This document shows positions 1 through 64,000 of a stretch of DNA of 64,000 nucleotides, piece by piece. Position 1 is the first letter of the stretch. Each line of letters starts with the position of its first letter. A program made the position numbers and the translations under genes. This DNA is from Labilibaculum manganireducens (lineage in GTDB: Bacteria; Bacteroidota; Bacteroidia; Bacteroidales; Marinifilaceae), in NCBI RefSeq assembly GCF_002843385.1, contig NZ_MVDE01000012.1, positions 1-64,000 of the forward strand. The letters run 5' to 3'. A model generated the notes under the pieces. It was not told the DNA's origin, searched no databases, and was given only the letters and a program-made list of their open reading frames with translations.

Positions 1-84
<84 letters not shown>

Positions 85-90
85 CTTTTA

Positions 91-129
91 AAGAGTCTTG
101 TTCCAATGAGGAATGAGACTCTTTTTTGT
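91..129 (+). terminator. Rho-independent terminator after 5S rRNA
   Basis: The arm AAGAGTCT (91-98) pairs with AGACTCTT (115-122), and the inner TTCC/GGAA pairs extend the stem through two G-T wobbles. A T run follows (122-127). It lies directly after the 5S rRNA and closes the rRNA operon. Confidence 0.85.
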
Positions 130-269
130 TATATGTGTAAATTTTTAGAAGCAGAATTTCAATACAGATCCTAAATATATTCTCCTCTTTAACTCTCTCT
201 AAGGTTTTTTAACCTATATTTTGAATCAATCCATTCAACTTAATAACAGTTTGTTTATCTTTGTTGGCT

Positions 270-2252
270 ATGAAACAATTCTTCCTATTAGTAACAATTT
301 TAGTTTGTCTTTGTCTGAATTCTTATGCTCAGGTATATGCTGGTGGTCCTGATAATCTTCAAAGAGGTAAATTGGGAAATAGAGATAAATTGGGAAAGGA
401 AGGTAATGAACTTGACAGTTTAGGCTACAATAATGTAAAATCTGTTATAAAGAGTTGGAAACTTACTGATTTTGCTTCGAGAAATGAGTCAGTTGAATTG
501 GATACAATTTTGGGCTTTCAACATAATTACAACCCAATATTTAAAAAGAGTATTTCCAATACTTATTTAGGCAATTTAGGTTCTCCATATTTATCAAATA
601 TTTATAGAGATCGTAATGTCAATGAACAGTTCCTACCGTTTTTGCCTTATAGAAACTATATGCTTAAACCGGAAGATATCGTATTCTTTAATACAACCAC
701 ACCTTTTACAAGTGTTTATTACGAAACAGGTGGCCCTAAGGGACGAGCGGAGAATTTATTGAGAGTGTTGCAAACACAGAATATTAATCCTAACTTGAAT
801 GTGGGTGTTAGTTATAACTTAATTTCGAGTGATGGGCAGTATCAAAATCAGAAAACAAAGTTGTATGATTTTAGCTTTTTCTCTTCTTATAAAAAAGAAA
901 GGTACGGGTTGGATTTTGTTTTGAATCAAAATAGTCTGAATAACGAGGAGAACGGTGGATTGTCTGAAGATACTGACTTAACTGATAAAAGTGAGGATCC
1001 AGAAAATTTGAAAGTACGGCTTTATGATGCTAAAAGTAAATTGACCAATTTTAATTTTTTCATGAATCATTCCTACGGCATTGGTGAAGAAAGAGAAGTT
1101 ATTCAGGAGAAGGATACAACTTATTCTTATCCTATAAATTTTATTTATAATTTTAAGTATGAATCAGATAGTTGGAGATATAAGGAAACAATAATCGACA
1201 ATTCTTTTTATTCACATTATTATTATGATACTAAGGCGACATTTGATAAAGTTGAATATTCAAACATTAGAAATACGTTTCAGCTTGTATTTAATGAAAA
1301 TAAAAACAAGTGGATTCGTTTGGGAGCTAGGTTTGGAATTATAAGCGATCTTGGAAAATACAACACCAGATTAGCGGTAAAGGAAATTTCCTTTCATCAA
1401 GCGGACACGAAAATTCATAACAATCAACTTCTTGCCAGTTTGTTTAGTTCAGCAGGTTCATCTTTAAACTGGAATGCAACCGGAAGGTATGTATTCGAAG
1501 GATATAAGCAAAATGATTTTGAGCTAAAATATGAATTAACAAAATGGATTGGAAAAAAAGATTCAATTCATCACGGGGTATCTGTTCTTGCTAAATTAAA
1601 TTCTAAAACACCTGATTTTCTTCTTTCTAAGTACTATGGAAATAACCAGCAGTGGAATTTGAATTTGGATAAGATTACAGAATTAGAGCTTGGAATTGAA
1701 TATTTTAATGAGAAAAGGAATTTAAAAATAGGTGGGCAAATTAACCAAATTGATAATTATACTTATTTTGGACTGGATACTATTCCAGAACAAACAAGCA
1801 AAGGAATTACGGTATTGACCGGATATTTAGAAAAAAGATTCAAGTTGGGAAACTTTTATCTAAACCAAAAGTTAGTTGGTCAAAAAGGATCTGAGGATAA
1901 AATTTTACCATTACCAACTTTTTCAATCTATAGTAATAATTATTATAAAAATACATTTTTTAAAGGCGCACTTGGGCTTCAAGTTGGATTTGCAGTGCAT
2001 TACAATACTGCATTTTATGCCCCTAACTATATGCCATCAACAGGACAGTTCTTTTTGCAGAATCAGAAAGAAATTGGTGATTATCCTAAGGTTGATGTAT
2101 ACTTTAATTTTAGAATTAGACGTACTCGAATATTTGTTATGTATGAGCACATGAACGCGTCGATTGGCAGTAAAAATTATTTTGTTGCTCCACACTACCC
2201 TCTCAATCCAGCCATGTTAAAATATGGACTAATCTGGACTTTTTACAATTAA
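270..2252 (+). CDS. Putative outer-membrane porin (Porin_10 type)
   Basis: A predicted secreted beta-barrel of 660 residues. The ATG at 270 begins a signal peptide (MKQFFLLVTILVCLCLNSYAQ, cleavage after the AQ). An in-frame TTG three codons earlier is less likely, because TATCTTTG, which resembles the Bacteroidota -7 box, overlaps it at 256-263. The body alternates aromatic and polar residues as barrel strands do, and the C-terminus (HYPLNPAMLKYGLIWTFYN) ends in a strand-like aromatic segment. Length and ending match the Bacteroidota putative porin family PF14121. Substrate is unknown. It stands alone between the rRNA terminator and the MltF-like gene, about 90 bp upstream of the latter. Confidence 0.75.
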   Translation: MKQFFLLVTILVCLCLNSYAQVYAGGPDNLQRGKLGNRDKLGKEGNELDSLGYNNVKSVIKSWKLTDFASRNESVELDTILGFQHNYNPIFKKSISNTYLGNLGSPYLSNIYRDRNVNEQFLPFLPYRNYMLKPEDIVFFNTTTPFTSVYYETGGPKGRAENLLRVLQTQNINPNLNVGVSYNLISSDGQYQNQKTKLYDFSFFSSYKKERYGLDFVLNQNSLNNEENGGLSEDTDLTDKSEDPENLKVRLYDAKSKLTNFNFFMNHSYGIGEEREVIQEKDTTYSYPINFIYNFKYESDSWRYKETIIDNSFYSHYYYDTKATFDKVEYSNIRNTFQLVFNENKNKWIRLGARFGIISDLGKYNTRLAVKEISFHQADTKIHNNQLLASLFSSAGSSLNWNATGRYVFEGYKQNDFELKYELTKWIGKKDSIHHGVSVLAKLNSKTPDFLLSKYYGNNQQWNLNLDKITELELGIEYFNEKRNLKIGGQINQIDNYTYFGLDTIPEQTSKGITVLTGYLEKRFKLGNFYLNQKLVGQKGSEDKILPLPTFSIYSNNYYKNTFFKGALGLQVGFAVHYNTAFYAPNYMPSTGQFFLQNQKEIGDYPKVDVYFNFRIRRTRIFVMYEHMNASIGSKNYFVAPHYPLNPAMLKYGLIWTFYN

Positions 2253-2343
2253 GGATTTATTATAAAAACCAAGAACTGGAATCAAATATTTCTAGGTTGG
2301 AAATCTGATTTTTTCTAATTTTTAATTAGGAAAGGAAAAAGTT

Positions 2344-3759
2344 ATGTCTGGAATCAAATATTTAAAATTATTTATCCCCGTGATTTTCATGGTCTTTCTT
2401 CAGACTTGTAATCAAAACCGTAAGATGGTTGGGTTGCAGATTGAAGAGAAACCAGTTGTGGAGTTAAAACATGTAAAGCTTCGTGGGAAGTTGCGTGTGG
2501 TTACGGATTACAACTCCACTAATTACTTTGTATACAAGGGGCATACAATGGGGTTTCAATATGAAATGCTGGAAGCTTTGGCTAAACACTTAGGTGTTAA
2601 ACTGGAGCTGACTGTAAACAATGATTTGGTATCTGCTTTTGCTTCTTTGGAACGAGGTGATGTGGATTTATTAGGGATGAACTTGGCAGTGACAACTGAT
2701 CGCATGGAGAAATTCAATTTTACGATTCCCCACAGTCAGTCGCCACAGGTATTAATTCAGCGGAGTCCTGTTAATGATTCTACTGGTTTCATTAGGAACA
2801 AGGCTGATTTAGGAGGTAAGCGAATTCATGTACAGGCAGGATCATCATTTCAAGAGCATTTGGTAAGACTCTCTAATGAAATGGAAATGCCTATTGATAT
2901 AGTAGTTGTTGATATGTTGGAGGAGGAGGGGCTGATATCGATGGTTGCCAGTGGTGAGATCGATTATACTATTGCAGATGAAAATGTAGCGATGGTTAAT
3001 TCTTCGTATTATCCGGGTATTGAGTTTAAGACAAGTGTGAGTTTACCTCAGAATCTGGCATGGGCCTTGCGCAAAGGCGCGAATCATTTAACTCATGATG
3101 TTAATATGTGGTTAATGGATTTTCAAAAAACGAAAGAATACAAACGAATATACCAGCGATATTTTAAGAGCAGCCGAATTGAAGAGATGATGCAAAGTGA
3201 GTATTTTACTGTAAAAAGTGGTAAGATTTCGGATTTTGATGATCTTCTTAAGGAAAAAGCGAAAATAATAGATTGGGATTGGAGATTGCTGTCAGCGTTG
3301 ATATCTCAGGAATCTAATTTTAATCCTAAGGCGCAATCATGGGTTGGAGCTTTTGGTTTAATGCAATTAATGCCCGAAACTGCTTATCGATATGATGTTG
3401 ATTCACTTTCTTCTCCTATTGAGAATGTTGATGCCGGAGTCAGGCATTTGAAATATCTAAAAGGGAAATTGGATGAGACTCTGTCTGACAAGACGGATGA
3501 GTTGAAATTTTTACTTGCATCTTATAATGTTGGATTAGGACATGTGCTGGATGCCAGACGTTTGGCTGAAAAGAATGGTAAGAATCCTGATCAATGGAAA
3601 GAAAGCGTCGACTATTATTTATTGAATAAATCGAAACCGGAGTTTTTTAATGATCCTGTAGTAAAATATGGTTATTGCCGTGGTTCGGAGCCTTATCAGT
3701 ATGTGAATAAAATTTTGGAACGCTATAGTAATTACCAAAACATTGTATTACTGAATTAG
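2344..3759 (+). CDS. MltF-like lytic transglycosylase lipoprotein
   Basis: A 471-residue lipoprotein with two domains. The signal peptide ends in a lipobox with Cys22 (LQTC). Residues about 48-280 form a periplasmic solute-binding domain (SBP_bac_3 type), and residues about 300-445 a lysozyme-like SLT domain. The likely catalytic acid is Glu323 in ALISQESNF, followed by the family motif GAFGLMQLMPETA. This domain order is that of MltF, which cleaves the MurNAc-GlcNAc bond with 1,6-anhydro ring formation and may be gated by a muropeptide or amino-acid ligand. It ends convergently with the NUDIX gene, overlapping it by 12 bp. Ligand and cellular role are inferred from the family. Confidence 0.87.
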   Translation: MSGIKYLKLFIPVIFMVFLQTCNQNRKMVGLQIEEKPVVELKHVKLRGKLRVVTDYNSTNYFVYKGHTMGFQYEMLEALAKHLGVKLELTVNNDLVSAFASLERGDVDLLGMNLAVTTDRMEKFNFTIPHSQSPQVLIQRSPVNDSTGFIRNKADLGGKRIHVQAGSSFQEHLVRLSNEMEMPIDIVVVDMLEEEGLISMVASGEIDYTIADENVAMVNSSYYPGIEFKTSVSLPQNLAWALRKGANHLTHDVNMWLMDFQKTKEYKRIYQRYFKSSRIEEMMQSEYFTVKSGKISDFDDLLKEKAKIIDWDWRLLSALISQESNFNPKAQSWVGAFGLMQLMPETAYRYDVDSLSSPIENVDAGVRHLKYLKGKLDETLSDKTDELKFLLASYNVGLGHVLDARRLAEKNGKNPDQWKESVDYYLLNKSKPEFFNDPVVKYGYCRGSEPYQYVNKILERYSNYQNIVLLN

Positions 3760-4407
3760 GCCGGCTCGAAGAAACATTTCTCTTAATTCGGATAGAATCA
3801 TTGCAGTGGCTCCCCAAATTTTGTGCTCTTTTGCTTGAAAATAAGGAGCGTGAATTTCGAATCCGTTTTTGTTAATTGTGAAATTGCTGATGTTGTTTTT
3901 TCCTAATAATAGAGAAACGGGCATTTCGATTATTTCCTCAACTTCGAATTCATTCAATTTAAATTCGGGTTTTTTTTCGCAATATCCTAATACGGGTAAA
4001 ACCATAAAATTACTGACCGGAATGTAAAGTTCTGTTAAGAAGCCTAATATTTTTATTTTTTTGCAGTCGACACCAAGCTCTTCATTTGTTTCGCGAATTG
4101 CAGTTATTGTTCTGTTTGCATCACTTTCTTCATATTTTCCTCCGGGCAAACTAATTTGGCCGCTATGGCTGTTGTTTCCTGTTGTTCTTTTCATGAAAGG
4201 AATATACAATTGACCATTGTGAGGATAAAATAATAATAAAACACTGCTATCCCTGGCAATACTAGGATCACTTGTTTTAAGGGCGTGATCCCGAATCGAC
4301 GGGGACATTAGATTTTGAGCCTCGAAACCAGGTAATCCATTATTTAGTTCATTATTTACTAAACTGGTAAATTGTTCAAGATCAAATATCGTTTCTAAAG
4401 TACTCAT
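3748..4407 (-). CDS. NUDIX hydrolase, NudL-like CoA pyrophosphatase
   Basis: A 219-residue NUDIX protein. The NUDIX box spans residues 89-113 (GGKYEESDANRT, then RETNEELGV) with the same spacing as E. coli NudL. Just upstream is the NuCoA-type motif (FMKRTTGNNSHSGQISLPGG, 71-90) that marks coenzyme A diphosphatases. The C-terminal IWGATAMILSEL also matches the family. Such enzymes hydrolyse CoA or oxidised CoA to 3',5'-ADP and 4'-phosphopantetheine with Mg2+ or Mn2+. It starts at an ATG at 4407 and is monocistronic, converging with the MltF-like gene. The family is clear; the exact substrate is inferred. Confidence 0.85.
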   Translation of the reverse strand: MSTLETIFDLEQFTSLVNNELNNGLPGFEAQNLMSPSIRDHALKTSDPSIARDSSVLLLFYPHNGQLYIPFMKRTTGNNSHSGQISLPGGKYEESDANRTITAIRETNEELGVDCKKIKILGFLTELYIPVSNFMVLPVLGYCEKKPEFKLNEFEVEEIIEMPVSLLLGKNNISNFTINKNGFEIHAPYFQAKEHKIWGATAMILSELREMFLRAGLIQ

Positions 4408-4498
4408 AAAGGCTTTTTTCTAATAGTACTTAAAGATAACAATAATGTTTCCCTCTAATAAGAAAAAATTATTAATCTTTTTTAGATCTGCAAAAAGT

Positions 4499-4520
4499 AA
4501 CCCCGAAAAAAATCGGGGTT
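4499..4520 (-). terminator. Terminator of the gatE-gatD operon
   Basis: AACCCCGA (4499-4506) pairs with TCGGGGTT (4513-4520). It sits 4 bp beyond the gatD stop, and a short U-rich stretch follows on the minus strand. Confidence 0.7.
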
Positions 4521-4524
4521 TAAG

Positions 4525-5907
4525 TTATTTTCTAAAGTTTTTAACAAATTGTTCTACTTCAGGAACTCCTCCCTGATAGAGAAGATATCCATTATAAGGT
4601 TCTCTTTTTGTTGTTTCATCGTTTATAGGGTTTTGCATAATGTCAATTACCTCTTGTCGTTTGGTGGTTTGGCCTAGTGTCCATCCCAATTTAATATAGG
4701 CAGCTTCGGGTAACATATTATCAAGCGGAACAATTCCCATTGAGAGTAAGTCTCGTCCTGTATCGTAAACAAACATGTGAGTGTAACCCCAAAGAGTTTG
4801 AACGGTCATGAATATATGAACCCCTTTTTCAACTGCTCTTTTTAAGGCAGGGTAAACCGGTTTGTTGACATGACCAAGGCCAGTACCAGCGATAATTATT
4901 CCCTTATAGCCACAGTCAACTAATGCATCGATAATATCGGGTTGCATATTAGGATAGTAGTACAGTATTGTAACTTTTTCTTCGAAGTAAGGAAGGATTT
5001 TTACGTTTCGATCTTTTCGTCGGTGATTGTATTGTTTTTTAATTGCTTTAACTCCTTTTCTGGTAACCGTAGCTAAAGGTGTATCGCCAAGAGTTCGGAA
5101 AGTAGATCGATAACTCGAATGCATTTTTCTCACTCTGGTTCCCCGGTGCAGAAATCCATATTCATCTGAAGTTGGGCCAAACATACAGACCATTACTTCT
5201 GCAATATCACCATGACCGGCAGCCACTGCTGAGTGCATTAAATTTAAAGCTGCATCTGATGACGGTCGGTCTGATGATCGCTGAGAGCCTACTAAAACAA
5301 TTGGAACGGGTGAATCCTGAACCATATAGGTTAAGGCGGCAGCGGTATGATGCAATGTATCTGTTCCATGAGCGATAATAATTCCATCAATCCCGTTTTC
5401 AATTTCTTTTCCAATTGCAATGGCTAGGGAAATGTATTGTTTTGGCCCCATATTTTCACTGAACACAGCAAAAACTTTTTCGGTAGATAGGTTGCATATA
5501 TCGGCGAGTTCAGGAACAGATCCATAAAGTTCTCCAGGCGAGAAGGCCGGAATTACAGCTCCTGTTCTATAATCTAAGCGGGATGCTATTGTTCCTCCGG
5601 TTCCAAACAGCTTTACAGCTGGTTGTCCGTTTGTATAAGGAAATTCTTTTTCGGGAACTTTATAATTGGCTTTTTTGTAACCGGTTTCCTTCATTTCTTT
5701 TATGGTTGTAACATTTATTCCAATGTTGTAACCTGTTATTATTTTAAGCACAATGTGTTGGTCATCATCGTTTTCTGCTCTGGGTAAAATCGTTCCGTCG
5801 AATTCGCCTCGGGTGGTAACAATATGTGTTTTGCCCCATACCCGAACACTGTATTTTTTTAGGGTCTCAAGAGCCATTCCTTTGTATCCTTGAAAAATAT
5901 CTTCCAT
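4525..5907 (-). CDS. gatD: Glu-tRNA(Gln) amidotransferase subunit D (archaeal type)
   Basis: The 460-residue glutaminase subunit of the GatDE enzyme, which turns Glu-tRNA(Gln) into Gln-tRNA(Gln) using ammonia freed from an amide donor. Residues about 15-85 are the small N-terminal GatD barrel, and 95-430 an L-asparaginase-like domain. Catalytic residues are in place: Thr106 (GTGGTIASR), Thr182 and Asp183 (AHGTDTLHH), and Lys261 (HRGTRVRKMHSS). The GatD-specific N-terminal domain and the GSQRSSDRPSSDA motif separate it from ordinary asparaginases. Its ATG overlaps the gatE stop by one base (TAATG), so the two are translationally coupled. GatD and GatE are known mainly from Archaea, so this pair in a Bacteroidota is notable. 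Confidence 0.93.
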   Translation of the reverse strand: MEDIFQGYKGMALETLKKYSVRVWGKTHIVTTRGEFDGTILPRAENDDDQHIVLKIITGYNIGINVTTIKEMKETGYKKANYKVPEKEFPYTNGQPAVKLFGTGGTIASRLDYRTGAVIPAFSPGELYGSVPELADICNLSTEKVFAVFSENMGPKQYISLAIAIGKEIENGIDGIIIAHGTDTLHHTAAALTYMVQDSPVPIVLVGSQRSSDRPSSDAALNLMHSAVAAGHGDIAEVMVCMFGPTSDEYGFLHRGTRVRKMHSSYRSTFRTLGDTPLATVTRKGVKAIKKQYNHRRKDRNVKILPYFEEKVTILYYYPNMQPDIIDALVDCGYKGIIIAGTGLGHVNKPVYPALKRAVEKGVHIFMTVQTLWGYTHMFVYDTGRDLLSMGIVPLDNMLPEAAYIKLGWTLGQTTKRQEVIDIMQNPINDETTKREPYNGYLLYQGGVPEVEQFVKNFRK

Positions 5908-7880
5908 TAGTTAAGTCGTTTGTCGATGTTTATTCTTAATTCCCTTAATTCTATATTCCCAATTGCCTGACGGTGCAATTGCCCCATGATCCAGTGACTG
6001 GCATTTTCACTGTTCTCTGATGGATGTAAGTCCTTAAACTTTTCTTCCAGAAAATCAATTGGAGCGATCAACTCGGCCAGACTTCTTTTTTTAAATTTTA
6101 AGCTGATTAACATGGAGGCAAAATCCATACTTGGGTTTTGGTAGAGAATAGGGAACAGGTATCGTGCAATGTTTGGATGTAATTCCTGATCGTGAATGAA
6201 CTTGAATAGTCCGACTAATTTTCGGTAATTGAATTCGGGATGGATGCTGTATTTTCCAATGATGTTTTTATAAGTGTGCCCAAAAAATATTGCGGTACTT
6301 TTAGGATCGAATTGAAATCTGTCAGCTATTTCTTTAATAATTGGATACAGATCTTTACTGAGAATAAAATGATGAGAATCCTTAGGTACTCCCCATTCAT
6401 TCATTTGATTAATTCGCTCACAAATATCATTTGGTAAATCTTTACCAAGATTATTGATGTATTCATCAGATAAAGGAATTGGAGCAGAGTCTGTATCCGG
6501 ATACATTCGATCGGCACCAGGCAGAACTCTCTCAAAAATTGTTGTTCCATCGGGCAACGATTTGCGTGTTTCGTTTGGGACACCATCAAAAACCATTTTA
6601 CAACGTTCTTTTATTGTTTCGATTGCTGTAGGGATATCTTCTTTCGCTCCCCAAATAACTAATTGTGCATCATTTGAATTTGATCCTAATTTGGCAAGTA
6701 TTTTACCAAAATCTTCTTTTGACAGCAATTCTTCCTCTTGCTCTGAATGTACTAAATTGGGATGTTCGATACAGGCAATTACTTTTAAACGCTGGGCAAT
6801 TTCATTGGCAAAGTTTTGACCTGGCTGGGTGAAATGCGATAGTAATCCCTTAAATTCCGGAAGGTTAACAGCAATAATCTGATGTTCTTTTTCTTTGCAT
6901 TCAATTAAGGGGGCATATGTGAAATTATAGTCGTGATAATCTAGTTCTTGTGTGAAAATGCACCAATCTTCTTTTTGAATTCGTTCGATTAATAGTTTTT
7001 TGATATTTAGCAAAGCCCATTGCCTGAAAGCCTCATTGTGTGAAAGTTCCGGAATCCATTTGTTGTGAGCAACTCCTTTAATTTCAACTCTCGATCCGCC
7101 TTTGCAGCTAACATTTACGTCTTCGCGGCCTGCTCCCATTCCTGTGCGAACCAATCCGGTGCTTCTGTTTAAAAAACGGATGTATTCTGCAGCTTCGCGC
7201 AATTCATTGGGAGTGTTTAGTTCGGGGGCAGTTACTGTTTCGATGAGTGGTGTTCCAAGACGGTCTGTTTTATAATACCGCTCATGTCCTATGTCTGAGA
7301 TCTCACGGCAAGAGTCTTCTTCGATGCTTAATTGTATCAAATTCACCTTTTTATTGCTTATTTGAATTTGTCCGTTTACACCTAAAATTGCGGTTCGCTG
7401 AAAGCCTGTTGGTATACTTCCATCCAAATATTGTTTTCGGGTAATATGTACTTCACCAACAATATTTAATTTGCACAAAAGTGAGATTCGAAGTGCAATT
7501 CCAAGAGCTTCCTGATTAATTCTAAAGGGAGGAGTATCATCAATTTCGTAAGTACAGGCTGTTTCGTTGTTGATACGATATATAATGTTTTTTCGGGTTT
7601 TAAACTCCATTAGCGCCGTGCCGTCATATCCGCCAAGTTCGCTCATTGCAGGGCGCATATGTCGTATTATTTCAGCATCGTAAGCTCCGTTTTTGTGAAA
7701 GACACCACAGGGACAGTGACAAAACAATTTTTCTTTTGTGTCAAGTTGCTGATGAACTTCCAGTCCGGACATGAAACCAATTCGACGATAATCGTCCTCG
7801 GTGGCTTGTTGGCGGGGGACATAGCCAATTTGTTCTTTGGTTTGGAGATAGTTTTTGTTGGGTGTGAATATAGTATTCAT
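5907..7880 (-). CDS. gatE: Glu-tRNA(Gln) amidotransferase subunit E (archaeal type)
   Basis: The tRNA-binding kinase/transamidase subunit of GatDE. The GatB/GatE signature GLEVHQQLDTKEKLFCHCPC lies near the N-terminus, and GMGAGREDVNVSCKGGSRV follows in the kinase core. A GatE-specific AspRS-like insertion (about residues 270-430, with VIWGAKEDIPTAI and ERVLPGADRMYPDTDSAP) rules out bacterial GatB, which is about 475 residues. The C-terminus has the YqeY-like helical tail. The ATG at 7880 (657 residues) is preferred over an upstream TTG at 7904. It is first in a two-gene operon with gatD. Nothing looks broken, so the enzyme is probably active. Confidence 0.93.
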   Translation of the reverse strand: MNTIFTPNKNYLQTKEQIGYVPRQQATEDDYRRIGFMSGLEVHQQLDTKEKLFCHCPCGVFHKNGAYDAEIIRHMRPAMSELGGYDGTALMEFKTRKNIIYRINNETACTYEIDDTPPFRINQEALGIALRISLLCKLNIVGEVHITRKQYLDGSIPTGFQRTAILGVNGQIQISNKKVNLIQLSIEEDSCREISDIGHERYYKTDRLGTPLIETVTAPELNTPNELREAAEYIRFLNRSTGLVRTGMGAGREDVNVSCKGGSRVEIKGVAHNKWIPELSHNEAFRQWALLNIKKLLIERIQKEDWCIFTQELDYHDYNFTYAPLIECKEKEHQIIAVNLPEFKGLLSHFTQPGQNFANEIAQRLKVIACIEHPNLVHSEQEEELLSKEDFGKILAKLGSNSNDAQLVIWGAKEDIPTAIETIKERCKMVFDGVPNETRKSLPDGTTIFERVLPGADRMYPDTDSAPIPLSDEYINNLGKDLPNDICERINQMNEWGVPKDSHHFILSKDLYPIIKEIADRFQFDPKSTAIFFGHTYKNIIGKYSIHPEFNYRKLVGLFKFIHDQELHPNIARYLFPILYQNPSMDFASMLISLKFKKRSLAELIAPIDFLEEKFKDLHPSENSENASHWIMGQLHRQAIGNIELRELRINIDKRLN

Positions 7881-7982
7881 TGGGTTAGTTTTTAGTAACC
7901 CCAAAAAATACTAATAATCTGTTGGTTAAGAAATGATTTAATTCAGGTTTGCCCCCTGTTTTAATGAATTTTGATTTTGAAA

Positions 7983-8456
7983 TTAGGGTGTAAACGGCAA
8001 TCTGATTTTATAGCCTTTACTCTCAATATCTGCTTTTATTTTTGCTCCAATTGCTTGTCCCCACGACATTCCGGCCTGCATACTTTCAGTGGTGATTTTA
8101 GGTAATTTTTGGGCGATTCTTTTTCCGGCAACCGATTCGTAAAAATCAATCATGGCTAATACATCCTCGTGAGAAAGATTCTGCCTGTAGATTGGAAGAA
8201 GCATTTTGATTAAATCATTAACTGAAGTATTCACGAATTCAACTTCAGCTTTGTCCCAATATTCAGTTGGAATATTTGATTCCTGACTTCGTAGTTGAAT
8301 AATCATCGCTTTAATTGATTCCTGATAGCTGGCTTGTGATCCGTTTATCTGAAACAGATATTTTAAATCTTTTTCGTACGTGTTGGTTTCTTGCCCTGAA
8401 GAAGCGAATGTAGATGTCGAAAGGGTAAGAAATAAAAACAATACTATATTTTTCAT
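7983..8456 (-). CDS. DUF2059 domain secreted protein
   Basis: A 157-residue exported protein with a signal peptide (MKNIVLFLFLTLSTSTFASS). Its helical body carries the DUF2059 pattern, LLPIYRQNLSHEDVLAMIDF followed by YESVAGKRIAQKLP and a closing MQAGMSWGQAIGAKI. The biochemical function of the family is unknown. It is the last gene of a minus-strand operon, 26 bp after the class D beta-lactamase, which suggests a periplasmic or envelope role. Confidence 0.8.
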   Translation of the reverse strand: MKNIVLFLFLTLSTSTFASSGQETNTYEKDLKYLFQINGSQASYQESIKAMIIQLRSQESNIPTEYWDKAEVEFVNTSVNDLIKMLLPIYRQNLSHEDVLAMIDFYESVAGKRIAQKLPKITTESMQAGMSWGQAIGAKIKADIESKGYKIRLPFTP

Positions 8457-8482
8457 GGTTTTTTAATTTGCTGAGAGTTTTT

Positions 8483-9283
8483 TTATTTAGTTAATTGAAG
8501 ATGATCAAGTATTTTGGAAACTATGATTTGCCTTTTAGTAGCATCATCAGAATTTTTAATATCGATATTAATTGCGAAAAAATATACATTCTCTCCTTTC
8601 TCAAGATAGCCAACATACCATCCAATTTGCTTGTTTATTCGAGCAACCCATCCTGTTTTTGCTCTGATTGTATAATCAGGAGTCTGTTCAATAATCATTA
8701 TTTTTTTCACAATTTCTTGATTTTTTTGCGAAAATGGAAGTTGGTTAAAATATAATTTTTGCAAAAAATCAATTTGTTGGTTTGGGCTGATTCTAATGTC
8801 TCCGCTCAACCAGAAAACATCGATTCCTCCGTTTATATTTTTGTTGCCGTAATCTGATGCCTCTACCCAATGTTTCATTCTTTCTTGGCCAATTCTTCTT
8901 GCCAGCTCCTGATAAGCCCAAACAGCAGAATATTTTAATCCGCTTTCCAGATTTTGATCCCTATTCCATTCGTTATATCCACGATCGATACTATCCCACT
9001 TAATGATTTCTTTTTCATCCTGAATCACTCCGGTTTCCAAAGCAATCATCGAATTAATTATTTTGAATGTGGAAGCCGGCAAAAATGCTGAATCTAATCG
9101 TTTCTCATTAAAACTTAATCCGGCATCATTTTTTAAATCATAAATGGTAAAACAGCCATTGATTTTTTCTGATTTGAAAATACCTTCTAAATCGGAAGAA
9201 GAGTAATTGTTTAAAATTGAATTTGATTGTGGTGAACAAGCAAAAAGGATAAACAATAAAAAAAATGAAAGTAAGGTTTTCAT
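8483..9283 (-). CDS. Class D (OXA-type) beta-lactamase, lipoprotein
   Basis: A 266-residue serine beta-lactamase. All class D motifs are present: Ser71-x-x-Lys74 (PASTFK), Ser119-Ala-Val121 (YSAVW), Tyr145-Gly-Asn147 (DYGN), Trp158 (FWLSG) and Lys209-Thr-Gly211 (AKTGW). The signal peptide ends in a lipobox (LFAC, Cys16), so it is probably membrane-anchored. Class D enzymes acylate on Ser, with a carboxylated Lys as general base. It lies 6 bp after the CPBP protease gene and 26 bp before the DUF2059 gene, in one operon and without mobile-element signatures, so it is probably an intrinsic gene. The substrate range cannot be judged from sequence. A BlaR-type sensor domain is unlikely at this length. 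Confidence 0.92.
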   Translation of the reverse strand: MKTLLSFFLLFILFACSPQSNSILNNYSSSDLEGIFKSEKINGCFTIYDLKNDAGLSFNEKRLDSAFLPASTFKIINSMIALETGVIQDEKEIIKWDSIDRGYNEWNRDQNLESGLKYSAVWAYQELARRIGQERMKHWVEASDYGNKNINGGIDVFWLSGDIRISPNQQIDFLQKLYFNQLPFSQKNQEIVKKIMIIEQTPDYTIRAKTGWVARINKQIGWYVGYLEKGENVYFFAINIDIKNSDDATKRQIIVSKILDHLQLTK

Positions 9284-9289
9284 GATAAA

Positions 9290-10180
9290 CTAGTTTGTAG
9301 TTGATAAAACATCCTGTTTTTTGTATACCATCCAAAATAATACAATTCCAAGAGAACAAAGAACGGTTGCAAGAATTGATCCTTCAAAACCAAATTGTCC
9401 TCCGGTAAGCATCTCATTGCCATTAATGGTTTGGGAGATTAATGTTTCCGATTTTGTTCCGCTAACTTCGAAACCGAAAATTGGTCCCTGGAAAAAATTC
9501 CAGCTAAAATGAAGAGCCAATGGAAACCACAGATTTTTAGTGAAGATATAGCCAATTCCCAGAAGTAATCCGGCAAGGAAAATGTTGGTCAGTCCTACAA
9601 GAGACAGATTTGGATTCATTAAATGAAGAGCCATAAATACTAGAGATGATAAAATTAAAGCAGCATATCTGCTCATAGAAACCATAAAATTTCGAAGCAG
9701 ATATCCTCTTACAAATACTTCCTCGTTTATTGAAACTAAAGTAAACAGTACTACAGACTGAGCTAATCCGATCAAATTAAAAGTAATGGAATCAAACGTT
9801 AAGTTTCCGGAAAAATATAAAATTAAACTGCCTGCTCCCATCATGATAAAACCTGCCAACAATCCGTAAAGAATATCTTTTGTTCGTTTTTGAAAGGAAA
9901 AACCCAAATCAATCATTTTCTTTCGATCAATAAATCTCGTAAAAATCCAAATGATCAATAAAGTGCCAAAAGTTGAAAATGCTTGTATAATTAAAAATCC
10001 AAGGGTTGGAATTTGAGATATATTTTTGAAGACCTCTAAAATATTATCATTTGAAATAGTAGCCCAGATAAAGGCTCCCAAAGCTTGAAAAATTACGCTG
10101 ACTATAAAGAAAGGTATAATGATTAGTACTGCTCGAAGCCATCCTTTTTTAATTGCCGGTTCTTTTGTGATAGAATTCAT
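9290..10180 (-). CDS. CPBP family intramembrane metalloprotease
   Basis: A 296-residue polytopic membrane protein of the Rce1/CAAX protease-like (CPBP, Abi) family. The motifs are the glutamate pair in SINEEVFVRGYLLRNF, a first His in FMALHLMNPN and a second His in LALHFSWNFFQGPIFG. About seven to eight hydrophobic segments are visible. The ATG at 10180 (MNSITKEPAIKK) is preferred over a TTG at 10219. It is the first gene of the CPBP - class D beta-lactamase - DUF2059 operon. In other bacteria such proteases process prenylated or peptide substrates; the substrate here is unknown. Confidence 0.88.
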   Translation of the reverse strand: MNSITKEPAIKKGWLRAVLIIIPFFIVSVIFQALGAFIWATISNDNILEVFKNISQIPTLGFLIIQAFSTFGTLLIIWIFTRFIDRKKMIDLGFSFQKRTKDILYGLLAGFIMMGAGSLILYFSGNLTFDSITFNLIGLAQSVVLFTLVSINEEVFVRGYLLRNFMVSMSRYAALILSSLVFMALHLMNPNLSLVGLTNIFLAGLLLGIGYIFTKNLWFPLALHFSWNFFQGPIFGFEVSGTKSETLISQTINGNEMLTGGQFGFEGSILATVLCSLGIVLFWMVYKKQDVLSTTN

Positions 10181-10275
10181 TAAAAAATGTGTTTTGGTTA
10201 GGAAGGATAAAATTAACAAAATCCTGATGTTATAAAAGGGAAAAATAAGTTACGCTTAGTTTATTGTGACATAAA

Positions 10276-10305
10276 AAAGGGTTGTCCGAATAAGAACAAC
10301 CCTTT
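10276..10305 (-). terminator. Terminator of gdhA
   Basis: AAAGGGTTGT (10276-10285) pairs with ACAACCCTTT (10296-10305), a perfect 10-bp stem. A U-rich tract follows on the minus strand, between gdhA and the CPBP gene. Confidence 0.85.
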
Positions 10306-10322
10306 ATTTATTGATTACTCAT

Positions 10323-11997
<1,675 letters not shown>

Positions 11998-14900
11998 ATG
12001 GAATCAAATCCAGGTAAAGAGCAGGGAATCAATAAGATTATAGCTGAAAATATTGAGCGTTTAAAAGAACTTTCCGCAATTAATCAAACAACAGGTATTA
12101 TTAAGGAAGGAAAATCCATTGAGGATACTTTACAGCAAATCTGCTTTATTCTTCCTAAAGCATGGCAATATCCGGAGTTCACGGTTGCCCGTATTGTATT
12201 TGACGGACAAGAATACCTCAGCCCCGGATTTCGTCTCTCGCAATGGACACTAACACAGGAATTTTTAACAATCAATAATCGAAGCGGACGAATTGAGGTT
12301 TGTTATGTGAAAAAATTTCCGCAACAAGATGAAGGGCCTTTTTTGAAAGAAGAAAGGCATTTGATTGAAAATATTGGGAATATTATTGTTGGTTATATCA
12401 ATAGTGAAACGGGAAAAGAACTGCTCAGCCAAAAAAGGAAAGTTGACCCTAAAAAGAAGGAAATAATAGGCCCCTATGTTCCGGTTACGAATCGTAAATT
12501 ATTACAGGATTTCTTAAATAAAAACAACGCCGACCGGGATATTTATCATGATTTAATGCCCTTTAAGGTAAAGGAAATATTGTTGGTTGCGAATTTATAC
12601 GATGCTTATTGTATTGAACGCGAAGGACGTTTTTCAGAGCAAATCTCCAGTGAATATCATCAGCTGAATCTAACATCAATGCCCCGGGTTACAGGAGTTT
12701 CAAATTTGGAAGAAGCCATGGAGCAATTGCACTCCAGACATTTTGATATGATTATATTAATGGTTGGAGTAGATAAAAAAACGCCAATCGTTTTAAGTGA
12801 ACGAATTAAAAAGGAATTTCCCTATATATCTATTTTTTTATTGCTGAATAATGATGCCGATATCGCTTTGTTCGAAGAACAACGGACAGAGCTGAAAAGT
12901 GTAGATAAAATATTTGTGTGGAATGGCGAATCGCAGGTTTTCTTTGCAATGATTAAGAGTTTGGAAGATAAGGTGAATGTTGAAAATGATACCAAGATTG
13001 GATTGGCCCGGGTAATTTTACTGGTTGAAGATTCGGCGAAATATTATTCCAGATACATGCCAATGCTTTATCAGAGTGTTTTGGCGCAAACCCAGCGAAT
13101 AATCAATGACGTAAGTACCGATGCTCAGTATAAGATTCTTCGTTTACGGGCGCGACCTAAAATATTACTGGCCTCGAATTACGAAGAGGCAATGGATATT
13201 TATTATCGGTTTAGGGAGTATTTGTTGTGCTTAATTTCGGATGTGAAGTTTAAAAAAGATGGAATATTCTTAGATGATGCCGGAATTCGTTTGGTAAAAG
13301 AAATTAAAGAAGAATACCCAAATCTACCGGTTATATTGCAATCGTCTGATGTTTCCAATGCCAGCCATGCTTTTAAGCTGAAGGCTAGTTTTATCGATAA
13401 AAACTCTGAAACACTTAGAGGGGATATTCGTTTGTTTATTCGTCAGTTTCTGGGCTTTGGCGATTTTGTGTATAAAGATGCCATGGGCAATGAAATTGCT
13501 ACGGCAAAATCATTAAAAGAGTTTGAGGATTATTTGTACCATATTCCGGGCGAATCTTTGGTTTATCATGCCAAAAAGAATCATTTTTCTTTATGGCTGA
13601 TGGCTCGTGGAGAGATTCGGGTTGCTAAAATGATTGCACCCTATCATATTACAGATTTTAAATCGGCTGAAGATGTCCGGGATTATTTAATTAATGTAAT
13701 TCAGAATTACCGGAACGAAAAAAATAAGGGAAAGGTTGTAGAGTTCAATGCCGATTTTGCTCTTAATGCCAATAATATAGTCACTTTGTCTACTGGTTCG
13801 TTAGGTGGAAAAGGGCGGGGATTGGCTTTCATCAACTCCATGCTTTTTAATCTGAATTTGAGCCGTTTTGTTCCAGGAATAAATATAAAGGCGCCTATGA
13901 CTGCAGTAATTGGTGTTGATGAATACGAATCATTCTTAGATCGAAATAACCTTTTAGACCGAATTAAGGATTTGGATGATTTTGAGCAAATTCAGTGGCT
14001 GTTTAGGGATGCAGAATTAACGCATCGTCTCGTTCAAAAAATAAGAATCATGCTAATGAATTTTGAGAAGCCACTGGCGATCCGATCTTCCGGATTGTTT
14101 GAAGACTCATTACTTCAGCCGGTAGCAGGGGTTTTTCAAACCTACCTTGTGCCCAATAATCATCCCGATTTAGATATTCGGGTTAAGCAGGTAACCGACG
14201 CTGTAAAATTAGTTTATGCATCCATTTTTTCCAACGATGCAAGATTGAATGTTTCTGCCATGAATTATAAAATAGAGGAAGAAAAAATGGCTGTGGTTAT
14301 TCAGGAAGTAGTAGGAAACCAGTACGGATCAGCTTTTTATCCTCACATTTCGGGCGTAGCTCAATCGTACAATTATTATCCTTTTGGGCACATGAAACCC
14401 GAAGAAGGATACGCCGTGATAGGTGTTGGTTTGGGTAAATATGTTGTAGATGGCGAAAAGGCATTTCGCTTTTCTCCTGTTTTCCCAACTATTGAGAATA
14501 ACAGTGCGAAAGATCAATTTAAAAATTCGCAGGTAGAATTTTATGCTGTTGACCTCAACAAAAAAGATTTGGATCTTATGGAGGGTGATACGGCAGGATT
14601 AATTCGTTTGGATATTGATGAAGCAGAAGAACATGGTAATTTAGTGCATTGTGCTTCTGTTTATAATTCCATGAGTGATACAATTAGTCCTGGTTTGGAT
14701 GTTATGGGACCAAGAATCATCAATTTCGCCAATATTTTAAAATACAATTATATTCCACTGGCAAAAACAATTGAACTTGTTTTGGATATCATAAAAGAAG
14801 CGATGGGTTCACCGATTGAGATAGAGTTTGCCGTCGATTTAACGAAAGATAAAGAAGGGAAGGCTTCGTTTTATCTTCTGCAGATAAAACCTTTGGTTGG

Positions 14901-15453
14901 TAATATAGATGATTACCATATTGATTTGAATGAAATTGACAGAAGCAAGCTTTTGATGATTTCTGAAATGAGTATGGGAAACGGATTGGTAGATGATATT
15001 GTTGATGTTGTTTATGTTGTGCCCGAATTATTCAAAAAAGATTTGACTCTTGAGATTGCGGATACCATCTCAAAAATTAATCTTGAAATGAGAGAAAAAA
15101 ATAAACGTTTTGTATTGATTGGTCCGGGGCGTTGGGGCACCCGCGACCGATGGATTGGAATTCCTGTAAAATGGAACGACATCTCCTTCTCGAAATTAAT
15201 TGTGGAGACAAGCTTTGAGGATTATCCTTTGGAAGCATCATCCGGATCTCACTTTTTTCACAATGTAACATCAATGAATATTGGCTACAGCTCCATTCAC
15301 CACCATTCAGAAACATCCTTTATCGAATATCAGTTACTAAAAAAGCAGAAATTAATTGGGGAGTATGGCGCCGTTCGTCACGTTCAGTTTAAAAAACCAT
15401 TAAGTATTAAATTGGATGGTAAAAAACGACTGGCTGTTGTGAGTTGGGAATGA
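11998..15453 (+). CDS. GAF-receiver-PEP synthase-like ATP-binding protein
   Basis: A 1151-residue soluble protein. Residues about 15-140 look like a GAF domain (ERLKELSAIN... EERHLIENI). Residues 192-325 form a receiver-like fold with no clear phospho-acceptor Asp. Residues 338-490 form a second receiver with an acidic pair (VEDSAKYY, Glu345-Asp346), a candidate Asp415 (LISDVKF) and Lys468. Residues about 595-965 are the PEP synthase/PPDK ATP-grasp domain (STGSLGGKGRGLAF; KPLAIRSSGLFEDS; QPVAGVFQTYL). The phosphohistidine swivelling domain and PEP-binding TIM barrel of real PEP synthase are absent. A conserved C-terminal block (LIGPGRWGTRDRWIGIPVKW) replaces them. It may be a sensor-controlled phosphotransferase; the reaction is unknown. 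Confidence 0.8.
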   Translation: MESNPGKEQGINKIIAENIERLKELSAINQTTGIIKEGKSIEDTLQQICFILPKAWQYPEFTVARIVFDGQEYLSPGFRLSQWTLTQEFLTINNRSGRIEVCYVKKFPQQDEGPFLKEERHLIENIGNIIVGYINSETGKELLSQKRKVDPKKKEIIGPYVPVTNRKLLQDFLNKNNADRDIYHDLMPFKVKEILLVANLYDAYCIEREGRFSEQISSEYHQLNLTSMPRVTGVSNLEEAMEQLHSRHFDMIILMVGVDKKTPIVLSERIKKEFPYISIFLLLNNDADIALFEEQRTELKSVDKIFVWNGESQVFFAMIKSLEDKVNVENDTKIGLARVILLVEDSAKYYSRYMPMLYQSVLAQTQRIINDVSTDAQYKILRLRARPKILLASNYEEAMDIYYRFREYLLCLISDVKFKKDGIFLDDAGIRLVKEIKEEYPNLPVILQSSDVSNASHAFKLKASFIDKNSETLRGDIRLFIRQFLGFGDFVYKDAMGNEIATAKSLKEFEDYLYHIPGESLVYHAKKNHFSLWLMARGEIRVAKMIAPYHITDFKSAEDVRDYLINVIQNYRNEKNKGKVVEFNADFALNANNIVTLSTGSLGGKGRGLAFINSMLFNLNLSRFVPGINIKAPMTAVIGVDEYESFLDRNNLLDRIKDLDDFEQIQWLFRDAELTHRLVQKIRIMLMNFEKPLAIRSSGLFEDSLLQPVAGVFQTYLVPNNHPDLDIRVKQVTDAVKLVYASIFSNDARLNVSAMNYKIEEEKMAVVIQEVVGNQYGSAFYPHISGVAQSYNYYPFGHMKPEEGYAVIGVGLGKYVVDGEKAFRFSPVFPTIENNSAKDQFKNSQVEFYAVDLNKKDLDLMEGDTAGLIRLDIDEAEEHGNLVHCASVYNSMSDTISPGLDVMGPRIINFANILKYNYIPLAKTIELVLDIIKEAMGSPIEIEFAVDLTKDKEGKASFYLLQIKPLVGNIDDYHIDLNEIDRSKLLMISEMSMGNGLVDDIVDVVYVVPELFKKDLTLEIADTISKINLEMREKNKRFVLIGPGRWGTRDRWIGIPVKWNDISFSKLIVETSFEDYPLEASSGSHFFHNVTSMNIGYSSIHHHSETSFIEYQLLKKQKLIGEYGAVRHVQFKKPLSIKLDGKKRLAVVSWE

Positions 15454-15456
15454 TAT

Positions 15457-16056
15457 TTAAAAATGAATGGAAATGCCTAAAGCCAGATTCCAGATATCAT
15501 AAAACTTAACATATTCTGTTCTTATGCCTTCTAAAAGATAATTGTCAATTGTTCCAATTTCGGTGTAAAAATCGATTCCTTTAATTATTTTATAAGGAAG
15601 AGGGTGGTAAACCATAGCGCCGACAAAAGGAGCAAAATGTATTTTATTCTGAAAATAATAATCATTGGGGAAGTAGTTGGGTAAATTTCGGTAGGTATTG
15701 TGAGTTGAACCAAAATTGATACTTAAGCCTGCCGTTGGAGCAACTACAAAATCACCAATGTGAAATTGTTTGATAAGAAATGTGTTCTTAAATGCAACTG
15801 TATTTAGAGTATGAACATGTGAATGTATTGATGTACTGCCATACATTATAGAAAGACGATACCAGTCTTTTGCCAGATGGTAGGTGATTCCGGCAGAAAG
15901 GAAACCTATATTACCTGCGTATTGAATTTTTGCATCACGAGGTAAATACCATTTTCTTTTTATCGAATCAGTTTGGACTTCGTTAAGATTACTACCCAAG
16001 GCTGATAGGTTAAAACAGCAGCAACATACTAAAATGTGTATTATATATTTTTTCAT
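15457..16056 (-). CDS. Secreted beta-barrel-like protein, unknown function
   Basis: I do not recognise this 199-residue protein beyond its fold class. It has a signal peptide with a run of cysteines (LVCCCCFNLSALGSN), then short alternating hydrophobic/aromatic stretches (GNIGFLSAGITYHLAKDWYR; FVVAPTAGLSINFGS) and a C-terminal Phe (ALGISIHF), as in small outer-membrane beta-barrels. Its ATG overlaps the stop of the metallophosphoesterase gene by one base (TAATG), so the two are translationally coupled and may act together in the envelope. It converges with the PEP-synthase-like gene, with a gap of only 3 bp. Confidence 0.6.
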   Translation of the reverse strand: MKKYIIHILVCCCCFNLSALGSNLNEVQTDSIKRKWYLPRDAKIQYAGNIGFLSAGITYHLAKDWYRLSIMYGSTSIHSHVHTLNTVAFKNTFLIKQFHIGDFVVAPTAGLSINFGSTHNTYRNLPNYFPNDYYFQNKIHFAPFVGAMVYHPLPYKIIKGIDFYTEIGTIDNYLLEGIRTEYVKFYDIWNLALGISIHF

Positions 16057-16865
16057 TAAAAAGCGATGTTTTCAATCGAATAATTACCATTATCAATAGT
16101 AATTACCTGATAGTGATTATCAGCAATATCACCTCCTACCAAAAAATCTGTTTTGCCATATTTTTTGCCGTGATAAAAGCTGTGTGTATGGCCATGTATG
16201 GAGAGTTTAATATTGTTATTCTCAAGTATTTGATTTAGAATTGAATCTTCTCCGTCATATTGATCTGCATAAGGAGGGATGTGTGAGACCGGAATCACAA
16301 GATCAGCACTGCCATCATTTTTTAAATTATCATTGAACCAATCAAAATCAGGATTTGTGTTTTTTCTTTCCCATACAATATTATCAAACATTACAAATTT
16401 GCAGCCTTTGTAAGTAAATGTATAGTTGTTTTCACCAAAGGAGGTTTGGTACAATCTTTCGCCATTCGATAAGAAGTCGTGATTTCCGATTACCGTAAAA
16501 AAAGGAACATTTAGATTTTCCAGAATTTCGTTGCACCATGTAAATTCTTTGTGAAGGGCACTTAAGGTTAAATCGCCGCCATGTATTACAAAATCAATAT
16601 CGTCTCTTTTATTTAAAGCCGTAACAGCATTATTGAATTCATCATAAAATGTGTGAGTATCTGTTATAAAGGCGAATTTAAACGTTTTATTATTATTGAC
16701 AATCTTTATTTTATCCAGATTTTTAGCGGTTAAATCTCTGAATTTATTTTTTACTTCATTATCATATGGACTGTATTCATAAGGCAGACTGCATCCTGGG
16801 AATACTCCCAAAATTGCAGACAGGCATACCAGTCCGTTGGTTTTTATAAAATCACGCCGGATCAT
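16056..16865 (-). CDS. Calcineurin-like metallophosphoesterase, exported
   Basis: A 269-residue binuclear metallophosphoesterase with every metal motif: Asp69-x-His71 (TDTHTF), Asp98 (HGGDLT), Asn128-His129 (GNHDF), His195 (VSHIPP) and His225-x-His227 (HGHTHS). The N-terminus combines a twin-arginine-like motif (RRDFIK) with a lipobox (FPGC, Cys25). It may therefore be a Tat-exported lipoprotein that binds metal before export. The substrate (phosphomonoester, diester or nucleotide) cannot be told from sequence. It is first in a two-gene operon with the barrel-like protein. Confidence 0.87.
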   Translation of the reverse strand: MIRRDFIKTNGLVCLSAILGVFPGCSLPYEYSPYDNEVKNKFRDLTAKNLDKIKIVNNNKTFKFAFITDTHTFYDEFNNAVTALNKRDDIDFVIHGGDLTLSALHKEFTWCNEILENLNVPFFTVIGNHDFLSNGERLYQTSFGENNYTFTYKGCKFVMFDNIVWERKNTNPDFDWFNDNLKNDGSADLVIPVSHIPPYADQYDGEDSILNQILENNNIKLSIHGHTHSFYHGKKYGKTDFLVGGDIADNHYQVITIDNGNYSIENIAF

Positions 16866-16999
16866 ATTTATACGTTTTATTCTTTAAAGGGAATTCAAAA
16901 AAAGGTAGGATGCAGTAAAGATATCAGATAAATAGGAGAGAGATAAAAATGATAACATTTCTTAACATTTTTAACAATTCAGATTGCTCTGCAACTATT

Positions 17000-18244
17000 T
17001 TAATCAAATTTAATCGCCTTTGCAGGAGTTATTTTTGTAATTAAATAGGAGGGAACAAGCAACATCGAAACCGTAGCAATTAAACTGCCAATATTCAGAA
17101 GAATAATGTGAGTGATTTTAAGATTGATTGGTACGGTATCTACATAGTAGTTGGTTGGATCTAAAGGAATAATTTTAAAAAAGTACTGAAGCAGACACAC
17201 GGAGATTCCAATAATATTTCCCCATAATAATCCTTGTCCAATAAGCATAGCAGATTGGTAAAGAAATATCTTTCGAATCGACCAGTTTTCTGTGCCAAGT
17301 GCTTTTAAAATTCCAATCATATTGGTCTTTTCCAGAATAATAATTAAAAGCCCCGAAACCATATTAAAACCGGCAACCAGTATCATCAGGCTTAAAATAA
17401 TCCATACATTCATATCGAGCATGTCAAGCCAGCTAAATATTTGCGGATATTTACGAACAATGCTTCTTACTTTAAAACCGGCGCCATCATCGGTAAATGA
17501 TGCAGCTGTAATTCCTTTTATCTGCTGATCGATAAGATCTAAATCGTCAAAATTATCAATGAAAATTTCGTAGCCGCTAACCTGATTGTCACTCCAGTCA
17601 TTTAATTTCTGAATGTGTTGTATGTCGCAGATAAGGAATAGTTTGTCGAATTCTTCCATTCCGGTATTGTATATCCCGGCAACGGTAAAACTTCTTACTC
17701 TGGGTGGTTGCTGAATAAAATAAACCGATAATTTGTCACCTACTTTTAATTGTAGAAGATTTGAGAGTTTTTCCGAAATCAAAATATCGTTACTTTTGGT
17801 ACTGTCGGTGAGCTGAATGGTTTTTCCCTCCACCAAATGATTCTTAAAAAAACTCCAATCGTAATCTTTACCTATTCCATTTAAAACAATTCCTTGAATA
17901 TCCGATTTTGTTTTAAGAATACCCGGTTTTGTTGCAAAGGATTGTACATGTGAAACTCCAGGTATTTTTTCAATGCTGCTTACGGAGATTGCATTTTTTT
18001 CGATGGGATTAGTTTCAAACGACGAGTTGTTGTCGTAATTTGTGATTTGTATATGAGAACCAAAACCGATAACCTTGTTGGTAATTTCAGATTTGAACCC
18101 GGTAACAATAGCTACAGCCAATATCATTACTGCGATGCCAAGAGAAATACTTATTTTGGCAATACTAATAATAGGATGAGATATATTTCCACCGCCTTTT
18201 TTGCTGATGGTAATTTTCTTAGCTATAAAAAGTTCCAGATTCAA
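17000..18244 (-). CDS. LolC/LolE-type ABC transporter permease
   Basis: A 414-residue permease of the FtsX/MacB superfamily. It has one N-terminal membrane segment (about residues 25-50), a large periplasmic MacB-like domain (about 55-265) and three C-terminal membrane segments (about 280-305, 330-350, 375-400). The start MNLELFIAKKI is typical of LolC/E. No ATG is available: in-frame stops lie just upstream, so the start is TTG at 18244. Such permeases pair with a LolD-like ATPase to release lipoproteins toward the outer membrane. No ATPase gene is adjacent, so the partner must be elsewhere. It is monocistronic. Confidence 0.82.
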   Translation of the reverse strand: MNLELFIAKKITISKKGGGNISHPIISIAKISISLGIAVMILAVAIVTGFKSEITNKVIGFGSHIQITNYDNNSSFETNPIEKNAISVSSIEKIPGVSHVQSFATKPGILKTKSDIQGIVLNGIGKDYDWSFFKNHLVEGKTIQLTDSTKSNDILISEKLSNLLQLKVGDKLSVYFIQQPPRVRSFTVAGIYNTGMEEFDKLFLICDIQHIQKLNDWSDNQVSGYEIFIDNFDDLDLIDQQIKGITAASFTDDGAGFKVRSIVRKYPQIFSWLDMLDMNVWIILSLMILVAGFNMVSGLLIIILEKTNMIGILKALGTENWSIRKIFLYQSAMLIGQGLLWGNIIGISVCLLQYFFKIIPLDPTNYYVDTVPINLKITHIILLNIGSLIATVSMLLVPSYLITKITPAKAIKFD

Positions 18245-18449
18245 ATTGAGATTTTTTTATTATAAAAGTTTGTTATTATAGTTTGCGTATTTCTTCAATA
18301 AAATATTTTGTTGATTGTCAGGTTATATAAGTTGCGACCGTTTTGAGGTTTAAATTAATGCCCCCAAGCTATAGTCTAATAAGCTATTGTTTTTAAAGAT
18401 TAATACAAAAGTAGTAATTTCGGGTTTACAGATGTGAAAAATTAGTTAA

Positions 18450-19661
18450 ATGAGAAAAATAAAACAATCGATTCAATATTGTGTGCTGTGTTCATACTTT
18501 TTGTTTGTAGTATGTGTAACATCTTGTGCACAAAAACAATCAGATTCATTAACAACCGGAGCCGAAAATTTCACGGAATATATACCTCTGTTTAAAGAGA
18601 AAAAAATTGCAGTTGCCGCCAATCAGTCCTCATTGATTAAAGGCGAACATTTGGTCGATGTATTATTGGCAAAAGACATTCACATTACAAGAATATTTAG
18701 TCCCGAACACGGCTTTAGGGGAGATGCTGACGCGGGTGAGAAAATTACCAATGGCATAGATGCGAAAACAGGATTGCCGATTGTGTCCCTATATGGAAAG
18801 CATTATAAACCTTCGGCTGCTGATTTAAAAGATGTTGATATTGTGGTGTTTGATATTCAGGATGTTGGTGTTCGCTTTTACACATACATATCCACACTGC
18901 ATTATGTGATGGAGGCTTGCGCCGAACAGGGAAAACAGGTAATTGTTCTCGATCGGCCAAATCCAAACGGACATTACGTGGATGGACCAGTCCTGAAGAT
19001 GAAATACAGTTCCTTTGTTGGAATGCATCCGGTGCCTGTGGTTTATGGCATGTCGATAGGTGAATATGCCCAAATGATTAACGGGGAAAAATGGTTGAAG
19101 AATAAAGTACAATGTGAATTAAAAGTGATTCCATGCAAAAACTGGAACCGGGAGAAATCCTATTTACTGCCGGTAAAGCCGTCGCCCAATCTGCCAAATC
19201 AATTGTCTGTTGCTTTGTATCCGTCTCTGTGTTTTTTCGAAGGAACAGTGGTTAGTGCCGGTCGTGGTACAAATTATCCGTTTCAAGTATACGGACATCC
19301 ATTTTTTACCAAGGGTGATTTTGAGTTCACGCCAAGAAGTATTCCCGGAGCAAGTAAATACCCAAAGTTTAAAGGTGAAAAATGTGTTGGTTACGATTTA
19401 CGTAAGATAAATGCGGATGACTTTCGAAAGAAGAAAAAATTGGATCTGTCTTTTTTACTAAATGCTTATAGTGAATTAAAAGCCAAGTCTGATTTTTTCA
19501 ATTCTTTTTTTGAAAATCTTGCAGGAACAGCAAATCTGAGAACTCAAATTGAAAACTCCATATCGGAAGAACAAATTAGAGAGAGCTGGAAAAAGGATCG
19601 CAAAAAATTTATGGCAATTCGAGCGAAGTATCTTATTTATCCTGACTTTACTGAAAGGTAG
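18450..19661 (+). CDS. NamZ-family exo-beta-N-acetylmuramidase (DUF1343)
   Basis: A 403-residue lipoprotein (lipobox VTSC near residue 26). The DUF1343/NamZ domain fills the rest. Diagnostic stretches are RIFSPEHGFRGDADAGEK, GLPIVSLYGKHYKP, VFDIQDVGVRFYTYISTLHY and VLDRPNPNGHYVDGPVL. NamZ (GH171) removes terminal MurNAc from peptidoglycan fragments and serves in cell-wall recycling. No NagZ, AmiE or MurNAc transporter gene is adjacent, so the pathway is scattered. The ATG start at 18450 is clear. It appears monocistronic and is followed by a long hairpin. Confidence 0.88.
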   Translation: MRKIKQSIQYCVLCSYFLFVVCVTSCAQKQSDSLTTGAENFTEYIPLFKEKKIAVAANQSSLIKGEHLVDVLLAKDIHITRIFSPEHGFRGDADAGEKITNGIDAKTGLPIVSLYGKHYKPSAADLKDVDIVVFDIQDVGVRFYTYISTLHYVMEACAEQGKQVIVLDRPNPNGHYVDGPVLKMKYSSFVGMHPVPVVYGMSIGEYAQMINGEKWLKNKVQCELKVIPCKNWNREKSYLLPVKPSPNLPNQLSVALYPSLCFFEGTVVSAGRGTNYPFQVYGHPFFTKGDFEFTPRSIPGASKYPKFKGEKCVGYDLRKINADDFRKKKKLDLSFLLNAYSELKAKSDFFNSFFENLAGTANLRTQIENSISEEQIRESWKKDRKKFMAIRAKYLIYPDFTER

Positions 19662-19669
19662 GTAGAAAG

Positions 19670-19737
19670 AGAAACAGAAGCACCGGAGTGAAAGGAAAGT
19701 TGTATCGACTAAGTTGCAAATCCGATGTTCTGTTTCT
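19670..19737 (+). terminator. Long imperfect hairpin after the NamZ gene
   Basis: AGAAACAGAA (19670-19679) is perfectly complementary to TTCTGTTTCT (19728-19737). The stem extends inward through CA/TG and CGGA/TCCG with one bulge and one mismatch (19670-19687 with 19721-19737). A T-rich stretch follows at about 19744-19755. It begins 9 bp after the NamZ stop. A terminator or a structured 3' UTR is the likely role. The rest of the 303-bp spacer up to 19964 shows nothing else. Confidence 0.4.
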
Positions 19738-19964
19738 GAGGGATTCTTTTATTTGTGGTTGAATTTGTATTCGTCTTTAACAAGAGCAAGTTTACAAAAG
19801 AGAAATTTAGGAAGTATAAACTGACTATTAATTATGTGTTAATTACGATTTGTTTTTTCAGATTTAGGAGCAGAAATTAACAATTGAATAGCGTGAAATT
19901 AATTTAGATTTTCTCAAAATAATAAGTAAATTTAAAGGAGTGTTCAATAAATAAAATATTTAAA

Positions 19965-20546
19965 ATGGCATTTACCTTGCAAATTAATGATAAGGCTCCG
20001 GATTTTGATCTGATAGCTACCGATGGAATTCGATATAAATTAAACGATTTTAAATCATCTAAACTTTTAGTTGTTTTTTTTACTTGTAATCATTGTCCGT
20101 ATGTTATCGGCTCTGATGAAGATACCAGAATGATTGCTGATAAATACATTCCAAATGGAGTCGAATTTGTGGGAATTAATTCTAATTCAGCAAACACTTA
20201 CGAGGAAGATGATTACCATCATATGGTAATACGAATGGAAGAAAATGATTTTCCATGGGTTTATTTGTATGACGAAACACAAGAAGTGGCAATGACTTAC
20301 GGTGCACTGAGGACTCCACATTTTTATTTGTTTAATGAAGCACGCAAATTAATTTATACAGGAAGAGCTGTTGATAATCCAAAGGATACTTCTAAGGTTT
20401 CAGTCAGAGATTTGGAGAGAGCTGTAGATGAATATTTGGCTGGAAAAGAAATCTCTGTTCCGGTAACCAACCCGATTGGCTGCAACGTAAAATGGGATGG
20501 GAAAGACAAACACTGGATGCCTGCTGATGCCTGCGATTTGTTGTAG
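19965..20546 (+). CDS. Thioredoxin-like (AhpC/TSA-type) redox protein
   Basis: A 193-residue cytoplasmic thioredoxin-fold protein; no signal peptide is seen. The redoxin-type N-terminus ([20 protein letters not shown]) leads to the motif [11 protein letters not shown], with Cys41 and Cys44 as a CxxC pair. A cis-Pro loop follows (LRTPHFYLF). The C-terminus ([13 protein letters not shown]) matches a widespread thioredoxin family protein related to peroxiredoxins. It may reduce peroxides or disulfides; the partner is unknown. The gene stands alone. Confidence 0.83.
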
Positions 20547-20696
20547 TTTTGTTGTGAATGAGCCGTTTTGTATTTTTTTAAATGGCTTTTTCTTATTGAA
20601 AACAGTATACCTAGGTGAGTAAAGACGAATTTTTAACCGCATTTGAAAATATTAAAATTGGTTTTTAAACTGATTTTTTAGATATTCAACCCCGAT

Positions 20697-21245
20697 ATGA
20701 AGGAGATTGAATTAATACATAATCTGAATGATGGAAACAGAATTGTTTTCAATCAGCTATTTAAAAAGTATTATTCAGGACTTTGTTCGTTTGCTTCTAA
20801 TTATATTTCAAATCAAGATTTAATAGAGGATTTTGTGCAAGAATCCTTTATAAAACTTTGGGAAAAAAGAAAATCCGTTGAATCTATTAGTGCCATGAAA
20901 GGCTTTTTGCATGTTGTTATTCGAAACAAGTGTCTCAATCATATTCGTGATTCAAAAAAAATATTTTTACTGGCAGATGAAGAATACAAACAACTTTTAT
21001 CTGAAGATTTTTTTCTGGAGAAAATTATAGAAGAGGAGTATTATTCTCAGTTATACCAACTTATAAAAACTTTACCTCCGCGAACTCAAGAAGTTTTAAA
21101 TTTGAGTATGAGAGGTTTAAATCAATCGGAGATATCGGAAGAATTAGATATCGAAATAAGTACTGTTAAAAGCCACAAGAAGCTTGCTTACAAAATATTA
21201 AGAAAAGGTTTTGAAGTTTTCGTTTTTGCGATGATGTTGAATTAA
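20697..21245 (+). CDS. ECF sigma-70 factor (Bacteroidota FecI-like)
   Basis: A 182-residue extracytoplasmic-function sigma factor. Region 2 lies at about residues 10-80 (FNQLFKKYYSGLCSFASNYI; IEDFVQESFIKLWEKR). Region 4 lies at about 115-170 (LPPRTQEVLNLSMRGLNQSE; helix-turn-helix ISTVKSHKKLAYKIL). Size and the neighbouring FecR-like gene place it in the Bacteroidota RNA polymerase sigma-70 family linked to TonB-dependent uptake. It should direct RNA polymerase to the downstream fecR-susC-susD genes when the anti-sigma factor is triggered. The ATG is at 20697. Confidence 0.92.
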   Translation: MKEIELIHNLNDGNRIVFNQLFKKYYSGLCSFASNYISNQDLIEDFVQESFIKLWEKRKSVESISAMKGFLHVVIRNKCLNHIRDSKKIFLLADEEYKQLLSEDFFLEKIIEEEYYSQLYQLIKTLPPRTQEVLNLSMRGLNQSEISEELDIEISTVKSHKKLAYKILRKGFEVFVFAMMLN

Positions 21246-21359
21246 TTCTTCATTGTTTGGCTAATTCAGACAAACTTAGAAAAATTCTTTTTTTTAAAAT
21301 CATTTTCTACTCCCCCTTCTTTTCGTTTTTCGTGTTATATATTTAGTAATAGGAAAAAA

Positions 21360-22559
21360 ATGGAAAAATTTAGTAAGGAGTTTAGGGTTGGTGAATTACT
21401 TTTCAAGCAAAGAATTGAAAGTTTATCACCTGTGGAGGAAATTGAGTTGAGTACTTGGTTAGAAAGCGATAATAAAAATGAATTGTTCGCGAATAGTTTA
21501 TTATCGGATGAAGATTTAGCAGAACAAATTTCAAAAAGAAAGAGCGTAAGAACTAATTCAGCTTTACAAAAGGTAAATGAAAAGATTGATTCTGCGAAAA
21601 CCCGTCGCTTAGTTATAAATTTCTTAAAATATGCAGCTGTAATTTTCCTGCCAATTGCTGCTGTTTGGTTTGCAAATTCTACTTATAACCAAAGTTTACT
21701 TGTACAAGAAATCCTAATTGAACCAGGTAGCCCGAAAGCTGTTTTAATGCTTGCAGACGGATCCAGTGTTGATTTGGGTGCTCAAAAAAATAAATCTATT
21801 CAGTTTGAGAATGAGGTTGTTGCCAGGAATGTCAATAGTAATCTTATTTACAGTCAATTGAATGAGAATAATCAAGAACAAAATTTAATTGAAAAATTCA
21901 ATACATTACTCACTCCGTTAAAAGGTGAATATTCGACTACTTTGAGTGATGGGACAAAAGTTTGGCTGAATTCTTCTTCTTCCCTTCGATATCCAGTTCA
22001 GTTTTCAAAAAATAAACGTAAAGTGTACTTGTTGGGAGAGGCATATTTTGAGGTGGCGAAAAATGAGACAAAGCCTTTTTACGTTGTTTTGGAAAATGGA
22101 ATGGAAGTTAGAGTATTGGGAACCAAATTCAATATTATGTCATATGGAGATGAAGATTTGGTTGAAACCACCCTTTTGGAAGGGAAAGTGCAGGTGACGT
22201 CCAAAAATGTCAACGGATGCGAACAGAAAAATATTTTAATTCCTAATCAGCAATTCTCTTTTAATAAAGAATCGAAAAAATCAGAAGTTAAATTTGTGGA
22301 TGCATCCATCTATGCATCATGGAAAGATGGTTTGTTTATTTTCGAAAATGAAAAACTTGGCGTTTTTATGAGAAAGCTGGAACGTTGGTATGGTTGTGGT
22401 ATTGTTTATGAGAATGAAGAATTAATGAACATTAGCTTTACTGGTGAAATAAAAAAGTATGAAAATTTTTCTTCAGTATTGAAAATGTTAAAGCTGACTG
22501 AAGATATTGATTTTGCTGTTGAAGGGAATGTAATCTACGTAAGAAAAGGACTAAAATAA
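21360..22559 (+). CDS. FecR-type anti-sigma factor
   Basis: A 399-residue inner-membrane anti-sigma factor. The cytoplasmic N-terminal part is residues 1-85. One membrane segment (YAAVIFLPIAAVWFANSTY, about 95-115) follows. The periplasmic FecR domain contains TTLSDGTKVWLNSSSSLRYP and VYLLGEAYFEVAKNETKPF, and a DUF4974-like C-terminal domain ends the protein (ISFTGEIKKYENFSSVLKML). It should hold the upstream sigma factor until the SusC-like receptor signals through its STN domain. It is 114 bp after the sigma gene and 105 bp before susC. Confidence 0.92.
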   Translation: MEKFSKEFRVGELLFKQRIESLSPVEEIELSTWLESDNKNELFANSLLSDEDLAEQISKRKSVRTNSALQKVNEKIDSAKTRRLVINFLKYAAVIFLPIAAVWFANSTYNQSLLVQEILIEPGSPKAVLMLADGSSVDLGAQKNKSIQFENEVVARNVNSNLIYSQLNENNQEQNLIEKFNTLLTPLKGEYSTTLSDGTKVWLNSSSSLRYPVQFSKNKRKVYLLGEAYFEVAKNETKPFYVVLENGMEVRVLGTKFNIMSYGDEDLVETTLLEGKVQVTSKNVNGCEQKNILIPNQQFSFNKESKKSEVKFVDASIYASWKDGLFIFENEKLGVFMRKLERWYGCGIVYENEELMNISFTGEIKKYENFSSVLKMLKLTEDIDFAVEGNVIYVRKGLK

Positions 22560-22664
22560 AAATCGGAAAATGCGCTAACATTTTCCGATCCTAAATCAAT
22601 TTTCCTGTCATGATTAGGACTCATGCAGGAATGTATTAAATGTATCATTTAACAAATCAAAACT

Positions 22665-25600
22665 ATGAAAAAATCATGGAGAATGAAAACCTTTCTTTCC
22701 GGAAGGTGGAGAAAAATTCTACTAATTATGAAGTTGACCTGTTTATTCATGCTATTAAGTGTGTTTCAACTTACGGCAAGTGTAAGTGCTCAGAATGTTC
22801 GCATGGATGTGGATTTTGAAGATGTGTCTTTGTCCGAGGTCTTTCGAGAGGTGAGAAAATTAAGCGGATTTAATTTTCTGTACAATGCTGAGGAAATCAA
22901 TAGTAAGGAGCACCTGAGCATTGAGATGAAAAATGCTACTCTTGAAGAGGTGCTTGAAGAATGCATTAAAGGAAGAGGTTTAAAGTATAATATTCAGGAC
23001 AGTACTATTGTATTGTCAACGGCACCAGAGCAAATACTTCGGGAAAGCGATGTTCAGGAAAAGAAAATTCTAAATGGATCTGTAACCGATAAGGATGGAT
23101 TTCCTTTGCCTGGAGTTTCGGTAGTTGTAAAGGGAACGACAAGAGGAGTTATTACCGATGTAGATGGTAATTTTAATCTTGATGTTAAAGGCGATAATAT
23201 TATTCTGCTTTTTTCATTTGTAGGAATGAAAACACAAGAAGTTTCGGTTGGAGAACTTTCTTCTCTTGAAATTGTTTTGGAGCAGGATAATTTGGGAATG
23301 GAGGAAGTTGTTGTCATTGGTTATGGTCAGATAAAAAAGGAGGATGCAACAGGCTCTGTTGTGGCATTGGGAGAGAAGGATTTTAATCAGGGAACTACAA
23401 GTTCACCACAAGATTTAATAATGGGAAAAGTTGCTGGAGTTAATCTTGTTAGCGCAGGAGGACAGCCAGGATCAGATGTTAGAATCCGAATTAGAGGTGG
23501 TTCTTCAATGTCTGCGAGTAATGATCCACTTATTGTGATAGATGGAGTACCTATTGACAATAGAAGTATTTCAGGGATGAGTAACATTCTTAGCTCTATA
23601 AATCCAAGTGATATTGCATCATTTTCTGTTCTTAAAGATGCTTCATCGACTGCAATTTACGGTTCAAGAGCATCAAATGGTGTAATTATTATCAATACTA
23701 AAAAAGCTAAAAAAGGGCAAAAGTTAAGTGTAGATTATGGCTCGAGGTTTTCTATCGGTAAAGTTGTGAAAACGTTTGATCTGTTAAATGGAGACGAATT
23801 TAGAGATATTATTAATAGCAGGCACGCTTCCGACTCGGATGTTGATAAAGCAATCCGCAATCGTTTGGGAAGTGAGGATACCAATTGGCAGGATGAAATC
23901 TATCAAAATAGTTTTAGTCAAGACCACAATCTTAGCATTGCGGCATCTGTAAAAGATATTCCTGTAAGAGCTTCTATAGGATACACCGATCAGGAAGGTG
24001 TTCTTAAAACTTCCGAGATGAAAAGAACGACCTATACTTTTAACATGAATCCAAGTTTATTTGATAATCATTTAAAGTTGAATATCGGCTTAAAGGGAAT
24101 GGATATTGATAATCGATTTGCAGATCCAGGTGCAATTGGGGCCGCAATTCGTTTTGATCCAACTCAGCCAGTTAGAAGTTCTGCTCCCGAATTCGATCAG
24201 TTCGGAGGATACTATACATGGATGCTTAATGGAACAAAGAATATTAATGGAACGAATAATCCTGTTTCTATGCTTGAGCAAGCGCGTGATAAATCGGATG
24301 TTAATCGAATTATCGGTGATTTTAAATTGGATTATAAAGTTCATGGTTTACCGGAGTTAAGTATTAACATGGTGACAGGTATTGATTATACTAAAAGTGA
24401 AGGGAAAGATATTGTTGATGATAAGGCTGCTTTCGCATCCAACGATAATTCGGAATTGATTAGGACATATAATCATGATCTTAAAAATGAACTTTTTGAT
24501 TTTTATTTGAATTACAATAAGGAATTTAAAAATATTGACAGTAGAATTGATGCTATGGCAGGGTATGAGTGGCAACATTTCAAGAGTGAATCAGATCAAA
24601 CTGTAATGCGAAGAAATGTTACAGATCCCTCCTTTAGTGCAGATGAAACAGAAAATTATTTAGTATCGTTTTTTGGTCGTTTAAACTATACTTTCAAAGA
24701 AAAGTACTTACTCACTTTAACTGTTCGTCGAGATGGTTCAAGCCGCTTTCATAAAGATGAAAGATGGGGAACTTTTCCATCACTGGCTTTTGCATGGAAG
24801 ATCAAAAATGAAAATTTCCTTAAGAACTCTAATCTGGTAAGTAGTTTAAATATGCGACTTGGATATGGAGTTACAGGACAGCAATCTATATCAAGTAATG
24901 ATTATCCATATATGGGAACTTATACTAAAAGTGATGAGTTCAGACAATATCAGTTTGGGTCAGAATTCGTTTATACACTGCGACCAAATGGATATGATGA
25001 GGCGTTAAAGTGGGAGGAAACCACAACTTACAATTTTGGATTGGATTATGGGTTCTTTAATAATCGTGTTTATGGTAGTCTTGATGTTTATTTTAAGGAA
25101 ACCGAAGATTTAATTAATACCATTCCCGTTCCAACAGGAACCAATTTCACAGATTTATTGACAACAAATGTTGGAGCATTAGAAAATAGAGGTGTTGAGT
25201 TTTCCATAAACACATTGCTTGTGGCTAAAGAAAATTTTAGTTGGGATTTAGGCTTTAATATCACATACAACGAGAATGAAATAACCAAGCTTACCAACTA
25301 CGATGATCCAAATTATAGAGGAGTTGAGACTGGTGGAATTAGTGGTGTTGGTGTTGGGAATAATATTCAGATCCACTCAGTTGGTCACGCCCTTAATACA
25401 TTTTCTGTCTACAAACAAAATTACGATCAAGCGGGTAAACCAATTGAGGGTGATTATGTTGATTTGAATAATGATGGAGAAATTAATACAAGTGACCGAT
25501 ACTTTGGTGGAAGTCCGGATCCTGAAGTTTTCATGGGAATTTCATCAAGTATAAATTATAAAAACTGGGATTTCAGCTTTAATGGTCGGGCAAGTTTTGG

Positions 25601-25961
25601 TAACGATGTTTATAACAATAATGCTTTGGGTGCACGTTATCAGGAAATGGTAGTTAATGATTATTTAACTAATTTGCCTTCGTCGATTAAGCATACACAA
25701 TTCGAAAATGCGCAGCAATTTTCAGATTTTTTTGTGGAGGATGGAAGCTTCTTTAAAATGGATAATATATCACTTGGGTACAGCTTTAAGAAATTAAAAA
25801 TGTTTAAAGGAGATGTTGATTTAAGATTGTATTCCAGTATTCAAAATGTATTTACGATTACTGGTTACGATGGACTTGATCCTGAAATTACAGATGGGAT
25901 TGATAACAATGTTTATCCAAGACCAAGAACATTTTTGTTTGGTGTTAACATGAAGTTTTAA
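22665..25961 (+). CDS. SusC/RagA TonB-dependent transducer
   Basis: A 1098-residue outer-membrane transporter. After the signal peptide come an STN signalling domain (about residues 50-100), a carboxypeptidase-D regulatory-like domain (about 113-195), a TonB plug (VVVIGYGQIKKEDATGSV onward, with DPLIVIDGVPIDNRSISG and SVLKDASSTAIYGSRASNGV) and a 22-strand-type barrel ending in RTFLFGVNMKF. The STN domain shows that it signals to the adjacent FecR as well as importing. It works with the SusD-like lipoprotein encoded 18 bp downstream. The substrate (glycan, peptide or other) is not evident, as no degradative enzyme lies nearby. Confidence 0.94.
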   Translation: MKKSWRMKTFLSGRWRKILLIMKLTCLFMLLSVFQLTASVSAQNVRMDVDFEDVSLSEVFREVRKLSGFNFLYNAEEINSKEHLSIEMKNATLEEVLEECIKGRGLKYNIQDSTIVLSTAPEQILRESDVQEKKILNGSVTDKDGFPLPGVSVVVKGTTRGVITDVDGNFNLDVKGDNIILLFSFVGMKTQEVSVGELSSLEIVLEQDNLGMEEVVVIGYGQIKKEDATGSVVALGEKDFNQGTTSSPQDLIMGKVAGVNLVSAGGQPGSDVRIRIRGGSSMSASNDPLIVIDGVPIDNRSISGMSNILSSINPSDIASFSVLKDASSTAIYGSRASNGVIIINTKKAKKGQKLSVDYGSRFSIGKVVKTFDLLNGDEFRDIINSRHASDSDVDKAIRNRLGSEDTNWQDEIYQNSFSQDHNLSIAASVKDIPVRASIGYTDQEGVLKTSEMKRTTYTFNMNPSLFDNHLKLNIGLKGMDIDNRFADPGAIGAAIRFDPTQPVRSSAPEFDQFGGYYTWMLNGTKNINGTNNPVSMLEQARDKSDVNRIIGDFKLDYKVHGLPELSINMVTGIDYTKSEGKDIVDDKAAFASNDNSELIRTYNHDLKNELFDFYLNYNKEFKNIDSRIDAMAGYEWQHFKSESDQTVMRRNVTDPSFSADETENYLVSFFGRLNYTFKEKYLLTLTVRRDGSSRFHKDERWGTFPSLAFAWKIKNENFLKNSNLVSSLNMRLGYGVTGQQSISSNDYPYMGTYTKSDEFRQYQFGSEFVYTLRPNGYDEALKWEETTTYNFGLDYGFFNNRVYGSLDVYFKETEDLINTIPVPTGTNFTDLLTTNVGALENRGVEFSINTLLVAKENFSWDLGFNITYNENEITKLTNYDDPNYRGVETGGISGVGVGNNIQIHSVGHALNTFSVYKQNYDQAGKPIEGDYVDLNNDGEINTSDRYFGGSPDPEVFMGISSSINYKNWDFSFNGRASFGNDVYNNNALGARYQEMVVNDYLTNLPSSIKHTQFENAQQFSDFFVEDGSFFKMDNISLGYSFKKLKMFKGDVDLRLYSSIQNVFTITGYDGLDPEITDGIDNNVYPRPRTFLFGVNMKF

Positions 25962-25979
25962 TCTTAAATTTTGGAAAAA

Positions 25980-27536
25980 ATGAATAAGAAATATTTAAAA
26001 TCAATATATATAATCGGACTATATCTATTCACTTTTTTTGTGACATCTTGTACCGATGATTTGGATACAGTGCCATTGGATAAAGACATTCAAATTGAAA
26101 TAAGCAGCGATGAGGATTTCAAGCAATTAATGGCGAAGTGTTATGCCAATTTAATACTTGGAGGGCAAACGGGAAGTGATAGAGACATCAGTAGATTAGA
26201 TGTGAATTTCTCATCTTATTTAAGGTTACTCTTTAATATGCAGGAATTAACAACAGATGAGGCTATTTGTGCATGGAATGATGGAAACCTGCCAGATTTG
26301 CATGACATGGATTGGAATGCACAAAATGAATTTATTACCGCAATTTACAGTCGAATAAATTTGGGTGTTTCGTATTGTAATAAACTCATTCAACAAATTA
26401 GCGAACAGTCAAAGTATTCAGATTATTTGCTTGAGGCTAGGGTTTTAAGAGCTCTTGCATACTGGCATATGTTAGATCTGTTTGGAACAGCTCCGTTTGT
26501 GACTGAAGCTGATCCCGTAGGTTCTTTCTTTTTCCCTGAACAAGCTTCAAGCGAAGAATTGTTTACATACATAGAATCAGAACTTCAAGCGATTGAAAAT
26601 GAATTGCCTGAGCCTGGCACTAATCAGTATGGACGGGCAGACAGGGGTTTGGCTTGGATGTTATTGGCCAAATTGTATTTAAATGCCGAAGTTTATATAG
26701 GGCAAGAGAAATATTCAGAATGTATTTCTTACTGTAACAAATTTACAGGTAATAGTTTTTATTCATTGGAGCCTGTTTATAAAAATTTGTTCTTAGCTGA
26801 TAATCATTTGCGACGGAATGAAATAATATTTCCCATTTGCTCAGATGGAAAGCGTACCCAAGGAGCGGGTGGAATGAGTTTCCTAATTCATGCTGGAATA
26901 GGAGGAACAATGAAAGGAAGCGACTACGGAGTAAGTGGTGGCTGGGGAGGAAACAGAACGACCAAGGCTCTGGTTAATAAGTTTTCTGATCCATCCGGTT
27001 TAACTGATAATAGAGCCAGTTTTTATACTGATGGACAAACGTTGGAAATTGACGATGTTTTTGCCTTCTCACAAGGTTATCCTGTGGTCAAATATTTTAA
27101 CATAACTTCGGCAGGTGATTCTGGATCTGATTTAGAATTTGTTGATACAGACTTTCCTTTATTCAGATATGCTGACGTGTTATTGATGTATGCCGAATGT
27201 GTTTTAAGAGGTGGTTCAGGTGGTGATGCAGCTACTGCATTGATTTATGTGAATCAAATTCGGGAAAGAGCCTATGGTGACGCATCTGGGAATATTAATT
27301 TATCGGAATTAACGCTGGAGTGGCTTCTCGATGAAAGAGCGCGGGAGTTACATTGGGAAGGTCATCGAAGAACCGATCTTGTACGTTATGGTAAATTAAC
27401 CGGAGGAGATTATCTATGGCCATGGAAAGGAAATACAAAAGAAGGCAGTTCAACAAATGCCAAATTTAATGTATTTCCAATACCTTCATCCGATATAAAT
27501 TCAAATCCAAACTTGGTGCAAAACGAAGGATATTAA
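25980..27536 (+). CDS. SusD/RagB outer-membrane nutrient-binding lipoprotein
   Basis: A 518-residue lipoprotein (lipobox FVTSC, near residue 23) of the SusD/RagB family. It has an N-terminal TPR-like region with LLEARVLRALAYWHMLDLFG and a C-terminal RagB/SusD domain ending LLDERARELHWEGHRRTDLV. SusD forms the lid of the SusC transporter and captures the ligand. The ATG at 25980 is chosen over a TTG three codons upstream. It is last in the sigma-FecR-SusC-SusD unit and is followed by a terminator. Confidence 0.94.
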   Translation: MNKKYLKSIYIIGLYLFTFFVTSCTDDLDTVPLDKDIQIEISSDEDFKQLMAKCYANLILGGQTGSDRDISRLDVNFSSYLRLLFNMQELTTDEAICAWNDGNLPDLHDMDWNAQNEFITAIYSRINLGVSYCNKLIQQISEQSKYSDYLLEARVLRALAYWHMLDLFGTAPFVTEADPVGSFFFPEQASSEELFTYIESELQAIENELPEPGTNQYGRADRGLAWMLLAKLYLNAEVYIGQEKYSECISYCNKFTGNSFYSLEPVYKNLFLADNHLRRNEIIFPICSDGKRTQGAGGMSFLIHAGIGGTMKGSDYGVSGGWGGNRTTKALVNKFSDPSGLTDNRASFYTDGQTLEIDDVFAFSQGYPVVKYFNITSAGDSGSDLEFVDTDFPLFRYADVLLMYAECVLRGGSGGDAATALIYVNQIRERAYGDASGNINLSELTLEWLLDERARELHWEGHRRTDLVRYGKLTGGDYLWPWKGNTKEGSSTNAKFNVFPIPSSDINSNPNLVQNEGY

Positions 27537-27748
27537 TTTATCAGAAATTCTAATTTAAAATAGCTGTTGGTGATTGGATTATCTGATTACCAATGGCTAT
27601 AATCCACAAATATTTACGGTAAAACAATTGATTAACAATCTAGTGGCTGGATTGAATAAGATACTTTTGTGCTTTTTTAAAATTGCACAGGTAAAGAGAT
27701 TCTTGTGGTTTTAGCCTTCTGCAGGGATAGTTTCATAAATTAGAAATG

Positions 27749-27779
27749 GAGGCGTCATTCTAAGATGGCGCCTCTTTAT
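27749..27779 (+). terminator. Terminator of the SusC-SusD operon
   Basis: GAGGCGTCA (27749-27757) pairs with TGGCGCCTC (27766-27774) with one G-T wobble, followed by TTTATA. It lies about 210 bp after the susD stop; the stretch 27537-27748 contains no other feature I can support. Confidence 0.65.
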
Positions 27780-27820
27780 ATGGATGAAAATAAGATTCAA
27801 TTAAAGATTATTGCAATAAA

Positions 27821-27845
27821 AACGGCTCCAAAATTTGGAGCCGTT
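27821..27845 (-). terminator. Terminator of the aminotransferase gene
   Basis: AACGGCTCCAAA (27821-27832) and TTTGGAGCCGTT (27834-27845) form a perfect 12-bp inverted repeat, with a U-rich minus-strand tail. It sits 48 bp past the aminotransferase stop and could act in both directions. Confidence 0.75.
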
Positions 27846-27892
27846 CTTTCATGTTTTTAAGCTAATTCCTTTTAGCTTTATCCTTTTACCTG

Positions 27893-29092
27893 TTAAATAG
27901 TCCTTCCCGGATAAACCTTCAATGCTTCAGCAAGAGTTTCCATCGCTTTCGCCAACTCTTCTTTTTTAAGAACGTAAGCAATACGCACCTCATTTTTGCC
28001 TAAACCTTTAGTCGCATAAAATCCAGTGGCAGGAGCAACCATTACAGTTTGGTTTTTGTATTCAAAATCCTCTAAAATCCACCGTGCAAACTTGTCAGCA
28101 TCGTCAATTGGAAGTTTTACTACGGTGTAGAAAGCTCCTTTAGGAGTTGGACAGTAAACGCCATCCATATCATTTAAAGCAGCCACCATAAAGTTACGGC
28201 GATCGATGTATTCGTTGTAAACTTCGGTGAAGTAATCTGCAGGTGTCTCCAAAGATGCTTCGGCAGCAATCTGTCCAAAAGCAGGAGGACACAAACGAGC
28301 CTGAGCAAATTTTAAAGCGGTGGTAATTACATCTTTATTTTTTGTTATCATCGCACCAATACGAACACCACATTCGCTGTAGCGTTTCGAAACAGAATCA
28401 ATTAGAATTACATTTTGCTCCAAGCCTTCCAACTTCATAGCTGAGAAATGTTCTTCGCCATCGTAACAAAACTCACGGTAAACTTCGTCTGAGAAAAGGA
28501 ACAGGTCGTGCTTGATAATCAATTCACGCAATTGGTTCAATTCCTCTTTTGAGTACAAGTAACCAGTTGGGTTATTTGGGTTACAAATAACAATTCCTTT
28601 GGTTTTTGGGGTCATTAATTTTTCGAATTCTTCAATTGCAGGCAATGCAAAATCATTTTCGATACTCGATGTAATTGGTTTCACAACCACACCGGCAGCT
28701 ACAGCAAAACCATTGTAGTTTGCATAAAAAGGTTCTGGAATTAAAATCTCATCCCCCGGATTCATACAAGTCATCAAAGCAAAAGTAATTGCTTCCGATC
28801 CACCGGTAGTAATCAACATTTCATTTTCGTCCACGTTAATTCCGATGTTCTGATAGTATTTCGCCAATTTTCTGCGATAAGAGATATTGCCCGCCGAATG
28901 AGAATACTCAATCACCTTTTCGGTACAATTTCTAATGGCTTCCATGGCAACCTCAGGTGTTTTAATGTCCGGCTGACCAATGTTTAATGGATACACAGTT
29001 CTTCCTGCAGCTCTTGCAGCTTCAGCGTAAGGAACCAATTTACGAATTGGTGACTCAGGCATTAATCTTCCTTTGTCTGATATTTGTGGCAT
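27893..29092 (-). CDS. PLP-dependent class I/II aminotransferase
   Basis: A 399-residue fold-type I aminotransferase. The PLP-binding Lys is in DSVSKRYSECGVRIGA, with the neighbouring ICNPNNPTGYLYS motif, the DEVYREF Asp and a C-terminal NEVRIAYVL. It resembles aspartate/aromatic aminotransferases annotated only as pyridoxal phosphate-dependent aminotransferase in Bacteroidota. It probably moves amino groups between glutamate and an oxo-acid; the substrate is not set by sequence. It is monocistronic and divergent from valS. Confidence 0.9.
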   Translation of the reverse strand: MPQISDKGRLMPESPIRKLVPYAEAARAAGRTVYPLNIGQPDIKTPEVAMEAIRNCTEKVIEYSHSAGNISYRRKLAKYYQNIGINVDENEMLITTGGSEAITFALMTCMNPGDEILIPEPFYANYNGFAVAAGVVVKPITSSIENDFALPAIEEFEKLMTPKTKGIVICNPNNPTGYLYSKEELNQLRELIIKHDLFLFSDEVYREFCYDGEEHFSAMKLEGLEQNVILIDSVSKRYSECGVRIGAMITKNKDVITTALKFAQARLCPPAFGQIAAEASLETPADYFTEVYNEYIDRRNFMVAALNDMDGVYCPTPKGAFYTVVKLPIDDADKFARWILEDFEYKNQTVMVAPATGFYATKGLGKNEVRIAYVLKKEELAKAMETLAEALKVYPGRTI

Positions 29093-29396
29093 TTGTTACG
29101 TGTTTATATATTTATGAATGAAGTTTTTTGTTGCTCAAAAGTAGATAAATTTCCATGTAAAAAAAATGATTTTTATTGCTTTTCAGCATCCCGTTAAAAA
29201 TCTGAAATTTACTCTCCAAACCAGTGATTTTAAAACAAATGCATGGTTTCATTCTCCCCCTTATTTTTATTGCAAAATACTTACAGATCGCTTTCCTACA
29301 GATTGTTGCTTTTTGTTGAAGATATATCTCTCAGATTTTCTTAATTTTGAGCCAAATTTTTTTAGTAGTATAGATTTTTAAATTTTAGTTAAACAC
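29093..29396. promoter_or_regulatory. Divergent promoter region, aminotransferase / valS
   Basis: A 304-bp AT-rich spacer. For valS, a TTG at 29316-29318 is followed after 23 bp by TAATTTTG (29342-29349), a fair match to the Bacteroidota -33/-7 promoter. I see no RNA gene, T-box or convincing small ORF here. Confidence 0.4.
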
Positions 29397-32018
29397 ATGG
29401 AAATCCCAACAAAGTACAATCCTGCAGAATCGGAGGACAAATGGTATAAGTATTGGATGGATAAAGGATTCTTCCACTCTGTACCTGATGAGAGAGAGCC
29501 GTATACAATTGTGATACCTCCGCCAAACGTCACCGGAGTGTTGCACATGGGGCATATGCTAAACAATACAATTCAAGATGTATTGGTGCGTAGAGCCAGA
29601 TTGCAGGGAAAGAATGTCTGTTGGGTGCCGGGTACCGATCACGCATCTATTGCTACCGAAGCTAAAGTTGTTAACAAACTAAAGCAGGAAGGCATTTCTA
29701 AAGGGGACATTACCCGTGATGAGTTTATGACACATGCCTGGGAATGGAAAGAAAAACATGGCGGCATCATTTTGGAGCAGCTGAAAAAATTAGGTGCGTC
29801 ATGTGATTGGGAGCGTACAGCTTTCACCATGGACGAATCTCTTTACGAATCGGTGATCGATGTTTTTATCGATTTGTATAAGAAAGAAAAGGTTTATCGT
29901 GGTGTTCGTATGGTGAATTGGGATCCTTCGGCACAAACAGCGGTTTCCGACGAGGAGGTAATCTATAAAGAATTACAATCGAAACTGTACTATTTAAGAT
30001 ATCAGGTGGAAGGCAGCGATGAGTACATTACCATTGCAACCACCCGTCCTGAAACAATTTTGGGTGATACGGCAGTATGTATCAATCCAAACGACGAACG
30101 CTTTGCCCATTTAAGAGGCAGGCGTTGTATCGTTCCTTTGGTGAACCGTTCCATTCCAATTATCGAAGATGAGTATGTTGATATGGAATTTGGTACCGGT
30201 GCTTTAAAAATTACGCCGGCTCACGATATTCATGATTACGAAATTGGCGACCGTCATAATCTGGAAACCATCGATATTTTTAACGATAACGGAACCATGA
30301 GTGAGGCAGCTCAGCTTTATGTTGGTAAAGATCGTTTCGAAGTTCGTGATTTAATTATGCCCGATTTGGAGAAAGCAGGCAACTTGGTGAAGGTAGAAGA
30401 TTACGTGAATAAAGTAGGTTTTTCGGAACGCACCGATGCCGTAATCGAACCTAAATTGAGTATGCAGTGGTTCCTGAACATGAAAGAATTGGCGAAACCG
30501 GCTTTGGAGCATGTAATGAACGACGATATTCAGCTGCATCCTCCAAAATTCAAGAATACCTACCGTCATTGGATGGAAAATGTGAAGGATTGGTGTATTT
30601 CACGTCAGTTGTGGTGGGGACAACGAATTCCGGTTTACTACTTGCCCGAAGGTGGATTTGTAGTAGCCAAATCAATAGAAGAAGCTCTTGTTGAAGCAAA
30701 TGCCAAAACAGGAAAAACATACAAAGCAGAAGACTTACGTCAGGATGAGGATGTGTTGGATACATGGTTCTCTTCATGGTTGTGGCCTATTTCTGTATTC
30801 GATGGTATTCGTAATCCCGAAAATGAGGAGATCAAATACTATTATCCAACCAACGATTTGGTTTCCGGACCGGATATTCTGTTCTTCTGGATTGCCCGAA
30901 TGGTAATTTCAGGTTATGAGTACCGAGGCGAAAAGCCATTCTCTAATGTATATTTAACAGGTATTGTTCGCGACGAATTGGGCCGTAAAATGTCTAAATC
31001 ATTGGGGAACTCCCCTGATCCTTTGGATCTGATTGCCAAGTACGGTGCCGACGGGGTTCGGGTTGGAATGCTGTTGTGTTCTCCTGCCGGAGGCGATTTG
31101 CTGTTCAACGAGAACCTACCCGAACAAGGACGTAATTTTACTACCAAGATCTGGAATGCATTCCGTTTGGTAAAAGGTTGGGAAATTGCCGATATCGAGC
31201 AACCTGAATATGCCCGATTGGCAACTGAGGTTTTCCATGCGCGTTTAAACAACACCATGGAAGCTTTGGATGAGCAGTTCAGGCAATATCGTATCAGCGA
31301 AGCCTTAATGACTGTTTACACCTTATTCCGCGATGAATTTTCATCATGGTATTTGGAAATGGTGAAGCCTGCCTATCAGCAGCCAATCGATCGTAAAACT
31401 TTCGATTCAACCGTAGCTCTTTTCGAGAAGTTGATGCAGTTACTGCACCCATTCATGCCTTTCTTAACAGAGGAAATATGGCAGTTACTTGCCGATCGTA
31501 CCGATGAGGACAGCATTATGGTTTCAGTGATGCATAAGCCGGATTCATATGACGCTAATTTGTTAGCTAAGTTTGAGCAGGTAAAAGAAGTGATTGTTGC
31601 TGTTCGTAACATCCGTAAGCAAAAAAATATCGCTTTTAAGGAAGTTTTAGAGATGAACTACAAAGCAAAAGAGGATAATTACGATACTTCTTTCGATTGT
31701 GTGGTGTCTAAAATGTGTAACCTTAGCGATATTACTGTTGCAAACGGAGAAATGACTGGCGCAATGTCGTTCATTGTAAATGCTGTTGAATATTTTATTC
31801 CACTTGGCGACTTGGTTGATGTTGAGGAAGAATTGAAGAAAATGGAAGAAGAGTTGAAATATACCAAAGGCTTCCTGATTTCGGTTCAAAAGAAAATGAG
31901 CAACGAGCGTTTTGTAAACAATGCACCTGCAAAAGTCATCGAAATCGAGAAAAAGAAAATGGCTGATGCCGAAGCTAAAATCAAAGTTTTAGAAGACCGC
32001 ATTGCCAGTATGAAATAA
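29397..32018 (+). CDS. valS: Valyl-tRNA synthetase
   Basis: An 873-residue class I synthetase that charges tRNA(Val). The HIGH-type motif is [14 protein letters not shown] (near residue 45) and the KMSKS loop is [14 protein letters not shown]. The connective-peptide editing domain is present ([26 protein letters not shown]). The C-terminal coiled-coil arm is visible ([19 protein letters not shown]). Length is normal for bacterial ValRS. The ATG at 29397 is clear. Monocistronic. Confidence 0.97.
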
Positions 32019-32201
32019 TAAATAGACGCAGATAATCATGATTTTCTAGGATTGTCGCAGATTAAATAGTAAAAGTGCTGTTTCATTCATTTGGAACGGC
32101 ATTTTTTGTTGTGTGCCTATTAGCTTGATCATTTCATAGGGAACATTCGACATCTTGTACCTGTTTAATTGATTTTCTATTGCTGATAAAATATAAGTTT
32201 A

Positions 32202-32257
32202 ATGTACATCAAACTATATTTTCATGTACATCAAAATTATTTTTCATGTACATCAAA
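32202..32257. repeat. Three phased direct repeats (ATGTACATCAAA, 22-bp period)
   Basis: The 12-mer ATGTACATCAAA occurs exactly at 32202-32213, 32224-32235 and 32246-32257, so start-to-start spacing is 22 bp each time, about two helical turns. The core ATGTACAT is itself a palindrome. The spacers are AT-rich and differ from each other. The array lies 84 bp before the HU-related gene and looks like an operator array or a protein-phasing site. It could be autoregulatory. Confidence 0.6.
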
Positions 32258-32341
32258 AATGATTACCTTGTAGGTATAAGTTAGAACTTATCCTTAGAAA
32301 GGAGTCAACTTATAGTAAGGAACAATTCAAATCATCGGCAT

Positions 32342-32734
32342 ATGGCAGTCTTCTATAAAGCAGTGAAAATAAAAACACCATTGAGTAAAAATGGTAAAGC
32401 TGAAATGTATTATCCCCGGGTAGCTAACCGACGGAAGGAAAACTTAAGGGATATAGCAGAACGTATTTCGGACATGTCCTCTTTTAACAGGTCGGATGTG
32501 GTTGGAATTTTAGAGGCATTCACTCAAATTATTCCTCAGTTACTGAAAGATAACAGTAGTGTTGAATTGGGAGATTTGGGTACATTTTCTCTTCATATTT
32601 CGGCCGAAGGGGTAGATTCGGAAGAACTGGTAACACGACATCGTATTAAGAAAAGTACAATTGCTTTTCGTCCTGGTAAACGAGTGAAGCAAGATATTGC
32701 AAGAGTCGATTACCGAAAAATTCCGAAGAAGTGA
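32342..32734 (+). CDS. HU-related DNA-binding protein
   Basis: A 130-residue nucleoid-type protein. The HU fold is recognised by DIAERISDMSSFNRSDVVGI, then LEAFTQIIPQLLKDNSSVEL and GDLGTFSLHISAEG. The family has an extended N-terminal strand (MAVFYKAVKIKTPLSKNGK) and a basic C-terminal tail (FRPGKRVKQDIARV). This longer variant is typical of Bacteroidota (HU-related, about 130 residues). Its role in DNA bending or packaging is inferred from the fold. It is monocistronic, preceded by the 22-bp repeat array and followed by a short spacer to ndh. Confidence 0.88.
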   Translation: MAVFYKAVKIKTPLSKNGKAEMYYPRVANRRKENLRDIAERISDMSSFNRSDVVGILEAFTQIIPQLLKDNSSVELGDLGTFSLHISAEGVDSEELVTRHRIKKSTIAFRPGKRVKQDIARVDYRKIPKK

Positions 32735-32977
32735 AAGAGATCATTTTCTTTTTTGCCTGAAGTAAGAAGCTAAGAACTTTTTGCTGGTTTTTTGATCCAT
32801 GAAAATGGGTCTTATTTTGTTCGTAAAATAAATTTTCCGTTGCAAACGGTTGAAGATTGGGACTGATTAGAATATTGGAGAAATAATTCTTTAATTTGTA
32901 AGAGATAAAAGAGTCTTAAATCTGAAAAGAAGGATGTAAGGCAGTTGTTGAATAACTTACGGATATAAAAGGCAAAA

Positions 32978-34315
32978 ATGGATACCATAAAACACATCCC
33001 CGAAAACGGGAAAACAAGAGTCGTAATTATTGGTGGGGGATTTGCAGGCTTAAAGCTTGCCCGGCAACTGGTAAAAACAAAGTATCAGGTGGTTTTAATT
33101 GATAAAAACAATTTTCATCAGTTTCAGCCATTGTTTTATCAGGTGGCAACCTCTGGTTTGGAGCCAAGTTCCATTGCTTTTCCTTTGCGGAAGATTTTTC
33201 AGAAGCGGAAAAATGTGCATTTTCGAATGGCTGAATTGTTGGAGGTGAATCCAAATGTGCAGGAGATATATACAAGTCTGGGGTCGTTGAAATACGATCA
33301 TTTGGTATTGGCGACCGGTGTGGATACCAATTATTTCGGAAACAAGAACATCGAGGAGTTTGGTATTCCCATGAAATCGGTGTCCGAGGCAATTTTTCTG
33401 CGCAATTCAATTCTTCGTAACTACGAAAAGGCGTTGAACGAATCGGATCCGAAGAAGGCAGCCAATTACATGAATATAGTATTAGTGGGTGGTGGCCCAA
33501 CCGGTGTTGAATTGGCGGGTGCTTTGGCCGAAATGAAAAATGAAATCCTGCCAAAGGATTACCTGGAGCTTGATTTTTCTTTAATGAATGTGTATTTGTT
33601 CGAAGCGTCAGATCGATTGTTGAGCGGCATGTCGGAGAAAGCATCAGCGAAAGCGAAAACTTACTTGGAGAAATTAGGGGTAATTGTGAAAACTGAGGCT
33701 CGGGTTGCCGATTACGACGGACTTAAAATTAGTTTGGCGGATGGAGAGGAGTTTTTCTCATACGCTTTGGTTTGGGCTGCAGGAGTTGTTGCAAATCCTA
33801 TTAAAGGAATTTCGGAGATTGCCGCAAGTCGTGGAGGAAGGCTTCGTGTTGACATGTATAATAAGGTAAGTGGTTTAAACAATGTGTATGCTTTGGGCGA
33901 TTTGGCTTTGCAAAAAGAGGGGGAATATCAGAATGGTCACCCGCAGGTTGCACAGGTTGGTTTGCAGCAGGCTGGTGTTTTGGGTAAAAACCTCATAAAT
34001 ATTCAACAGGGAAAAAGGATGAAGCCCTTTCATTATAAGGATAGGGGATCATTGGCAACAATCGGAAAGAATTTGGCTGTTGCTGATTTGCCTGGAATTA
34101 AAACACAGGGTTTTTTGGCGTGGATCCTTTGGTTGTTTGTGCATTTAATGGCAATTGTGGGTGTAAAGAACCGATTTTTCATTTTAATTAACTGGGTTTG
34201 GAATTATTGGACTTCGGATCAATCGCTGCGGGTTTTAATTCGACCGGATAAACGAAGTTTTACTGATCGGGCTTCAAAAAGGCATCAGGTTAAAGATCCA
34301 ATAAATTTAAATTAG
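32978..34315 (+). CDS. ndh: Type II NADH dehydrogenase (NDH-2)
   Basis: A 445-residue FAD flavoprotein that oxidises NADH and reduces quinone without pumping protons. The FAD-binding motif is VVIIGGGFAGLKLARQL (near residue 16), and the NADH-binding motif is NIVLVGGGPTGVELAGALAE (near residue 166). YALGDLAL and QVAQVGLQQAGVLGKNL are typical for the family. The C-terminal region has a hydrophobic, possibly membrane-binding stretch (GFLAWILWLFVHLMAIVG). It starts at an ATG at 32978 and is followed by a good terminator. NDH-2 assignment rather than another FAD oxidoreductase is based on these motifs. Confidence 0.88.
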   Translation: MDTIKHIPENGKTRVVIIGGGFAGLKLARQLVKTKYQVVLIDKNNFHQFQPLFYQVATSGLEPSSIAFPLRKIFQKRKNVHFRMAELLEVNPNVQEIYTSLGSLKYDHLVLATGVDTNYFGNKNIEEFGIPMKSVSEAIFLRNSILRNYEKALNESDPKKAANYMNIVLVGGGPTGVELAGALAEMKNEILPKDYLELDFSLMNVYLFEASDRLLSGMSEKASAKAKTYLEKLGVIVKTEARVADYDGLKISLADGEEFFSYALVWAAGVVANPIKGISEIAASRGGRLRVDMYNKVSGLNNVYALGDLALQKEGEYQNGHPQVAQVGLQQAGVLGKNLINIQQGKRMKPFHYKDRGSLATIGKNLAVADLPGIKTQGFLAWILWLFVHLMAIVGVKNRFFILINWVWNYWTSDQSLRVLIRPDKRSFTDRASKRHQVKDPINLN

Positions 34316-34360
34316 TATTGATTGAGATTCTTTATTTCTATAATTTAGGGAAGCTTGAAT

Positions 34361-34393
34361 GCACCAATTTTACTGAAGATTGGTGCTTTTTTT
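34361..34393 (+). terminator. Terminator of ndh
   Basis: GCACCAAT (34361-34368) pairs with ATTGGTGC (34379-34386) and a T-rich tract follows. It lies 45 bp after the ndh stop. Confidence 0.85.
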
Positions 34394-34421
34394 ATTTTTG
34401 GCACAGGCTTTGCTTCTATTC

Positions 34422-34446
34422 AGTCAAAGTATACCGGTACTTGACT
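34422..34446. promoter_or_regulatory. Palindromic operator-like site
   Basis: AGTCAA (34422-34427) and TTGACT (34441-34446) enclose GTA (34429-34431) and TAC (34438-34440) around a central TACCGGTA. This dyad is about 125 bp upstream of the DUF6515-like gene. It may be a regulator site; none is known to me. Confidence 0.35.
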
Positions 34447-34570
34447 TTTAGAAGATTCGTCCCTACCATAGGATGACAGTATTGAAAGCCATACAAGAGT
34501 GTAAATTGAGTATTTAAATTTCATCCTGCACGAAAGGGCTGTTTGGCTTACACATTAAAAACTAAATGCC

Positions 34571-35332
34571 ATGAGAAAGTCTGTATTATATAAGTTGACT
34601 GCCAGTATAGTATTGGTTTCAGCAATCGCAATTTCTACTACAAGTGTATCTGCTCAGCGCAGATCGCAGCAAAATGAGAAGACTCGTTACGAAGAACGAA
34701 ATAAATCAACTCGTTTGAAAGATGCTGATCGAAATGAGAAATACAACAAGAGTCGTTATTCAGATTACTCAGATCGGAAAAAGAATAATACGCCGAATAA
34801 GAAGAGTACGAAATATCACAAAGAGCGGCATGCAAATGGGTATTCAGGTCAATATAAAAACGGGCATGTAAACAGCAATAAGCGTTGGGATCGGAATCAC
34901 AATGGCGGATCGCATGTTAAATCTTATCATTCCTCAGGTGATCGTTACAGGAGTTATAATTATCCAAAAATGGTTCATCCCAATCAACGTTACAGAAACT
35001 TTTACAACAATCATGGAAACAATTGTTATCGTCATGATCGTTATGGAAATGTAGTTTTAAGATTTGCTGTTGCACCGGTTGTAATCCGACATAGTTACGG
35101 AGATTACTACTTTTCGGATGGAGATTATTACAGATTCTATCCTGAAGTGGGATATGTTGTAGTTGATGCGCCAAATTCTTTGTATTTCTCTTATGTTCCT
35201 GATAACTGCCATAGGATTTTGCATCATGGAAATGAATATTACACAAATGGAGATATGTGTTTTGTGAAGTATAGAAATGGGTTTAGATTGGTGAGTGCTC
35301 CTGCCGGAATACATTTATCTTTGAGATTTTAA
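34571..35332 (+). CDS. Secreted Arg/Tyr/His-rich protein, DUF6515-like
   Basis: A 253-residue exported protein: a signal peptide to SVSAQ (near residue 28), then a very basic low-complexity stretch (about residues 29-120, rich in Arg, Lys, Asn, Ser, Tyr). The C-terminal part has repeated YY-x-DG-x-YYRFYPEVGYVVVDAP elements resembling DUF6515. Function is unknown; the composition suggests a cell-surface or extracellular role. It stands alone, about 255 bp after ndh, with a palindromic site upstream. Confidence 0.65.
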   Translation: MRKSVLYKLTASIVLVSAIAISTTSVSAQRRSQQNEKTRYEERNKSTRLKDADRNEKYNKSRYSDYSDRKKNNTPNKKSTKYHKERHANGYSGQYKNGHVNSNKRWDRNHNGGSHVKSYHSSGDRYRSYNYPKMVHPNQRYRNFYNNHGNNCYRHDRYGNVVLRFAVAPVVIRHSYGDYYFSDGDYYRFYPEVGYVVVDAPNSLYFSYVPDNCHRILHHGNEYYTNGDMCFVKYRNGFRLVSAPAGIHLSLRF

Positions 35333-35858
35333 GTGAAAGACTAATTACATGAGCACTACTGAACAGTACTAAAATAGACTTATTTTTTAAAAATTAAAAA
35401 TACGGGGGTGTAGTTTGTAAAAAAGATAAAAATGGTCTTAAAATTTACAAAACTACACCCTTATCTTGTAAAAAATGACGTTTTGTGGCTCGCACACTTA
35501 AAAATGGGGTGTTTTGCTGTGACTTGTTTTTCTTTTGAGTTGATACCTGATCAATAAAGGGAGTAAGAAGGGTAGAAATATAAGATAATCTGCTTGTGTA
35601 TATACTTTTTAGGGGTGTATGTGAAAAATCTTATTTTTTGTACTCGAAAACGATTTCGGGGAGCTGTTGTAAAACAGGTTTTCGCTTGGGTCAATCAATG
35701 GGTTTTATCTTCTGTGTGTTTCGATTTTATTGGGATTTATTACTTTTTATGTTGTGTGTTCTAAAAACTGAATTCCGCTTGGATATTCAGTGGAAACTAG
35801 GCTATTTTATCCCTCAGTAACAAATGATAACAACAACACAATTTAAAACAAGCGTATT
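35333..35858. promoter_or_regulatory. Long glnA leader with a large inverted repeat
   Basis: A 526-bp spacer. GGGTGTAGTTTGTAAA (35406-35421) is complementary to TTTACAAAACTACACCC (35444-35460) with one bulged base, giving a 16-bp stem around a 22-base loop. No U run follows on the plus strand, so it need not be a terminator; on the minus strand a T-rich stretch follows. The rest (35461-35858) holds no convincing gene. It is likely the glnA promoter/leader, but no NtrC- or -24/-12-type site is obvious. Confidence 0.4.
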
Positions 35859-37364
35859 ATGACAAGGGATGAATATTTAATGGATCCAAATAAATTGGTT
35901 CAATTCCTGCAAAAGCCAAGCAACGAGTTCACAAAAGAGGACCTGATAAGATATATAGGAGAGAATGGAATTAAGATGATTAATTTCCGTTACGTTGCTG
36001 AGGATGGAAAATTGAAAACATTGAACTTTATTATTACCGGGAAAAGCCATTTGGATAGTATTCTATCTTCGGGCGAGCGCGTTGATGGATCAAGTTTGTT
36101 CTCTTATATAGGAGCAGGTTCAAGTGATTTATACGTGATTCCAAGATTTAAAACGGCATTTGTGAATCCGTTTTCTGAAGTGCCGTGTCTGGATATTCTT
36201 TGTTCGTTTTATACTGCTGAAGGAAAACCAATGGAAAGTGCTCCTGAGTACATTCTAAAAAAGGCACATGAGAACTTTAAAAAAACAACAGGCCTTACTT
36301 TTAAGGCAATGGGTGAGCTCGAATATTATATCAAAAGTTCAAATCATACATTATATGCTGATGTTGATCAGAAAGGATATCACAGTTCCCGGCCTTTTAC
36401 TAAATGGGAAGGTTTGAGACGCGAAGCAATGGTTTTAATTGCTCAATGCGGAGGGAAAATAAAATACGGACACTCAGAGGTTGGGAATTTCTCGGCGGGT
36501 GATGATGGTTACGAGCAGCATGAAATTGAGTTTTTACCGGTTGAGGCAGAAGATGCAGTTGATCAGTTGGTGATTGCAAAATGGATTGTAAGAATGTTGG
36601 CTGCCCGTGAGAATGTATTGGTGAGCTGGGCTCCAAAAATTACTGTTGGCAAAGCCGGCAGTGGTTTGCATATTCATATGTTGGTAGAAAAAGACGGCAA
36701 AAATATTTGTATTGAAAATGGAAAGTTGAGTGATACGGCTAAGAAAATGATTGCTGGTATTTTGAAACTTTCAGGAGCTTTAACAGCTTTTGGAAATACG
36801 ATTCCGACTTCTTATTTGCGTTTGGTTCCGCATCAGGAGGCTCCGACTTACGTTTGTTGGGGAGATCGCAACCGCTCTGTTTTAGTGAGGGTTCCTCTTG
36901 GTTGGGTAGGTGCTGCGGATATGATTAAGAGTGTGAATCCGTTCGAGCCGGCTGATGCAAGAGATTTTTCAGGTAAACAAACTTTTGAGTTCAGAGTGCC
37001 GGATGGTTCTGCAGATATTTATTCGTTGGTGGCTGGTTTGATTGTTGCAGGCCAGTATGGATTGGAAATGGAAGATGGCTTGCAGGAGGCTGATGAATTG
37101 TATGCAGATGTAGATATTTTTGCTCCGCAGTATAAAGAAAAATTAGATGGTTTGAAACAATTGCCGACTTGTTGTTGGGAGAGTGCAGATTGCTTGCTGG
37201 AGCAAAGAGAGGTTTTTGAGCGAAATGGTATTTTTACAAAAGGAAGAATTGATGCGGTTGTGAAAAAATTAAAACTATATGAAGATTATGGGTTGAATGA
37301 CCGGATTCTGGGTAATGAAGTTCGAATTATGGAGATTGTAAATGATTACATTCACTGTATGTAA
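35859..37364 (+). CDS. glnA: Glutamine synthetase
   Basis: A 501-residue glutamine synthetase (glutamate + ammonia + ATP). The beta-grasp N-terminus runs to about residue 120 and contains GERVDGSSLFSYI. The catalytic domain has GELEYYI, YGHSEVGNFSAG, EIEFLPVEAEDAVDQ, KAGSGLHIHM and NRSVLVRVPLGW. It resembles the bacterial GlnA class common in Bacteroidota (about 500 residues). The adenylylation-tyrosine motif of enterobacterial GlnA is not recognisable. It is convergent with the ammonium transporter, a sensible nitrogen-assimilation pairing. Strong terminator downstream. Confidence 0.94.
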   Translation: MTRDEYLMDPNKLVQFLQKPSNEFTKEDLIRYIGENGIKMINFRYVAEDGKLKTLNFIITGKSHLDSILSSGERVDGSSLFSYIGAGSSDLYVIPRFKTAFVNPFSEVPCLDILCSFYTAEGKPMESAPEYILKKAHENFKKTTGLTFKAMGELEYYIKSSNHTLYADVDQKGYHSSRPFTKWEGLRREAMVLIAQCGGKIKYGHSEVGNFSAGDDGYEQHEIEFLPVEAEDAVDQLVIAKWIVRMLAARENVLVSWAPKITVGKAGSGLHIHMLVEKDGKNICIENGKLSDTAKKMIAGILKLSGALTAFGNTIPTSYLRLVPHQEAPTYVCWGDRNRSVLVRVPLGWVGAADMIKSVNPFEPADARDFSGKQTFEFRVPDGSADIYSLVAGLIVAGQYGLEMEDGLQEADELYADVDIFAPQYKEKLDGLKQLPTCCWESADCLLEQREVFERNGIFTKGRIDAVVKKLKLYEDYGLNDRILGNEVRIMEIVNDYIHCM

Positions 37365-37405
37365 ATTTGGGAAAAATACTTACTAATAGGTTTTTATAGG
37401 GGGTA

Positions 37406-37435
37406 GTCCCGCAACGAAAGTTGCGGGACTTTTTT
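37406..37435 (+). terminator. Terminator of glnA (GAAA-capped)
   Basis: GTCCCGCAAC (37406-37415) and GTTGCGGGAC (37420-37429) form a perfect 10-bp stem around a GAAA tetraloop, then T6. Transcription of amt from the opposite strand ends close by. Confidence 0.92.
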
Positions 37436-37447
37436 GTATGATTTCAT

Positions 37448-38773
37448 TTATTCTTTGTATGCAAATGAGTAGGATTCATCGTGTTGTGATATGTCTAAAC
37501 CTTTGGCTTCGGAGTATTCTGAAACTCTAAGTGAAACAAATTTGTTTGTTATCCAATATAGGATGTAGGAACCTCCGAAAGTAAAAATTCCAACAATTAC
37601 CAATGCAATGATGTGCATTAAAAAAGTTCTGATTTCTCCATGTATCAGTCCAACATCATGAGCAAATACGGCGGTTAAAATCATTCCTGTAATTCCTCCC
37701 ATTCCGTGTGCCGGAAATACATCAAGGGTATCATCCAGAGATGTTTTGCCTTGTAAGGTGATTGCGTAATTGCTTACAATAGATGCTATTACGCCAATAG
37801 TAATGGATGCTCCGACGGTTACAAATCCTGCGGCAGGAGTAATGGCTACAAGTCCAACCACCAAACCAATCGCGGCTCCTAAGCCTGATGGTTTGTGTCC
37901 TCGGGCACCATCAAGAAAAATCCAGGTTAGCATGGCTGCCGCCGATGCTGTATTTGTATTTAGTAAGGCTAATACTGCTGTCGATGAGGCTTCCAGAGCT
38001 GATCCGGCATTGAATCCAAACCATCCGAACCAAAGCATTCCTGCACCAAGAAGCACGAATGGAATGTTGGAGCGTTTCTCGTTGTATCTCGATTTTGTTC
38101 TTTTTCCGAGAAACATGGCTCCGGCAAGTGCGGCGAATCCTGCAGACATATGAACAACAGTACCTCCTGCAAAATCTAATACTCCCATGTTGCGAAGGAA
38201 CCCGTTTGGATGCCAGGTCCAGTGTGCAAGCGGTGCATATATAAATATCGTGAAAAGGCTTATGAAAATCATATATGCTCTAAATCTTACCCTTCCTGCA
38301 AAAGATCCTGTGATTAAAGCGGGTGTGATAATTGCAAATTTTAACTGGAAAAGTGCAAAAAGAGCAAATGGAATGGTTGGCGACATTTCAGGATTTGTGT
38401 AGCCTCCAACATTTTTAAACATTAGGAAAGTCAGCGGGTTTCCAACCAATCCAAAGCCGTCAGGTCCAATGCTGTCTCCAAAAGCCAGGCTGAATCCAAC
38501 AACAACCCATATCATACTTACAATTCCCATTGCAACAAAACTTTGAAGAATTGTTGATATAATGTTTCTGGGATCCACCATACCACCGTAAAAGAATGCA
38601 AGTCCGGGAGTCATAAGAAGAACCAGGGCAGTTGAGGTCAGCATCCATGCTACATCGCCCGAAACAATATTTGGATCATCAACTCCCAATTCAACACTAG
38701 GGACAAATACTCCGACAATAGCCACTACAATAAGCAGCAATAAGGCATAAAGCCATTTTTTACTGTTTTTCAT
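37448..38773 (-). CDS. amt: Ammonium transporter (Amt)
   Basis: A 441-residue Amt/MEP/Rh channel with a signal-like first segment and about eleven further membrane helices. Family motifs include TPGLAFFYGGMVDPRN, FAGGTVVHMSAGFAAL (conserved Asp and first pore His), WFGFNAGSALEASS and DVFPAHGMGGITGMIL (second pore His). ATG at 38773 is preferred; a GTG lies one codon before. No glnK (PII) gene is adjacent, so any PII control acts from elsewhere. Convergent with glnA. Confidence 0.93.
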   Translation of the reverse strand: MKNSKKWLYALLLLIVVAIVGVFVPSVELGVDDPNIVSGDVAWMLTSTALVLLMTPGLAFFYGGMVDPRNIISTILQSFVAMGIVSMIWVVVGFSLAFGDSIGPDGFGLVGNPLTFLMFKNVGGYTNPEMSPTIPFALFALFQLKFAIITPALITGSFAGRVRFRAYMIFISLFTIFIYAPLAHWTWHPNGFLRNMGVLDFAGGTVVHMSAGFAALAGAMFLGKRTKSRYNEKRSNIPFVLLGAGMLWFGWFGFNAGSALEASSTAVLALLNTNTASAAAMLTWIFLDGARGHKPSGLGAAIGLVVGLVAITPAAGFVTVGASITIGVIASIVSNYAITLQGKTSLDDTLDVFPAHGMGGITGMILTAVFAHDVGLIHGEIRTFLMHIIALVIVGIFTFGGSYILYWITNKFVSLRVSEYSEAKGLDISQHDESYSFAYKE

Positions 38774-39034
38774 CACAATAATGATTTATAAAATGTACAA
38801 AATCCGGTTGGTGTGATTATGGATTGTAGTCCGTCAAATATTACGCTTGGGTGGTAAAAATAGAATAAAATTCAGAAACAACCTAATTGAAATTAGGGGT
38901 GTGGTTATTTAAAATGATTATATTTTTGAGACAGCCCTATTGTTTTTAGGGTGAAAGTTCTTTTTGTGTATGGTTTTTTATTTGGGAGGGTTTGGATTTA
39001 TGATGGAATTAGGAAGAGACATCCTGTAAAAAGA

Positions 39035-39059
39035 AAGGCTCCAATGTATTTGGAGCCTT
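39035..39059 (-). terminator. Terminator of the DUF4783 gene
   Basis: AAGGCTCCAA (39035-39044) pairs with TTGGAGCCTT (39050-39059), with a TTTCTTTTT tail on the minus strand, 2 bp past the gene. Confidence 0.85.
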
Positions 39060-39061
39060 AA

Positions 39062-39463
39062 TTAGTTTTTTTCGATTCGTAGTTGATGTACAACAAATTT
39101 TCCTGTATCATTTTTTAGCAGAAAATTGACCCGGAAGTCTCCCTGGCTGGTTGTTAAACTGCCAATCACATATCGGGCTTCAGGTTTCCCGCCTTCATGT
39201 TTTTTATTGAATCCTGTTGGAGGAAATTCCTTAAAGAATTTAGCCATGATTTGTTTTGCTTGTGATTTGCTGTAAATAGCTTCCTTATCTTGTATCGTTA
39301 ATTGAATTCGATCTCCAAAGAAATTCGATAAGCTTATACTATTGCCTTGTTTAAAAGCATTGATCAGTTCTCGAGGTAAATCATCCTGATTTTGTGAAAT
39401 TGCTGATGAACAACAAACTAAAAGGAAGAATATTCCTGTAAATATGTATTTTATAGATCTCAT
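39062..39463 (-). CDS. DUF4783 domain secreted protein
   Basis: A 133-residue exported protein. The ATG at 39463 (MRSIKYIFTGIFFLLVCCSS) starts the signal peptide; a longer reading frame upstream is not needed. The mature part (SNFFGDRIQLTIQDKEAIYS; KKHEGGKPEARYVIGSLTTS; FRVNFLLKNDTGKFVVHQLR) matches DUF4783, a Bacteroidota SnoaL/NTF2-like family of unknown function. The gene is monocistronic. Confidence 0.8.
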   Translation of the reverse strand: MRSIKYIFTGIFFLLVCCSSAISQNQDDLPRELINAFKQGNSISLSNFFGDRIQLTIQDKEAIYSKSQAKQIMAKFFKEFPPTGFNKKHEGGKPEARYVIGSLTTSQGDFRVNFLLKNDTGKFVVHQLRIEKN

Positions 39464-39736
39464 ATGAATAATTTTCAACTTAATATCATATACCTTTACA
39501 CAAATACTGTGCGAAAAATACACTGCAAGTTAAAAAAAATCTGAATTTCTTTTTCTAAATAAGAAAAGAATTGATTATTATGATGTGTTCAATCAGTCAT
39601 ATAGATGCTTTCATTTTGCAGGAATTATTTAAAGTTTAAGTACTATTTTCGACGAAAGAAAATTAAGATTTTATTTTTGCACAAATTTTTGCCAAAACAA
39701 CAAATAAGGGGAGTCATAATTGAAAATTATAAATAA

Positions 39737-40210
39737 ATGAAAATTGTTCTTTTAGTTATTGGAAAGACAGATAAGGATTTTGTGAAAACGGGGATGGAAG
39801 AATATCAAAAGAGATTGGTGCACTATCTTCCTTTCGAGATGAAAATAATTCCGGATATAAAAAACACGAAGAATCTTTCTGAAAATCAGCAGAAACAAAA
39901 AGAGGGGGAATTAATTTTAGAGAAGATTAAAGCCGGAGATACATTAATATTGCTCGATGAGGGAGGGAAAGAGTTTTCTTCTGTAGCTTTTTCTAATTTT
40001 ATAGAACAGAAGATGATCGGTGGAATTAAAAATTTGGTTTTTGTAATAGGCGGTCCTTATGGGTTTTCTGAAGATGTGTATCGGAACGCACAAGGAAAGG
40101 TTTCGTTATCGAGAATGACTTTTTCCCACCAAATGATTCGGATGATTTTTACCGAGCAATTGTATCGGGCAATGACAATTATTAAAGGAGAGCCTTATCA
40201 TCACGTTTGA
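39737..40210 (+). CDS. rlmH: 23S rRNA m3-pseudouridine1915 methyltransferase
   Basis: A 157-residue SPOUT methyltransferase that methylates pseudouridine 1915 of helix 69 in 23S rRNA. The SAM-binding knot is visible at LVFVIGGPYGFSEDVYRNAQ and the C-terminal motif is MTFSHQMIRMIFTEQLYRA followed by IIKGEPYHH, which is diagnostic. The early stretch KIVLLVIGKTDKDFV is also typical. Length is standard. A TAnnTTTG-like box (TATTTTTG, 39672-39679) lies about 58 bp before the ATG. The histidine kinase gene follows after 82 bp. Confidence 0.95.
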   Translation: MKIVLLVIGKTDKDFVKTGMEEYQKRLVHYLPFEMKIIPDIKNTKNLSENQQKQKEGELILEKIKAGDTLILLDEGGKEFSSVAFSNFIEQKMIGGIKNLVFVIGGPYGFSEDVYRNAQGKVSLSRMTFSHQMIRMIFTEQLYRAMTIIKGEPYHHV

Positions 40211-40292
40211 TGCTTTGAACTAATTATGCTAATTTGTGAGGAGTTTAGCATGAATTTTGTATCTGCAATAAAACATTTCAAAACTATCCGAA

Positions 40293-43200
40293 TTGAAAAA
40301 TAGACTTCTCAAATATATTCCTGCGGTTTTCACGTTGGTATTTTTTCTGTTGGCAGTTTCTACAGAGTATTATTTTAGGCAAAATGACCGCCTTGCAAAT
40401 GTGGCCAATCATACCAGGCAGGTTCTGGAGAAAAAAGAACAGCTGCTGAAAAATGATCTTGGCGAGCTGCAGACTGCAATTACAAAAAAGGATGGAGTAC
40501 TTCAAAAATACGATAACTTTTCTGAGTTTGAGAAGGACCTAAAAAAAGATGGATTTGTTATAGTTGCCTATAAACAAGATAGTTTGTTGTTTTGGAGCGA
40601 TAATTCATTTCTGATCCCTGAGAAAAACTTTCTTGAAGAAGAGAATTCATTGGTTGTTCGGCTGGATGATGGATTCTATTTTATGCAAAAACAGAAGGTG
40701 GATTCAATTGATCTGTATGGATTCTTACTTTTAAAAAAGATTTATCCATATCAGAATAAATTTTTGAAAAATCATTTTGGGCCGGATTTTCTCATCCCCG
40801 ATTCTTTTGATATTTCCTTACATCCGAATGTGGGAGCTTCAGTTAGCAATCCTGATGGCAAATTCTTGTTTTCTTTATTGGATGATAATGCCGGAATGGG
40901 AACCAGAAGGGGACAAAAAGGAGTAGGTTTACTGTATTTATTGGCGATTCTGTCTGGTTTAGTATTCTTCAGTATCTTACTGCGGCAATTAAACGATTTG
41001 AAATTAGGTCTCTCAGCTTTTCTTGTTTGGGGAGCAGGTTTGGTGCTTTTACGATATTTTATGCTGCTTTGGGGATTTCCTGCTGTTTTTTCAAAATTTG
41101 AGATCTTTTCGCCTGTTTTGTTTGCGAGTTCATTCTTCTTTCCATCCTTAGGCGATTTTGTAATCAACTCGTTTTTCTTATTTATTTTCGTTTATACCTA
41201 TTCACGGTTTTTGGCAATCAATCAATTCTTCAAGCCTAAAAGTTCTTATCAGGTTGCCGGATGGATTTTTGTGCATCTAATTCTGTTTTATCTGCTGTAT
41301 TTTACAATCGAGGATTTGTTCGAAAGCTTAATTTTTGACTCTAGCTTTAGCTTGCAGATGTTTGTATTTCAGGACAACGGAATTTGTATTTTTATAGGTT
41401 TTGCCATTTTGATTTTTTTATTTTATGCTCTGGGACAAATTGCAAATCTATTGGGACAAATTGCCCGCGATCATTGGAATTTAAAATCTTATTTACTCGC
41501 AGTTATTCCTGTATCCATAGTTTTAAGTTTGGTATTTTATTATTTCAATCCTGTAAAAACCGATGCTGTAACTATGGGCTTTCCAATTTTGATGGTTTTG
41601 GTCTTGGGTCTCATAAATTATCAGAAAGAAAAGGGAGGCCGATATTCTTTATATGTGGCTTTGCTTTTGGGTGTTTCAATCTTTGTTACCAATAGGATCA
41701 ATTCTTTCTCCAGCCAAAAGGAAAAACAGGATCGGCAAGTGGTGGCAATGAATCTTTCTACAGAATATGATCCAGCTTCTGAATTTTTTTTGATGGAAAT
41801 TCAAGAGAAACTCGATCAGGATTCAATATTGAAAGATTTGTGCAAACGACCTTTTAGAAATGAATCTGAAATAGAAGACTATATTCAAAATAAATACTTT
41901 ACCGGATTTTGGGAGCAATATCATCTTCAGGTTACTATTTGCAGCAACATGGATGATTTAAATATTGAGCCTGATAATCAGATCAGAAATTGTTTTGAGT
42001 TTTTTGAAGAAATGATTGTGACAACGGGTGAACCAATTCCAAATAGTAATTTTTACTATTTGAATGAGTTTGATGGGATGGTTTCATATTTAGGTGTAAT
42101 TTCCAATCCATCGTTTGCTTCTGATGAGGTTAAAATTTACCTGCGTCTCGATTCTAAATTTGGCAATGAGGGTTTAGGATATCCGGATTTGTTGTTGGAT
42201 GAAAAAGTTGATTTGCGCCCGGTAAGTCATGAATATTCGTATGGGAAATATCAAAACGGGAAGCTGATTGCATCTTCCGGCAAATTCAATTATTTCATGA
42301 GTAATGCCGGGTTTGGTGAAAGTTCTGCTGATTTTTTCTGGAAACAGATTGATGGGTACGACCACTTGGTATATAAGTTTGGTAATAATTCTGTTGTAGT
42401 TAGTTGTCCTTCAGTGTCATGGTATAACAGAGGGATAACCATTCCGTATGTTTTTGTTCTTTTTTATGTTTTTGGGTTTAGTATTTGGATGCTTGAGAAG
42501 GTTTCTTCTAAATTCAGAATAAATCTAAGTTTCAAATACCGGATTCAATATTCAATTATTGGTCTGCTGATGCTATTCTTCCTTTTGTTGGGTGGGGGTA
42601 CTGTATATTATAACATTAATCAGGCCAACGAAGCAAATAACAGAAGTCTGCAAGAGAAGTTGTTGTTGGTTAAACGTGAGGTAATTCGTGATTTATCGGG
42701 TGATCGTTCACAAAAATCAGAGGTGTTAACAGATCAATTGAGACAATTGTCAAATTTGATTTTTGCAGATATTCATTTGTATAATTTATCAGGGAAATTG
42801 ATTGCAACATCCAGACCCGAGATATTTGAGAAAAAACTGCAGGGGAAGAGGATGAATTTTGCCGCTTACGATCAACTTTTTTTTAATGAGCGAACTCATT
42901 TTATTCATAAAGAACAAATTGGGAAAATGTCTTACTTGTCGGCTTACGAATCTCTGGTTGATGAAAATAATGAAACCATTGCATTTGTTAATCTCCCTTA
43001 TTTCCTAAAAAGCAAAGAGCTGGAAAAGGAAATGTTTAATTTAATTCTTGCCGGGGTAAATCTTCATGTATTGATGATTCTGCTGGCCATTTTTCTTTCG
43101 GTAATTATATCGAATAAAATAACTTATCCACTTCGTTTAATTCAGAGCAGACTGAAGGCAACACGTTTTGGTTCGTATGGTGAGCAAATTGAGTACACTA

Positions 43201-43964
43201 AAAATGATGAAATAGGTAGTTTGGTGAAGGAATATAATCAAATGCTTGTTGAGCTTGAAGAGAGTGCTTCCCGTTTGGCAAAATCGGAGCGGGAATCTGC
43301 GTGGCGGGAAATGGCAAAGCAAATTGCTCATGAAATTAAGAATCCATTAACCCCTATGAAATTAAGTATTCAGTTTCTGCAGAAACGTTTCGAGGACAAA
43401 ACACCAAATTGGGAAGAGCATTTTAATCGTGTGAGTAAAACATTAATAGAGCAAATCAATGCTTTGTCATCTATTGCTGCGGCATTTTCGAATTTTGCAA
43501 AGATGCCGGCAGCCAAAAATGAGAATTTAAATTTGGTTGAAATTCTCGAACATACAGTTGATTTGTTTAAGAACGATGATTTTGATTTGAAACTCGATTT
43601 GAATTCCATTGAGAATGCAAGTGTTTTTGTTGATAAAGAACAGTTTGTCCGCGTTTTTGTGAATTTAATTAACAATGCGATTCAATCTATCCCGGAAGGG
43701 AATTTGGCTCAGGTTGTAATAGAGTTAGAGAATATAAATTCTGATTATCAGGTAAGTGTAATTGATAATGGTTCCGGAATTAACCCGGAGATTAAAGAGA
43801 AGTTATTTTCGCCTAATTTCACCACAAAATCGAGTGGAATGGGATTGGGTTTATCCATTGTTAAAAATATTGTTGAAAATGCCAACGGAAGCATTTGGGT
43901 TGAATCGGAGAGGCATATTGGATCTTGTTTTATTGTTCGGATTCCCAAAAGAAAAGAGATATAA
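40293..43964 (+). CDS. Large multi-pass sensor histidine kinase (NtrY-like core)
   Basis: A 1223-residue membrane sensor kinase. An N-terminal membrane helix (8-26), an extracytoplasmic domain (to about 205) and a block of about six to eight helices (about 212-460) come first. Then come a long soluble region, two more helices (about 725-795), a second sensing region and a last helix (about 935-957). After that come HAMP, HisKA with His1013 (AKQIAHEIKNPLTPMKLS), the N box (VNLINNAIQSIPEGN) and G boxes (DNGSGINPEIKEKLF; MGLGLSIVKN). The start is a TTG at 40293. No response regulator is co-directional, so it is an orphan. The downstream MBL hydrolase ATG follows its stop by one base. Confidence 0.85.
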   Translation: MKNRLLKYIPAVFTLVFFLLAVSTEYYFRQNDRLANVANHTRQVLEKKEQLLKNDLGELQTAITKKDGVLQKYDNFSEFEKDLKKDGFVIVAYKQDSLLFWSDNSFLIPEKNFLEEENSLVVRLDDGFYFMQKQKVDSIDLYGFLLLKKIYPYQNKFLKNHFGPDFLIPDSFDISLHPNVGASVSNPDGKFLFSLLDDNAGMGTRRGQKGVGLLYLLAILSGLVFFSILLRQLNDLKLGLSAFLVWGAGLVLLRYFMLLWGFPAVFSKFEIFSPVLFASSFFFPSLGDFVINSFFLFIFVYTYSRFLAINQFFKPKSSYQVAGWIFVHLILFYLLYFTIEDLFESLIFDSSFSLQMFVFQDNGICIFIGFAILIFLFYALGQIANLLGQIARDHWNLKSYLLAVIPVSIVLSLVFYYFNPVKTDAVTMGFPILMVLVLGLINYQKEKGGRYSLYVALLLGVSIFVTNRINSFSSQKEKQDRQVVAMNLSTEYDPASEFFLMEIQEKLDQDSILKDLCKRPFRNESEIEDYIQNKYFTGFWEQYHLQVTICSNMDDLNIEPDNQIRNCFEFFEEMIVTTGEPIPNSNFYYLNEFDGMVSYLGVISNPSFASDEVKIYLRLDSKFGNEGLGYPDLLLDEKVDLRPVSHEYSYGKYQNGKLIASSGKFNYFMSNAGFGESSADFFWKQIDGYDHLVYKFGNNSVVVSCPSVSWYNRGITIPYVFVLFYVFGFSIWMLEKVSSKFRINLSFKYRIQYSIIGLLMLFFLLLGGGTVYYNINQANEANNRSLQEKLLLVKREVIRDLSGDRSQKSEVLTDQLRQLSNLIFADIHLYNLSGKLIATSRPEIFEKKLQGKRMNFAAYDQLFFNERTHFIHKEQIGKMSYLSAYESLVDENNETIAFVNLPYFLKSKELEKEMFNLILAGVNLHVLMILLAIFLSVIISNKITYPLRLIQSRLKATRFGSYGEQIEYTKNDEIGSLVKEYNQMLVELEESASRLAKSERESAWREMAKQIAHEIKNPLTPMKLSIQFLQKRFEDKTPNWEEHFNRVSKTLIEQINALSSIAAAFSNFAKMPAAKNENLNLVEILEHTVDLFKNDDFDLKLDLNSIENASVFVDKEQFVRVFVNLINNAIQSIPEGNLAQVVIELENINSDYQVSVIDNGSGINPEIKEKLFSPNFTTKSSGMGLGLSIVKNIVENANGSIWVESERHIGSCFIVRIPKRKEI

Positions 43965-43965
43965 G

Positions 43966-44742
43966 ATGATTATAAAAATACTGGTAGACAATACTGCGAA
44001 AGATGGTTTTGAGGCAGTTCATGGTTTTTCGGCTGTGATTGAGGCCGATGAAAAAATTTTATTTGATGTTGGCCCAAATTCTCTTTTTATAGAGAATGCG
44101 GGAAAAATGGGTGTTGATTTGGATGAAATCAATACTCTGGTTTTGAGTCATGGTCATTGGGATCATGGTGATGGTTTGCAGTTTGTGTCGGGGAAACGTT
44201 TGATTACGCATCCCGACTCATTTTCTCTTCGATTCCGAAAGGAAAGCAAGACTACTGTTGGCCTAAAAATGACAAGAAATGAGATTGCTGCACAATTTGA
44301 ATTGAAGGAGTCAAAATTACCGGTTTGGATCAGTGAGAAAATGGTTTATCTGGGTGAAATTCCAAGATTAAATGATTTTGAATCTCAATCAACAACTTTC
44401 CTCCTGGAAGATGGATCGCCGGATTTTGTTGCTGATGATTCTGCGCTTGCCATTAAGAGTGAAAAAGGATTGATCGTGATCAGTGGATGTGCGCACGCCG
44501 GCATTTGCAATACAGTGACTTACGCAAAAGATGTTTGTGGAGAGGATAAGGTTTATGCGGTGTTGGGAGGTTTTCATTTAAAGAAACTGGATGAAGTTTT
44601 TCAGAAAACTGCAGGCTTTTTTCAGGAAGAAAAATTGGAAATATTGGGAGCAACACATTGCACAAGCTTTCTTGTTCAGGATGAGTTTAAAAAATATTTT
44701 AAAACGATAAATTTAGAAGCCGGAGTTGAGGTAGAATTGTAA
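43966..44742 (+). CDS. MBL-fold metallo-hydrolase (MJ0301-like)
   Basis: A 258-residue metallo-beta-lactamase-fold hydrolase. The metal motif is SHGHWDHGDG (His62, His64, Asp66, His67), with later ligands in ISGCAHAGICN, GGFHL and GATHCTSF. It belongs to the subgroup annotated as 7,8-dihydropterin-6-methyl-4-(beta-D-ribofuranosyl)-aminobenzene-5'-phosphate synthase-like. The start is the ATG at 43966, one base after the kinase stop; a longer frame overlapping the kinase gene is not credible. The tight junction suggests co-transcription with the kinase. Substrate unknown. Confidence 0.85.
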   Translation: MIIKILVDNTAKDGFEAVHGFSAVIEADEKILFDVGPNSLFIENAGKMGVDLDEINTLVLSHGHWDHGDGLQFVSGKRLITHPDSFSLRFRKESKTTVGLKMTRNEIAAQFELKESKLPVWISEKMVYLGEIPRLNDFESQSTTFLLEDGSPDFVADDSALAIKSEKGLIVISGCAHAGICNTVTYAKDVCGEDKVYAVLGGFHLKKLDEVFQKTAGFFQEEKLEILGATHCTSFLVQDEFKKYFKTINLEAGVEVEL

Positions 44743-45336
44743 CTATTTTACCTCGTCCATAGAAATAAGATTGTGCAAAATGGCATATACGGTTAATCCT
44801 GATACCGATTTAATACCCAATTTTTGTGTGATGTTTTTACGGTGAGTAACCACGGTATGAATGCTGATGAATAATTGATCGGCAATTTCTTTATTGGTTA
44901 ATCCAAGAGCAATATGTTTTAAGATATTTTTCTCACGGGAACTAATTGTTTCTGAATTTTTATTAGGAAATGAACTTTTGTTATTTTTATTTAGAATTTC
45001 CTGCATCATATCAAGAATGGTATTTTGGCCATCCATATAATTGATATAACCATCTGCCTTTAAGTCATTTTTAAGGTTTTTCCTGTTCGATAACAAGATC
45101 AGAGAGAGTTTATTTTCATTGAAAAGTTCCCTCTTTACATCCAGACAATCACCTGGCAGCATGTCTGGATTAATAATGAGAATATCTGGTTTTCTTTTGT
45201 GTACAATTCCACATACATCCTCCTTATTATCGATGAGCTGAATCACCTCAGAGTTCTCCAGATTTTGAAGAATTGACCGGAGTCCTTTTCGGATCATGCA
45301 CGAATTATCAGCAATAAGAATCGTAGATCTTGCCAT
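44743..45336 (-). CDS. LuxR-type regulator with degenerate receiver
   Basis: A 197-residue regulator. The N-terminal half (about 1-120) has a receiver fold (ILIADNSCMIRKGLRSIL), but the phospho-acceptor position is Asn56 (DILIINPDM) rather than Asp, so ordinary phosphorylation is unlikely. The C-terminal GerE/LuxR helix-turn-helix is intact (SSREKNILKHIALGLTNKEI, then FISIHTVVTHRKNITQKLGI). It lies 9 bp after the hemerythrin gene and is therefore probably co-transcribed. It converges with the MBL gene with no gap. It may control nitrosative or oxidative stress genes, by analogy with the partner. Confidence 0.87.
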   Translation of the reverse strand: MARSTILIADNSCMIRKGLRSILQNLENSEVIQLIDNKEDVCGIVHKRKPDILIINPDMLPGDCLDVKRELFNENKLSLILLSNRKNLKNDLKADGYINYMDGQNTILDMMQEILNKNNKSSFPNKNSETISSREKNILKHIALGLTNKEIADQLFISIHTVVTHRKNITQKLGIKSVSGLTVYAILHNLISMDEVK

Positions 45337-45345
45337 AGCTAGAAT

Positions 45346-46074
45346 TTAAATAAGATTGCAGATCGATTTTTCCATTAAGATAACTTTAGGAGTCAGTACC
45401 TTATCCTCAATTCTGGAATGATAGTTCAAGTCTTCCTCTAATTTGAACAGATCCTGTATAATTGTATGGTAAAGTGTGCTGTTTGCCGGAGGCGTAAGAT
45501 ATTTGATCATGATGGTTTTTAAATCCATCAGTTTTTCTTCTACATCATTATGTCCTTCCTCGTATTTTTCAATGGAAAATGATTCGAAAATTTCACGGTT
45601 TCTTTCAGTAAAATTTTGATTCTTAATGATTTCTTCAACAGCTAAAACATATGGGAAAACCACATTTTCCTCATGCATGATGTGTTCTGTCAGCTCAGAT
45701 TTATATCCCTCAAAGAAGTTTCTGATCAGCAGAATGTATTTCTGATCTTCAGTGTCTTCTGATTGAAGAGAGATAATTTTCTGTTCAATTTCGGATAATT
45801 TATCATTTAAATAACTTGAATGAGTCATTTTAAGATAGTTGACAATATTCTTAACCGGAATAGTTTGAAGCTCTTCTTTTGGGAAGTAATCTTTATCGTG
45901 ATACGCGTTTACAAGCTGTAAAAAGAAGTTTATGTCGACCTCGTTTTCCCTGCAAACATCAGCAACGGTTTTGTCTCCAAATCCCAAATTGATTCCAAAA
46001 CGGTGAATGACTGGAATGAGCATATAATTCAATTGAATTACATCAGCCAGCTTCATATCCTTTTTAATACGCAT
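45346..46074 (-). CDS. Hemerythrin-domain protein, RIC/YtfE-like
   Basis: A 242-residue protein with an N-terminal ScdA_N/DUF1858-like part (MLIPVIHRFGINLGFGDKTV) that lacks the usual CC pair. A four-helix hemerythrin domain follows with the expected ligands: His85, His131/His134 and Glu135-type residues (HIMHEENVVFPYV), His175 (GHNDVEEKL) and His219/Glu223 (NYHSRIEDKVLTP). RIC-type proteins repair Fe-S clusters damaged by nitric oxide or peroxide through a di-iron centre. The next gene is its likely regulator. The leader contains a 12-bp inverted repeat (46156-46225). Confidence 0.82.
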   Translation of the reverse strand: MRIKKDMKLADVIQLNYMLIPVIHRFGINLGFGDKTVADVCRENEVDINFFLQLVNAYHDKDYFPKEELQTIPVKNIVNYLKMTHSSYLNDKLSEIEQKIISLQSEDTEDQKYILLIRNFFEGYKSELTEHIMHEENVVFPYVLAVEEIIKNQNFTERNREIFESFSIEKYEEGHNDVEEKLMDLKTIMIKYLTPPANSTLYHTIIQDLFKLEEDLNYHSRIEDKVLTPKVILMEKSICNLI

Positions 46075-46420
46075 AGCTTGTTTTTTTTAATTAATCTAAA
46101 TTAATAAAAAGTGTGGAATATCCGCAAAAACGCATGAAGAATGCAGCCGAAAAACGAAACCAAATGGAGGAATAACACTAAAAATTATCTTATGGCAAAA
46201 GATTTTTTGAATACCATTTGGTTTCAGTTGTCGCCGGCATGTTTTATCTGTACAAAATTAGTTTCTCCGAACTTGCGGACAATACCTACTTATAGGTATA
46301 TTATACCATTTTAAAATCAAGATGAGTTGGTATAATGCCGATAGATATTTAACAATCAATGTCCCTGCGCAGATAGTGATTATTTGATTTCGTCGATTTT
46401 CAATTCAAATACTAATTGAA
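46075..46420. promoter_or_regulatory. Hemerythrin operon leader with inverted repeats
   Basis: A 346-bp spacer. GAAACCAAATGG (46156-46167) and CCATTTGGTTTC (46214-46225) are perfectly complementary, separated by 46 bases, and partial pairing continues outward. Near 46296-46308 is the short palindrome GGTATATTATACC, next to ATACCTACTTATAGGTAT (46283-46300). It contains the promoter of the minus-strand hemerythrin gene, but no stress-regulator box is certain. Confidence 0.4.
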
Positions 46421-47680
46421 TTATCTCCCGAAGTGAAGGATTTCCTTGATATGAAGTATTCGCGATTTTGCATATTCATATTTAGGATCGTCTATGTCGG
46501 AGGTTTGCTGGAGGAATTTGGTGTAATAATCCAGTGCTTTATCTTTATTTTCCCCATACTCTTCGTAGGTTGTTGCAATTTCGTAAAGAATATCTGGGTT
46601 CGTGTTATCTATTTCAATAAGATTCAGATAGGATGCTGTCGCTTTTTCAAATTGTCTGGTTGCTCCGTACGATTTTGCCAAATACAAATGCATTGAGGCT
46701 TCAATAGGTGAAGTGATATAAAAAAGAGCATCTTCCAAAAATTTAATCCCTTTCTCGTGTTGATTCAATCTGGCATAACAAATTCCTGTATGGAAATTAA
46801 TCATTGGGTCTTTTTCAAAGGTTGGGCCACAACTTGCAAAAGCAGTTAATGCATCTTCATATTGCCGGGTCTGCATGTAGCAAATTCCCAGTTGTCTGTG
46901 TTCGGCATCAGTTAGGTTGTTGGATGCTTTAAGATCTTTTAAAATAGTTAAGGCATTGTCGTACCATTCCAATCCAATTAAAACCTGAGCCTTTTTCTTT
47001 AGCAGTATGGTGTTGTCCGGATAGGTTGCCAATCCCTTTGAACAGTATTCCAATGCTTGCTGGTAAGCGGCCATTTCATAAAGTTGTTGGATAATATGAA
47101 CCAATACAGATAAGTCATCAGGGTTGAGTTCGTACGAAATCATATAAGAAGACAAAGATCCTGTGAAATTCTGCATTCGGTCTTTTAAATTCCCTATTTG
47201 TTTGTAAATGAAAGGATTTAATGAATCTGTTTGGATGATTTGTTTATAGATTTTTAAGCTTTCTTTGAGTTTATTTTGACCGGAAAGGGTTTTTGCCAGA
47301 AGTAAGTTGACTTGATAATCAGAGGAATCGATGGAATGCAAATTGGAAAGATATTTCTCTGCTCCGGGATAATTTCCTAATGAGTACAGACAGGAACTTA
47401 AATTCAAGAGTATTGTTTTGGAATTATTGTTTAATGAGTTGGCTTTTTGATAATTGATGATAGCTAACTTGTCTTTGTTAAGGTTTTGAAAGGCTTTGCC
47501 AAGTTGAAAATACAAGAGACTGTTTAAGCTGTCTTTTTTTATCATTTGCTCAAGCATTGGAATTGCTTTGGAGTATTGTTCCGAATACAGGAGTTGATCT
47601 GCCTTAGTTGCTTTTTGAGAAAAACTTGCAGGAATGTTAATTGCTATACTTAACAGAAGTAGGAGGATGATTTGTTTCAT
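46421..47680 (-). CDS. TPR-repeat secreted protein
   Basis: A 419-residue exported protein: a signal peptide to about residue 22 (FSQK) and then roughly ten tetratricopeptide repeats, for example YSEQYSKAIPMLEQMIKKDS, YFQLGKAFQNLNKDKLAIIN and LLLAKTLSGQNKLKESLKIY. Such proteins are scaffolds for other envelope proteins; no partner is evident. It is monocistronic. It could also be lipid-linked, but I see no lipobox. Confidence 0.85.
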   Translation of the reverse strand: MKQIILLLLLSIAINIPASFSQKATKADQLLYSEQYSKAIPMLEQMIKKDSLNSLLYFQLGKAFQNLNKDKLAIINYQKANSLNNNSKTILLNLSSCLYSLGNYPGAEKYLSNLHSIDSSDYQVNLLLAKTLSGQNKLKESLKIYKQIIQTDSLNPFIYKQIGNLKDRMQNFTGSLSSYMISYELNPDDLSVLVHIIQQLYEMAAYQQALEYCSKGLATYPDNTILLKKKAQVLIGLEWYDNALTILKDLKASNNLTDAEHRQLGICYMQTRQYEDALTAFASCGPTFEKDPMINFHTGICYARLNQHEKGIKFLEDALFYITSPIEASMHLYLAKSYGATRQFEKATASYLNLIEIDNTNPDILYEIATTYEEYGENKDKALDYYTKFLQQTSDIDDPKYEYAKSRILHIKEILHFGR

Positions 47681-47760
47681 GTCTTGGGTTTATGATTAGG
47701 ATTTAAATATAACTAAAATTTTAGTTATCAAAAATATTTTTCCCTTTAATGACAAAAAAA

Positions 47761-47785
47761 ACCGACTCAGAAAAACTGAATCGGC
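47761..47785 (-). terminator. Terminator of der
   Basis: ACCGACTCAG (47761-47770) pairs with CTGAATCGGC (47776-47785) through two wobbles, and the minus strand continues with T7 (A run at 47754-47760 on plus). Confidence 0.75.
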
Positions 47786-47809
47786 TAATGATTGTGCTGT
47801 GTACAACAC

Positions 47810-49117
47810 TTATTTCTTTCTCACAAAAATTTGAATCGGCACCCCGGTAAACGACCAGTTTTTACGGATCTGATTCTCAAGATATCTTTTGTAAGGATCC
47901 TTAATGTATTGAGGCAGATTGCAATAGAATGCAAATGTTGGTGCGTGAGTTGGTAATTGTGTTACATATTTTATTTTTATGAACTTTCCTTTCAGAGCAG
48001 GAGGATTAAGAGCCGCAATTACTTTTTGCATCACATTGTTTAGTTCCGATGTTGGTATTTTACGAATACGATTCTCATAAACCTCAAGTGCCGATTCCAA
48101 AACTTGAATTAATCGTTGTTTTGTAATGGCAGAGGTGAAAATAATTGGAACATCTTTAAAAGGTGCAATTCGGTTTCTAATTTCTTCTTCGAATTCCTTC
48201 ATGGTATTGGTTTCTTTATCCACCAAATCCCATTTGTTAATCATGATTACAACTCCTTTGCGATTGTTGAGAATAATGTCAAGAATACTTAAATCCTGAG
48301 CTTCTACACCGCGTGTTGCATCTAAAATTAATACACAAACATCAGCGCTTTCAATTGTTCTGATTGATCGCATTACCGAATAGAATTCAAGATCTTCGTG
48401 CACTTTTGGTTTCTTACGAACCCCGGCAGTATCTACCATGATAAAATCATGACCGAATTTTTGAAACCGGGTATGAATTGAATCTCTTGTTGTTCCTGCG
48501 ACATCAGTCACAATATTTCGGTCGATTCCAACCAAAGCGTTCACAGTTGATGATTTTCCTACGTTAGGACGACCAACAAATGCTATTCTTGGAAGACCTT
48601 CATCATCATCGTTTTGTTTGATCTCAAAATCATTTACGACTGCATCCAGTAAATCTCCGGTTCCCGATCCATTAACGGCTGAAATTGGGAAAACTTCTCC
48701 TTCCATTCCAATAGAATAGAATTCATTAGCAGCAAAAATTAAATCCGAATTATCGGCTTTATTTGCAACTAAATAAACTTTCTTTTTGGTTCGTCGAAGT
48801 ATTCCTGCAACAGCCGAATCTAAATCTGTGATTCCGTGCTGCACATCTAAAACAAATAGAATAGAATCGGCTTCCTCAATGGCAATCATTACCTGTTTGC
48901 GGATTTCCTCTTCAAAAATATCGTCTGAATTCGTAGCGTAGCCTCCGGTATCAATAATAGAGAATTCTATGCCATTCCATTCAGATTTACCGTAATTACG
49001 ATCACGGGTAACACCAGCAGTTTCGTTTACGATTGCTTTTCTGGTACCTGATAATCGATTAAAAAGTGTAGATTTTCCAACATTTGGTCTTCCTACGATT
49101 GCAACTATATTGCTCAT
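47810..49117 (-). CDS. der: Ribosome-assembly GTPase Der (EngA)
   Basis: A 435-residue double GTPase needed for late 50S subunit assembly. The first G domain has [24 protein letters not shown] and NKAD; the second has [27 protein letters not shown] and [10 protein letters not shown]-terminal KH-like domain (about residues 350-435) follows, with [16 protein letters not shown]. Length is typical. The ATG is at 49117. It is 94 bp downstream of era on the same strand, likely one operon. Confidence 0.97.
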
Positions 49118-49211
49118 TATTTTATTTTTCTAACGCAATCTCTGCGTGTAATTCTTATTCATTTGATTAAAATCCTAAAGATTTCTCCGATTTGTCAATA
49201 CAGTTTTGAAC

Positions 49212-50093
49212 TTATTGATTGTATCCGAAATCTTTTAAATGAGAGTCTTTGCTTCTCCAGTCTTTTGCAACTTTAACGTATAGTTTTAAAAACACCTTTT
49301 TCCCAAAGAATTTTTCCATGTCCAGTCGGGCTTCAGTTCCAACTTTCTTCAGAGCTTTCCCCTGGTGTCCAATGATGATTCCTTTTTGAGAAGTTCGTTC
49401 AACATTAATTACTGCCATAATGTTGATGATTTTAGGCTCATCTTTAAATTCTTCAACAACTACTTCTACCGAATATGGAATTTCTTTGTCGTAGTTGGTC
49501 AGTATCTTTTCTCTAATAATCTCGTTAACAAAAAAACGGGATGGTTTATCTGTTAGTTCGTCTTTCGCGAAAAAAGGAGGACCTTCCGGCAATAATTCCA
49601 AAATGCGGTTAAACAAATTCGGAACGTTAAAATTCTCAGTTGCCGACATTGGGAATATTTCAGCTTTAGGAAGTGTTACTTTCCATCTGTCTACCAGTTT
49701 ATTTAATTTTTCCTGATCAGATAAATCAATCTTGTTGATCAGCAAAAGAACCGGGATGTCAGAATTTTGTACCTTTTTAAGGAATTCTTCGTTTTTATCG
49801 ATGGTTTCAATAACGTCGGTAACATATAAAATAACGTCAGCATCAACCAATGCCGAAGTTGAAAATTTCATCATCGACTCCTGAAGCTTGTAGTTTGGTT
49901 GCAAAACCCCTGGTGTATCAGAGTATACAATTTGAAAATCATCACCATTAACAATTCCTTTAATTCGGTGACGCGTAGTTTGTGATTTCGACGTAATAAT
50001 TGAGATGCGTTCCCCAACCAAATTATTCATTAAGGTTGATTTCCCAACGTTGGGATTTCCAATAATATTTACAAAACCTGATTTATGAGGCAT
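49212..50093 (-). CDS. era: GTPase Era
   Basis: A 293-residue GTPase that binds the 3' end of 16S rRNA during 30S maturation. G motifs: [24 protein letters not shown] and NKIDLSD. A C-terminal KH domain follows with IIGHQGKALKKVGTEARLDM. The start is an ATG at 50093. On the minus strand TATCTTTG (50123-50130 region) resembles a -7 box. It is upstream of der in the same direction. Confidence 0.96.
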   Translation of the reverse strand: MPHKSGFVNIIGNPNVGKSTLMNNLVGERISIITSKSQTTRHRIKGIVNGDDFQIVYSDTPGVLQPNYKLQESMMKFSTSALVDADVILYVTDVIETIDKNEEFLKKVQNSDIPVLLLINKIDLSDQEKLNKLVDRWKVTLPKAEIFPMSATENFNVPNLFNRILELLPEGPPFFAKDELTDKPSRFFVNEIIREKILTNYDKEIPYSVEVVVEEFKDEPKIINIMAVINVERTSQKGIIIGHQGKALKKVGTEARLDMEKFFGKKVFLKLYVKVAKDWRSKDSHLKDFGYNQ

Positions 50094-50379
50094 ATGTACT
50101 CCAATTTAGTGATTTAAAAATTTTTGCAAAGATAGTACAATTAATACCATTTACGAAAATGTCTGCCACTCATTAAGATGGAATAAAGATTTTTATAGAA
50201 ATATCAATATATAATGGTTTAAAAGTCCTAATTCGAAGTGCAGGTGTGGCTTAAGTTTTAATGTTTTGATTTTGCAGTGTGTTGCAAAGACTGTTTGTGT
50301 GATTTGTTTTTATTTTCTAAAACTATATATTTGTAGCAGAATAAGAGATGAAATCTTGTTCTAACATATTTTATTGTTT
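50094..50379. promoter_or_regulatory. Divergent promoter region, era / riboflavin operon
   Basis: The AT-rich 5' part of the spacer between era and the FMN riboswitch. It contains the era promoter region (minus strand) and that of the rib operon (plus strand). TATATTTG at 50325-50332 is a fair Bacteroidota -7 box, about 50 bp before the riboswitch. No other gene or RNA is visible here. Confidence 0.4.
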
Positions 50380-50490
50380 CTTCAGGGCAGGGTGAAATTC
50401 CCGACCGGCGGTGATAGTCCGCGAATCTTTAACGAGATTGAACTGGTGTGATTCCAGTACCGACAGTACAGTCTGGATGGGAGAAGAAAA
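50380..50490 (+). ncRNA. FMN riboswitch (RFN element)
   Basis: The RFN signature is clear: CAGGGCAGGGTGAAATTCCC, then ACCGGCGGTGATAGTCCGCGA, a variable arm, GGTGTGATTCCAGTACCGACAGT and a closing GTCTGGATGGGAGAAGA. It binds flavin mononucleotide. A terminator hairpin follows at 50560-50600, so FMN should cause premature transcription termination of ribD-ribE-ribBA-ribH. The ends of the aptamer are estimated. Confidence 0.96.
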
Positions 50491-50559
50491 ACAATTGATC
50501 AATTTGATTGATTTCATGTCAATGGAAATTATTTCCGTTTGGCTATACCTATAATGGAT

Positions 50560-50600
50560 GCCCTGAATAGTTTAATGAACTGTTCAGGGCTTTTTGTTTT
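50560..50600 (+). terminator. Attenuator hairpin of the FMN riboswitch
   Basis: GCCCTGAATAGTT (50560-50572) pairs along its whole length with AACTGTTCAGGGC (50578-50590), one T-G wobble, then TTTTTGTTTTT. It lies between aptamer and ribD. An ORF read from 50539 runs across it, which is why the true ribD start is taken as downstream. Confidence 0.88.
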
Positions 50601-50601
50601 T

Positions 50602-51711
50602 ATGCAAATGAGTAAAGAGTATCAATACATGCAAAGAGCCTTCGAGTTGGCTAAAAAGGGAATAGGAAGAGTAAATCCTAATCCTTTGGTTGGTGCTGTA
50701 ATTGTTCGTGATGATAAAATTATCGGGGAAGGATATCATGAATATTTTGGCGGGCCGCATGCTGAGGTAAATGCATTTCTGTCTGCAACAGAATCTGTAG
50801 AAGGAGCAATAATGTATGTTACTTTGGAACCATGCTCTCATTATGGAAAAACACCGCCTTGCGCCGAAGCAATCGTGAAAAATAAAATTGCTAAAGTGGT
50901 GATTGGGATGTTGGATCCAAATCCATTGGTGGCGGGAAAAGGAGTGAAGTTATTAGAGGATAATGGAATTGAGGTTGAATACGGTTATTTGTGCGAAGAA
51001 TTAAGTCAGATGAATCGTGTTTTTCTGAAATTTATTCAAAATAGAATTCCCTATGTGGTGATGAAAACAGCCATGACTCTGGATGGGAAAATTGCCAGTG
51101 AAACGGGTGATTCCCGTTGGGTTTCCAACGAAAAATCACGGGCGCGTGTTCATCAGTTAAGAAATGAACTGGCAGGAATCATGATTGGTGTTGATACGGT
51201 GATTGCCGATGATCCGATGCTGACGACCAGATTGGAAAAAGGAGAAGGACGAAATCCGGTAAGGATAGTGGTGGACAGTACTGCGCGGATTCCTTTGGAA
51301 TCAAAAATATTGAATACGGGTGTTCAGGCCAAAACAATTGTTGCTGTAACAGATAAAGCTGATTCCGTAAAGATTGCACAAATTGAAGACTTAGGAAATT
51401 CCGTTATTATTTCAAAATCCAGAAATGGAAGAGTTGACCTTACTGATTTGATGATGAAACTTGGAGAGACAGGAATGGATGGGATTCTTTTGGAAGGTGG
51501 AGCAACACTCAATTTTTCGGCTTTAGAGGCCGGAATTGTTGATGAGGTAGTGTCTTTTATTGCTCCAAAAATTATTGGCGGAGCAAATTCCAAATCACCG
51601 GTCGGCGGCGAAGGAATCAAATTTATGAAAGATGCCATCGAATTGGAGAATATTAAAATAGGTCAGCTTGGAAATGATCTGATGCTGACCGGAAAAATAA
51701 AAAAAGTGTAG
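50602..51711 (+). CDS. ribD: Riboflavin biosynthesis deaminase/reductase RibD
   Basis: A bifunctional enzyme that deaminates diaminohydroxyphosphoribosylaminopyrimidine and reduces the product. The zinc deaminase half has GGPHAEVNAF and LEPCSHYGKTPPCAEAI; the reductase half begins near VVMKTAMTLDGKIASETGDS and has GIMIGVDTVIADDPMLTTR and GILLEGGATLNFS. The start at 50602 (or ATG 50608, MSKEYQYMQRAF) follows the attenuator hairpin. An upstream ATG at 50539 would put the terminator inside the coding region and adds 21 residues not seen in RibD. First gene of the rib operon. Confidence 0.95.
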   Translation: MQMSKEYQYMQRAFELAKKGIGRVNPNPLVGAVIVRDDKIIGEGYHEYFGGPHAEVNAFLSATESVEGAIMYVTLEPCSHYGKTPPCAEAIVKNKIAKVVIGMLDPNPLVAGKGVKLLEDNGIEVEYGYLCEELSQMNRVFLKFIQNRIPYVVMKTAMTLDGKIASETGDSRWVSNEKSRARVHQLRNELAGIMIGVDTVIADDPMLTTRLEKGEGRNPVRIVVDSTARIPLESKILNTGVQAKTIVAVTDKADSVKIAQIEDLGNSVIISKSRNGRVDLTDLMMKLGETGMDGILLEGGATLNFSALEAGIVDEVVSFIAPKIIGGANSKSPVGGEGIKFMKDAIELENIKIGQLGNDLMLTGKIKKV

Positions 51712-51769
51712 CAGATAGTGGATGCTTTGTAATCTGATAGCTGTTTACCGATAACTGATAATTGAAAAA

Positions 51770-52429
51770 ATGTTTACAGGTTTAATTGAAGAAATAGGAA
51801 GCATTAAGTCCATTCAAAGTGGAGGCAAGTCAATTCGATTGACCGTTTCGGCCCGTAAAATTATGGATGATGTGAAGCTGGGTGATAGTATTGCAGCCAA
51901 TGGAATTTGTTTGACAGTGGTTAGCTTTAATTCTACTGGTTTTTCGGCAGATGTTATGCCGGAGACAATGAGCCGAACAAATTTCGGATTGTTGGGAGCG
52001 GGAAGCCGCGTGAATTTAGAGCGGGCTCTTCGCGTTGGCGACCGAATGGGTGGTCATATGGTAAGTGGACATATTGATGGTTTGGGCGAAGTTGCAGGCA
52101 GGGAGCATGATGATAATGCCATTTGGGTTAGCATTGCGGCACCTGGTAATATATTGAAATATATTGTGGAGAAAGGTTCTGTTGCCATTGATGGTATCAG
52201 TTTGACTGTGGCTTATGTGGATGAGAAAATTTTTAAAGTTTCAATTATTCCGCTTACACAGGAAGATACAACTTTAACTTCTAAGAAAAAGGGAGAAAAA
52301 GTAAATCTGGAATGCGATATAACTGCAAAGTATATTGAGAAATTCTTGTTTCATAGAGATGAGGAAAGTGCTCAGGTGGAGAAATCGGATATTTCGATGA
52401 ATTTCCTCAAAGAGAATGGATTTGCATAA
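51770..52429 (+). CDS. ribE: Riboflavin synthase alpha chain
   Basis: A 219-residue riboflavin synthase (trimer) that dismutates two 6,7-dimethyl-8-ribityllumazines. Both lumazine-binding repeats are visible: MFTGLIEEIGSIKSI with SIAANGICLTVVSF, and GGHMVSGHIDGLGEVAGREH with VAIDGISLTVAYVD. The first residues MFTGLIEE are universally conserved. It starts 58 bp after ribD. The spacer holds no other gene. Confidence 0.95.
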   Translation: MFTGLIEEIGSIKSIQSGGKSIRLTVSARKIMDDVKLGDSIAANGICLTVVSFNSTGFSADVMPETMSRTNFGLLGAGSRVNLERALRVGDRMGGHMVSGHIDGLGEVAGREHDDNAIWVSIAAPGNILKYIVEKGSVAIDGISLTVAYVDEKIFKVSIIPLTQEDTTLTSKKKGEKVNLECDITAKYIEKFLFHRDEESAQVEKSDISMNFLKENGFA

Positions 52430-52525
52430 GATTAAAAAATAATAGAAAAATAAGAGGTGAATATTTTCGAGAGGTTTTTAAACTCATATCTAGAATCTAA
52501 CATCTCATATCTAAATAAATAAACT

Positions 52526-53764
52526 ATGAAATTTCATACAATTGAAGAAGCGATTGAAGACATCAAATTAGGGAAGATGATTGTGGTGGTTGACGATGAA
52601 GATCGTGAAAATGAGGGGGATTTGTTGATGGCGGCGGAAATGGTTACTCCTGAGGCAATCAATTTTATGGCCCGACAGGCTGGAGGATTGATTTGTATGC
52701 CAATTATAAAGGAACGTTTGGATGAGTTGAATATCGATATGATGGTGTACCATAATACTGATGCGAAGCAAACGGCCTTTACCGTAAGTATTGATGCTGC
52801 AGATTGTTCAACCGGCATTTCTGCTCACGAACGTGCGCATACAATACAAAAAGTGTTTGATAAGAATGCCAAAGCGGAAGATTTTACCCGTCCGGGACAT
52901 ATTTTCCCTTTGGTAGCACGTAAAAATGGAGTTTTGGTTCGTGCAGGACACACCGAAGCAGCTGTTGATCTGGCAAGAATGGCTGGACTGTATCCGGCAG
53001 GTGTGATTTGTGAAATTATGAATGAGGATGGGACTATGGCTCGTGTTCCTCAGCTCAGAGAATACATCAAAAAGCATGATTTAAAAATGGTTACGATTGC
53101 TGATTTGATCGAGTATCGCAGACAAACAGAGAGCGTAATCGAAAAAGTAACTGAAACAGCAATGCCAACAAAACATGGCGAATTTAGAGCTCATGGTTTT
53201 GTCAATAAAATTACCGGTGAGCATCATGTCGCTTTGGTAAAAGGAGATATTGATACTTCTGAACCTGTGTTGGTTCGGGTTCATTCTGAATGTTTAACCG
53301 GTGATGCGTTTGGTTCTATGCGTTGCGACTGCGGCGATCAGCTGCAGGAAGCTTTGCGAAGAATCGAAGAGGCTGGTAGAGGTGTGTTGTTATATATGCG
53401 TCAGGAAGGCCGGGGAATTGGTTTAATTAATAAATTAAAGGCTTACCAGCTTCAGGATATGGGGATGGATACTGTTGAAGCAAATTTGGCATTAGGATTT
53501 AAGGCCGATTTACGTGATTATGGTATTGGTGCCGCTATTTTAGCTGAATTGGGTGTTAAGAATTTGACTTTAATGACCAATAATCCGCTGAAAGTTGCTG
53601 GTTTAAAAGGATATGGATTGAAGATTGTTGCACGTGAAGAGATTGAAATGACTTGCAATGAAAAGAATGAATTCTATCTGCAGACCAAAATGAATAAAAT
53701 GGGTCATCTATTGCATCAGGATGTAAAGTGGAATTTGCAAAACGATGATAAAAAGATAAAATAA
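52526..53764 (+). CDS. ribBA: RibBA: DHBP synthase / GTP cyclohydrolase II
   Basis: A 412-residue fusion. The N-terminal 3,4-dihydroxy-2-butanone-4-phosphate synthase half has [18 protein letters not shown], and ATERAHT-like [10 protein letters not shown] and [11 protein letters not shown]. The C-terminal GTP cyclohydrolase II half has the zinc Cys set in [20 protein letters not shown] and the motif [20 protein letters not shown]. It makes both precursors of lumazine, feeding RibD and RibH. The spacer before it has short repeats (CTCATATCTA at 52483-52492 and 52504-52513). Confidence 0.95.
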
Positions 53765-53864
53765 GTATATGTGTTAATGAGTGAATGAGGTAACAAGAAT
53801 TGCTTTTTGAAGAAGAGTAATCTCACAGCTGAAATCTCATTTCTCACATCTAAAATCAAATAAA

Positions 53865-54326
53865 ATGAATATTATTGAAGGTAAGCTTATTGCGAAAGAT
53901 TTAAAATTCGGTATTGTTGCCGGTCGTTTTAACGAATTTATTGGAGGTAAATTGTTAGCAGGTGCTTTGGATGCTATCAACCGTCATGGAGCTTCAACCG
54001 ATGATGTAGATGTCGCCTGGGTTCCCGGAGCATTTGAAATTCCATTGATTGCCAAGAAGATGGCAAAAAGCGGCAAATACGATGCGGTTATTTGTTTGGG
54101 TGCGGTAATTAAAGGTTCAACTCCTCATTTTGAGTATGTGTCGAGCGAAGTAACTAAAGGAGTTGCAAGTGTTTCCTTAGATTCGGAAGTGCCTGTTATT
54201 TTTGGTGTTTTAACTACCGATTCTATTGAGCAGGCTATTGAACGTGCCGGAACTAAAGCTGGAAACAAGGGATTCGAAGCCGCGGTATCTGCCATTGAGA
54301 TGGCTAATTTGCTGAAGCAATTTTAA
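53865..54326 (+). CDS. ribH: 6,7-dimethyl-8-ribityllumazine synthase
   Basis: A 153-residue lumazine synthase that condenses RibD product and DHBP. Motifs: [59 protein letters not shown] and [20 protein letters not shown] with the final [18 protein letters not shown]. Last gene of the rib operon, 100 bp after ribBA, followed by a terminator. Confidence 0.96.
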
Positions 54327-54347
54327 GAATACAATATATCAAAAAAA

Positions 54348-54376
54348 ATCCCGGCAGTGATGCCGGGATTTTTTTA
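54348..54376 (+). terminator. Terminator of the riboflavin operon
   Basis: ATCCCGGCA (54348-54356) pairs with TGCCGGGAT (54361-54369) around GTGA, and T7 follows. A run of A on the left could also let it serve the minus-strand gene. Confidence 0.92.
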
Positions 54377-54408
54377 TACAATGTCTACTGAGTAGATACT
54401 TCCTGCGA

Positions 54409-55908
54409 TTAATATATTTTAAGCATGTTTACCTCTTTTTCGCTTAGGAATCTCCATTTCCCTCTTGGGATGTTTTTCTTTGTGATGCCTGCAAAAAGTA
54501 CGCGGTCCAATTTTTCGATTTCGTAACCCAGATGCTCAAAAATGCGTCGAACAATTCTGTTTCGGCCCGAATGGATTTCTATTCCAACCTGAGTTTTATC
54601 AGTTTCACTGGTAAAACTAATGGCATCAGCCTTAATTTCTCCGTCTTCTAATTCAAGTCCGGCAATTACCTGATCTAGTTCTTCCTGAGAAATTGGTCTG
54701 TCAAGGAATACATGGTAAATCTTTTTTTTGTTGTAGCTCGGATGAGTAAGACGTTTTGTTAAATCGCCATCGTTGGTGAAAATTAAAACCCCGGTAGTCA
54801 TACGATCCAGTCTCCCTACAGGATAAACTCTTTCAGGACATGCATGACGAATTAAATCCATAACCGTTTTTCTTCCCAGAGGATCATCAAGAGTAGTCAC
54901 AAAATCTTTGGGTTTGTTTAAAACCAAATAGACTTTTGCTTCGGCCTCCAGTTGTTTACCATCCATACAAACTACATCATCAATGTTTACTTTGGTGCCA
55001 ACCTCTTTAACGATTTCGCCGTTAACGGTTATTCTGCCTTCTTCAATTCGCAGGTCTGCAGCTCTTCTTGAACATGCTCCTGTGTTCGAAATGTATTTGT
55101 TAAGCCTAAGGATACCATCTTCCGGACCTGATAGTTTAGCAAAAGCCAGTTGTTTTTTCTTGCTGTAATGCTTTTTTTGAAGCGTTTCTTTATCGGGTTT
55201 GTTTTTAAAACGATCATAAGGTTTTGCAGTAGAATCTTGATCTTCATCAAAATCGTCTGCAAATCTTTTTTTGTTTTCTGTGAATTCTGATCTTTCTCCT
55301 CCTCTTTTTGAGCGGTCAGAATCTCTTCCCGGTCTGAAGTTTGAGTCTTCAGATCTGTGTCTTCTTCTGTCAGAATTTTCTGATCTGCCGCCATAGTTGT
55401 GATCTCGTGATTCTGAATCCCGGCCAAATTTACTGGTTGAGTCTCCAAATCGGGGTTTTCCTCTGTAAGAGTCTTTTTCAGATCTGTTGTCGTCAGATCT
55501 TCTTGATGATCCTGATCTTGAATCAGAACCTCGTGAAGTTCTGTAGGAATCACTGTTGCGTCTGTCAGAACTTTCTGATCTGCTGCCAGTATTTCGATTT
55601 CTTGAATCCGAATCCCTGCCAAATTTGCGATTTGGCTCTTCCGATCCGGATCTTCTTCTGTCGGAACCTCTTTCCGAACTGTCACCATCAGATTTTCTTG
55701 ATGATTGTGATCTTGTGTTCTCTCTTTGAAAAGGTTTTTCTGAATTGTCTCTTCGTTGTCGGGGATATTCTGATCTCCCCTCATTGTTGCGTGATTCTGA
55801 ATCCTTTTTGAATCGCGGATTTGTACCACCAGATTTCTTGTCGTTTTCTGTTTTTGATCTAAAAGAAGATTTCTCTCTTCTATCTTTCCCGTATTTTTTT
55901 TCTTCCAT
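54409..55908 (-). CDS. RluB/RsuA-type pseudouridine synthase with long RSD tail
   Basis: A pseudouridine synthase of about 499 residues. Residues about 1-230 are an extreme low-complexity tail of Arg, Ser, Asp, Gly, Asn and Glu with repeated units (for example SDRR-, DSESRDHNYGGRSE-). The S4 RNA-binding domain (LRLNKYISNTGACSRRAADL) starts near residue 267, and the catalytic Asp (GRLDRMTTGVLIFTNDGD) is at 368. The family modifies 23S rRNA in the RluB or RsuA manner. The ATG at 55908 (MEEKKYGKDRR) is preferred to 55926. The tail may bind RNA or phase-separate; that is inference. Confidence 0.88.
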   Translation of the reverse strand: MEEKKYGKDRREKSSFRSKTENDKKSGGTNPRFKKDSESRNNEGRSEYPRQRRDNSEKPFQRENTRSQSSRKSDGDSSERGSDRRRSGSEEPNRKFGRDSDSRNRNTGSRSESSDRRNSDSYRTSRGSDSRSGSSRRSDDNRSEKDSYRGKPRFGDSTSKFGRDSESRDHNYGGRSENSDRRRHRSEDSNFRPGRDSDRSKRGGERSEFTENKKRFADDFDEDQDSTAKPYDRFKNKPDKETLQKKHYSKKKQLAFAKLSGPEDGILRLNKYISNTGACSRRAADLRIEEGRITVNGEIVKEVGTKVNIDDVVCMDGKQLEAEAKVYLVLNKPKDFVTTLDDPLGRKTVMDLIRHACPERVYPVGRLDRMTTGVLIFTNDGDLTKRLTHPSYNKKKIYHVFLDRPISQEELDQVIAGLELEDGEIKADAISFTSETDKTQVGIEIHSGRNRIVRRIFEHLGYEIEKLDRVLFAGITKKNIPRGKWRFLSEKEVNMLKIY

Positions 55909-56041
55909 TTTTGAGTAAATGATCATTGTTCTGAACCTGCAAAGGTACTAATAATCAAAGAATATATTAATTACACCAGTTAAAAAAGTGAAATAAAGAA
56001 AATCAATTTCAGTTTTGCTTTTTTACTCTTGATCGAAATTA

Positions 56042-56049
56042 TAAATTTG
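56042..56049 (+). promoter_or_regulatory. TAnnTTTG promoter box before glmM-like gene
   Basis: TAAATTTG (56042-56049) matches the Bacteroidota -7 element. A TTTG at 56014-56017 lies 24 bp before it. The ATG of the gene is at 56127. Confidence 0.4.
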
Positions 56050-56126
56050 TCATACAAATTAGGTGCTGAATGTTTGTTCAGAATCTTTTTTTAAGAATCA
56101 GTAAACATTAAAACTTGATAAATAAT

Positions 56127-57515
56127 ATGGCATTAATTAAATCAATTTCCGGAATCAGAGGAACGATTGGCGGTAAGGTTGGAGATGGATTAAGTCCTCT
56201 TGATGTTGTGAAATTTTCAGCAGCATATGGTACTTGGGTATTACGAAGAAACAACGGGCAAAAGGTAAAAGTAGTTGTTGGACGGGATGCCCGGATTTCC
56301 GGCGAAATGGTCGATATGCTTGTAGTTGGCACTCTTTTGGGCTTAGGAATTGATGTTGTGGAAATTGGCTTGGCAACTACACCAACCACTGAAATTGCAG
56401 TTACCGAAGAACAAGCTCAGGGAGGTATTATTTTAACTGCCAGTCACAATCCAAAACAATGGAATGCATTAAAACTACTCGATGAAAAAGGTGAGTTTTT
56501 GAACGATAAGGATGGAAAAATTGTTCTTTCCATTGCTGATAATGAAGATTTTCTATTTGCAGATGTAGATGATTTAGGTCAGCTTTCTCATGTAGATAAT
56601 TACACCCAAAAGCATATTGATCATGTTTTAGCACTTAAGTTGGTTGATGTTGATGCAATAAAAAAAGCAAATTTTACGGTTGCTGTTGATGCAGTAAATT
56701 CGGTTGGAGGTATTGTAATTCCACAATTATTGAAAGCCTTGGGTGTTGAAAATGTTGTAGAATTATATTGCGAACCAAACGGACAATTTCCTCACAATCC
56801 GGAGCCGTTGCCAGAGCATTTAACTGAAATTGCTTCGATAATGAAGGAAGGTAAGGCCGATTTAGGATTTGTAGTTGATCCGGACGTTGATCGTTTGGCT
56901 ATTGTGAATGAAGATGGAAGCATGTTTGGTGAAGAATATACATTGGTGGCATGCGCTGATTACGTATTGGCAAATACACCTGGAAATACTGTTTCAAATC
57001 TTTCATCAACCCGTGCTTTGCGCGATGTTACAGAAAAACATGGAGGAACATACGAAGCTTCGGCTGTTGGTGAGGTGAATGTCGTTACCAAAATGAAAGA
57101 GAACAATGCGATAATTGGTGGTGAGGGTAACGGAGGTATTATTTACCCTGAAAGTCATTATGGAAGAGATGCTTTGGTTGGGGTTGCATTGATCTTAACG
57201 CACATGGCAAAAACAAAGAAAAAAGCTTCGGAGCTCCGAGCAGGTTATCCGAATTATTTCATTTCCAAGAATAAAATTCAGCTGACACCGGAAATCGATG
57301 TTGATGCGGTTTTAGTTGCAATGAAGGAGAAATACAGAGATGAGAAAGTGAATGACATTGATGGTGTTAAAATTGATTTTGCATCGGAATGGGTTCATCT
57401 TCGAAAATCAAATACGGAACCGATTATCCGAATTTATTCGGAGAGCGAAAATGAGGATACAGCAAATCAATTGGCAGAAAAAATCATTTCAGAGATTAAG
57501 GAAATAATTAAATAA
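56127..57515 (+). CDS. glmM: Phosphoglucosamine/phosphohexo-mutase
   Basis: A 462-residue alpha-D-phosphohexomutase. The phosphoserine loop is TASHNPKQWNALK, the metal loop is DPDVDRLAIVNEDG, the sugar-binding loop is GEGNGGIIYPESHYGRDAL, and the C-terminal phosphate loop is RKSNTEPIIRIYSES. GlmM assignment (glucosamine-6-P to glucosamine-1-P) is likely from the GGEGNGG loop, but a phosphomannomutase or phosphoglucomutase is possible. The ATG at 56127 is preferred over a TTG at 56115. Monocistronic. Confidence 0.85.
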   Translation: MALIKSISGIRGTIGGKVGDGLSPLDVVKFSAAYGTWVLRRNNGQKVKVVVGRDARISGEMVDMLVVGTLLGLGIDVVEIGLATTPTTEIAVTEEQAQGGIILTASHNPKQWNALKLLDEKGEFLNDKDGKIVLSIADNEDFLFADVDDLGQLSHVDNYTQKHIDHVLALKLVDVDAIKKANFTVAVDAVNSVGGIVIPQLLKALGVENVVELYCEPNGQFPHNPEPLPEHLTEIASIMKEGKADLGFVVDPDVDRLAIVNEDGSMFGEEYTLVACADYVLANTPGNTVSNLSSTRALRDVTEKHGGTYEASAVGEVNVVTKMKENNAIIGGEGNGGIIYPESHYGRDALVGVALILTHMAKTKKKASELRAGYPNYFISKNKIQLTPEIDVDAVLVAMKEKYRDEKVNDIDGVKIDFASEWVHLRKSNTEPIIRIYSESENEDTANQLAEKIISEIKEIIK

Positions 57516-57531
57516 TAATTTATTTTTGAGA

Positions 57532-57565
57532 AGCGCAGGAATTAATTTTTCCTGCGCTTTTTTTG
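57532..57565 (+). terminator. Terminator of the glmM-like gene
   Basis: AAGCGCAGGAA (57532-57542) and TTCCTGCGCTT (57550-57560) form an 11-bp stem, followed by T7. Confidence 0.9.
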
Positions 57566-57955
57566 TTGATAAAAGAAAATTTTCCGTAATCGTTTGCATT
57601 TGCTCGATCTTAAAAAATTAAAGCTTTTTTGGAACGATTTAATCAGATTTATTCCGATTTAATTTTACCTCAGAATTCCTATTCTCCTTGCTAAATGTGA
57701 CTTCTGATAAACAGATCTGTTTGTCGTTATTGAATAGAAGAGCCTGTATGGGTGTTTATACCCAGTTTAGAAATAGTTAAATATGTCAGAAGTTAGATAA
57801 TTGTAATCTAATTTTTATATATTTAAGTGAGACTGTTGAAAAGCAGGTCTTTTTCTGAATTATTTTCTGGCATTGTGTATATATTTGCTAGCCAATAAAG
57901 AAAAAATTCTCCATTGATACGAATACAAATAGATATAATCAAAGATTAAAGCCTT
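57566..57955. promoter_or_regulatory. mdh upstream region with a 14-bp palindrome
   Basis: A spacer of about 390 bp. AAACAGATCTGTTT (57709-57722) is a perfect palindrome, about 235 bp before mdh. TATATTTG (57880-57887) is a plausible -7 box. No gene, riboswitch or RNA is obvious in the region. Confidence 0.4.
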
Positions 57956-58894
57956 ATGAAAATTACCGTTGTAGGTGCAGGAAATGTTGGCGCAACTTGT
58001 GCAAATTGCATAGCCCAAAAGGAATTAGCAAACGAAGTAATTATTGTTGACATTAAAGATGGATTGTCAGAGGGAAAAGCTCTGGATATGTGGCAAACTG
58101 CTCCGATTAATTATTACGATACAAGAGTTAAGGGAGTAACTAATGATTATGCTGCTACTGCAGGATCAGAGGTTGTTGTTATTACATCAGGTCTTCCGCG
58201 TAAACCGGGAATGAGTCGTGATGACTTAATCGCTACCAATGCAGGTATTGTAAAATCGGTTACTGAAAATGTAATTGCACATTCTCCTGATGCAATCATC
58301 ATTATCGTGTCAAATCCTTTAGACGTTATGACTTATGCTGCTTTCTTAACAGCTAAAAAAGCATCTAACAAAGTATTTGGTATGGCTGGTGTATTGGATA
58401 CAGCTCGTTACCGTGCTTTTCTTGCTGAAGAATTAAATGTTTCTCCTAAGGATATTCAGGCATTATTGATGGGTGGACACGGTGATACTATGGTTCCACT
58501 TCCTCGTTATACCACTGTAGCAGGTATTCCTGTAACCGATTTGATCGAAGAAGATAAATTGAATGCTATTATTGAAAGAACTAAATTTGGTGGTGGTGAA
58601 TTGGTAAACCTGATGGGAACTTCAGCTTGGTACGCTCCAGGTGCTGCGGCAGCTCAAATGGTAGAAGCTATTGTTCGTGATCAAAAAAGAATTTTCCCGG
58701 TATGTGCTCTGTTGAACGGAGAATACGGAATGAAAGATATTTTCTTGGGAGTACCTGTTGTTTTAGGTAAAAATGGTATCGAGAAAGTAATTGAAGTGAA
58801 ATTAAACACAGAGGAAATGGAATTGTTGAAAGGATCAGCAGAGGCTGTTAAATCTGTAATGAAAGTGTTGGATGAAATGAATATTCTATCTTAG
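57956..58894 (+). CDS. mdh: Malate dehydrogenase
   Basis: A 312-residue NAD-dependent malate dehydrogenase of the LDH-like type. The NAD motif is KITVVGAGNVGATCANCIA. Substrate residues: SGLPRKPGMSRDDL (first Arg loop), IIVSNPLDVMTY, and the catalytic His in LMGGHGDTMVPLPRYT. It interconverts malate and oxaloacetate in the TCA cycle. The ATG at 57956 is clear. It has its own terminator. Confidence 0.96.
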   Translation: MKITVVGAGNVGATCANCIAQKELANEVIIVDIKDGLSEGKALDMWQTAPINYYDTRVKGVTNDYAATAGSEVVVITSGLPRKPGMSRDDLIATNAGIVKSVTENVIAHSPDAIIIIVSNPLDVMTYAAFLTAKKASNKVFGMAGVLDTARYRAFLAEELNVSPKDIQALLMGGHGDTMVPLPRYTTVAGIPVTDLIEEDKLNAIIERTKFGGGELVNLMGTSAWYAPGAAAAQMVEAIVRDQKRIFPVCALLNGEYGMKDIFLGVPVVLGKNGIEKVIEVKLNTEEMELLKGSAEAVKSVMKVLDEMNILS

Positions 58895-58923
58895 GTTAGA
58901 AGATTTCATTTACTAAAATATTG

Positions 58924-58952
58924 AGGTTGTCTCCATGAGAGACAACCTTTTT
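58924..58952 (+). terminator. Terminator of mdh
   Basis: AGGTTGTCTC (58924-58933) pairs with GAGACAACCT (58939-58948), then T6. Confidence 0.9.
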
Positions 58953-59135
58953 TGTTTTGTAAAATCAAACAGAAATAAATTCCACCTTAAATTCTGAACA
59001 ATGTCATCTGTAAATCAGTATTTATAAAATTTTTAGATAGATTATTATTTTGTTAATGTTTTAAGGGTTTTATGTAATTTATGGCACAAAATTCTGTTCT
59101 TTTGGTATATTTGCTGTCCTTTGTTCAGAAAGCCC

Positions 59136-59564
59136 ATGAAAATTGAAATCCCAATAGAGATAATCGAACTTGAAACCGAAAGTTTCCATCTTTTAATCAG
59201 ATGTAAAGTAAACAGTAGTCACGAAGGAGATCTTGTGATTGATACCGGCGCTTCAAAAACGGTTTTAGACCGGAATTTTGTACCTGCTTACACCTTGTCT
59301 GAGTATCAAACCTCGGAAATAAAGTCGCGGGGTTTGGGGGAAGGAAGTTTAAATACCGAAATGGTTAAGATAGATTCATTCCAATTAGGAGATCTTCTTG
59401 TAAATGATTTTCATTGTGCAATTATTGATTTGGCAGGAATAAACGAGATGTACATGGAGCACTGTCAGCGGGAAATTTGCGGATTACTTGGGAGTGACTT
59501 TCTTTTAAAACACGGAGCAATTATCGATTATGGAAGAAAAATTCTGGAATTGAGAATTCTTTAA
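59136..59564 (+). CDS. Retropepsin-like aspartic protease
   Basis: A 142-residue single-domain protein of the clan AA aspartic protease type. The catalytic motif is LVIDTGASKTVLDRNF (Asp36). A hydrophobic-Gly motif later (GLLGSDFLLKHGAIIDY) completes the retropepsin lobe. It would act as a homodimer, as retroviral-like proteases do. It lacks a signal peptide and membrane segment. The ATG at 59136 is used; the frame can extend to a TTG at 59121. Substrate unknown. It lies alone before secDF. Confidence 0.8.
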   Translation: MKIEIPIEIIELETESFHLLIRCKVNSSHEGDLVIDTGASKTVLDRNFVPAYTLSEYQTSEIKSRGLGEGSLNTEMVKIDSFQLGDLLVNDFHCAIIDLAGINEMYMEHCQREICGLLGSDFLLKHGAIIDYGRKILELRIL

Positions 59565-59713
59565 ATCCCATGTCTTTCACCAAAGACGTAAAGTCGGTTA
59601 AATACCTGAGATTATTGAACAAAGGAATTTGAAAAAAATTAATATATTTGTGCGTTAATTGCGGTTAAGAATATTATATACCACATAAATAAGAATTAAA
59701 TAAACCTAAACAC

Positions 59714-62689
59714 ATGCGAAATAAAGGAGCGATTCGTCTACTCGCTATACTCTTTGCGTTAGTGAGTTTGTATCAATTGACATTTACTTACGTTACCAAA
59801 TCAGTTGAAAAGGAAGCTCAAGAGTTCGGAGCCGGCGATATTAAGAAGGAACAAGCTTATCTTGACTCTATCAGGGGTGAAGGAGTTTACAATTTTCTTT
59901 GGATTAAAGATTACACTTACAAAGAGTGTAAGGAATTGGAGATGAACCTTGGTCTTGACCTTAAGGGAGGTATGAACGTTACCATGGAGGTTTCTGTAAT
60001 TGATATTATTAAGGCTATGGCCAATAATAGCAAGGATGAAACTTTTGTAGCTGCCATAGAAAAAGCCAAAGCGATGCAAAAGAATAGTCAAAAAGAATTT
60101 GTGGTTCTTTTTGGTGAAGCGTTCGAATCAATCAATCCAAATGCTCAGTTATCTTCTCCTGATATCTTCGGAACTTTAGAGATGAAAGATAAAATTCCTT
60201 TTGGTGCTTCTAATGCTGAGGTGTTAAAAGTGATTAAAAAAGAAGCTGATGCAGCGATTGATAATACCTTTAACATCCTTCGTTCCCGTATTGACCGTTT
60301 TGGTGTTGCACAGCCAAATATTCAAAAAGCTGATGTTTCGGGACGTATCATTATTGAACTTCCAGGTATTAAAGATGCCGCTCGTGTACGTAAGTTACTG
60401 CAAGGAACAGCAAGTCTTGAATTCTGGGAAACTTATAGTGCTAACGAAGTAACTCAATATTTAAATGCTGCGAACGAAAAATTAGCAGCTATCAATACAA
60501 TGGCTGAGCCTGCCGAAGCAGCTAAAGAAGCTACTAAAGAAGAGGTGAAGGAAGAGGCAAAAGATGAAGATGTTGCTCTTTTAGACAAAATTGAAGAAAC
60601 AGCTAAAGATTCGACTACTGACCTTAATGCAAAAGAAATTGCAAAAAAATACCCATTGTTTTCTGTTTTGAATCCTACACAAAGAGGTTCTTCGAAAGCA
60701 GTTGTTGGTATGTCTCATATTAAAGATACTGCCAGAGTAAATCAAATTTTGGCAATGCCGGCTGTTCAATCAGTAATGCCGCGTAATTTGAAATTCTTTT
60801 GGGGGGTTAAACCAATTGATAAAGGTGGTAATGTATTCGAATTGTTTGCTATTAAAGTAACCAGCCGTGATGGAAAAGCTCCTTTAGATGGTGATGCTGT
60901 TACTTCTGCACGCGAGCAAATTGATCAAAACAAAGCACAAGCTGAAGTTTCGATGAGTATGAGTGGTGAAGGAGCAAAAGTTTGGGCTCGTTTAACTAAA
61001 GATAACATTGACCGCGCAATTGCAATTGTTTTGGACGGATATGTTTATTCTGCTCCAAATGTAATTAGTGAAATAAAAGGCGGACAGTCCAGTATCAGTG
61101 GTAATTTCACCATTGCTGAGGCGAAAGATCTTGCAAACATATTAAAGTCAGGTAAATTGCCTGCTCCTGCTCATATTATTGCTGATGAAGTTGTTGGGCC
61201 ATCTTTGGGACAGGAATCTATTCAAAAAGGGATGTGGTCATTCATCATTGCTTTTGTGTTGGTGTTGATTTATATGTTTTTCTTCTATAGTAAAGGTGCA
61301 GGTCTTACTGCAAATATTGCTTTGGTTGCCAACTTGTTCTTTATTTTTGGAGTGCTGGCTTCATTGGGTGCTGTGTTGACTCTACCTGGTATTGCCGGTA
61401 TTGTGTTAACAATCGGTATGTCGGTGGATGCGAACGTACTGATTTATGAGCGTATTCAGGAAGAGCTGAAAGGTGGAAAAGGATTGAGTCTTGCCATTTC
61501 TGATGGATACAAGAATGCCTATTCTGCGATTATTGATGGTAACATCACAACTCTTTTAACTGGTATTATTCTTTATCTTTTTGGTGAAGGTCCAATTAAA
61601 GGTTTTGCAACTACTTTAGTTGTCGGTATTTTCTCATCTTTATTTGCTGCAATTTTTATCACTCGAATAATTATTGAAGGTTCGCTTAAACGTAACCGCA
61701 ACATTACTTTTACAACTAAGTTTACGGATAACTGGTTACGTAATGCACACATTAAATTTCTTGAGAAAAGAAAAGTGTTTTATGTGATTTCAGGTATTGC
61801 GGTTCTTGTTAGTATTGGTTCTCTTGCAACAAGAGGTCTAAATCAAGGTATCGATTTTACCGGGGGTAGGACATATGTTGTTGCTTTTGATCAGGATGTT
61901 TCGGTTGAAGCTATTGCTAAGTCGTTGGAAACTGTTTACGGACATGCTCCTGAAGTGAAAACTTTTGGTGGTGATTCTCAGGTGAAAATTACTACAAAAT
62001 ATAAAATTGATGAATCAGGAAACGAAGTTGATGATGAAGTAGAAGGTTTACTTTACACAGGGTTACAACCATATTTAAATGGAGCTTCTAAAACTGATTT
62101 CCTTGAGAACAATAGAAAGATGTCGCAAAAAGTGGGACCTACTATTGCTGATGATATTCGTCAGTCTGCTGTTTGGTCAATCTTGTTTGCTCTTATCGTG
62201 ATTTTCCTTTACATTATGGTTCGTTTCTCGAACTGGCAGTATGGTTTAGGTGCGATTGTTGCTTTGGCTCACGATTCAATCATTGTATTGGGTATCTTCT
62301 CATTGTGTTACGGATGGCTGCCATTCTCACTTGAGGTGGATCAGGCATTTATTGCAGCAATACTTACTGTGGTGGGTTATTCTATTAATGATACTGTGGT
62401 TGTATTTGACCGTATCCGTGAGTATATTGGATTGCATCCAAAACGTGATCGTGTTGAGGTTGTGGATAGTGCTTTGAATAGTACATTACGTCGTACTTTT
62501 AGTACTTCATTATCTACTATGGTTGTTTTGTTAGCCATCTTCCTTTTCGGGGGAACTTCAATCCAAGGATTTACATTTGCATTGTTGGTAGGGGTAATTG
62601 TCGGAACCTATTCTTCACTATTTATTGCAACTCCAATTTCTTATGACACAAGTTTACGTGTATCTAAAGTGATTGCGAAAAAGAAATAA
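59714..62689 (+). CDS. secDF: Fused protein translocase SecDF
   Basis: A 991-residue fused SecD-SecF protein of the RND-like type that uses the proton gradient to assist Sec export. SecD part: signal-anchor helix (5-25), P1 regions with GLDLKGGMNVTMEVS and NILRSRIDRFGVAQPNIQK, six helices beginning near residue 515 (GMSVDANVLIYERIQEELKG). SecF part begins near residue 690 (GLNQGIDFTGGRTYVV) and has IVGTYSSLFIATPI. A Glu/Ala/Lys-rich linker (about residues 262-290) is inside the P1 region. TATATTTG (59643-59650) lies upstream. Confidence 0.96.
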   Translation: MRNKGAIRLLAILFALVSLYQLTFTYVTKSVEKEAQEFGAGDIKKEQAYLDSIRGEGVYNFLWIKDYTYKECKELEMNLGLDLKGGMNVTMEVSVIDIIKAMANNSKDETFVAAIEKAKAMQKNSQKEFVVLFGEAFESINPNAQLSSPDIFGTLEMKDKIPFGASNAEVLKVIKKEADAAIDNTFNILRSRIDRFGVAQPNIQKADVSGRIIIELPGIKDAARVRKLLQGTASLEFWETYSANEVTQYLNAANEKLAAINTMAEPAEAAKEATKEEVKEEAKDEDVALLDKIEETAKDSTTDLNAKEIAKKYPLFSVLNPTQRGSSKAVVGMSHIKDTARVNQILAMPAVQSVMPRNLKFFWGVKPIDKGGNVFELFAIKVTSRDGKAPLDGDAVTSAREQIDQNKAQAEVSMSMSGEGAKVWARLTKDNIDRAIAIVLDGYVYSAPNVISEIKGGQSSISGNFTIAEAKDLANILKSGKLPAPAHIIADEVVGPSLGQESIQKGMWSFIIAFVLVLIYMFFFYSKGAGLTANIALVANLFFIFGVLASLGAVLTLPGIAGIVLTIGMSVDANVLIYERIQEELKGGKGLSLAISDGYKNAYSAIIDGNITTLLTGIILYLFGEGPIKGFATTLVVGIFSSLFAAIFITRIIIEGSLKRNRNITFTTKFTDNWLRNAHIKFLEKRKVFYVISGIAVLVSIGSLATRGLNQGIDFTGGRTYVVAFDQDVSVEAIAKSLETVYGHAPEVKTFGGDSQVKITTKYKIDESGNEVDDEVEGLLYTGLQPYLNGASKTDFLENNRKMSQKVGPTIADDIRQSAVWSILFALIVIFLYIMVRFSNWQYGLGAIVALAHDSIIVLGIFSLCYGWLPFSLEVDQAFIAAILTVVGYSINDTVVVFDRIREYIGLHPKRDRVEVVDSALNSTLRRTFSTSLSTMVVLLAIFLFGGTSIQGFTFALLVGVIVGTYSSLFIATPISYDTSLRVSKVIAKKK

Positions 62690-62710
62690 TTAGAAATTAA
62701 TTATAAAATT

Positions 62711-62745
62711 GTCCCCCGGATCGTATGGTTCGGGGGATTTTTTTT
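62711..62745 (+). terminator. Terminator of secDF
   Basis: TCCCCCGGA (62712-62720) pairs with TTCGGGGGA (62729-62737) via one wobble, followed by T8. Confidence 0.9.
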
Positions 62746-62822
62746 GCTCAGGTTCAAATCGAATGCAATCTACCTTCATGATTTAAAATTTCTTCGGTAT
62801 ATTTGTTTAAAATTTGAATCAA

Positions 62823-63050
62823 ATGGATAATATTCTTTTATTTATTAGTGGCGGTGAAATTGTTGTCGTACTAGTTGTTATTCTGCTGTTGTTCGGATCG
62901 AAAAAGATTCCTGAATTGGCTCAAGGCTTGGGGAAAGGAATGAAAGAATTCAAACGGGCGACGGAAGATATTAAATCCGAGATCAGAAAGGAAACAGAAG
63001 TTCTTGATCATATCAAGGAATTTAAGGATGACCTTACTAAGAAGCTGTAA
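62823..63050 (+). CDS. tatA: Twin-arginine translocase subunit TatA
   Basis: A 75-residue TatA/E protein. A short N-terminal helix ([20 protein letters not shown]) is followed by the amphipathic helix ([19 protein letters not shown]) and a charged C-terminal tail. The ATG at 62823 (MDNILLFI) is preferred to a TTG at 62814. TatA forms the pore for folded proteins recruited by TatC. TatC is not adjacent. It is close to secDF, so two export genes sit together. Confidence 0.9.
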
Positions 63051-63111
63051 TCCCATATTCTAGGTTTAATCATTCCACCAATATACAGTGTGGAATTTTT
63101 TTTTACATTCA

Positions 63112-64000
63112 ATGGACTATTTGTATCTCTTTGTTGGTTTCGTTATTCTTTTATATAGCGGAAATTTGTTGGTAAAAGGAGGAGTGGCCTTATCTTCTCA
63201 TTTTAAGGTTTCTACACTTGTGGTTGGAGTTACTGTAGTTGCTTTTGGAACATCGGCACCAGAGCTTTTTGTGAGTCTGGGAGCAGCTCTTCATGGCAGC
63301 CCTGATATTGCTATCGGCAATGTTATTGGCTCTAATATTGCAAATATTGCCCTCGTTCTTGGTTTTACAGCTATATTGATGCCTTTGCCTGTTCGCAGTA
63401 ATTCCATAAAGTTCGATTGGCCTTTTATGATGGGCGCATCCTTACTGTTTTATGTGTTTATTTTAAATCAGAAATTAGAGTACTATGAAGGAATTGTTTT
63501 TGTAATTCTTTTGATCGTATTTATGGTGTGGACGGTTTGGAAATCAAGAAAGGAAAACAGAGATGTAATAATAGGATTTAAAACAGCCGAGCATTCAATG
63601 TTTGTTGCAGTACTACTAATTCTTGCTGCCTCGGTTGGCTTGTATTTTGGAGCTGATATTTTGGTTGGCAGTGCAAAAAATATCGCTCTCGACTTTGGAG
63701 TAAGTGAGCGTGTAGTCGGATTGACTTTGGTGGCTTTCGGCACATCAGTACCCGAATTAGCTACTTCTGCTGTAGCAGCTTATAAGAAGGAGATGGATAT
63801 CTCTATTGGAAATATTATTGGCTCTAATATATTCAATATTTTAGGAGTGTTGGGAGTTACATCAATTATCAAAAATATTTTCATTAGTCAGCCAATCATA
63901 TCTTTTGATATACTTATTATGCTGGGGGTGTCTTTTCTTCTGTTTTTATTGATTTTGCCTTTGAATAATGGGAAACTTCACCGATGGAAGGGATTTTTAC
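63112..64000 (+). CDS. K+-dependent Na+/Ca2+ exchanger (partial, YrbG-like)
   Basis: A CaCA-family antiporter cut by the window edge, about 296 residues seen. The start is an ATG at 63112 (MDYLYLFVGFVILLYSGN). The two alpha repeats are clear: VAFGTSAPELFVSLGAAL with GNVIGSNIANIALVLG, and VAFGTSVPELATSAVAAY with GNIIGSNIFNILGVLG. It exchanges Ca2+ for Na+ (and perhaps K+) across the inner membrane. The C-terminus lies outside. 61 bp after tatA. Confidence 0.92.
   Translation, partial: MDYLYLFVGFVILLYSGNLLVKGGVALSSHFKVSTLVVGVTVVAFGTSAPELFVSLGAALHGSPDIAIGNVIGSNIANIALVLGFTAILMPLPVRSNSIKFDWPFMMGASLLFYVFILNQKLEYYEGIVFVILLIVFMVWTVWKSRKENRDVIIGFKTAEHSMFVAVLLILAASVGLYFGADILVGSAKNIALDFGVSERVVGLTLVAFGTSVPELATSAVAAYKKEMDISIGNIIGSNIFNILGVLGVTSIIKNIFISQPIISFDILIMLGVSFLLFLLILPLNNGKLHRWKGFL

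Follow-up and report, generated by a model that had tools for sequence, protein, structure and literature searches.

Background

In the GatDE family of Glu-tRNA(Gln) amidotransferases, GatD frees ammonia and GatE amidates Glu-tRNA(Gln). Passages in reviews call GatDE exclusively archaeal, and use this restriction when discussing the last universal ancestor and the absence of GlnRS in archaea. According to excerpts from the literature, archaeal GatDE reads the A1:U72 pair and the D-loop of tRNA-Gln, and the tails of GatDE and GatCAB are fitted to the small D-loop of that tRNA. From the missing GatCAB, a 2014 survey inferred the indirect glutamine route to be defunct in most of the Bacteroidetes that it examined; the word GatDE is absent from the text of the survey. 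The DNA analysed here (the window) is a stretch of 64,000 nucleotides from the genome of Labilibaculum manganireducens, a member of the Bacteroidota, and it carries both gatD and gatE.

Features of the gatDE genes

The gene gatE (5907..7904, minus strand) encodes, by family call, the kinase/transamidase subunit of Glu-tRNA(Gln) amidotransferase; it starts either with a TTG at 7904 (665 aa) or with the in-frame ATG at 7880 that was chosen in the preliminary description (657 aa). The gene gatD (4525..5907, minus strand) encodes the asparaginase-like subunit (460 aa), which is predicted to liberate ammonia, with Gln or Asn as the donor. The two genes are coupled as previously described, with the gatE stop and the gatD start sharing one base in TAATG. 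In profile searches, GatD scored 485 bits against TIGR02153 gatD_arch (cut-off 324), was also above the cut-off of NF003217, and showed the domains GatD_N, Asparaginase and Asparaginase_C. GatE scored 394 bits against TIGR00134 gatE_arch (cut-off 319.55) and 446.5 bits against a second GatE model, NF003107, slightly below its cut-off of 456. GatE is homologous to GatB, and the best two GatB models reached 116 and 112 bits on the window GatE, versus cut-offs of 338 and 314.8. The GatB_N match covers 438 residues for a 277-position model, which is consistent with an insertion, presumably AspRS-like. Because a profile from 52 bacterial GatEs aligns residues 8-625 of the 633 residues of P. abyssi GatE (1zq1_C), both the insertion and the tail are considered present; the Pfam tail model by itself gave 12 bits on GatE (cut-off 27).

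Regarding the catalytic residues, Thr106, Thr182, Asp183 and Lys261 of GatD were conserved in all 115 aligned rows, including the two from archaea, and E49, H51, E195, E196 and E222 of GatE in all 123, the rows being partly non-independent (L060 comes from the genome that contains the window, and there is overlap between L191-L200 and close relatives within L061-L140). The identity of the window GatD to 111 full-length GatDs of other loci was 57-99%, and at least 66% in 102 of them. Of 121 GatE loci, 114 carry a co-oriented GatD downstream, which is a partial match in two of the 114. The gatDE genes of carriers are under purifying selection: of eight gatD or gatE pairs tried, six gave a finite dS, and their dN/dS values were 0.013-0.066, compared with 0.034-0.063 in six GluRS pairs. 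Judged by their sequences, GatE and GatD are both full-length, intact representatives of the GatDE family. The earlier account of an intact GatDE in a Bacteroidota chromosome, with the four GatD residues as named and a GatE-specific insertion, is upheld by the family cut-offs (TIGR02153, TIGR00134), the full-length profile match and the catalytic residues tested; for the insertion this concerns its presence only.

Genes for Gln-tRNA(Gln) synthesis

The genome to which the window belongs encodes a complete GlnRS (776 bits, cut-off 425.8), one bacterial-type GluRS (497 bits, cut-off 289.95) and two identical tRNA-Gln genes. GatB was not found in it by the PF02637 and TIGR00134 profiles, the single TIGR00134 match being GatE itself. 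The preliminary description had asked for a genome-wide check of glnS, gltX and gatA/B/C and had offered two options, a non-discriminating GluRS or a partly redundant route to Gln-tRNA; the second is more probable, given that a complete GlnRS and one GluRS are encoded.

Of 295 genomes sampled across the order Bacteroidales, 122 had a GatE above the TIGR00134 cut-off and 173 did not; in the phylum sample the figure was 30 of 395, 29 of these being additional to the order sample. Within the order, GlnRS was above its cut-off in 111 of the 122 GatE-positive and 155 of the 173 GatE-negative genomes (p 0.84, Fisher test), and in other classes in 26 of the 29 GatE-positive genomes. Since GlnRS is about as frequent with GatE as without it, GatDE is no substitute for GlnRS, and replacement of a lost GlnRS was rejected as a rule. 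Eleven GatE-positive order genomes had no GlnRS above the cut-off, among them G615 with a partial match. For G491 (GatE-positive, no GlnRS) an assembly gap is likely, because the contig with the flank of its congener's GlnRS stops about 1 kb short of the GlnRS position, although in a third congener the same GlnRS neighborhood is itself split. In G451 (96% complete) the flank of a congener's GlnRS is present and no GlnRS was found, including in the 6 kb examined there; some genomes, such as this one, may rely on GatDE without GlnRS. GatB-like matches co-occur with GatE elsewhere, e.g. in G326 and G353 (phylum sample) and G505 (order sample).

The genus Labilibaculum includes species with and species without GatDE, both with GlnRS. 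Two congeners (G003 and the single-contig G004) have differing gatDE deletion remnants at the same site, between the NUDIX gene and the gene for a DUF2059 protein (PF09832; 7983..8456 in the window, minus strand), the upstream neighbor of gatDE and upstream edge of the deleted site. As these two congeners lost gatDE by separate deletions, the genes are dispensable beside GlnRS, and the loss shows that they are not essential.

Proposed function

The explanation considered probable is that an old Bacteroidota GatDE converts Glu-tRNA(Gln) to Gln-tRNA(Gln) beside GlnRS, in a backup or clean-up role, its catalytic activity, substrate and physiological role being predicted from sequence. GatD would free ammonia from Gln or Asn, and GatE would use ATP to activate the Glu carried by tRNA-Gln before amidating it to Gln. 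Because GlnRS already supplies Gln-tRNA(Gln), GatDE would be a second, dispensable route, most likely mending Glu-tRNA(Gln) that the single GluRS may produce in error, or topping up Gln-tRNA(Gln) under a shortage of GlnRS or free Gln. The broader proposal, that many genomes of the order (GatE in 122/295) and of other classes run two full Gln-tRNA(Gln) routes, GlnRS and a U1:A72-reading GatDE, is put forward tentatively, as somewhat short of probable.

A non-discriminating GluRS that feeds GatDE, so that bulk Gln-tRNA(Gln) comes from two sources (GlnRS, and GluRS together with GatDE), is unlikely. Such a full parallel route agrees with the intact GatDE and the single GluRS, and is compatible with Arg at GluRS position 358 (T. 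thermophilus numbering), the only marker examined. This position was Arg in all 37 rows (15 GatE-positive, 21 GatE-negative and one undetermined, G005, 63% complete). It was rejected as a sign of discrimination, on which it says nothing here, because Arg occurs even in G032 and G037, where GlnRS was not above the cut-off. One GluRS column was invariant in GatE-positive and rare in GatE-negative genomes (N versus mostly G), which is probably a kinship effect. The two congeners that lost gatDE, however, kept a GluRS 91 and 93.5% identical to that of the window genome and tRNA-Gln of the same type; a GluRS charging much tRNA-Gln without GatDE would harm translation, unless it had changed at a few sites, which speaks against the full parallel route.

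tRNA-Gln and alternative substrates

The tRNA-Gln search covered 60 genomes, 41 of them with a match, and used the window genome's own tRNA-Gln as the query, which favors like sequences; within this set, the first pair was the bacterial U1:A72 in 45 of 45 genes from the 41 genomes, and the archaeal type (A1:U72) was not found in GatDE carriers. The discriminator was A73 in 40 of the 45 genes; this is not tied to GatE, because the share is similar in GatE-positive (25/28) and GatE-negative (15/17) genes. The D-loops of these tRNAs appear short, judged by eye. A1:U72 characterizes the tRNA used in archaea and does not serve to delimit the GatDE protein family. Under the proposed backup route, bacterial GatDE would have to act on U1:A72 tRNA-Gln instead of the archaeal A1:U72. 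Fifty-four GatE positions were near-invariant in the bacterial rows and shared by neither archaeal row (two of the 54 are gaps in P. abyssi), which could fit a long separate history or a changed specificity.

As the archaeal enzyme is reported to use A1:U72 and all 45 genes here have U1:A72, the substrate of GatDE could have changed. That bacterial GatDE retains its chemistry and acts on a substrate other than tRNA-Gln would also be in line with a GlnRS that renders the old job unnecessary, with the 54 bacteria-specific positions and with a poorly conserved tail, but this is rather improbable given the retained catalytic residues and end-to-end architecture, and given short-looking D-loops of the kind to which the tails are said, in the excerpt mentioned above, to be fitted. 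The neighborhood likewise suggests no other substrate or partner. A homolog of the downstream NUDIX hydrolase (PF00293, weakly CoA pyrophosphatase-like; 3748..4407, minus strand, as gatDE) follows GatD in the same orientation in 18 of 52 representative loci, and a homolog of the convergent MltF-like lytic transglycosylase (2344..3759, plus strand; NF008112, 305.5 bits, below the cut-off of 354) occurs in 14 of 52, both by sequence clustering. Besides GatD, no neighbor was found in more than 18 of the 52 loci (antisense frames set aside), and both genes are treated here as synteny markers.

A decaying relic without present use is a poorer account still: it would explain why gatDE was lost twice in the genus, leaving recognizable remnants, and why 173 order genomes have no GatE above the cut-off, but it is highly improbable in view of dN/dS values far below 1 in carriers, two intact subunits and invariant catalytic residues.

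Phylogeny and mobility

GatE carriers span many families of the order and other classes. In the GatD tree, a 100/100 branch separates all 59 bacterial rows from two archaeal GatDs, which are taken from solved structures and both sit on very long branches; the window sequence groups with Labilibaculum and Marinifilum. The gene order around gatDE is common to part of the distant Bacteroidales loci. No relative turned up in viral contigs, which were searched with six peptide patterns. Eleven plasmid records matched, none reaching 80% query coverage; the best was a 41% identical piece on an archaeal (Natrinema) plasmid, and the remaining ten showed 24-30% identity, six being annotated as gatB. A mobile origin was rejected on these grounds.

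Because of the GatE counts in the order and phylum samples, gatDE is neither strain-specific nor recent. The impression of an isolated oddity conveyed by the preliminary description finds no support, and GatDE proves common in Bacteroidota, one half of the pattern (ancestral and common) that was named there as speaking against it. Although review passages confine the family to archaea, a recent acquisition of the genes by this strain or genus from an archaeal donor is already contradicted by the spread of GatE, the GatD tree and the shared gene order, and has next to no likelihood. The best reading is that GatDE would be an old Bacteroidota form, resident in the phylum for a long time; it may be ancestral there or may stem from an early transfer out of Archaea.

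Comparison with known systems

GatDE as an archaeal signature needs revising, because this bacterium and many of its relatives carry it. If the two-route reading is true, GatDE no longer marks archaea, one cell can house both GlnRS and GatDE, and a lack of GatCAB in Bacteroidetes cannot be taken to mean that the indirect route is missing. Labilibaculum can be cultured, and since the genus holds species with and without GatDE, both with GlnRS, the role of the amidotransferase beside GlnRS is directly testable; candidate roles are proofreading, nitrogen economy and cover for a blocked GlnRS.

The archaeal GatDE enzymes of Methanothermobacter (2d6f) and Pyrococcus abyssi (1zq1) have the same two subunits, tested catalytic residues and full-length architecture as the window pair, whereas the latter sits in a bacterium with GlnRS, bacterial carriers have U1:A72 in place of A1:U72 in tRNA-Gln, and the 54 near-invariant bacterial GatE positions are shared by neither archaeal row. 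Bacterial GatCAB is generally understood, and described in a review passage, to carry out the same reaction as GatDE; it differs in that GatB models remain far below their cut-offs on the window GatE and that GatB was not found in the genome with PF02637 and TIGR00134. In Deinococcus, Thermus and Bdellovibrio, a direct synthetase and an amidotransferase are described side by side for Asn-tRNA(Asn) in the pertinent passage of PMC4206432. Two routes are likewise kept there, the doubled aminoacyl-tRNA being Asn-tRNA(Asn), whereas here it would be Gln-tRNA(Gln).

The gatD and gatE genes

Both genes lie on the minus strand and were called with the NCBIfam models of the two subunits, gatE at 5907-7904 from a TTG start (or to 7880 from ATG) and gatD at 4525-5907. 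On its model GatD reached 485 bits, where 324 is the cut-off. GatE reached 394 bits on one model, above the cut-off of 319.55, but on a second NCBIfam GatE model it scored 446.5, below the cut-off of 456. The preliminary description had proposed an intact pair carrying the catalytic residues of GatD, its genes coupled by a TAATG overlap, and one base of this motif is indeed common to gatE and gatD. Thr106, Thr182, Asp183 and Lys261 of GatD were invariant in an alignment of 115 rows (112 GatDs from the retrieved loci, the window protein and two archaeal sequences; two partial GatDs were dropped), the rows not all being independent, and together with the model scores this bears out the intact pair. 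E49, H51, E195, E196 and E222 of GatE were likewise invariant in 123 rows, again not all independent (120 loci, the window and two archaea, the short Natrinema piece being dropped); from GatB structures we take conserved residues such as these to bind magnesium and ATP. The best solved relatives by sequence were two archaeal GatDE structures. A profile of 52 bacterial GatEs covered residues 8-625 of the 633 in P. abyssi GatE, so that neither the insertion nor the tail is missing, despite a score of 12 bits for the Pfam tail model alone on the window GatE.

Other genes in the window include a class D beta-lactamase (8483-9283; 298 bits versus a cut-off of 250 for the general class D model), which adjoins an Rce1-like protein, and a protein of 1151 aa (11998-15453) that carries the ATP-binding domain PPDK_N and matches DUF5752 and, weakly, a response regulator.

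Host genome and glutamine pathway

The window GatE shares 97% identity with its counterpart from Labilibaculum euxinus, which is labelled Marinifilaceae. The genome (5.3 Mb, 97 contigs, completeness rating 100%) was searched in full for glnS and gltX, as the preliminary description had suggested, and yielded one of each: its two PF00749 genes encode a GlnRS (776 bits on TIGR00440, which has a cut-off of 425.8) and a GluRS of the bacterial type (497 bits on TIGR00464, which has one of 289.95), adjoining and convergent. The HIGH and MSK motifs are kept in the GlnRS. GatB was found neither with PF02637 (0 matches; a weak test, as the window GatE has a divergent tail that this model fails to detect too) nor with TIGR00134, which matched GatE alone and does detect GatB in other genomes. 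The genome gave 72 tRNA matches; among those scanned with ARAGORN (most, not all) were two identical tRNA-Gln (UUG) genes and two tRNA-Glu genes, and a similarity search recovered the same two tRNA-Gln genes.

Distribution

GatE exceeded the cut-off in 30 of the 395 genomes of the phylum sample, of which 29 (all except the window's own) belong to the same phylum outside the window's class, and in 122/295 genomes of the order sample. Among genus and family relatives 10/23 were positive (5/8 in the genus, 5/15 in other genera of the family), as were 4/14 control genomes; four of these 14 are archaea, and the output does not identify the four that passed. A search of GTDB contigs gave 279 stretches that encode a relative, from which 80 loci were kept.

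GlnRS exceeded the cut-off in 266 of the 295 order genomes, namely 111/122 GatE-positive versus 155/173 GatE-negative ones (the status of a few genomes near the cut-off was assigned by E-value to sum to the printed tally), and in other classes in 26/29 GatE-positive versus 20/22 GatE-negative comparison genomes.

One 96% complete bin, G451 (loci L297 and L308), has GatD and GatE, and GlnRS was not found in it; the flank that adjoins GlnRS in a congener is present with no GlnRS beside it. This is possibly a GatDE-dependent bacterium. Two GatE-positive genomes, G353 and G326 (99% complete), have no GlnRS over cut-off and a second match, which is GatB-like, and probably combine both amidotransferases with no GlnRS.

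Gene order and history

GatD follows GatE downstream on the same strand in 114/121 loci, in 101 of these within about 150 bases; the Natrinema piece is one of the seven loci without GatD. In 52 representative loci a NUDIX gene (3748-4407 in the window) comes next on the same strand in 18 and an MltF-like gene (2344-3759) lies beyond it in 14, so that descent accounts for part of the distribution.

A GatD tree was computed from 61 rows (58 of the 112 that were long enough, the window and two archaea). A branch with 100/100 support parts all bacterial rows from the archaeal ones; with only two, long, archaeal rows, the tree fits transfer or ancient presence alike. The Bacteroidales records, with L059, L126 (titled Ignavibacteria) and L135 (titled Chlorobiota), split from the other classes at 94/93 support, below the program's firm-branch mark.

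Locus L059 comes from a genome of another class (G195), and its GatD and GatE are 79% and 60% identical to those of the window and of the Bacteroidales kind, the GatD falling within the Bacteroidales clade; either the genes were transferred between members of the phylum or the contig was binned wrongly. The Natrinema piece (L205) is a GatE-like stretch with no listed gene on a haloarchaeal megaplasmid (CP031304.1), 41% identical over query residues 35-308.

Loss and selection

Two congeners, G003 and G004, gave no GatE match. Between the DUF2059 gene (7983-8456 in the window) and NUDIX, G003 retains gatD fragments, in two frames, that lie beyond about residue 320. At this same site G004, assembled as a single contig, retains a segment corresponding to residues 1-48 of GatE together with fragments of the gatD end. 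Because the two sets of remnants are unlike, the deletions look like separate events. Both genomes have two adjacent PF00749 genes whose sizes fit GlnRS and GluRS, an arrangement shared with the window genome, and their GluRS is 91 and 93.5% identical to the one there. The pair therefore belonged to the shared inheritance of the genus, and a lineage that has GlnRS can lose it. The loss speaks for a GluRS that produces little Glu-tRNA(Gln), or for tolerance of what is produced.

In carriers dN/dS was 0.013-0.035 for GatD (4/4 pairs), 0.040 and 0.066 for GatE (the 2/4 pairs with finite dS) and 0.034-0.063 for GluRS (6/6 pairs); many of the dS values exceed 1.4 and are for that reason rough. Both gatD and gatE are under strong purifying selection. 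GatDE is kept beside GlnRS and is dispensable, and the best reading gives it a backup or clean-up role in amidating Glu-tRNA(Gln), an activity that we infer.

Comparison with known systems

Archaeal GatDE contacts the D-loop and the A1:U72 pair of the tRNA, according to a review, which also gives A73 as the archaeal and G73 as the bacterial discriminator. All 45 distinct Bacteroidota tRNA-Gln genes (from 41 of 60 genomes searched) have U1:A72, so the bacterial enzyme either reads this pair or does not act on tRNA-Gln; A73 occurs in 40/45 (L249-L291) and does not follow GatE.

One paper confines GatDE to archaea (PMC8007984). A survey judges GlnRS functional in Bacteroidetes other than S. ruber on the ground that gatCAB is absent, and does not mention GatDE (PMC3927822). 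No description of a bacterial GatDE was found in the accessible literature on GatDE with Bacteroidetes, Bacteroidales or Bacteroidota, subscription papers being outside the scope. The curated NCBI models already give such proteins the names GatD and GatE, so these sequences carry labels even where the case itself goes undiscussed. The pair described here is real and intact, and it represents a widespread bacterial branch of what is held to be an archaeal family.
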